A stretch of DNA of 23,142 nt. Origin: a virus. The stretch covers positions 1-23,142 of the IMG/VR virus record IMGVR_UViG_3300032893_000277, one strand, 5' to 3'. Positions 1 to 23,142 of this stretch are shown one piece after another. The translations under genes were made by a program, and so were the position numbers. The notes below the pieces were generated by a model. That model saw only the letters and a program-made list of their open reading frames with translations. It was not told the origin of the DNA and did no database searches. The first letter of the stretch is position 1; each line of letters starts with the position of its first letter.

Positions 1-2
1 AT

Positions 3-116
3 GAAATAAATTCTTTCGATTACCAATCCGCTGCTATGGAAGACAACGAAAAAGAAAAATCCCATAGAGACGCAGCATCCGATGAGTTTGTATCTAAAAT
101 GATGAACGGATTATAG
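3..116 (+). CDS. C-terminal end of a gene cut by the window edge
   Basis: The frame is open from base 3 to a TAG at 114-116, giving 37 residues that end in VSKMMNGL. The residues are polar and charged (MEDNEKEKSHRDAAS), as in the C-terminal tail of a phage structural or portal-type protein, but too little is present to name it. It has the same strand as the next four small genes and sits 71 nt before the first, so it probably heads the same operon. An internal ATG at 36 could in principle start a very short protein. The open frame back to the window edge makes a truncated longer gene more likely. Confidence 0.5.
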   Translation, partial: EINSFDYQSAAMEDNEKEKSHRDAASDEFVSKMMNGL

Positions 117-187
117 AAAGAATTCTTGAATGAATATTCCTATAATGATACAGAGAAGTCATAACAATAAATTACCCGGAGGTATTT

Positions 188-403
188 ATGTCAGGCGGAC
201 AAAAAATTAATGATTTTGGGGGAATGCCTCATACATCAGATATGGCTATGAAATCAAAGAATTCTGTGAAGCATTATACTTCAGCAGAAGGCGCAGGTCA
301 TGAAGCTGATTATGAAGATACAACCGAAGCTATCAAAGCTCAGCAAGAAATGGGAGTTTCTAAAGCTAAAGGGCATCCTCTTAAATCTGGTTACAGAAAC
401 TAA
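188..403 (+). CDS. small hypothetical phage protein, 71 aa
   Basis: A strong ribosome binding site (CCCGGAGGT) lies 6-7 nt before the ATG. The product is hydrophilic, rich in Gly, Lys and His, with no membrane segment or recognisable motif. It starts MSGGQKINDFGGMPHTSDMA and ends GHPLKSGYRN. The low-complexity, soluble character is typical of the small proteins between portal and scaffold genes in podoviruses. I do not recognise the family. It is followed by a 76-nt gap holding G-rich and C-rich tracts (409-413, 446-450 and 460-465) that could pair, and then by another small gene in the same direction. Confidence 0.7.
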   Translation: MSGGQKINDFGGMPHTSDMAMKSKNSVKHYTSAEGAGHEADYEDTTEAIKAQQEMGVSKAKGHPLKSGYRN

Positions 404-479
404 ATTTTAGGGGTAAGTAACAGGATGGCAGCCATAGGCATAAGACCCCTCGGAAAGCCCCCTTTTTAAAGGAATTATC

Positions 480-743
480 ATGAAAACTGGATTTAAAGAC
501 CCTATCGCTGTCAAGGAAGGAAAAACAAAAAAATCTCCTTGGGATTTTACATGTCCTGATTATGATGAAAGATCAAGCTGCTATGTTAATGCTGGGTCTC
601 ATTATGGTGTTGGTCATAAACAGCCAGTAGGCCATGAAGGTAATCCTGCCTCTACATCGCCAGTTCTTCCTAAAGGCAAAGTCAATACGATGCAAGATGA
701 TGGAGTGCCTCATAAAAACTTGCGAATTGAAGTTGAGGAATGA
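480..743 (+). CDS. small hypothetical phage protein, 87 aa
   Basis: A ribosome binding site (AAAGGAAT) precedes the ATG. The protein is soluble, with CPDYDERSSCYVNAGSHYG near residues 25-43 and many Gly, His and Pro residues. It has two Cys in the middle but no complete metal-binding motif. The stop codon overlaps the next ATG (ATGA at 740-743), so the two are translationally coupled. Its size and place suggest one of the small conserved proteins found near phage portal genes. No function can be given. Confidence 0.7.
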   Translation: MKTGFKDPIAVKEGKTKKSPWDFTCPDYDERSSCYVNAGSHYGVGHKQPVGHEGNPASTSPVLPKGKVNTMQDDGVPHKNLRIEVEE

Positions 744-892
744 GTCCCGTTAGAATCGTCACTGCCATTTGTCCTGAATGTGACGAAGGTTTTAGATTAA
801 TAGAAGCTCCCCTTCCTATAACAAGAACCTGTCCTCACTGTATGAAAAAGATAAAGGTCACAGAAGTTATACATCATGACGAAGAAAACTAA
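740..892 (+). CDS. zinc-ribbon-like small protein, 50 aa
   Basis: Starts at the ATG that overlaps the previous stop. It carries two CxxC pairs: CPEC at residues 11-14 and CPHC at residues 31-34, separated by 16 residues. This is the spacing and context of a rubredoxin- or zinc-ribbon-type metal site. The rest is short beta-like segments and an acidic, His-containing tail (VIHHDEEN). Such mini zinc ribbons occur in phages as structural cofactors or transcription-related proteins, but the partner is unknown. Its 3' end overlaps the next gene by 17 nt. The two CxxC pairs make it more credible than an average 50-aa frame. Confidence 0.7.
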   Translation: MSPVRIVTAICPECDEGFRLIEAPLPITRTCPHCMKKIKVTEVIHHDEEN

Positions 893-1052
893 GTATAAGC
901 AAGCACATACAGATAACACTAAATTCGGGATGGGTGATTATTATGGTCGCGCAGTTCATGCCAAAATGGGGAAAACTAGATCAGTTTATCCACCAGGTGC
1001 GAATCCTCCAGCCCCTAAGAAGCTGAAAAAGCCTCCTAGGACTTTGGCTTAA
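876..1052 (+). CDS. small basic phage protein, 58 aa
   Basis: ATG at 876, overlapping the upstream gene by 17 nt in another frame. The product is very basic and proline-rich at the end (KKLKKPPRTLA). It has a central FGMGDYYGRAVHAKMGKTRS stretch at about residues 17-36. Short Gly-Tyr-Gly proteins of this kind recur among phage structural genes, which I recall only loosely and cannot tie to a role. It is the last gene of the plus-strand cluster: its stop lies 6 nt from the stop of a convergent minus-strand gene. No terminator is visible in that gap. Confidence 0.6.
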   Translation: MTKKTKYKQAHTDNTKFGMGDYYGRAVHAKMGKTRSVYPPGANPPAPKKLKKPPRTLA

Positions 1053-1058
1053 ATCGTT

Positions 1059-1277
1059 TCATCTTAGTTCTCTGTAGCGTTTCATACACATTTTAAATGT
1101 TTTATCGAGCTCTGAAACGCTAACCCTTAAATCTTGATTGATAGTCATAAACAAACCTAACATGGCAGTTGAAGCGACAGGCTTAGGAATCTTATTTAAA
1201 TGAAAGAATTCCATTAAAAGTCTTGTAACTTCCATTACATCATCAGCGTTGTTATGGTCTTTTTCTTTGTTGTTCAT
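1059..1277 (-). CDS. hypothetical protein, 72 aa
   Basis: Last gene of a three-gene minus-strand operon. The product is predicted to be alpha-helical and mixed in charge, with a charged N-terminus (MNNKEKDHNNADD), then helices containing VTRLLMEFFHL and FKMCMKRYRELR. There is no transmembrane segment long enough to span a membrane and no motif I recognise. It starts just 6 nt after the stop of the gene upstream, which supports co-transcription and a real gene. Confidence 0.6.
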   Translation of the reverse strand: MNNKEKDHNNADDVMEVTRLLMEFFHLNKIPKPVASTAMLGLFMTINQDLRVSVSELDKTFKMCMKRYRELR

Positions 1278-1283
1278 CTTTTA

Positions 1284-1832
1284 TCATTTGCTCCTAAGAG
1301 TATCAATCACCTTCGCAAGACCGTTGTGTGAATTTTTAGCACTCATACCTATCTCCTGATAAATTCTATCAATAGTCTTATCGTCGAAGTCATCATCTTC
1401 TCTAGCTTCAAGCTGCTCTCTGTTATTTTCAAAGTCATAAATGCTTGTGATAATGGTGGGGTTCTCTGTCATGTTCCCCTTTTTGAACTGTGCCCATAGT
1501 TCTTTAGGAGGCAGAATCCAGATGACTTTAATAAGATCTGTTCCAGGGTAAGCCTTAAAAAGCATGGAGTTAGTCTGTGCCCGTGGCTTAGTTAATCTAG
1601 GCTGCCAGATGATTGTTTTTTCTGGGACAAGATCTAAGGTCTTGTATTTTCCTGATGCATATAGCTTGATCTTTTCGTCTAGTCCTATCGTCCTAGCATG
1701 AGCAAAGATATAGAATGGGTTATCCCCAAAGGGTTTTTTGTCGATTAAGTTCTGACAACAAGCAGCAATATCGAAGTCTTGTTGTTGAAAATAAGTAAAG
1801 CGATCGTGTGCGTCAGTCCGTTTAACTTTCAT
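1284..1832 (-). CDS. conserved phage protein of unknown function, 182 aa
   Basis: A 182-residue soluble protein with an aromatic-rich N-terminal half (RFTYFQQQDFDIAACCQNLI, then PFYIFAHARTIG) and a central IIWQPRLTKPRAQTNSMLFK stretch at about residues 74-93. The C-terminal third is acidic (EAREDDDFDDKTIDRIYQEI). The QPRLTKP...NSMLFKAYPGTD...IWILPPKELW pattern looks like a conserved phage family that I have seen without an assigned role. It overlaps the upstream gene by 11 nt and lies 6 nt from the one downstream. The acidic tail could suggest assembly or an interaction function, but that is only inference. Confidence 0.75.
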   Translation of the reverse strand: MKVKRTDAHDRFTYFQQQDFDIAACCQNLIDKKPFGDNPFYIFAHARTIGLDEKIKLYASGKYKTLDLVPEKTIIWQPRLTKPRAQTNSMLFKAYPGTDLIKVIWILPPKELWAQFKKGNMTENPTIITSIYDFENNREQLEAREDDDFDDKTIDRIYQEIGMSAKNSHNGLAKVIDTLRSK

Positions 1833-2043
1833 TTCTTAATTTCTCCATTGCTCTATGGGCTGTTTCAAAAGAATCAGTAATCGTTATCCCTTCGTTTTTA
1901 GCAAGACTAGATATTTTTCTCTCGATAATTTTAAGACTTTTTTTGCTAATTAACTTATATCCAAACAGCGCAGATGCCCATTTTTTCATTTCTAAAATGT
2001 CAGAAGTAAGATCAAGCGTTTCTTTAAGTTTTCTCTCTTCCAC
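1822..2043 (-). CDS. hypothetical helical protein, 73 aa, GTG start
   Basis: The first gene of the small minus-strand operon. It starts with GTG, preceded by a GAGGGC ribosome binding site, and encodes a helical, charged product with no membrane segment (TLDLTSDILEMKKWASALFG, later SLKIIERKISSLAKNEG). The stop overlaps the start of the next gene by 11 nt. The divergent plus-strand scaffold-like gene begins about 80 nt away, so this gap should hold promoters in both directions, though none is obvious by eye. Function unknown. Confidence 0.6.
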   Translation of the reverse strand: MEERKLKETLDLTSDILEMKKWASALFGYKLISKKSLKIIERKISSLAKNEGITITDSFETAHRAMEKLRNES

Positions 2044-2120
2044 TTGCCCTCAATAAATAATTATGTTACATGACAGTATATCCAACCGCGTGTCGGCGTC
2101 AAGACAAAAGGATGTCAAAA

Positions 2121-2807
2121 ATGTCAGATGAAAATCAAGCTAATCAATCACAGGAAGCAAAAAATGAAACCATTGAAAGCAATCTTTCAAAGCAACGTAA
2201 GATGTACGAACGACAACTTGAACAAGAACGAGTCGCAAGACAACAAGCCGAGGAGAGAATTGCAGCTCTTGAAAGACTTGCTAACGAAAAATCAAAACAA
2301 TCTGGAACCAATGATGACGACGATCAAGAAGACGATGAGCCTTATGTCGATCGTAGAAAACTTAATAAAGAGCTACACAAGTTTCAAAAGAACATAGAGC
2401 AAACGATAGATCAGAAGGCTGAACAAAAGGCTATGGCTCTATTGGAACAGGAAAGACGAAGCAACTATTTAAAGGAAAACAACGATTTTGACCAGATTAT
2501 GAATCCTGAGACTATAGAGAAGTTTGCTTCTAAGCACCCTAGGCTGGCTGAAAATATCTTAAGGATGCCAGATGGGTTTGAACGGCAAAAACTCGTTTAT
2601 GAGAACATTAAAGCCCTTGGCATCGATAAGCCAGAGCAGAAGCAGTCTACAATACAAGATAAGGTAGATGCGAATAGGAAGAGTCCTTATTACCAACCTT
2701 CAGGGGTTGGGGCGGCTCCTTATGCTTCGGCTGGGGATTTTAGCAACAGCGGTCAAAAAAACGCTTACGCTAAGATGCAAGAATTAAAAAATAGATTAAG
2801 GATATAA
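2121..2807 (+). CDS. probable capsid scaffold-like protein, 228 aa
   Basis: The start at 2121 is chosen because AAAGGAT (2107-2113) sits 7 nt before it. ATGs at 2070 and 2112 lack a proper site. The N-terminal third is a long coiled coil of Gln, Glu and Arg (KQRKMYERQLEQERVARQQA), then a strongly acidic patch with DDDDQEDDE, more coiled coil, and a Gly/Ser/Tyr-rich C-terminal end. Acidic coiled-coil proteins of 200-300 aa next to capsid or portal genes are typical of phage scaffolds that guide prohead assembly. Here the capsid gene lies about 15 kb away on the other strand, so the link is weaker than usual. A terminator follows directly. Confidence 0.7.
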   Translation: MSDENQANQSQEAKNETIESNLSKQRKMYERQLEQERVARQQAEERIAALERLANEKSKQSGTNDDDDQEDDEPYVDRRKLNKELHKFQKNIEQTIDQKAEQKAMALLEQERRSNYLKENNDFDQIMNPETIEKFASKHPRLAENILRMPDGFERQKLVYENIKALGIDKPEQKQSTIQDKVDANRKSPYYQPSGVGAAPYASAGDFSNSGQKNAYAKMQELKNRLRI

Positions 2808-2836
2808 TACTATATACTCATTTTTAGGTAGAAGTT

Positions 2837-2859
2837 AAGGGGCTAAACGCCCCTTTTTT
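2837..2859 (+). terminator. Rho-independent terminator after the scaffold-like gene
   Basis: A perfect 7-bp stem, AAGGGGC at 2837-2843 and GCCCCTT at 2849-2855, with a 5-nt loop (TAAAC). A run of six T (2854-2859) overlaps the end of the stem. It lies 30 nt after the stop of the scaffold-like gene and marks the end of its transcript. Confidence 0.85.
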
Positions 2860-2917
2860 GTTGGGGTTAATCCCGTATTCATTTATAATAGATGAAAAGA
2901 TGCGTAAAGGAGGATTT

Positions 2918-3019
2918 ATGAATTGGGCATCAGTATTTTTTAGTCCATTTACAATTATTATTTTTTCATTGGTTTTTTTAGGACTAGCCTATCATCGGAG
3001 TTCTTCGCATGCGCGCTAA
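2918..3019 (+). CDS. 33-aa single-membrane-segment peptide
   Basis: A near-perfect ribosome binding site (AAAGGAGG at 2907-2914) precedes the ATG. The product is almost all hydrophobic from residue 4 to 25 (ASVFFSPFTIIIFSLVFLGL), followed by a short basic tail (HRSSSHAR). That is one transmembrane helix with a positive cytoplasmic end. It overlaps the next gene by 11 nt. It is first in a run of tiny membrane proteins that could include lysis factors, but no holin family is recognisable. Confidence 0.6.
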   Translation: MNWASVFFSPFTIIIFSLVFLGLAYHRSSSHAR

Positions 3020-3215
3020 AACCAAGAAAATCCTGAAATGGATTTTGGAAAATTTAGGCATAATCTTAACAGCATTGACATTGCTTTTAATGTTTTGGCA
3101 ATCATGGAGAGATATTTTCAATGTAACCATGAACAACCAAGAAAGAATTAAAGCTTTAGAAGTGCAATATGGACATGAAGATCGACTTAGAAAACTGGAG
3201 GAAAAGAAGCTATGA
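3009..3215 (+). CDS. small membrane protein with charged helical tail, 68 aa
   Basis: A basic N-terminus (MRAKTKKILKW), one transmembrane helix at about residues 14-30 (LGIILTALTLLLMFWQ) and a charged helical C-terminus (RIKALEVQYGHEDRLRKLEE). This topology suits a small holin, a spanin-like factor or a membrane anchor. It also resembles the longer membrane and coiled-coil protein at 20461-20823. It overlaps the previous gene by 11 nt and the next by 4 nt, so it belongs to one operon. Confidence 0.6.
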   Translation: MRAKTKKILKWILENLGIILTALTLLLMFWQSWRDIFNVTMNNQERIKALEVQYGHEDRLRKLEEKKL

Positions 3216-3376
3216 TTCAAACTAAACTGATAACCGATACAAATAGCGCGGATCTTGAAAATAATTTAAACTTATTTATTGCTTCTAAAATAACAGCAAA
3301 TGAACAACTTATAGATATAAAATTTACAGAGTCGAAAACTAACTGGTCAGCTTTAATAATTTATAAGGACAAATAA
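3212..3376 (+). CDS. small hypothetical protein, 54 aa
   Basis: ATG overlaps the upstream stop (ATGA), with a GGAGG site just inside the upstream gene. The sequence begins MIQTKLITDTNSADLENNLN and ends NWSALIIYKDK, a short alpha/beta pattern. Small proteins with the same I-x-D...LE..LN.F...W..LI.Y pattern occur widely in bacteria and phages, and none that I recall has a firm function. It joins directly to the next gene: the stop ends at 3376 and the next ATG is at 3377. Confidence 0.6.
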   Translation: MIQTKLITDTNSADLENNLNLFIASKITANEQLIDIKFTESKTNWSALIIYKDK

Positions 3377-3658
3377 ATGGATAAAGACATTCTAAAATTC
3401 GACACCCTTATCGCTTATTTAAGCGTGATAGGAAGCTTAATTTTAATTACAGGACTAATTTTTTGGTCTATAAAATTGTTGCAGATTCCTTATGAGAAAT
3501 CATATGATAGACCTTCTTTTCATCTGTTAATCTGGATTATTTCTTGTTCGACAATTCCAATTCTTTTTATTGCAACATGCATTAACATCAAAAACATTAT
3601 TCAAATTAAAATGGTTCCACAATTGTATTTGAATAATAATTATAAAGACAAGAAATAG
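3377..3658 (+). CDS. two-helix membrane protein, 93 aa
   Basis: Two clear hydrophobic segments, about residues 11-34 (LIAYLSVIGSLILITGLIFW) and 50-72 (LLIWIISCSTIPILFIATC), joined by a polar loop. Both ends carry charged residues, so both are likely cytoplasmic. Two-helix proteins of about 90 aa are a common class of phage holins, but there is no endolysin nearby, so a holin role remains a guess. It starts immediately after the upstream stop. Confidence 0.65.
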   Translation: MDKDILKFDTLIAYLSVIGSLILITGLIFWSIKLLQIPYEKSYDRPSFHLLIWIISCSTIPILFIATCINIKNIIQIKMVPQLYLNNNYKDKK

Positions 3659-3665
3659 AAATAAG

Positions 3666-3932
3666 ATGCCTAAAGTTAACTCCGACCTTCAAATCACAAA
3701 AGAAGATTGGAAATGTTTACATCTTTTATCAAAAAAAGAAAACATTGAAATACCCGTTTTATTAGGAAAAATGGTCGCCATTTGTCTAAGTCATTATGAG
3801 GACATTCTTTGGTCTAAAAGAACGGATAAACTTTTACATTATGTTGATTCTTTGGAAGGAATACCCTACGAGGAGTTTTGCAAAGAATTAGGGGTAAAGG
3901 CTGAGATTAAGAAAGACAAAGAGGGTAAATAA
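3666..3932 (+). CDS. hypothetical soluble protein, 88 aa
   Basis: Alpha-helical, soluble, of mixed charge. The middle (ENIEIPVLLGKMVAICLSHY) and the end (EGIPYEEFCKELGVKAEIKK) have the heptad-like character of small DNA-binding or antitoxin-like proteins, but I see no clear ribbon-helix-helix or helix-turn-helix signature. It starts 7 nt after the previous stop and is the only clearly soluble product among the membrane peptides of this stretch. Confidence 0.6.
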   Translation: MPKVNSDLQITKEDWKCLHLLSKKENIEIPVLLGKMVAICLSHYEDILWSKRTDKLLHYVDSLEGIPYEEFCKELGVKAEIKKDKEGK

Positions 3933-3933
3933 T

Positions 3934-3996
3934 ATGTTGACGCTTTTTTTATGTCTTTCAATAGTTTTTGGCATTATTTGGGAAACCTTTACTTAA
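3934..3996 (+). CDS. possible 20-aa membrane peptide
   Basis: An ATG one base after the previous stop opens a 20-codon frame with a single hydrophobic helix (MLTLFLCLSIVFGIIWETFT). GAGGGTAAATAAT upstream gives a usable ribosome binding site. The adjacency and the pattern of its neighbours make it plausible. At this length, chance cannot be excluded. Confidence 0.3.
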   Translation: MLTLFLCLSIVFGIIWETFT

Positions 3997-4028
3997 TATT
4001 AAATGAATAGTAAAAAAGAATAAATAAG

Positions 4029-4154
4029 ATGGACTTTTTATTTGGATTTGTTGTTGTTATGGGAATATTGTGGACATTAGGTCTTATTATTTCAATTTAC
4101 TGCTGGATTAAAGATAAAGAACCTGAAGATTTTACCTTGGACAATAGGATATAA
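4029..4154 (+). CDS. 41-aa single-membrane-segment peptide
   Basis: One long hydrophobic segment at residues 3-25 (FLFGFVVVMGILWTLGLIIS), followed by a charged, acidic tail (KDKEPEDFTLDN). This suggests an N-out, C-in or C-out membrane peptide. The upstream sequence is A-rich and has no strong Shine-Dalgarno site. It continues the series of tiny membrane proteins on this strand. Confidence 0.45.
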   Translation: MDFLFGFVVVMGILWTLGLIISIYCWIKDKEPEDFTLDNRI

Positions 4155-4180
4155 ATAATATATGGATGAGGAGAAATAAG

Positions 4181-4351
4181 ATGTGGATTTTAGGATGGGG
4201 ATTGGCGATTTTGGCTGCATATTTTGGATTTTTCGATTTTCTTAATGCAATTCCTCCTTTATGTGGCCTTTTGGTTTTATTGATAATTTTGATGAATAAG
4301 CCACGTAATGAAAAAAAAGAAAGAAAACATCAGTTCGGCGATTATCCTTAA
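4181..4351 (+). CDS. two-helix small membrane protein, 56 aa
   Basis: The start at 4181 is preferred over 4166 because GAGGAG (4167-4172) lies 8 nt before it. Two short hydrophobic helices (WILGWGLAILAAYFGFF, then CGLLVLLIILMN) are followed by a basic tail (KPRNEKKERKH), which should face the cytoplasm. It converges with the minus-strand ejection-type gene and shares three bases of stop codon with it. It could be a small holin or antiholin, which is unproven. Confidence 0.55.
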   Translation: MWILGWGLAILAAYFGFFDFLNAIPPLCGLLVLLIILMNKPRNEKKERKHQFGDYP

Positions 4352-5826
4352 TCTAATCCCAACTCATTATAAAGTTCAGGATCATCTTTTTTAAGAATCT
4401 TTTGTGCAGCTACCATAAGTTTTCTTTGTTGCTCCGTATCTCCATGAAGTGTTGCTTGCACTAATTTTTTATGAATACCCTGTAACTTTGGATTTGTAAG
4501 CATTGCTGTGGAAAATCTTTGAACGCCTTCTTTAATTAAAGCATATTTAGCGGCTGTAGCAGGGTTCATTCCAGTTATTAATTTTAAACCCAAACCAAAG
4601 GCAATATTACCCGTTGGAACTGGAATTCCTTTTACGTTTACAAAAGCTTGTTTTTTGTCTAAAATATTCTCAAATTTTTTATATTGTGCATAGGCTTTAT
4701 CGGTTGCTCTCAGTTCTTTGGCTATATTCGGATTTATCTTTTCAATTGACTTCATGAAAGCGTCTTTGGCTTTACCCAGCATTGCGCCTTTAGGATCAAC
4801 AGCATTCCAGTTAACTTGTTGCCCGACGTTTTGACGAGATGCAATCAAATGCTCTAAAGTTGCTCCTTCATGTTCTAATTTAAATATAGCCTCTTCTATA
4901 GATTTCAATGCAGCTTTAGTATCTGGACCTTCGATTAAAGTCTTCCCTATATTGTCTCTCAAAGCATTTAAATCATCAATTAAAGGCATTACTTGCTTAG
5001 AGCTTAAATATCCACCCTGGCGGCCTATTTGCTTCAATTCTTCATATTTAGAACCAAGCTTTTCTTTCAATCCTTCAACGTCTCTCTGAAATTGCTTCGT
5101 CTTTTTTGAAGCCCTGCCTAATAAGCCAACCTTTTTCTCTGACTGTAATAAAATTGTTGCTTCTCTAGGAGTTAACCCATTCTGCTGTGCCCAATTGACA
5201 ATTCCTTGTTTTTCTGGACTTCCTTTAGTGGCTTTAGTTAGTGAATCCCATCCAGCTTTAGTCTTTGCGGCAGCTCGTTCCGCAGAAAGTGCCGCTCTGC
5301 CTTCAGCCGAAAATAGTTTAGGTATCTTTTGAACATTTCTTATAGCCTTGCTAGGACTAATCAGACTTGCCCCAATGTTGGTTATTTCTTCTCCAAGGTC
5401 TTCGGGCTCTAAGTCGATTCCTGTTGAAGCTTTTACTGCTTTGTTGATTAATCCTTCAGTGCTGATATCGGCAGCTTTTTCGCTCTTTCTTTCGGCCAAT
5501 TGTTTGGTTCTGTCATAGTGAATTTTTTCAAGACGTGTAAGTGGCTCGCCTCTTGCAACCTTATCGTTCATTCTTTGAAGATCTTTTTGAGCTTGCGCGG
5601 ATACACGAGTTCGTGATCTGTGAGCCCCCTCCCTAACTAAAGTAGTTGCGAGATTATAAGCTGCAACTCCTGGAATTAGATTAAGAGCTCCTTTCCCTGC
5701 TTGCGCAGCATAACGAGCGGGTTTACGCAAAGGACTAGTAGATTGATCCAAAAATGAAAGAGGATCGGACGTGCTTTCTGTTTCTGCGGAGGGCTCATCT
5801 AAAAAAGCCAATGGATCTACTGACAT
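4348..5826 (-). CDS. probable internal virion (ejection) protein, 492 aa
   Basis: Last and largest of three adjacent minus-strand genes. The N-terminus has two copies of a short motif, DPLAFLDEP at residues 4-12 and DPLSFLDQS at 21-29. Then come an Ala/Gly-rich segment (GKGALNLIPGVAAYNLA), long Lys/Glu-rich helices (residues ~80-390) and a second hydrophobic Gly-rich stretch near residues 405-425 (TGNIAFGLGLKLITGMNPAT). Large helical proteins behind two smaller Gly/Ala-rich ones match the podovirus set of internal proteins ejected into the cell envelope (as in P22 or T7), known for those families and inferred here. The repeated DPLxFLD motif could bind the portal or capsid interior. Confidence 0.65.
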   Translation of the reverse strand: MSVDPLAFLDEPSAETESTSDPLSFLDQSTSPLRKPARYAAQAGKGALNLIPGVAAYNLATTLVREGAHRSRTRVSAQAQKDLQRMNDKVARGEPLTRLEKIHYDRTKQLAERKSEKAADISTEGLINKAVKASTGIDLEPEDLGEEITNIGASLISPSKAIRNVQKIPKLFSAEGRAALSAERAAAKTKAGWDSLTKATKGSPEKQGIVNWAQQNGLTPREATILLQSEKKVGLLGRASKKTKQFQRDVEGLKEKLGSKYEELKQIGRQGGYLSSKQVMPLIDDLNALRDNIGKTLIEGPDTKAALKSIEEAIFKLEHEGATLEHLIASRQNVGQQVNWNAVDPKGAMLGKAKDAFMKSIEKINPNIAKELRATDKAYAQYKKFENILDKKQAFVNVKGIPVPTGNIAFGLGLKLITGMNPATAAKYALIKEGVQRFSTAMLTNPKLQGIHKKLVQATLHGDTEQQRKLMVAAQKILKKDDPELYNELGLD

Positions 5827-6512
5827 TAAAATTCAAACTCCCTTTCTAATTCTTTGCGAACTTTGGCTTTATCTTTATAAGTTTTATAGAGTTGGGTGGC
5901 TTTAGCCTTGTGTTCTGGATGTTGTGGATTGAATTTGGTTTTTGCTGCTTTTTTGGTAGTTTTTTCTTGATGAGAGCCGGACTCATCTTCCATCATTGAT
6001 CTCTCAAATAAACCTTGAAGACCATTTAAAGCCCCTTCCAAGTCATCTTGGCGAGAGTTTGGGTTGGTGATTGTTTTTCTATATTCCTCAAACTCTTTTT
6101 GGTTTCTAATGGGAACGCCAGCAGCAACTAAAGGTATCAATGATCGTCCTAATGTCTCAAGTTCGGCTCTATTTTTTCTAGTTTCACCGCCCAAAAGGGA
6201 AGAAAGATAGTTTGAAGGTCCAGCACTAGGAATTAAAGACCTCATTTTGTCAATAGTTTCCAAGCCAACGTTTAAAGCATGTTCTTTTTCAACTCTTTTT
6301 TGCATTTTTCCTGTGAATTGCGCCTTAAGATATTCTCTTCTTAATTCGGGACTTAATGCCGCTATTTCTGGCCCGAATTGTTTTGAAATAGCTTTCGTTT
6401 CTGCAATATCACCCAAAACTTGAGGAAGTTGTTGGCCTGCTTGTTGTATACCTCCGAGCAATTGATCGGCAAACTTACGTTTTTTCGGTGCCTCATCTAT
6501 TATTTGTAGCAT
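5826..6512 (-). CDS. probable internal virion protein, 228 aa
   Basis: Middle gene of the ejection-type trio. The stop of this gene and the start of the next overlap (TAATG), and it starts 9 nt after the upstream gene with a GAGGTAA site. The product is helical and soluble. It has a Gln/Gly-rich N-terminus (LLGGIQQAGQQLPQVLGDIA), a central segment with LETLGRSLIPLVAAGVPIRN and a very basic C-terminus full of Lys and Ala. A Lys-rich tail suits DNA contact inside the head. I do not recognise a named family. Confidence 0.6.
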   Translation of the reverse strand: MLQIIDEAPKKRKFADQLLGGIQQAGQQLPQVLGDIAETKAISKQFGPEIAALSPELRREYLKAQFTGKMQKRVEKEHALNVGLETIDKMRSLIPSAGPSNYLSSLLGGETRKNRAELETLGRSLIPLVAAGVPIRNQKEFEEYRKTITNPNSRQDDLEGALNGLQGLFERSMMEDESGSHQEKTTKKAAKTKFNPQHPEHKAKATQLYKTYKDKAKVRKELEREFEF

Positions 6513-6520
6513 ATATTACC

Positions 6521-7114
6521 TCAATATTGTGTGGGTTGGAAACCTTGACCAACTGAAGAGCCTACAGAAGCCCCCAATTGTGCTCCAGGTATGCCGCCAA
6601 AAGCTCCGCCGATAGCAGCACCCGCGACAGGAAGTCCAGCGCCTAATATCTTTTGGAACATTGATTGTTTAGGCTGTTTCTTAATTAAAAAGTTTTCATA
6701 TGGTCTTTGACCTAAAAGGCTTTCACTAATACCCATTAAATCCATTAGAGCTTGTCTTTGAAGTCCCTGTCTTTGCATGGCGAGTTGAGAAGCGAAGTCT
6801 TGTGCGCCCTGAGTTGCTAGGTTCTGAAATCCAGAGCCTCTTCGTGCTCCCATGCCCATGCCACTGAATCTTGAGGCTAGCTGTCCCGTAGCTTCCTGAA
6901 ACTGTCTTTGAGCATAATCTTCATATGGAGCAAAACCTTCATCGCTTCCTGCTGCCTGTTGAGCAAGCTTGCTTCCTGGGGATACGTACGGAAAAAGGCT
7001 TTGATAGAGACTCATAGCCTCTGGAGTATATTGCTGTAGCCTTCCTGCAGAGTATCCTTTAGGGATTTTATTACCAGCGGGTCCGCGACTTCCTAACGAT
7101 GTTGCCATAGACAT
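6521..7114 (-). CDS. probable ejection or DNA-transfer protein with glycine zipper, 197 aa
   Basis: First gene of the trio, with a GAGGTGAATC ribosome binding site before the ATG. The N-terminal two thirds are rich in Gln, Gly, Ala and Met (GQLASRFSGMGMGARRGSGF; QDFASQLAMQRQGLQRQALM). The last 45 residues form a glycine-zipper membrane segment (AGAAIGGAFGGIPGAQLGAS). Such zippers are common in phage proteins that enter the host membrane during DNA ejection. That role is inferred from composition and position. Upstream lies the 408-nt gap with the first three repeat blocks. Confidence 0.65.
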   Translation of the reverse strand: MSMATSLGSRGPAGNKIPKGYSAGRLQQYTPEAMSLYQSLFPYVSPGSKLAQQAAGSDEGFAPYEDYAQRQFQEATGQLASRFSGMGMGARRGSGFQNLATQGAQDFASQLAMQRQGLQRQALMDLMGISESLLGQRPYENFLIKKQPKQSMFQKILGAGLPVAGAAIGGAFGGIPGAQLGASVGSSVGQGFQPTQY

Positions 7115-7178
7115 GATTCACCTCTTTTTTTTACATTAGCACCGTCAAGTATTTTGTTGTAGAGGAATAACACAAAGC

Positions 7179-7206
7179 TTGATCGATTTAATTAGGTGTG
7201 TATAAT
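7179..7206 (+). promoter_or_regulatory. sigma70-type promoter driving the repeat island
   Basis: A -35 like TTGATC (7179-7184) and a perfect -10 TATAAT (7201-7206) are separated by 16 nt. Transcription would start near 7213, only a few bases before the first repeat unit at 7217. The arrays are therefore probably transcribed from their very first base as the 5' leader of the gene pair at 7523-8622. Confidence 0.65.
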
Positions 7207-7216
7207 ACTTACCGCT

Positions 7217-7301
7217 ATCTGAAGTGATGTGAGTAGATATGTCATGAAATGAAGCGTATCGATCTGAAGAGAGTCGACGTGATGTGACCAGAATTGAACT
7301 G
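7217..7301 (+). repeat. pentanucleotide array block 1 (17 units)
   Basis: Seventeen consecutive 5-nt units in exact phase. By hand count, over all six blocks (86 units) the first base is A in 82, the fifth is G in 77 and the fourth is T in 54. Bases 2 and 3 vary freely. Examples here are ATCTG, AAGTG, ATGTG and ACGTG. The block starts with ATCTG, ends with AACTG and is followed by TTTTTG. The sequence is not a simple microsatellite, because neighbouring units differ. TGA occurs in every frame, so it is not coding. Confidence 0.9.
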
Positions 7302-7328
7302 TTTTTGTTTTAAGGGGTTAAAGTTTTT

Positions 7329-7393
7329 AACTGATTAGAGTCCAAATGAGATGACTCGATGTGAACCGAATTCAGTAGAGGTGAGCTGACTTG
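7329..7393 (+). repeat. pentanucleotide array block 2 (13 units)
   Basis: Thirteen units in exact 5-nt phase, from AACTG to ACTTG. Examples are AAATG, AGATG, ATGTG and AGGTG. It is separated from block 1 by a 27-nt linker made of a T run, GGGG and an A/T stretch. Three units lack one of the fixed bases at the end (AGTCC, AATTC) or in the fourth place, but the phase is kept. Confidence 0.9.
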
Positions 7394-7427
7394 CTTATAA
7401 TAACAAGGGACAAAGAATTTTTAAAAT

Positions 7428-7497
7428 CGCTGAATTGATTCGATCTGATTTCAGACGAATTGACCACAAGTGAGCTGATTAGAAATGAATTGAAATG
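7428..7497 (+). repeat. pentanucleotide array block 3 (14 units)
   Basis: Fourteen units from CGCTG to AAATG, followed by a run of nine T and then the ribosome binding site of the next gene. A 34-nt linker with GGG and a T run separates it from block 2. Its last units (ATTAG, AAATG, AATTG, AAATG) resemble the end of block 6. Confidence 0.9.
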
Positions 7498-7522
7498 TTT
7501 TTTTTAAACAAAAGGATGATAA

Positions 7523-8167
7523 ATGTTAGCATTAGACAAAGTATACGTTAAAATTAAGGGTGTAACGCCGATGATCATACAAAACGGTCGTTGCGCTAAC
7601 CCTTTAGATCCATACGCTAAACGTATGAAATCTTTGACTTCCAAGAAAAACAAGACCGAAGATGACCTTTATCTCATCTTAGAAACCCAATGGGAAGCGT
7701 CCCTCTATTGGAATGATAAAATCGGCCTTTATATGCCATCCGAAAATATGAACGCGGCCTTCTATAAGGGGGCTAAGAAACACAAGCTTGGCAATAAATG
7801 CTCTGGCGTTATCTTTCCCGATCCTGTCGGATATCCCATTATTACCGACTTTCATAATGACATTGAACAGTTCCGACAAGACAAGAAAAATCGTTTCATT
7901 AAACCCGTTGTAGTTCAAAGGGCAAAAACGATCTCCTGCCGTCCCATATTCAATAACTGGAGTTTAAACTTTGATCTTGAGTTTGAGCGTGAGGTATGGG
8001 ATGTTAACGAAATAAAAACTATCTTACAAACAATGTCAAACCGTATCGGTTTGGGCGTTTGGACTCCAGGAAGCCCTAAGCCTGGGATACATGGTAAATT
8101 CATTATAGACTCAATTGTCTACGAAGATGGTAAGACAGGAGACAAAAAAGAAATTAGAGGTATGTAA
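7523..8167 (+). CDS. phage protein with RAMP-like glycine-rich loop, 214 aa, enclosed by the arrays
   Basis: AAAGGATGATAA precedes the ATG. The N-terminus is a beta strand pattern (KVYVKIKGVTPMIIQNGR), then a charged helix region. PSENMNAAFYKGAKK follows near residues 72-86. FIKPVVVQRAKTISCRPIF lies near 125-143, and SNRIGLGVWTPGSPKPGIHG at 172-191. Proteins with I-x-G-x-[ST]-P-M near the start and IGxGxWxP...GxxGxF near the end form a phage family I recognise only as uncharacterised. A beta-alpha-beta core with a glycine-rich loop recalls RAMP/Cas7-type RNA-binding folds; this is inference from pattern, not a proven homology. It overlaps the next gene (TAATG). As the product of the transcript carrying the arrays, it is the best candidate to bind them. 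Confidence 0.75.
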   Translation: MLALDKVYVKIKGVTPMIIQNGRCANPLDPYAKRMKSLTSKKNKTEDDLYLILETQWEASLYWNDKIGLYMPSENMNAAFYKGAKKHKLGNKCSGVIFPDPVGYPIITDFHNDIEQFRQDKKNRFIKPVVVQRAKTISCRPIFNNWSLNFDLEFEREVWDVNEIKTILQTMSNRIGLGVWTPGSPKPGIHGKFIIDSIVYEDGKTGDKKEIRGM

Positions 8168-8622
8168 TGTCTAAATCTTTAATTGAAACAATCGATAATA
8201 ATCCCATTGCAGTAGGAGCGTTTGAATACCTCTGGAAACAGGGTCTAATATACCCAGGAGCCATAATACCTGGCGAGGCCGTTGAGAAGGCTCTAGGTAT
8301 GGCGTATGAAGATAGCTGGGCGTTTCTAGGTAAATACATGGCTCTGCAAGTAAAGCTAAAGTCTGAGGGCTACTTTATAAACCAAAAGAAATTAACCCCA
8401 CCAAGTTTTAGGATCGCTAAGACCGAGGATATGGCTGAGATAGGGACTAAAAGAATCATGGAGGCGGTTTCGCATAACTACGAAACAGCTTACATCATGG
8501 CCGCTCACGACGTGTCAAAACTAAGCGATGAACAGCAAAAGAAGCATAGAAAAGTACAACAAAAGGCCGCGCAATCGGCTATAATGCAACAAAAAGTGTT
8601 GCTGGATGTCAGTTTTTTTTAA
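8167..8622 (+). CDS. hypothetical partner protein of the array operon, 151 aa
   Basis: Its ATG overlaps the stop of the upstream gene (TAATG), so the two are translated together. The protein is mostly alpha-helical. An N-terminal region (residues ~10-50: NPIAVGAFEYLWKQGLIYPG, then VEKALGMAYEDSWAFLGKYM) has the look of a winged-helix or replication-initiation-like domain. GYFINQKKLTPPSFRIAKTE follows (residues ~68-87), and a Gln/Lys-rich helical tail ends in VLLDVSFF. The C-terminal LDVSFF could be a peptide that docks on another protein, such as a clamp, which is speculative. The stop codon lies 2 nt before array block 4. I do not recognise the family. Confidence 0.7.
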   Translation: MSKSLIETIDNNPIAVGAFEYLWKQGLIYPGAIIPGEAVEKALGMAYEDSWAFLGKYMALQVKLKSEGYFINQKKLTPPSFRIAKTEDMAEIGTKRIMEAVSHNYETAYIMAAHDVSKLSDEQQKKHRKVQQKAAQSAIMQQKVLLDVSFF

Positions 8623-8624
8623 CT

Positions 8625-8684
8625 ATCTGAGGTCAGTAGAGGTGAGTCGAACACAATAGAGCTTAAATGAAGAGAACGGAGCTG
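8625..8684 (+). repeat. pentanucleotide array block 4 (12 units)
   Basis: Twelve units from ATCTG to AGCTG, beginning 2 nt after the stop of the second gene. Examples are AGGTG, AGTCG, AAATG and AAGAG. It is followed by CTTTTT. It is the shortest and least regular block, with AACAC and AGCTT as weak units. Confidence 0.88.
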
Positions 8685-8692
8685 CTTTTTAG

Positions 8693-8772
8693 AGTTGAAT
8701 AGAGTAGAACCAAGTTGATACGACCTGAGAAGACCACAGATGAATAGAATTGATTTGAATAGAATTGAACTG
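8693..8772 (+). repeat. pentanucleotide array block 5 (16 units)
   Basis: Sixteen units from AGTTG to AACTG, then CTTTTCTTTTT and a G run. AATAG and AATTG recur several times towards the end. The linker to block 4 is only 8 nt (CTTTTTAG), much shorter than the other linkers. Confidence 0.9.
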
Positions 8773-8798
8773 CTTTTCTTTTTGGGGGTAGAATTTTA

Positions 8799-8868
8799 AT
8801 CTGAGATGAGATGAGGTGAGGTGACTCGAATTGTTTTGAGGTGAGGTGATTAGAAATGAATGGAACTG
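8799..8868 (+). repeat. pentanucleotide array block 6 (14 units)
   Basis: Fourteen units from ATCTG to AACTG. This is the most regular block, with AGATG twice in a row and AGGTG in two adjacent pairs. The end (ATTAG, AAATG, AATGG, AACTG, then CTTTT) resembles the end of block 3. The linker before it contains T runs, GGGGG and an A/T stretch. Confidence 0.92.
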
Positions 8869-8876
8869 CTTTTATT

Positions 8877-8905
8877 AAAAAAGCCCTTACTTACGGTTCA
8901 GGGCT
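8877..8905 (-). terminator. minus-strand terminator bounding the arrays
   Basis: The inverted repeat AGCCCT (8882-8887) and AGGGCT (8900-8905) has a 12-nt loop. Read on the minus strand, it is followed by six T (8882 down to 8877). On the plus strand no T run follows. It would stop transcription coming leftward from the tail genes before it produces antisense RNA across the arrays. Confidence 0.6.
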
Positions 8906-8997
8906 CCACAGTGATAGTGTTGCAATTGTATACTATTTATCTACCATTTGTGTTTTTTTTATGCAAATGATAAGTTGCTAACAGCAGGAGAATTACC

Positions 8998-9249
8998 ATG
9001 ATTAAGACCGTAGCGAAACGCCTTATCGTAAAAAAGATTGAGGAAGAAAAGAAAACCACGATTATTACAGTGACTAGCAATGAACCCTTTAAAGCTAGTG
9101 TAATCGCGCTAGGAAGCGACGTCGATGTTCAGGTTAGCGTTGGAGATGTAGTCATACTTCCTGCGCATACTGGAAGCAATCTGGAGATCGAAGGTGAGAA
9201 ATATCTCGCAGTCTACGAAGATCAGATTTTAGCGGTTATTGGAAAGTGA
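8998..9249 (+). CDS. GroES-like co-chaperonin, 83 aa
   Basis: A GCAGGAGAA ribosome binding site precedes the ATG. The C-terminal half is GroES-like: VSVGDVVILPAHTGSNLEIE at residues 47-66, then GEKYLAVYEDQILAVIGK (residues 66-83). Known GroES proteins end in the same way, with a VGDxVxF...G..v...G..YL...E.DILAVI pattern. The protein is shorter than bacterial GroES (~97 aa), mainly in the mobile-loop region, where KKTTIITVTSNEP replaces the usual Gly-rich loop. Phage GroES analogues such as T4 gp31 help the host GroEL fold the capsid protein. That role is likely but inferred. A weak TATACT lies upstream at 8929-8934. Confidence 0.75.
   Translation: MIKTVAKRLIVKKIEEEKKTTIITVTSNEPFKASVIALGSDVDVQVSVGDVVILPAHTGSNLEIEGEKYLAVYEDQILAVIGK
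9193..9249 (+). repeat. GroES 3' end, first copy of a 57-bp duplication
   Basis: The last 18 codons and stop of the GroES-like gene. A diverged second copy lies at 9468-9524. Both encode GEKYLAVYED, then a variable residue, then ILA.IGK. Differences are mainly at third codon positions. Confidence 0.85.
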
Positions 9250-9464
9250 AAAAAAGAATCAGCAAAGATACAATAGTGTTAAAAATAACAAACCCTACTT
9301 TAAAAAAAGGGTTTATGTCTTTCAATGGGAGACGTATATCTTTTATTCCTGCTAACACCTTTGTTTTGATAGATTTTTCTTCTAGATGCGGACATGAAGA
9401 AATATTAGGGAATTTAGTTGGATTATCTCCCTTTTTAGATATAAAAACTTATGTCAAACAATGA
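9246..9464 (+). CDS. hypothetical protein inserted between GroES copies, 72 aa
   Basis: A GTG start overlaps the stop of the GroES-like gene (GTGA). The ribosome binding site is weak (TTGGAAA). The protein is mostly beta with a basic N-terminus (KKRISKDTIVLKITNPTLKK), then GFMSFNGRRISFIPANTFVL and a less ordered end. No family is recognised. It lies exactly between the end of the GroES gene and a second copy of that end. It therefore looks like an insertion that brought or duplicated a 57-bp flank, or the diverged body of a second GroES-type gene. Confidence 0.45.
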   Translation: MKKRISKDTIVLKITNPTLKKGFMSFNGRRISFIPANTFVLIDFSSRCGHEEILGNLVGLSPFLDIKTYVKQ

Positions 9465-9467
9465 AAA

Positions 9468-9524
9468 GGTGAAAAATATCTCGCAGTTTATGAAGATCGG
9501 ATTTTAGCCATTATTGGGAAATAA
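9468..9524 (+). pseudogene. remnant of a GroES-like 3' end
   Basis: The frame reads GEKYLAVYEDRILAIIGK and a stop, 16-17 of 18 residues matching the real GroES end at 9193-9249. There is no start codon or upstream part, so it is not a working gene by itself. It marks the right edge of the insertion or duplication that added the 72-aa gene. Confidence 0.8.
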
Positions 9525-9528
9525 ATTC

Positions 9529-9610
9529 GGGAGAATACTCAAGTAGCAACGAGGATGGGCTGTAAACTCATTGGCTTTTGCCTTCGTAGGTGCAATTCCT
9601 TCTTCTCCCA
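9529..9610 (+). tRNA. tRNA-Tyr (anticodon GUA)
   Basis: The acceptor arm GGGAGAA (9529-9535) pairs fully with TTCTCCC (9603-9609), with A as the discriminator base. The anticodon loop CTGTAAA sits between ATGGG and CTCAT. A long variable arm (TGGCTTTTGCC) makes it a class II tRNA, as bacterial tRNA-Tyr is. The T arm contains TGCAATT. CCA is not encoded. Two bases separate it from tRNA-Thr. Confidence 0.88.
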
Positions 9611-9612
9611 TC

Positions 9613-9685
9613 GCTGGCATAGCTCAGTTGGTAGAGCGTTCGCCTTGTAAGCGAAAGTGCGTGAGTTCAAATCTTACTGCCAGCA
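9613..9685 (+). tRNA. tRNA-Thr (anticodon UGU)
   Basis: The acceptor arm GCTGGCA (9613-9619) pairs fully with TGCCAGC (9678-9684). The D arm is GCTCAGTTGGTAGAGC. The anticodon loop CTTGTAA lies between TTCGC and GCGAA. The T arm is GTGAG-TTCAAAT-CTTAC. CCA is not encoded. It ends 1 nt before the stop of a convergent tail gene. Confidence 0.93.
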
Positions 9686-9686
9686 A

Positions 9687-10172
9687 TTAATACTGGCTAA
9701 GCCATTCTAAAATCACGTATCCGCTCGTAATACTTGGAGGACTTCCTGCTCCTGCCGTAATAACAATATTCGTTCCATTTACCACGACATTCACTTGATT
9801 GTTCGCTGCACTTACGTCTACGTAAGGCAAAGGATAGTATACCGTTCCGTCAGTAAAAACGCCATAAATCCTAGTAAATGTCGTTACAGTTGCTAGATTA
9901 ATCCCATGCGCGATATTTCCCGCTGCTGTGAAAGGATAGACTTGTCTTAAAGTCTGTTGCCCTGTTGATGAACCAGATAAATACCATCTTTCACCTGTAG
10001 CTAGGGGAAAGTTGGTTGCAAATGTTCCGATTGTTCGAGAGTTAACCTTTGAAGCTATATCGATATATGAAATATCAATTTGATTTGACAAACCTCGTAT
10101 ATCATCATAAGGAAACTGTCTTTGCGCTTTAAGATAAGGAGAGCTTTGGAAACTATTTGTTGGTGTGCCCAT
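9687..10172 (-). CDS. virion structural protein, probably tail, 161 aa
   Basis: Last gene of the long minus-strand structural operon, 1 nt after the 893-aa gene. The sequence is beta-rich and low in charge, with ATGERWYLSGSSTGQQTLRQ in the middle and a C-terminal NQVNVVVNGTNIVITAGAGS that looks like fibre or decoration beta strands. A hydrophilic N-terminus (FQSSPYLKAQRQFPYDDIRG) might attach it to the tail. It could be a fibre adaptor or a minor tail protein; I do not know the family. Confidence 0.65.
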   Translation of the reverse strand: MGTPTNSFQSSPYLKAQRQFPYDDIRGLSNQIDISYIDIASKVNSRTIGTFATNFPLATGERWYLSGSSTGQQTLRQVYPFTAAGNIAHGINLATVTTFTRIYGVFTDGTVYYPLPYVDVSAANNQVNVVVNGTNIVITAGAGSPPSITSGYVILEWLSQY

Positions 10173-10173
10173 A

Positions 10174-12855
10174 CTACGCCAGGTGACTTGATTTATCTAC
10201 AGTCAAATGGATACCGTGAAGCGTTATTTCGCTAGTCGCGTAATCCAGATTATACATCTGAGCATCTCTTGCGCCTGGGGATGTTTCTTGCGAACTTAAA
10301 GTCAACCCAATTTGAACACTATCTCCTATTAAACTGGTATTAAATCTATGCCAGATTTGATACTGCGTTTCTGCTGTAGGCATCTGAAGATTCGTATTAA
10401 ATGGAGTAAGCCCTAAGTTTGTACTTTCAGGACAGGTATACATGACCTGAGAATATACTAGCGCATCATTTTTATCTGTGTTCCACACTGTATCTGGGTC
10501 TTGGCTTAAATTTACGTTAATCGTAACTTGTGCATTAAAAGTGTAATCCATGAGATATTTTTGCGCCGAAAGCCTTACCTGCCTTCCTTGATCCCAGTAA
10601 GGGTTAAACTGTTTAGTTTGCATCAATGGTTGTGAAAGTTTTGCGAATACTCCAAGACCGAGATATGTTCCTGATGGGAAAGGAAGGTCGATAATAAAGT
10701 TGTTTGCATCAACAACTTGAATAACTTTACCGATCAATCCATTAAGAGATGTCGCGGTTCCTATCATTCCAGTGATGTAAATAAAATCTCCGCTATAAGT
10801 ATTCGGATTGCTTTCCGTAACACAATGGTTATACGATGTGATTTGCGTTGCAGTTCCACTGTTTGCTGAAGCAATAGCATAAATAGAGCAAGATGGAGCC
10901 TCTCCAGTGCCTTCACCTTTAATAAGAACATAGCCCTGCGGTGTGCCGCCAACTATGTTAGGAAATTGAGCAGAGGAAACAGCAGTATTCCAAGGATCTA
11001 CCCATTCGTTCCACGAATTATATGGAAGCGTCGCCCATGTTTCGCTTTTAATATAACGAAATGTTCCTTGACTAGTGAAATTTTCGTAAAGAATCGCCCA
11101 AGTATTGTCTCTATAATTAAACAGAAAAGTTTGAGTTGGGTATTTCCAAGGGCTATTATTTACAGGATATGTGAAATAAATCCATTCCCTATAGAAATCC
11201 CTAACAGAATTGACTCGTTGCGGCCCATTAAGAAGGTTTGAAATCTGAAACACGGAGTCAGGAATATCTAAATCAATCCTTTGGCTAGATTGCTGGTCAG
11301 TCATCGATATTCCATAAGCTCCAATGTCTATTGCGCCTTTATCAAGAGTAACCGCGGAAAAAGTGGAATCTGATGGAAGTTCGGAGTTGATGCTATAAAA
11401 TAAGAAGGGTTGAAGATCGTTGCTTGTATAGACAAATCTTGTCTTTCTTCCTCTTCCCCCTCCAAAGCCTATCAAGAGCACATCTTCGTTATTTGAAACC
11501 GTTATGATGGGTTCTGATATTCCAGCGGATAGATAGCCTCCTAACCCTGTCTGATCAACGTAATAAGCCCTAACATCGGCTGTTTGATTTGCTGGGACTG
11601 GAAGGGCATAATAAGGAGTTCCAGCCCAAGACCAGATAACTACGTCTTGAAGTGGAAGGATAGTTCCTGAGCTTGTCCCTATGGTTGGGTTAAGAAATAA
11701 TAGCCTATCTTTAAAAGGAATGATCAGCAATGCGCCTATCAGATACCATTTTTGTGTTGAGCTACCTTCGATTGAAACTGTCGCGGCAGTCAATGGGGGT
11801 GCAAAATTTACCCATCCTAGACCTGTGGTATTAGGAACACCCGAACCATTTGTAGGGTCTCCATCGTACCATTTAATCCCATCCTGCCCAGGAATTGTAT
11901 TAGTTAGCAGTTGAGCAATTCCTGTGCTAGAAACAGTTTGATTTCCCACAAAAGTTACCACATAATTTCCATTAGCTGCATCGGTACTTGTGCTAACTGT
12001 TCCAACTATTCCATTAATTGTAACTCCGCCTGCCGCCCATTCATTAAACCAAAGTTTGTCGCCATTAATAAGGTTTTTAAAATTGACCCCGCCAGACTTG
12101 AAGTTAAATGTTATATTTGCTGTTCCTGAACCAGATGTATAGGTTCCTGTTACGAAATTAAATCCTGTATTTCCATTTGTCGCCCATAAAGCACCAGAAT
12201 AATTTGTTGTCCAAAACTGTTGATAGTCTTGCCCTGACCATGTAAATGGAATTTGAGTTCCTTTGTAAAAAGTTACATTGTAAAAAAATGGAGTTCCGGT
12301 TTGATTAACTTGATAGGCATTAGTTGTATCAAAGGACATCATCAAGGGAAAAATGCTTTCGGTTGCACTCACAAAATCCCTTTGACCCTCTGAAACTTGC
12401 CCAGGAAAGTATGAGAAATTACCAGTAACAGTGTTATTCCCTCCGCCAGACGTTGTAAAAGCTCCAGTGGCGTAATTTATCGTCCCTGTTCCACCGCCCG
12501 TACCTTGAAGAGTTCCATCTTTATTGGCATCGGAATAAGTCTGGTCTGTAGCAACAACTAAAGATAAAGAACCAGGTACAATAGTCGCTGTTGTTCCCAA
12601 TGAATAAGTAGAGATTAAATTACCCGTTCCAGAAACAAGGGAAAAACCTAAAAGTTGCCATGGAGTTGGATTTGCAGACATAACTTCCTGAATCTGCATT
12701 TGTCCTAGAAGCTTAGTCCCTCTTTTGCGCTTAAGCCTTCCACGCCAACAATACATATTGAATAAATTAGGAAAAGATTCGTTGTCTATAGCAAATGGCA
12801 ATCTTGAAGTAATTTGACCTTTCGGAAAATTACCGATGTAGATTTGCTCAGGCAT
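10174..12855 (-). CDS. large virion structural (tail hub or tail-tube-like) protein, 893 aa
   Basis: The largest gene of the window. The N-terminus (IGNFPKGQITSRLPFAIDNE, then FPNLFNMYCWRGRLKRKRGT) reads like the start of podovirus tail or stabilisation proteins. Residues ~85-155 hold a domain with DGTLQGTGGGTGTINYATGA, which has a counterpart in the 406-aa neck-type protein. Residues ~245-310 and ~660-720 hold beta domains with a GD.i...G.....NG..G.V pattern, like the FCCH-type modules common in phage proteins. The middle (WSWAGTPYYALP; WIYFTYPV) is beta-rich and aromatic. It follows the tail-fibre gene directly. A tail hub, needle or receptor-contact role is inferred. Confidence 0.7.
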   Translation of the reverse strand: MPEQIYIGNFPKGQITSRLPFAIDNESFPNLFNMYCWRGRLKRKRGTKLLGQMQIQEVMSANPTPWQLLGFSLVSGTGNLISTYSLGTTATIVPGSLSLVVATDQTYSDANKDGTLQGTGGGTGTINYATGAFTTSGGGNNTVTGNFSYFPGQVSEGQRDFVSATESIFPLMMSFDTTNAYQVNQTGTPFFYNVTFYKGTQIPFTWSGQDYQQFWTTNYSGALWATNGNTGFNFVTGTYTSGSGTANITFNFKSGGVNFKNLINGDKLWFNEWAAGGVTINGIVGTVSTSTDAANGNYVVTFVGNQTVSSTGIAQLLTNTIPGQDGIKWYDGDPTNGSGVPNTTGLGWVNFAPPLTAATVSIEGSSTQKWYLIGALLIIPFKDRLLFLNPTIGTSSGTILPLQDVVIWSWAGTPYYALPVPANQTADVRAYYVDQTGLGGYLSAGISEPIITVSNNEDVLLIGFGGGRGRKTRFVYTSNDLQPFLFYSINSELPSDSTFSAVTLDKGAIDIGAYGISMTDQQSSQRIDLDIPDSVFQISNLLNGPQRVNSVRDFYREWIYFTYPVNNSPWKYPTQTFLFNYRDNTWAILYENFTSQGTFRYIKSETWATLPYNSWNEWVDPWNTAVSSAQFPNIVGGTPQGYVLIKGEGTGEAPSCSIYAIASANSGTATQITSYNHCVTESNPNTYSGDFIYITGMIGTATSLNGLIGKVIQVVDANNFIIDLPFPSGTYLGLGVFAKLSQPLMQTKQFNPYWDQGRQVRLSAQKYLMDYTFNAQVTINVNLSQDPDTVWNTDKNDALVYSQVMYTCPESTNLGLTPFNTNLQMPTAETQYQIWHRFNTSLIGDSVQIGLTLSSQETSPGARDAQMYNLDYATSEITLHGIHLTVDKSSHLA

Positions 12856-13422
12856 TTAATTACCTATAGCAAAATAGGTGATCGGTACTGCGCCGCCAGA
12901 TGTTCTGAATGTAAAACCTGTTTGACTAAAACCATTAATTCCAATGTTTTGAAGTGTGCTGGCTATATTGATTGTTACCTGAACATTAAAGCAGGCATTA
13001 GGAAATTGAGGAGTAAAAACACTATAAGTTGTGCCGTTTGAAGCCGCTGCAACAGTTCCCCATTTAAGAATAATCCCTCCAAACAGCAACACGCTTCCTT
13101 GCTGTTTAGAAACATAGTTAGATGAACATTGACCTGCAGTTCCAGCATTGTAAGCAAAGAATTGAGCTAATGAACCTGGAAGTGTGTTTCCAGCTCCATC
13201 AACTGTGTTAGTGAATATACGTGGAATTGCAACCGTCGTACCAGCAGTATAGGTGCTTGGGAATTGTACCCAATTGTGCATTCCGTAATTAGCGTTTGCA
13301 AAATCCACATGATCAACGTCTATTAAAGTTTGAATAGACGCAAAGTTTGTTTGCATCGGTGCTTGATCGTTTGTAGGTTTATCGTTTGCTGCTGGTTTTG
13401 TAGGATAATATGATATTCCCAT
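12856..13422 (-). CDS. tail fibre protein with gp53-like C-terminal domain, 188 aa
   Basis: The start at 13422 is chosen because its ATG overlaps the upstream stop (TAATG); a longer frame exists upstream but lies inside the neck gene. The N-terminus (MGISYYPTKPAANDKPTNDQ) is an extended attachment segment. The last ~90 residues (SVLLFGGIILKWG, then FPNACFNVQVTIN and GFSQTGFTFRTSGG, ending TYFAIGN) match the receptor-binding gp53-like fold of phage fibre tips. That fold is known for LKWG near its start, FPN in the middle and an AIG end. It probably forms trimers that bind the host surface. It is short for a fibre, as in podoviruses with stubby fibres. Confidence 0.8.
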   Translation of the reverse strand: MGISYYPTKPAANDKPTNDQAPMQTNFASIQTLIDVDHVDFANANYGMHNWVQFPSTYTAGTTVAIPRIFTNTVDGAGNTLPGSLAQFFAYNAGTAGQCSSNYVSKQQGSVLLFGGIILKWGTVAAASNGTTYSVFTPQFPNACFNVQVTINIASTLQNIGINGFSQTGFTFRTSGGAVPITYFAIGN

Positions 13423-14642
13423 TATGGTAACCCCGTGCTTGTGTTGTTTCCTATACCGCCTTGATTGTTTCCTTGAGCGTAGAGTGAATAAGTTCTCGTC
13501 GAAGTAAACTGTCTTTGGCTTCTTTTCCATACGAGCATTTCTTGTTCTCTAAAGAGTGGCTCGTAGAAGTTAAATTGTTCAGTGTCTCCCGTATCAGCTA
13601 AAATCTTTCTAGCAGCGCCTCTAGCTATGTATTCGCACATATAAGCGAATTGAATGGATTGTCCACTATTTAAGAATGCGGCTGGAGAAAGATAACCTTC
13701 CAGTTCGATTAGATATTGAGTGTCGGGAACTGTTCGAACGGTAATGACATTATTGTAATACAGGATAGCTCTAGGAATTCCAGGATTGTAGTAATAGCAT
13801 TGAGCATTGATCTGTTGGCCAGCAGGGATATTAATTGGAGTTCCGCTGCTATCAGTAAAGGTTATATTCGCTACGCCAGTGTTATAATTAAAAGTGTTGG
13901 AAGTCGTCGAATATCCGCCATTTAACGCCACGTTTCCGAAAGGAGCGGGACCTGGAGCCATCAAAAGTCCATAATTGACATTGCCTTCTAAAAACTGTCC
14001 AGAATCAGCAACGACTACCGATGCTCCTGTGGCGTCAACTGTGGTGAAATAAACGGCAGGAAACACGCTCGTGGTAGGAATTTGCTGGAAATTAGACGAT
14101 GGTCCAGCAGGTGTTATGGGAGGATCAACGTTTTGGTTTGTTGCAATGATACCAGTGATATCAACGTGGCCTCTTAAAATGCCGCTAGGAATAACGTTGA
14201 CCGCTGTTTGAGAAAGTGGAGCAAAAGGAATTTGAACAGTGTAAGTAGCACCACCATTTCCAACCCCTACAGTTTCATAAGGCTGAATGTAGTTATCCCA
14301 ATATTGAAAGAACTCATTGCGCTGAGTATAAAAGCCGACGCTTACACCACCGATGCGCGCATAAGGCTTAAATCCTTGATATACGGGATAGAAGCTAATA
14401 GCCGAAGTCGGGTTAGATCCCTCATACTGCACGCTATAAAGTGGCATGTTGTATTGATCTACACCAGGAACAGTTTGAAACTGATACGTCGTATGTAAAT
14501 CAAACAATTGTATACGGGCATCAACGTCCATAATCCAGAAACGGTTTATATAATCGATGATTAGATTATCCGTTATAACAGCATCCGAAGGAGACTTAAT
14601 CAACCTTCGGACGTAAGTTATGATGTCTTGGAGAAGGTTCAT
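13422..14642 (-). CDS. probable neck or head-tail adaptor-type structural protein, 406 aa
   Basis: The ATG overlaps the upstream stop (ATGA). The N-terminus is helical and adaptor-like (IITYVRRLIKSPSDAVITDN, then IIDYINRFWIMDVDARIQLF). The C-terminal ~90 residues are again helical (FAYMCEYIARGAARKILADT; FREQEMLVWKRSQRQFTSTR), as expected for a ring-forming neck protein. Between them lies an inserted beta domain (residues ~150-300) with GVANITFTDSSGTPINIPAG, similar to part of the 893-aa tail protein. The split helical core plus inserted beta domain is typical of tail-completion or adaptor proteins in podoviruses. The exact name is not certain. Confidence 0.7.
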   Translation of the reverse strand: MNLLQDIITYVRRLIKSPSDAVITDNLIIDYINRFWIMDVDARIQLFDLHTTYQFQTVPGVDQYNMPLYSVQYEGSNPTSAISFYPVYQGFKPYARIGGVSVGFYTQRNEFFQYWDNYIQPYETVGVGNGGATYTVQIPFAPLSQTAVNVIPSGILRGHVDITGIIATNQNVDPPITPAGPSSNFQQIPTTSVFPAVYFTTVDATGASVVVADSGQFLEGNVNYGLLMAPGPAPFGNVALNGGYSTTSNTFNYNTGVANITFTDSSGTPINIPAGQQINAQCYYYNPGIPRAILYYNNVITVRTVPDTQYLIELEGYLSPAAFLNSGQSIQFAYMCEYIARGAARKILADTGDTEQFNFYEPLFREQEMLVWKRSQRQFTSTRTYSLYAQGNNQGGIGNNTSTGLP

Positions 14643-14869
14643 TTACCTTTCCTTGCTTCATTTCGGTATTTTTTTAACCAATCTATGAAAGCATTAAAGA
14701 CCTCATCTTCTTCATGAACAGCTAAAATGGCACAGTTTCCTACCACATGGTTGAATGTATTTCGTGCCTCATGCGATGTATCAGGTGCTTCTTGATAAGC
14801 TTTTTTGTTTCTTTCAAGCATTCTTTCTATCACTTCAAAGCCGCAACTAAAGACTTCATCTTCTTTCAT
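14639..14869 (-). CDS. hypothetical acidic protein, 76 aa
   Basis: Start and stop overlap with both neighbours (ATGA on each side), so it is translationally coupled in the structural operon. The protein is helical and acidic in the middle ([20 protein letters not shown]), with a basic end (RNEARKGK). No family is recognised. It could be a small chaperone or assembly factor for the virion proteins around it. Confidence 0.65.
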
Positions 14870-15000
14870 TTACCTTTCCTGCTTTTACCAGCTTTAGACA
14901 TAGCGATAGCAATAGCCTGTTTTTGTGGCTTTCCTGCGTGCATTTCAGTACGAATGTTCTCTGAAATTACTTTCTTGCTTTTACCTTTTTTAAGTGGCAT
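14866..15000 (-). CDS. small basic phage protein of the [13 protein letters not shown] type, 44 aa
   Basis: Begins [20 protein letters not shown], continues [20 protein letters not shown] and ends RKGK. This is a widespread and well conserved tiny phage family: short Lys-rich proteins with ISxNIxTExxAGKPQxQAxAIAxxxAG, usually close to capsid genes and without a proven role. The ATG overlaps the upstream stop (TAATG) and the stop overlaps the next start (ATGA). The family match makes this a confident gene despite its size. Confidence 0.8.
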
Positions 15001-15119
15001 TACTTGCCTCTTCCAGCATGCTTTTTGTGCTTATGCATAGGCATTTCGTGCATTTTTCCATGATGCTTTTCGTGCTTCTCATGTTTCATTTCTTTTTTCA
15101 TTTCTTTCTTTTTAGCCAT
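15000..15119 (-). CDS. His/Lys/Met-rich mini-protein, 39 aa
   Basis: AAAAAGGAACC supplies the ribosome binding site. The sequence is almost only Lys, His, Met and Glu ([20 protein letters not shown]). Nine of its 39 residues are His. This could bind metal ions, RNA or DNA, or simply be a basic packaging-associated peptide. The tight overlap with the next gene (TAATG) supports it as real. It resembles small His/Met-rich proteins in other phages only in composition. Confidence 0.6.
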
Positions 15120-15136
15120 ATTGGTTCCTTTTTGGT

Positions 15137-15730
15137 TTAAAATCCTTCTGCGCCCATGAACACAGATTTTCTCTTAGTAGCAGGGCGTGCATCTAGGCGT
15201 TGTACAGTTGTGTCCGCGGCCATTCTTCCGTACATAACACCCATGTTATTTGTTTCAGTAGAAATATTTTCTTTCATGATGAGTCTGTGATAGAATTTAG
15301 ACTTGATTTGCTCGGCAAGATAACGTGGACCCCATACAGGAGTATTGACGGGAACGATCCACTCTTCAGCAGGAACGCCAGCAAAGGGCTTAGTCCAAAG
15401 ATCAATGCTTTCACCGACTAGTTCGTTGTTCTCAGCAATAAACAGCACGTATTCTTTGGCGAAGTTGAAGTCATCTCTATACTTCTCGTTAAACTTATCT
15501 CGGCAGCTAATGATCTTGTGAGGCTTGAGATAAACGTCTTTTGAGTCCGCGATCTGATTCTGAGACATCTTAGTTTGCGGTTCTGTCTCTTGTTTAGGAG
15601 CCGCGTTCATGCGATCCATCGTCAAGTCTTTAACTTGCTGATCAAATTCATCGAATTGTTTTTGAACCTTATCCAGCTCCTTAGCTGACGCTGAATTTAA
15701 ATTCTTTACTTTAGGTGTTTGTTCTGACAT
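15137..15730 (-). CDS. hypothetical virion-associated protein, 197 aa
   Basis: The start at 15730 is chosen for its GAGGAAAT site; a frame continuing 14 codons upstream has none. The N-terminal 70 residues are a polar coiled coil (SAKELDKVQKQFDEFDQQVK). The rest is globular with FNFAKEYVLFIAENNELVGE and EQIKSKFYHRLIMKENISTE, and a basic end. The aromatic, mixed core with a coiled-coil N-terminus may reflect an assembly or DNA-contact protein. It lies between the structural paralogue at 15738-16166 and the mini-proteins. I do not recognise the family. Confidence 0.65.
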   Translation of the reverse strand: MSEQTPKVKNLNSASAKELDKVQKQFDEFDQQVKDLTMDRMNAAPKQETEPQTKMSQNQIADSKDVYLKPHKIISCRDKFNEKYRDDFNFAKEYVLFIAENNELVGESIDLWTKPFAGVPAEEWIVPVNTPVWGPRYLAEQIKSKFYHRLIMKENISTETNNMGVMYGRMAADTTVQRLDARPATKRKSVFMGAEGF

Positions 15731-15737
15731 GATTTCC

Positions 15738-16166
15738 TCAATTTGGTGAGATGTTAATGAATGAACCTGCAATCACTGTGGATGTTGGAGCTATACCATT
15801 ACTGTTAGTAGGACCCGTATTTATGTCTCCTATGGCTAATATCTGCGCTTGGGTCGTAGCAGACGATGAAATATACGGATCAGAGCCTAGTGAATTAATA
15901 CTTAAAACAACTTGGTTTGGAGGGTTAACAGATATGACATAGCCTGTCTGCTCGTTTAATTGCCTACATCCGAATGTCGGAGGGATAATGAGCCTAACTT
16001 GCTGCCCTACTACGTAATTAAGAGTTGTGATTGCTGGAATGACCATAGTAACGGTGGTCGTCACGCCTAGTGTGATAGCCGAGATCACAAATCTCCACGG
16101 TGCGAAATACTGTGGCTCAATTGGGGGATTACTGAATAGGGGAGTAGGATAGCTTATTACGCTCAT
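15738..16166 (-). CDS. small virion protein, paralogue of the 379-aa protein's C-terminal domain, 142 aa
   Basis: Residues ~48-140 (VVGQQVRLIIPPTFGCRQLN, then GYVISVNPPNQVVLSINS and AQILAIGDINTG, and VIAGSFINIS) align by eye with residues ~225-345 of the 379-aa protein (IGQEIAFRIPTAWGTTQLNS, VYGYVTSITDNWTFVCSINS, PQVLAVGDVNTG, IKGSFVNNTS). They are therefore duplicated and diverged. It is beta-rich, probably a surface or decoration protein of the head or tail. Its ATG lies directly behind the T run of a terminator, without a visible Shine-Dalgarno site. It may be made at a lower level than the upstream genes. Confidence 0.7.
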   Translation of the reverse strand: MSVISYPTPLFSNPPIEPQYFAPWRFVISAITLGVTTTVTMVIPAITTLNYVVGQQVRLIIPPTFGCRQLNEQTGYVISVNPPNQVVLSINSLGSDPYISSSATTQAQILAIGDINTGPTNSNGIAPTSTVIAGSFINISPN

Positions 16167-16198
16167 AAAAAAGAGGGTGAGTTGTGACCCTCACCCTC
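16167..16198 (-). terminator. strong terminator after the capsid-379 aa transcript
   Basis: On the minus strand, a perfect 9-bp stem (GAGGGTGAG at 16198-16190 and CTCACCCTC at 16181-16173) has an 8-nt loop, and six T follow (16172-16167). It lies 34 nt after the stop of the 379-aa gene. It would separate abundant capsid and decoration mRNA from the tail genes. The T run touches the ATG of the next gene. Confidence 0.85.
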
Positions 16199-16210
16199 AA
16201 AATGCATATA

Positions 16211-16232
16211 TCAACTTTTATTTACAAGTTGA
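16211..16232 (-). repeat. small inverted repeat at the end of the 379-aa gene
   Basis: TCAACTT (16211-16217) and AAGTTGA (16226-16232) form a 7-bp stem with an 8-nt loop directly beyond the stop codon. No long T run follows, so it is more likely an mRNA 3'-end stabiliser or a helper of the nearby terminator than a terminator itself. Confidence 0.5.
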
Positions 16233-17372
16233 TTATGGAAGCATAACGTCGTCGTAGAAAGCTTCCCAGTATATCACGTCGGCATTTGCACCAACCAAGT
16301 GAGAAGAAGTATCAGCAGAAGCTTGGAAAACAGCGTTTCCAGTTCCGATGATAAAGCCTTGACTTGTGTTGTTTACAAATGATCCCTTGATCGCAGGACC
16401 GTTGATTGTAGACACACGGTTCGTTGATGTTGGGAAAGAAGGAGATGGATACAGCGCAGATCCAGCACTAATGCTTAATCCGCCTGTGTTTACATCGCCC
16501 ACCGCGAGAACTTGTGGGAATTGCTCACCTGAATAGTTAGCAAACACTTGGTTAGGATTGAACGCAGTATAACCCGTTGAGTTAATGCTGCAAACAAAAG
16601 TCCAATTGTCTGTAATCGAGGTTACATATCCATAAACTGGAGAGCCTGGGATAACAACGTTAGGCAGCGAGTTAAGCTGTGTTGTTCCCCATGCCGTAGG
16701 AATACGGAATGCAATCTCTTGTCCTATTTCAAAGTTGTGATACATTGTAGTCGCAACTGTTGTTGTAGTTCCTGTGGTGACGAAAGCTACAACGTTGTCT
16801 TGTGGTACGTAAAGGAAAGGATATAAAACCTTCATTACGTATGCTCCCGTTGGAGAGCCAGACAAGGCAGTATAGTTTCCTCCACTAGTATCCCATTTGA
16901 TTGTGAATGTTGTAGTTGATCCTACAGCAGTAATCGTAAATGGAATCCCCGCGATTTGTTGCATACCAGTTGTTGAAGACTGGTTTAACCCTTGCATAAC
17001 CACAGTGTCACCAACAGAATATCCGTGAGCAGACGCAGTTGTTACAACAGCGGGGTTTGCAGCAGTTATACCAGAAATTTGTTGCTTTGCACCAAATTGT
17101 TGGGATAATCCGCCTTGAAATGTGCTAAAGCCACCGGATGTGATAACAGCACTTGTTAAAACAGGCGTTGAGCTATCACAGTAGTAGCAGACTCCAGTCC
17201 CTTGACCCATTTGAACATCCCACCAGGCTTCTGGAATAAGATGTTGGGTAAAAGCAGCAGCAGCAGTATAGTTAGTGAGCCTAATTCTATCGGGGGTGAA
17301 AGGCAATGTAATCACCTTTGCAGCACCAGTAGAAGTAAAGCTTCCTTTTGCCATTTTGTTATATTCTGTCAT
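16233..17372 (-). CDS. virion surface or decoration protein with FCCH-like module, 379 aa
   Basis: Starts 1 nt after the capsid gene. The AGGAG that includes the capsid stop is its ribosome binding site. The N-terminus (GSFTSTGAAKVITLPFTPDR) is beta-rich. At residues ~95-160 a module with SAHGYSVGDTVVMQGLNQS and FTITAVGSTTTFTIKWDTSG resembles the FCCH-type beta domains of phage structural proteins. The C-terminal ~150 residues have a paralogue in the 142-aa neighbour. Low charge and high Thr, Gly and Ser content suit an exposed head decoration or a short fibre. Its place beside the capsid gene suggests high expression and binding to the capsid. Confidence 0.7.
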   Translation of the reverse strand: MTEYNKMAKGSFTSTGAAKVITLPFTPDRIRLTNYTAAAAFTQHLIPEAWWDVQMGQGTGVCYYCDSSTPVLTSAVITSGGFSTFQGGLSQQFGAKQQISGITAANPAVVTTASAHGYSVGDTVVMQGLNQSSTTGMQQIAGIPFTITAVGSTTTFTIKWDTSGGNYTALSGSPTGAYVMKVLYPFLYVPQDNVVAFVTTGTTTTVATTMYHNFEIGQEIAFRIPTAWGTTQLNSLPNVVIPGSPVYGYVTSITDNWTFVCSINSTGYTAFNPNQVFANYSGEQFPQVLAVGDVNTGGLSISAGSALYPSPSFPTSTNRVSTINGPAIKGSFVNNTSQGFIIGTGNAVFQASADTSSHLVGANADVIYWEAFYDDVMLP

Positions 17373-17373
17373 A

Positions 17374-17976
17374 TTACACTCCTAGGTTAGATAGGCGTGT
17401 GCAAAGTAAATTGCGTACTGCCGTATCTTGGGTTAGGGCTTGAGCTTGAGCGAATTTGACAGCAAGTGTCGCGTTCTGAGCAAGCATGCCAGAATAATAT
17501 GGGTCACGATAAATCAAGTTCATGGAATATCCATCTTGATTAATGTGTGTGAGTCCTTGTTTTCCAGAAACCGTGTTATAATAGACGTCGTTTCCGTTAG
17601 CAGAAGCACCACGAGCTACAGGAGCTTCAGAGCTTGTAAGGATACGGATGTTAAACACCGATCCATATTCGCTAGGAAGAGCTGAAGAGTTCGTAGGATA
17701 GTTCCACTGAGAAATAAATCCAGATCCAACGAGACCATCGAAGTCGGACTGAAGCTCAGTTGAGGACAGCATAAAATATGCTGAACGTACTGGGCCTGTT
17801 CCGAATCGATCCATACCTTCGATACCGCTCATAAATTTATAAGCGTTATTTGTATCGAGTGTGGTCGCAACTAATGAGAAGTCAGAGACTCCTAAGTTAG
17901 TCGGGTTGTCACCGTTATTTCCACCGCCTGCATTAATGCTAGACGCAGCAGAGATAATGTAGTCGCGGAGGATAAG
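17374..17976 (-). CDS. major capsid protein, exon 3 (C-terminal 200 residues)
   Basis: The C-terminal part of an N4 gp56-type major capsid protein. Recognisable family features include GGNNGDNPTNLGVSDFSLVA, GMDRFGTGPVRSAYFMLSST, SEYGSVFNIRILTSSEAP, and DGYSMNLIYRDPYYS with LAQNATLAVKFAQ near the end. Joined to exons 1 and 2 on the same strand it gives a capsid protein of about 320 residues, normal for this family. The frame opens upstream at a GTG (17979), but that is the end of an intron. The first exon codon is CTT (17976-17974), after the terminal G of the intron. The splice gives RQAED|LILRDYIIS, with the length expected from relatives. This is the most abundant virion protein and forms the head shell. 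Confidence 0.9.
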   Translation of the reverse strand, partial: LILRDYIISAASSINAGGGNNGDNPTNLGVSDFSLVATTLDTNNAYKFMSGIEGMDRFGTGPVRSAYFMLSSTELQSDFDGLVGSGFISQWNYPTNSSALPSEYGSVFNIRILTSSEAPVARGASANGNDVYYNTVSGKQGLTHINQDGYSMNLIYRDPYYSGMLAQNATLAVKFAQAQALTQDTAVRNLLCTRLSNLGV

Positions 17977-18764
17977 CACGCTGTTACTTTTGTGACCTCA
18001 GATGAGGCGGGAAGGCTCTTCGGCACTTCCTCAAGAGTTTTATATATAGCTCTTGTTCAGACTATCGCATCCCATTTAAGGGTCTAACCACTTAGTCGTT
18101 CAGCCTGGATTAAATATGACTTCATGTGTATACTAATTGGTGTAAACATGGAGAATATATGCCTAAATTTAACAATATTGACCATAAACACCGATTTCAA
18201 TACGTCCCTAAACACCACGATCCACTTCATCTTGCATATCTTGCTGGAATTATAGACGGCGAGGGCTGCTTTCATGCGTGTAAGCTGAAAAACAAACCAG
18301 GCGATGGTTATAAAAACGGTCATTATCGTTGTGTTCTTAAAGTCAGCAATACGGACAAGCGCCTTTTTGAATGGCTTCAAGAGACATTTCGAGGCACATG
18401 TTCTGCTGCATTTAAAGAAACACGCGATAAGCTTTTTAAGCGCGATTGCTATGAATGGGTTGTAACTGGACACAGACTTTTGGACATTTGTCGCCAAGTC
18501 TTGCCATATTTGATTATTAAGAAACGACATTGTGAACTTATCATTAAATTTCGCGAATCCTTCCCCATGAATTTGGGGCGTGGTAGTCGAGAGATTACCG
18601 CTGACGAGCAAATCTTGCGTGAAGATTGTATCGCCGAAATCAAGAAACTTAATGCCAGAGTTCGTTCTATTCCACATTGCAAGGTCATCTAATCCTTGGC
18701 CCTTGTTGTCCTTTTTGAGGAGTTCCAAGTCAATCAGGTCAGATTTATCGAGGACATTATCTCT
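17977..18764 (-). ncRNA. group I intron 2 in the capsid gene (788 nt)
   Basis: P1 is visible: exon GAGGAU (ending at 18765) pairs with intron GUCCUC (positions 18755-18750), with the required U-G wobble at the splice site. The loop carries GATAA, which can pair with exon 3 UUAUC (P10). P7 is GACTA (18097-18093) with TAGTC (18064-18060). The intron ends in G at 17977. Without the inserted endonuclease it would be about 220-250 nt. Its start and P7 region resemble intron 1 closely (both contain TGATTGACTTGGAA and the same 33-nt P7 spacing), so the two are related. It is self-splicing in principle. Confidence 0.8.
18159..18692 (+). CDS. LAGLIDADG homing endonuclease inside intron 2, antisense to the capsid gene, 177 aa
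   Basis: The start at 18159 is chosen for TGGAGAA at 18149-18155. A GTG at 18126 would add 11 residues. Residues 25-38, LAYLAGIIDGEGCF, are the LAGLIDADG helix with acidic D33 and E35 as metal-binding catalytic residues. Only one copy of the motif is present, so the enzyme should work as a homodimer. Then follow beta strands (CVLKVSNTDKRLFEWLQETF) and the basic HRLLDICRQVLPYLIIKKRH segment seen in this family. Its role is to cut intronless capsid genes and spread the intron. The strand is opposite to the intron and capsid gene, so it must be expressed from its own promoter. Confidence 0.9.
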   Translation: MPKFNNIDHKHRFQYVPKHHDPLHLAYLAGIIDGEGCFHACKLKNKPGDGYKNGHYRCVLKVSNTDKRLFEWLQETFRGTCSAAFKETRDKLFKRDCYEWVVTGHRLLDICRQVLPYLIIKKRHCELIIKFRESFPMNLGRGSREITADEQILREDCIAEIKKLNARVRSIPHCKVI

Positions 18765-18840
18765 ATCCTCGGCCTGGCGCATTGCAACGGCAAGTCTTTC
18801 ACTTACCCATGCTAATACCATTTGCGCAAAGCTAAGAGGG
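18765..18840 (-). CDS. major capsid protein, exon 2 (25 codons)
   Basis: A 76-nt exon between the two introns. It provides the last base of a Val (or Leu) codon and then PLSFAQMVLAWVSERLAVAM and RQAED. SERLAVAMRQAED matches the segment of N4-type capsid proteins that precedes the LxxRD motif at the start of exon 3. The 5' edge is set by the G at 18841, the intron's last base. The 3' edge is set by the P1 pairing of GAGGAU. Read-through of the surrounding introns gives a long fake open frame (18084-19145) that is not a gene. Confidence 0.85.
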
Positions 18841-19088
18841 CGTATTATGCGGCTATTAAGCCAAAACCCTCTTGATCTTGAAGTATCCATACTGTTATCA
18901 CGCATACGCGTAGATTGGTCATTTCTGCCAACCTCTGCAATTTTATTTATAGTTGCAGATCGGACTATCGCTTCACCATAGGTGTCCACTCGCCTTAGTC
19001 TCTCACGGTGGCATTCGCCTTCCGCCTTGTCATCCTGTCGGACTTCCAAGTCAATCAGAGCAGATTTTAAACAGGCTATCTTCAAAAG
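18841..19088 (-). ncRNA. group I intron 1 in the capsid gene (248 nt; 311 nt if the upstream splice site is used)
   Basis: Exon ACAGGU (19094-19089) pairs with intron GCCUGU (19076-19071), with a U-G at the splice site. The body shares TGATTGACTTGGAA with intron 2. P7 is GACTA (19000-18996) with TAGTC (18967-18963), the same spacing as in intron 2. The last intron base is G (18841). It carries no endonuclease. An alternative 5' splice site at 19152/19151 uses exon AGGCU and intron AGCCU, and would remove 63 more bases containing three stop codons. Confidence 0.75.
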
Positions 19089-19441
19089 ACCTGTTCGTTG
19101 ATGATACATCCGGTCTAAATCATCAACTATTTTGGCACCGGTCATGCTGCAAGCCTTTCGCTTTCAACAAATTTCTTACCAAAAAATGCCATTTGGGCAT
19201 CAATGATGTCCCGTTGTGGCACTTGTGCAGGAGGGTCAATCCCGCTATTTCCCAACTGAATTGTGGGTGGTTGTAGTGCGCGTGGGCGCATAAATCTACA
19301 TGTTGTACCACCATTGGAAGGCATACTTACCTTATCGCAGATGGTGATATAGTTCATTGTTGGCGTTGGGACGTATAACATTGCAGGAGCTAAGCTTTGC
19401 AGAATTAGTGGTCCTAAGTTGCCAGTTGTCGTAATAGACAT
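19089..19441 (-). CDS. major capsid protein, exon 1 (N-terminal part)
   Basis: ATG at 19441 with AAGGTTTGAA before it. The frame reads MSITTTGNLGPLILQSLAPA, then VSMPSNGGTTCRFMRPRALQ, PPTIQLGNSGIDPPAQVPQR and DIIDAQMAFFGKKFVESERL. This is the normal start of N4-type capsid proteins (the MRPRAL...LGNSGI.PP..V...DI.A.M.FFG pattern). The simple frame stops at 19142. After a 63-nt stretch with three stops, IINEQ and the first two bases of a V codon occur in the same frame, up to the intron at 19088. Exon 1 thus ends either in VESERL (upstream splice) or in IINEQV with an unexplained 63-nt gap. Confidence 0.8.
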
Positions 19442-19709
19442 TTCAAACCTTATGGTTTAAAAGTTATTGACGTACTGATCCGTGGACGAAAGACGTTTTA
19501 CAGTCCGTTTTCAGATACATCGGTTGAGCGTAACGCAACTCAGCGATATAATGGCTTTAACGCGGCTAGGCGAACTTGTAAGTAAAACTTACAAGTAGCT
19601 ATGACGTTGCTACCGTAATCTGGGATATATAATAGGAATTATTTAGATACAAGAAGAAAAGAAAATTCTAACTGAACCCACTTGGGCTTTCTGTTGGGCT
19701 TTTTAGGTT
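19442..19709. other. 268-nt leader region upstream of the capsid gene
   Basis: No gene is visible here. The stretch nearest the capsid ATG (19442-19560) is not AT-rich and has short complementary segments, such as GGAC and GTCC, so it may form a structured 5' leader. At 19574-19596 a perfect hairpin stands out. At 19676-19703 TTGGGCTTT occurs twice. TATAAT at 19628-19633 is on the plus strand and lacks a good -35. A strong capsid promoter is expected on the minus strand, but I cannot point to it. Confidence 0.5.
19574..19596. repeat. perfect 10-bp hairpin with 3-nt loop
   Basis: ACTTGTAAGT (19574-19583) and ACTTACAAGT (19587-19596) are exact inverted repeats around AAA. No T run follows on either strand, so a terminator is unlikely. 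A tight hairpin in a capsid leader could protect mRNA or bind a protein. Confidence 0.75.
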
Positions 19710-20099
19710 TCATGTATTAGCATCCTCTGAAATCCCTTCGAATTCGCCTTCTTTTTCTCGAAAAACTCTTTCATTCGGAGACTCATTCGGAGACTCTGGC
19801 AGCGGCATCCAATGAGTAGGATCGAATTGATTGCACGAATAAGAGCTCCATTCAAGAAGCTCATTATGGCGATCTGTTCCGAAGAAGATGAGAATCTCAA
19901 CGGTTGGATTCTCGTCGATCATATCAATGGCCAAAACCTTTTCTCCTAAGTCAGGCAGCCGATCTTTTACGCTAATCCATCGGTTTGATACCGTAACAAG
20001 AGAAGAACCGTCTTTTTGCTTTTCCAATTTAGTTATAAAATTATCAGATCCTGTGAAAAAAACCTCATTTGATTTATCGGGTCTTACTGAATCATCCAT
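19710..20099 (-). CDS. DUF551 domain protein, 129 aa
   Basis: Residues 41-60 (WISVKDRLPDLGEKVLAIDM) and 96-102 (HWMPLPE) are the two signature blocks of the DUF551 family. This family is common in phages and prophages and has no known biochemical role. The N-terminal 40 residues are extra. The tail has a duplicated ESPN, caused by a 12-bp tandem repeat, and ends acidic. The ATG overlaps the upstream stop. It stands between the packaging-type genes and the capsid gene. Confidence 0.85.
   Translation of the reverse strand: MDDSVRPDKSNEVFFTGSDNFITKLEKQKDGSSLVTVSNRWISVKDRLPDLGEKVLAIDMIDENPTVEILIFFGTDRHNELLEWSSYSCNQFDPTHWMPLPESPNESPNERVFREKEGEFEGISEDANT
19772..19795 (-). repeat. 12-bp tandem duplication inside the DUF551 gene
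   Basis: CATTCGGAGACT occurs twice in a row (19772-19783 and 19784-19795). It duplicates four codons (ESPN) without changing the frame. It is probably a recent slippage event. Confidence 0.8.
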
Positions 20100-20284
20100 T
20101 AATGCTCTCCTCCCTCTGGAAGTCCATTTTGAGCCCGCATCATTCTGTCATATAGCTCAAAGATGGTTTGATAGCGCTCTCTAACTCTTAAATCCGAAAG
20201 CTGACCTTCTCTTTCTCCAGCGTTAGCGGAGCTATAAGCTGTGGCATCTACTTTAGTTGTTAATTCGCATGGTCTTATTGTCAT
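20099..20284 (-). CDS. small hypothetical protein, 61 aa
   Basis: An AAAAGGACTAAATT site precedes the ATG. The sequence is helical and polar (GEREGQLSDLRVRERYQTIF, then ELYDRMMRAQNGLPEGGEH), with no motif. Start and stop both overlap neighbours: ATGA with the open frame upstream, and a stop shared with the DUF551 start. It is likely part of a compact operon between the small-terminase-like gene and the capsid gene. Confidence 0.65.
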   Translation of the reverse strand: MTIRPCELTTKVDATAYSSANAGEREGQLSDLRVRERYQTIFELYDRMMRAQNGLPEGGEH

Positions 20285-20460
20285 AATTTAGTCCTTTTAC
20301 ATATAAGTAATAATTTGAATTTCCAGCGTAAATATACCATGTATAAAGGCGACCAGTTTATTTTAAATATACAAACGAAGCCATCTAATTCTTTGCCTCT
20401 TCTTTTTTCTAACACAAAACCAGCACGCCAACTAAAGGTAAATAACCAGTTTTTGATAAT
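20281..20460 (-). CDS. 59-codon frame without ATG, Trp-rich, possibly ATT or ATC start
   Basis: The frame is open from directly behind the stop of the gene upstream (20461) to a TGA that overlaps the next ATG (ATGA at 20284-20281). It fills the gap exactly. The translation is protein-like: IIKNWLFTFSWRAGFVLEKR, then RGKELDGFVCIFKINWSPLY. AAAAGGAT lies 4-7 nt before ATT (20460) and ATC (20457), both rare but real start codons. The only ATG is at codon 41. It could be a true gene with a weak start, or a decayed one. Confidence 0.4.
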   Translation of the reverse strand: MIKNWLFTFSWRAGFVLEKRRGKELDGFVCIFKINWSPLYMVYLRWKFKLLLICKRTKL

Positions 20461-20823
20461 TTAATCCTTTTTCTCTAACTTCTTCTGTCTTCTTCGTCTC
20501 CACATTTCTCTAGCTGCCATGCTTCTGGGATTGGGTTCGGACGGTTCGGCTGGCATCGTATAGATGTTTGCGGCTTCTAAAAAGGCCATGCGCTCTTTGA
20601 TTTCTGTTACATCGGCATGTAGCTCGATTCTAAATTCTTTTTGTTCAGTTCTGAGAATATTTATATCGCTGCCTGTTTCATAACGTAGAGTTTTAATGTC
20701 TTTGCGTATCGAGTTTAATTCTTCTCGTATATCGCTTTTCAGATTGCGAAACATTCCATATACAAGCGCAACGATAGTTGCAGCTGATCCAACCATTCCC
20801 CAATTAATGTTCTCTAGTACCAT
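20461..20823 (-). CDS. membrane-anchored coiled-coil protein, 120 aa
   Basis: The start at 20823 is preferred over 20829, because GAGG then lies at normal distance. One transmembrane helix at residues ~7-24 (NWGMVGSAATIVALVYGMF) is followed by a long coiled coil (KSDIREELNSIRKDIKTLRY, then FRIELHADVTEIKERMAFLE) and a very basic end (REMWRRRRQKKLEKKD). This topology recurs in phage holin- or spanin-like and membrane-tether proteins. It overlaps the small-terminase-like gene by 20 nt. A lysis role is possible and unproven. Confidence 0.65.
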   Translation of the reverse strand: MVLENINWGMVGSAATIVALVYGMFRNLKSDIREELNSIRKDIKTLRYETGSDINILRTEQKEFRIELHADVTEIKERMAFLEAANIYTMPAEPSEPNPRSMAAREMWRRRRQKKLEKKD

Positions 20824-21268
20824 TATCATCCTCAGTATTTGATTTTTCTGAGGTTACATTCTGCCTGTTTTTCTGCATTTCATCAAGCTGAGACATCATC
20901 GTTGAGAAGGTTTTTAGAGTTTCTGGGGCGACGGTGTGTTCCGTGGTTTCTTTCTGTTCGAGGCGGACTTTGCCGAGCCAAATTAAGAGAGTATTATCCC
21001 CTTTATCTGTATTACCAATTGCTTTATCAAATTGAGCTTTCTTTAATAAAGAATCGCCACTTTGTTTCTTTTGTTGTGCATAAGCAGTGAAAGTAGTTCC
21101 ATGTTCTTTCTCACATCTATTATAAAGCGTATCAGGATAAACACCGAGAAAAGCGGCTACTTCAGTGCCCAAACAGCCAGCTTGTAAAAGCTCGTCAACC
21201 ACCTTCCATTCTATTTCAGCGGAAGGTCGGCCTGTGGGTCTTTGAACGTCTTTATTGACTCGTGACAT
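20804..21268 (-). CDS. terminase small subunit-like DNA-binding protein, 154 aa
   Basis: The N-terminal GRPSAEIEWKVVDELLQAGC (residues 13-32), then LGTEVAAFLGVYPDTLYNRC, forms a helix-turn-helix of the type in small terminases. The GRP start, an AxxLGVxxDTLYxR recognition helix, and a later LIWLGKVRLEQKE segment are family features. Small terminases bind the packaging site and load the large subunit. The acidic, polar tail (NVTSEKSNTEDDNGTREH) fits a flexible contact to the large subunit. The large terminase gene is not in the window. Confidence 0.75.
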   Translation of the reverse strand: MSRVNKDVQRPTGRPSAEIEWKVVDELLQAGCLGTEVAAFLGVYPDTLYNRCEKEHGTTFTAYAQQKKQSGDSLLKKAQFDKAIGNTDKGDNTLLIWLGKVRLEQKETTEHTVAPETLKTFSTMMSQLDEMQKNRQNVTSEKSNTEDDNGTREH

Positions 21269-21344
21269 CTTACTTAACCATATAGTATTTGATTTAAAAT
21301 TTAGCCAGCTCTATTTTAAGCCCTTGTAAAAAAGGAGATTTGAG

Positions 21345-21482
21345 ATGAGAGTGGCGATTAATATCCGTTTTGTGATAATAATGATAGGTTTTATAATGTG
21401 TTATATATTACTTCATGAAATATGGCAAGAGGTTAGATCAATTAACGAAACAGTTTTTGAACTGATTAATCAAAAGACCTAA
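21345..21482 (+). CDS. 45-aa single-membrane-segment peptide
   Basis: AAAGGAGATTTGAG before the ATG is a strong ribosome binding site. The peptide has one hydrophobic helix (FVIIMIGFIMCYILLHEIW) and a polar acidic tail (QEVRSINETVFELINQKT). It is the only plus-strand gene on this side and lies between two minus-strand genes, converging on the outer-membrane barrel gene. A holin-like or inner-membrane role next to an outer-membrane protein is conceivable, with no direct evidence. Confidence 0.6.
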   Translation: MRVAINIRFVIIMIGFIMCYILLHEIWQEVRSINETVFELINQKT

Positions 21483-21492
21483 CCTCGTTGGT

Positions 21493-22557
21493 TTATTTTC
21501 TTAGGTCAACCCATTCTCCGAGTTTAGGGTCGTCGTAAGGTGTTTTTGTTGTTGGCTTAGGCGTTGGAGTTTCCTCCTCAATAGCCTTAGAAGCCATCGC
21601 TGGCCATACGCCGATAAAGTCTGGCTTCCACCATGATTTAGGTGGCGTAGGCTTAGGCTCTGGTTCCTTGACCTCTGGGATAGGCTCAGGAACAGGAGCT
21701 ATGACTTCCTGCTCAACAGGCTTAACCACAACTGGCTCTATTACCTCTTTTTCCTCTTTAACAGATCCCTTATCGACTTTGACTTCAGCAGGAGGGATAA
21801 AGACTCCAGCAGGACTTTCAGGAACAAAAGGAGGAACGAAGCTTTCTCTAGCCTTTGGAGCTTCGGGTCTTTCTCTTGTGTAGAAGAAGTCGTTTGATTT
21901 ACGGATGGGCTGGGTTTTGTTGTCTCTTTTACCGCCGAAGCTAACTCCAAAGGAAAAAAGAAATCCGTGCCCACCATTCTTGTAAAAGGGATGGAGGCCG
22001 ATTTGAAGGGAGTCTTGAAACGTAAGAAGAATAGAGGAGTTATATCCCCAATTCTTAGTCCCGTGGTTGAAAAAAGGCATGACGCCTATTTCTAGTCTGT
22101 TTGAAGCGCGATATGTGATACCGAATTCAGTGACGGCATGATGAAGTATAGATCCTCCCTTGTAAGAAGCTTGCTTCTTAAGAGGAAGATAATAGTTCGT
22201 CGAAAGGATATACTTTTCGGCAAAGAGTTCAATTCCTGGGGAAAGCTGGTGCAAATAGACCTTGGATCTATTGTTTGCAGCGTAGGCAAGGTTAAGGCCG
22301 AAGCCGTTGTCCCGAAAAAATTTTCTGTAGCCCAGACCGCCTTCAAAATGATGAGTTTTGTTTAGATAAGGCTTGTATCCCAGTGATAGGATAGCGAAGT
22401 TATCATCTTTGAATTCGAGATGGGTTTGATGTTCTAGGTTAAGCTGAGTGTAGCTTGCGTCTCGGCTGTCGGCTTTGAAACCGATGTGCTGATAGTTTTC
22501 GTGTGAAATAAGCTGAGAGCTTATTAGCAGTGAAGCAAAAACATGGTTTAGTTTCAT
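21493..22557 (-). CDS. outer-membrane beta-barrel of the chlamydial inverse-autotransporter type, 354 aa
   Basis: The N-terminus (MKLNHVFASLLISSQLISHE) is a signal peptide. Residues ~25-215 show alternating amphipathic beta strands with aromatic girdles. Typical segments are FEGGLGYRKFFRDNGFGLNL, HQLSPGIELFAEKYILSTNY, ITYRASNRLEIGVMPFFNHG and GGHGFLFSFGVSFGGK. The HQxSPGxEL...YxLSxNYYLP pattern recalls the inverse-autotransporter barrels found as large families in chlamydiae (known to me, not computed). Residues 230-354 are a Pro/Glu/Lys-rich spacer (EPVVVKPVEQEVIAPVPEPI) ending in a short Trp-rich segment. On a phage this may alter the host surface, exclude other phages or aid lysis. Confidence 0.7.
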   Translation of the reverse strand: MKLNHVFASLLISSQLISHENYQHIGFKADSRDASYTQLNLEHQTHLEFKDDNFAILSLGYKPYLNKTHHFEGGLGYRKFFRDNGFGLNLAYAANNRSKVYLHQLSPGIELFAEKYILSTNYYLPLKKQASYKGGSILHHAVTEFGITYRASNRLEIGVMPFFNHGTKNWGYNSSILLTFQDSLQIGLHPFYKNGGHGFLFSFGVSFGGKRDNKTQPIRKSNDFFYTRERPEAPKARESFVPPFVPESPAGVFIPPAEVKVDKGSVKEEKEVIEPVVVKPVEQEVIAPVPEPIPEVKEPEPKPTPPKSWWKPDFIGVWPAMASKAIEEETPTPKPTTKTPYDDPKLGEWVDLRK

Positions 22558-22568
22558 ATTATTTTATT

Positions 22569-22745
22569 TCATCCTTTTTTTTTCTGCAAACCTCCTTTTT
22601 TCTTGAGGCGATGCAGCTCTCGTATGGCGGGGTCTCTGATTTTTTCGTCGTAATCCGCCAATTTATCGTTTTTTTTTGCGGCTTTTTCTATAATTCGCTC
22701 ACCTTTTCGCAAACTTCTTGAAACCGCTCTCATTTTCTTATCCAT
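22569..22745 (-). CDS. small basic helical protein, 58 aa
   Basis: AAAGGAAGTCTT lies before the ATG. The product is extremely basic (MDKKMRAVSRSLRKGERIIE, later LHRLKKKGGLQKKKG), helical, with no Cys. It could bind nucleic acid, like the basic small proteins of many phages. It ends 12 nt before the start of the barrel gene and probably shares its transcript. Confidence 0.6.
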   Translation of the reverse strand: MDKKMRAVSRSLRKGERIIEKAAKKNDKLADYDEKIRDPAIRELHRLKKKGGLQKKKG

Positions 22746-22773
22746 TAAGACTTCCTTTCATCTCACAACCCAT

Positions 22774-22926
22774 TTACGCCCTTGTCTTTTTCTTAAACCT
22801 AGGGACTTTAGAGCCAACAAATACCGCTGAGCAGAAAGGGCAAATTTTCCGCCGTAGAATCGTTGCTTTAAACCAGCTAACAATCTTTTTCTTTCTTGCA
22901 GTTCCAATTTTAAAAGCCTTGAACAT
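22774..22926 (-). CDS. small basic protein with a CPFC half-knuckle, 50 aa
   Basis: The second ATG (22926) is chosen because AAAGGAACC stands just before it. An ATG at 22950 would add eight residues and has a weaker site. The sequence is basic (FKIGTARKKKIVSWFKATIL), then RRKICPFCSAVFVGSKVPRF, with one CxxC pair, which might form half of a zinc site in a dimer. It lies between the helicase-loader-like gene and the 58-aa gene in one probable operon. Function unknown. Confidence 0.55.
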   Translation of the reverse strand: MFKAFKIGTARKKKIVSWFKATILRRKICPFCSAVFVGSKVPRFKKKTRA

Positions 22927-22975
22927 TATGGTTCCTTTAATTTGACTCATACCTTATTTACGGTTTTTGGTAAAA

Positions 22976-23142
22976 TTATTTTTTGTTTTTCCATTCGCTT
23001 CGCAATGAACTTCCGGCCACAACAATCGAATGCATATCCTTAAGGCGATCCGAAACCCTTTCTCCTATCAAGTCTGACATCTCTTCGTAGGGTATATTTG
23101 TGCTTACAAAGGTTGTTTTTTCTTCTTTGTATCTTGTGTTAA
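22976..23142 (-). CDS. C-terminal end of a DnaC/IstB-like ATPase (helicase loader), cut by the window edge
   Basis: The frame is open to the window end and reads NTRYKEEKTTFVSTNIPYEE, then MSDLIGERVSDRLKDMHSIV and VAGSSLRSEWKNKK. The RYxEEKxTxxxTN (sensor 1), ERVSDRL (arginine-finger region) and GSSLR (sensor 2-like) elements in this order are the C-terminal hallmarks of the DnaC-type AAA+ ATPases. These load the replicative helicase onto DNA. The Walker A and B parts lie outside the window. This is the only replication gene seen here and suggests a replication module to the right. Confidence 0.8.
   Translation of the reverse strand, partial: NTRYKEEKTTFVSTNIPYEEMSDLIGERVSDRLKDMHSIVVAGSSLRSEWKNKK

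Follow-up and report, generated by a model that had tools for sequence, protein, structure and literature searches.

We identified, at positions 7220-8866 of a 23,142-base virus record of the IMG/VR type (analysed over its full length and referred to below as the window), a locus that is very probably a phage-encoded VIPR system, in which arrays of short units would act as guide RNAs, coated by the protein Vipr, that silence the genes of competitors. VIPR systems are described in a 2026 preprint that is not peer-reviewed (PMC13142463), which defines them by a phage-encoded RAMP protein (Vipr), a vap gene and vrRNA guides of alternating GGY/NN, whose NN positions base-pair with double-stranded DNA, skipping one base and silencing competing phages and satellites. 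What can be seen directly in the window is a protein homologous to Vipr, an accessory gene coupled to it and six phased, TGA-like arrays with free dinucleotides. These form a plus-strand island, in which three arrays precede and three follow a pair of overlapping genes (214 and 151 amino acids), with blocks of structural genes on the minus strand to both sides; the published VIPR layout likewise places arrays in the non-coding DNA around a gene pair.

All six arrays are on the plus strand. Upstream of the gene pair lie w1 (7220-7299; 16 TGA/NN units, tail beginning TGTTTTTG), w2 (7332-7391; 12 units, tail beginning TGCTTA) and w3 (7431-7495; 13 units, tail beginning TGTTTTTT), and downstream of it w4 (8628-8682; 11 units, tail beginning TGCTTTT and continuing directly, in a staggered arrangement, into the next array), w5 (8691-8770; 16 units, tail beginning TGCTTTTC) and w6 (8802-8866; 13 units, tail beginning TGCTTTTA). 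Blocks of 11-16 units with hypervariable NN are what is expected of VIPR arrays. The common frame is T-G-A-N-N: over the 81 complete units, the second position is G in 72 (1.39 bit) and the third is A in 78 (1.77 bit), while the first is divided between T (48), A (19), C (12) and G (2) and carries 0.52 bit, and the fourth and fifth are nearly free (0.15 and 0.09 bit). For the dinucleotide GA, the highest score of a phased run was 12, whereas 2000 Markov simulations of the array region never exceeded 7 and 100 of the whole window never exceeded 5; six segments of the window exceeded the threshold, compared with at most two in simulations, and GA at other periods (3-12) scored no higher than 7.

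The first-pass annotation had reported six blocks with a 5-nucleotide phase around a single gene pair, all on one strand, an arrangement that these simulations place far beyond chance. Its count of 86 units is correct as to the six blocks but includes partial end units, and the exact phase that it described is kept inside each block, not across all of them: there is no global phase, and w4 and w5 abut out of phase. The units are diverse, as it had also noted, with 40 of the 81 distinct and only 3 identical neighbours, and its proposal that the phase is selected and the content free agrees both with the low information of the NN positions and with relatives that keep the phase while the variable bases change.

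A scan of the whole window found no comparable arrays elsewhere, and we found no long open frame on either strand in either array flank, for which reason we regard the arrays as non-coding. The region's best sigma-70-like promoter, TTGATC-16-TATAAT (7179-7206, plus strand; 10/12 consensus matches), ends 13 bases ahead of the first unit of w1; since the promoter scan returned 10 sites where 5.2 were expected, its role as a start for the arrays is only suggestive.

Several other features were recorded around the locus. A phage-encoded GroES-like co-chaperonin (8998-9249, plus strand) lies directly downstream of w6, and tRNA genes for Tyr(gta) and Thr(tgt) (9529-9685, plus strand) lie nearby. Further away, in the minus-strand head-gene region, a LAGLIDADG endonuclease frame (18126-18692, plus strand) apparently interrupts the gene for the major head protein. 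The tail proteins and the head protein of the window gave no match to named phages, and a search of the window and five related loci for Rfam families, including the hammerhead, returned tRNAs only.

The first gene of the pair, vipr (7523-8167, plus strand), encodes the 214-residue RAMP (Cas7-like) protein, which matches phrog_4652 (1.1e-37) and the solved Vipr chain of phage SUSP1 (PDB 36pp; phmmer E=1e-25 over residues 8-183, profile 5.7e-33). Prediction from the single sequence was unusable (pLDDT 39), so we used an AlphaFold2 model built on an alignment with 12 relatives (pLDDT 90). The best Foldseek matches of this model in the PDB are RAMP subunits of the Csm3/Cmr4 type (probability 1.00, TM about 0.4-0.5), and the protein is thus predicted to have the CRISPR RAMP/Cas7 fold; the 36pp match and the Csm3/Cmr4 fold together identify it as the RAMP homologue expected of a VIPR locus. 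It also fits the earlier idea of an RNA-binding protein with one subunit per 5-nucleotide unit. A search of genome_contigs with the Vipr profile returned no match.

The second gene, vap (8167-8622, plus strand), encodes the 151-residue accessory protein; its start and the vipr stop have one base in common. The protein is 35% identical to the product of the gene in the same position of a related locus, L112, and the position of the gene itself matches that in Felix-type phages, LESphi2, LittleE and L112. Profile comparison with vap of GGY-type phages was weak (hhalign E=6e-4, probability 28%). The window thus holds the minimal VIPR locus, vipr and vap with long flanking non-coding DNA. Compared with VIPR type II (Escherichia phage SUSP1 and a P. 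fulva prophage; PMC13142463; 36pp), the likeness lies in a phage-encoded RAMP of ~20-25 kDa, an adjacent vap and, on both sides of the gene pair, arrays that have free NN and count 9-16 five-base units. The window differs in using TGA (HGA) instead of GGY, in having six guides, two of them abutting, in its U-rich tails in place of a demonstrated pseudoknot, and in the weak similarity of its vap.

To look at the arrays independently of the protein, we scanned viral contigs for eight HGANN units and obtained 120 stretches. Many of these are simple purine repeats, and a subset shows multiple blocks whose units are diverse and whose ends are conserved. A reading of the window's arrays as a functionless purine-rich repeat or a neutral, degenerate satellite has in its favour the many scan loci of simple purine repeats that lack a Vipr gene. 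Against such an origin, adjacent units are unlike one another, the phase persists although 40 of 81 units are distinct, and there is a link between diverse arrays and Vipr genes: the profile of the 214-residue family found homologues at 10 of 16 diverse-array loci and at 1 of the remaining 104 (Fisher p=7e-10, for counts that are not fully independent, L033 and L105 being near-copies and L017 lying on the same contig as L112). We therefore consider a functionless repeat highly improbable and retain the reading of the arrays as VIPR guides.

Seven named phages, picked by the similarity of their proteins to the 214-residue protein, all carry a 5-nucleotide periodic stretch beside the homologue (Medea1, allfine, LESphi2, LittleE, phiHSIC, Vibrio 1.266.O and Trine; log10 p -6.9 to -15.0), with strong periodicity in six and weaker periodicity in Medea1. 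SUSP1, the phage of PMC13142463, is among the homologue matches, and homologues in many metagenomic viruses also adjoin 5-nucleotide arrays. The arrays had been assigned to the gene pair in the first-pass annotation, which proposed related genomes as the place to look; there the phase is indeed kept beside homologues of these genes, with the variable bases changed.

Other observations concern individual relatives. L112 and L017 belong to one contig, IMGVR_UViG_3300047175_000261, which represents a relative phage with two separate array loci, the second of which also adjoins a tRNA (L017:1307-1379). One guide from each locus (L112:9407-9483 and L017:5810-5886, in reverse-complement coordinates) has ten consecutive dinucleotides in common, GG AA GA CC TA GA TA TT AC AT, with differing flanks, and from their sequences the two look as if they were aimed at one conserved site. 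In L019, L088 and L120 the arrays are on the strand opposite to vipr and hence cannot share its transcript. L181, from another virus (reverse-complement coordinates), has a Vipr gene at 5706-6320 and at least nine short DGANN arrays at 7520-8374, with T, A or G as the first base, which at the sequence level is an intermediate consensus. In Listonella phage phiHSIC, the annotated ORF21 (L128:3099-3380) runs antisense over arrays of GCANN guides; it is probably not a genuine gene.

The binding sites of TRAP combine a constant triplet with a two-base spacer and thus also have a 5-nucleotide period, a likeness to which the first-pass annotation pointed. In a TRAP-like complex, an oligomeric ring on the arrays would control transcription or translation of both genes. 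The chance of this is very slight. The protein is a RAMP and not TRAP, as its sequence and profile matches to Vipr and its modelled fold indicate; blocks range from 5 to 34 units over the relatives, leaving no fixed ring size; and the arrays may precede or follow the genes, run along the other strand (L019, L088 and L120) or occupy a second site (L017). The two systems differ further in the identity of the triplet, and the window offers no trp context. Nor is the system as such new, as had been thought possible, since the locus belongs to the VIPR family (PMC13142463).

The RAMPs of class 1 CRISPR systems (Csm3/Cmr4, Cas7 family) resemble the 214-residue protein in fold, and their subunits are likewise thought to repeat along an RNA guide. 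The window differs from them in its 5-nucleotide period, as opposed to 6, in its single small RAMP and in lacking a contiguous spacer. We rejected a class 1 CRISPR-Cas system as an identity for the locus: only two genes lie between the arrays, the window proteins scanned include no cas or CRISPR family, and the window showed neither CRISPR repeats and spacers nor further cas genes.

Because its triplet is TGA (HGA) and not exactly GGY, we file the locus as a VIPR variant. PMC13142463 gives GGY/NN 'or a related consensus' for all VIPR types and refers to its supplement for details; on account of this wording TGA may be among the triplets already listed there. Across the loci that we compared, Felix-type phages, LESphi2, LittleE, Trine and L002 use GGC or GGT; phiHSIC and the Vibrio phage use GCA; GAC occurs in L033, L075, L089 and L114, and also in L019, L088 and L120, whose arrays oppose vipr; and the window shares TGA with L112. 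We placed these triplet classes on a maximum-likelihood tree of 22 Vipr proteins, in which the window and L112 form one supported pair and several deep forks are weak. The classes require 6 changes, where shuffling gave a mean of 10.3 and none of 200 shuffles came as low, from which we conclude that the triplet follows the Vipr protein. We tentatively propose, as a possibility that we rate at somewhat below even, that the triplet (GGY, GCA, GAC or TGA) is a clade-specific identity tag co-evolving with Vipr, such that a TGA-type Vipr would take TGA-type guides only and be orthogonal to GGY systems, and that the half-variable first base of the TGA clade may extend the code beyond NN.

VIPR guides are expected to carry a structured 3' tail behind their repeats. 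In L112, L017 and L253, every array closes with a conserved tail (AGTGCC...) that contains two hairpins. Over the seven tails of these loci, 97% of cells are paired and 12 cells are changed on both sides; the covariation score is 0.52, compared with 0.21 in shuffles and at most 0.08 with the partner slid, and none of 500 shuffles reached the real tails on either pairing or covariation. The covariation supports a function at the RNA level in this clade. The tails of the window are short and U-rich, start with TG[CT]TT and form individually weak hairpins, and a search for a common fold among its own six tails gave no convincing shared hairpin. Tails aside, in the actinophages Trine and LittleE, tRNA-like minihelices with an acceptor-like stem and a T arm (GGTTCGANTCC) lie between GGCNN arrays (L130:3192-3242 and 3299-3349; L127:2385-2432, 3703-3755 and 3836-3898). 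They fold as such in most copies, with a stability not above that of shuffles, and suggest that guides are processed by tRNA maturation enzymes.

On the model of PMC13142463, from which we infer vrRNA transcription, Vipr coating, skipped pairing and silencing for the window, the arrays would be transcribed as six separate guide RNAs (vrRNAs, which in VIPR systems measure ~100 nt), each coated by Vipr subunits at one per 5-nucleotide unit. Vipr would hold the constant triplet and leave the dinucleotide exposed, and the dinucleotides would pair with double-stranded DNA, one target base being skipped between pairs (NNxNNxNN). The bound filament, with the help of vap, would then silence genes of competing phages, satellites or prophages. 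The rule of a one-nucleotide skip is inherited from that preprint, and its application to TGA arrays is presumptive.

We searched for targets on this rule, using exact-match NNxNNxNN scans, which are insensitive, for guides of the window and of the relative phage. Reading with a one-nucleotide skip, viral_contigs gave no match to the first 9 NN of w1 or to the core common to the two guides of the relative phage, and genome_contigs gave none to 10 NN of w2. Seeds of 8 NN from w5 and w2 had 3 and 5 matches in viral_contigs, in unrelated genes and with extension not beyond chance. When all TGA-type guides were read with skips of 0-3 against ~2.4 Mb of fetched loci, matches were within or barely above shuffled controls, except for the best seeded match, L138 against w2 (21/24), which was selected by its seed. 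A contiguous reading of the concatenated NN was also tried against the window and the fetched loci and discarded, having given nothing above chance.

That guide searches found no target above chance is what one would expect if the Vipr-array complex of the TGA clade were real but the arrays served as an RNA scaffold, a decoy or an autoregulatory site, and the partly variable first base (0.52 bit), which blurs the split between triplet and NN, points the same way. Such a role would leave unexplained the retention of the phase alongside near-random NN; the six arrays, which differ in content, and the further arrays at two loci of the relative fit distinct guides, and the ten-dinucleotide core between different flanks in the relative's two guides is expected if content matters. 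We judge a role of this kind to be improbable. Likewise, an RNA guide is a likelier purpose than those suggested earlier (protein sink, packaging, annealing or translation control), since the information of VIPR guides resides in their free dinucleotides. On the guide reading, the kit of the window probably silences the DNA of rival viruses.

VIPR is a newly described, discontinuous-guide way of reading DNA that has been proposed to be older than CRISPR. The fixed triplet, held to be the signature of its guides, varies by clade along the Vipr phylogeny, and motif searches restricted to GGY would miss arrays such as w1-w6, which can be found by their 5-nucleotide phase alone, without a protein query. 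Natural pairs of Vipr and triplet offer a route to the Vipr residues that read the triplet, and clade-specific triplets suggest guide systems that are mutually orthogonal.
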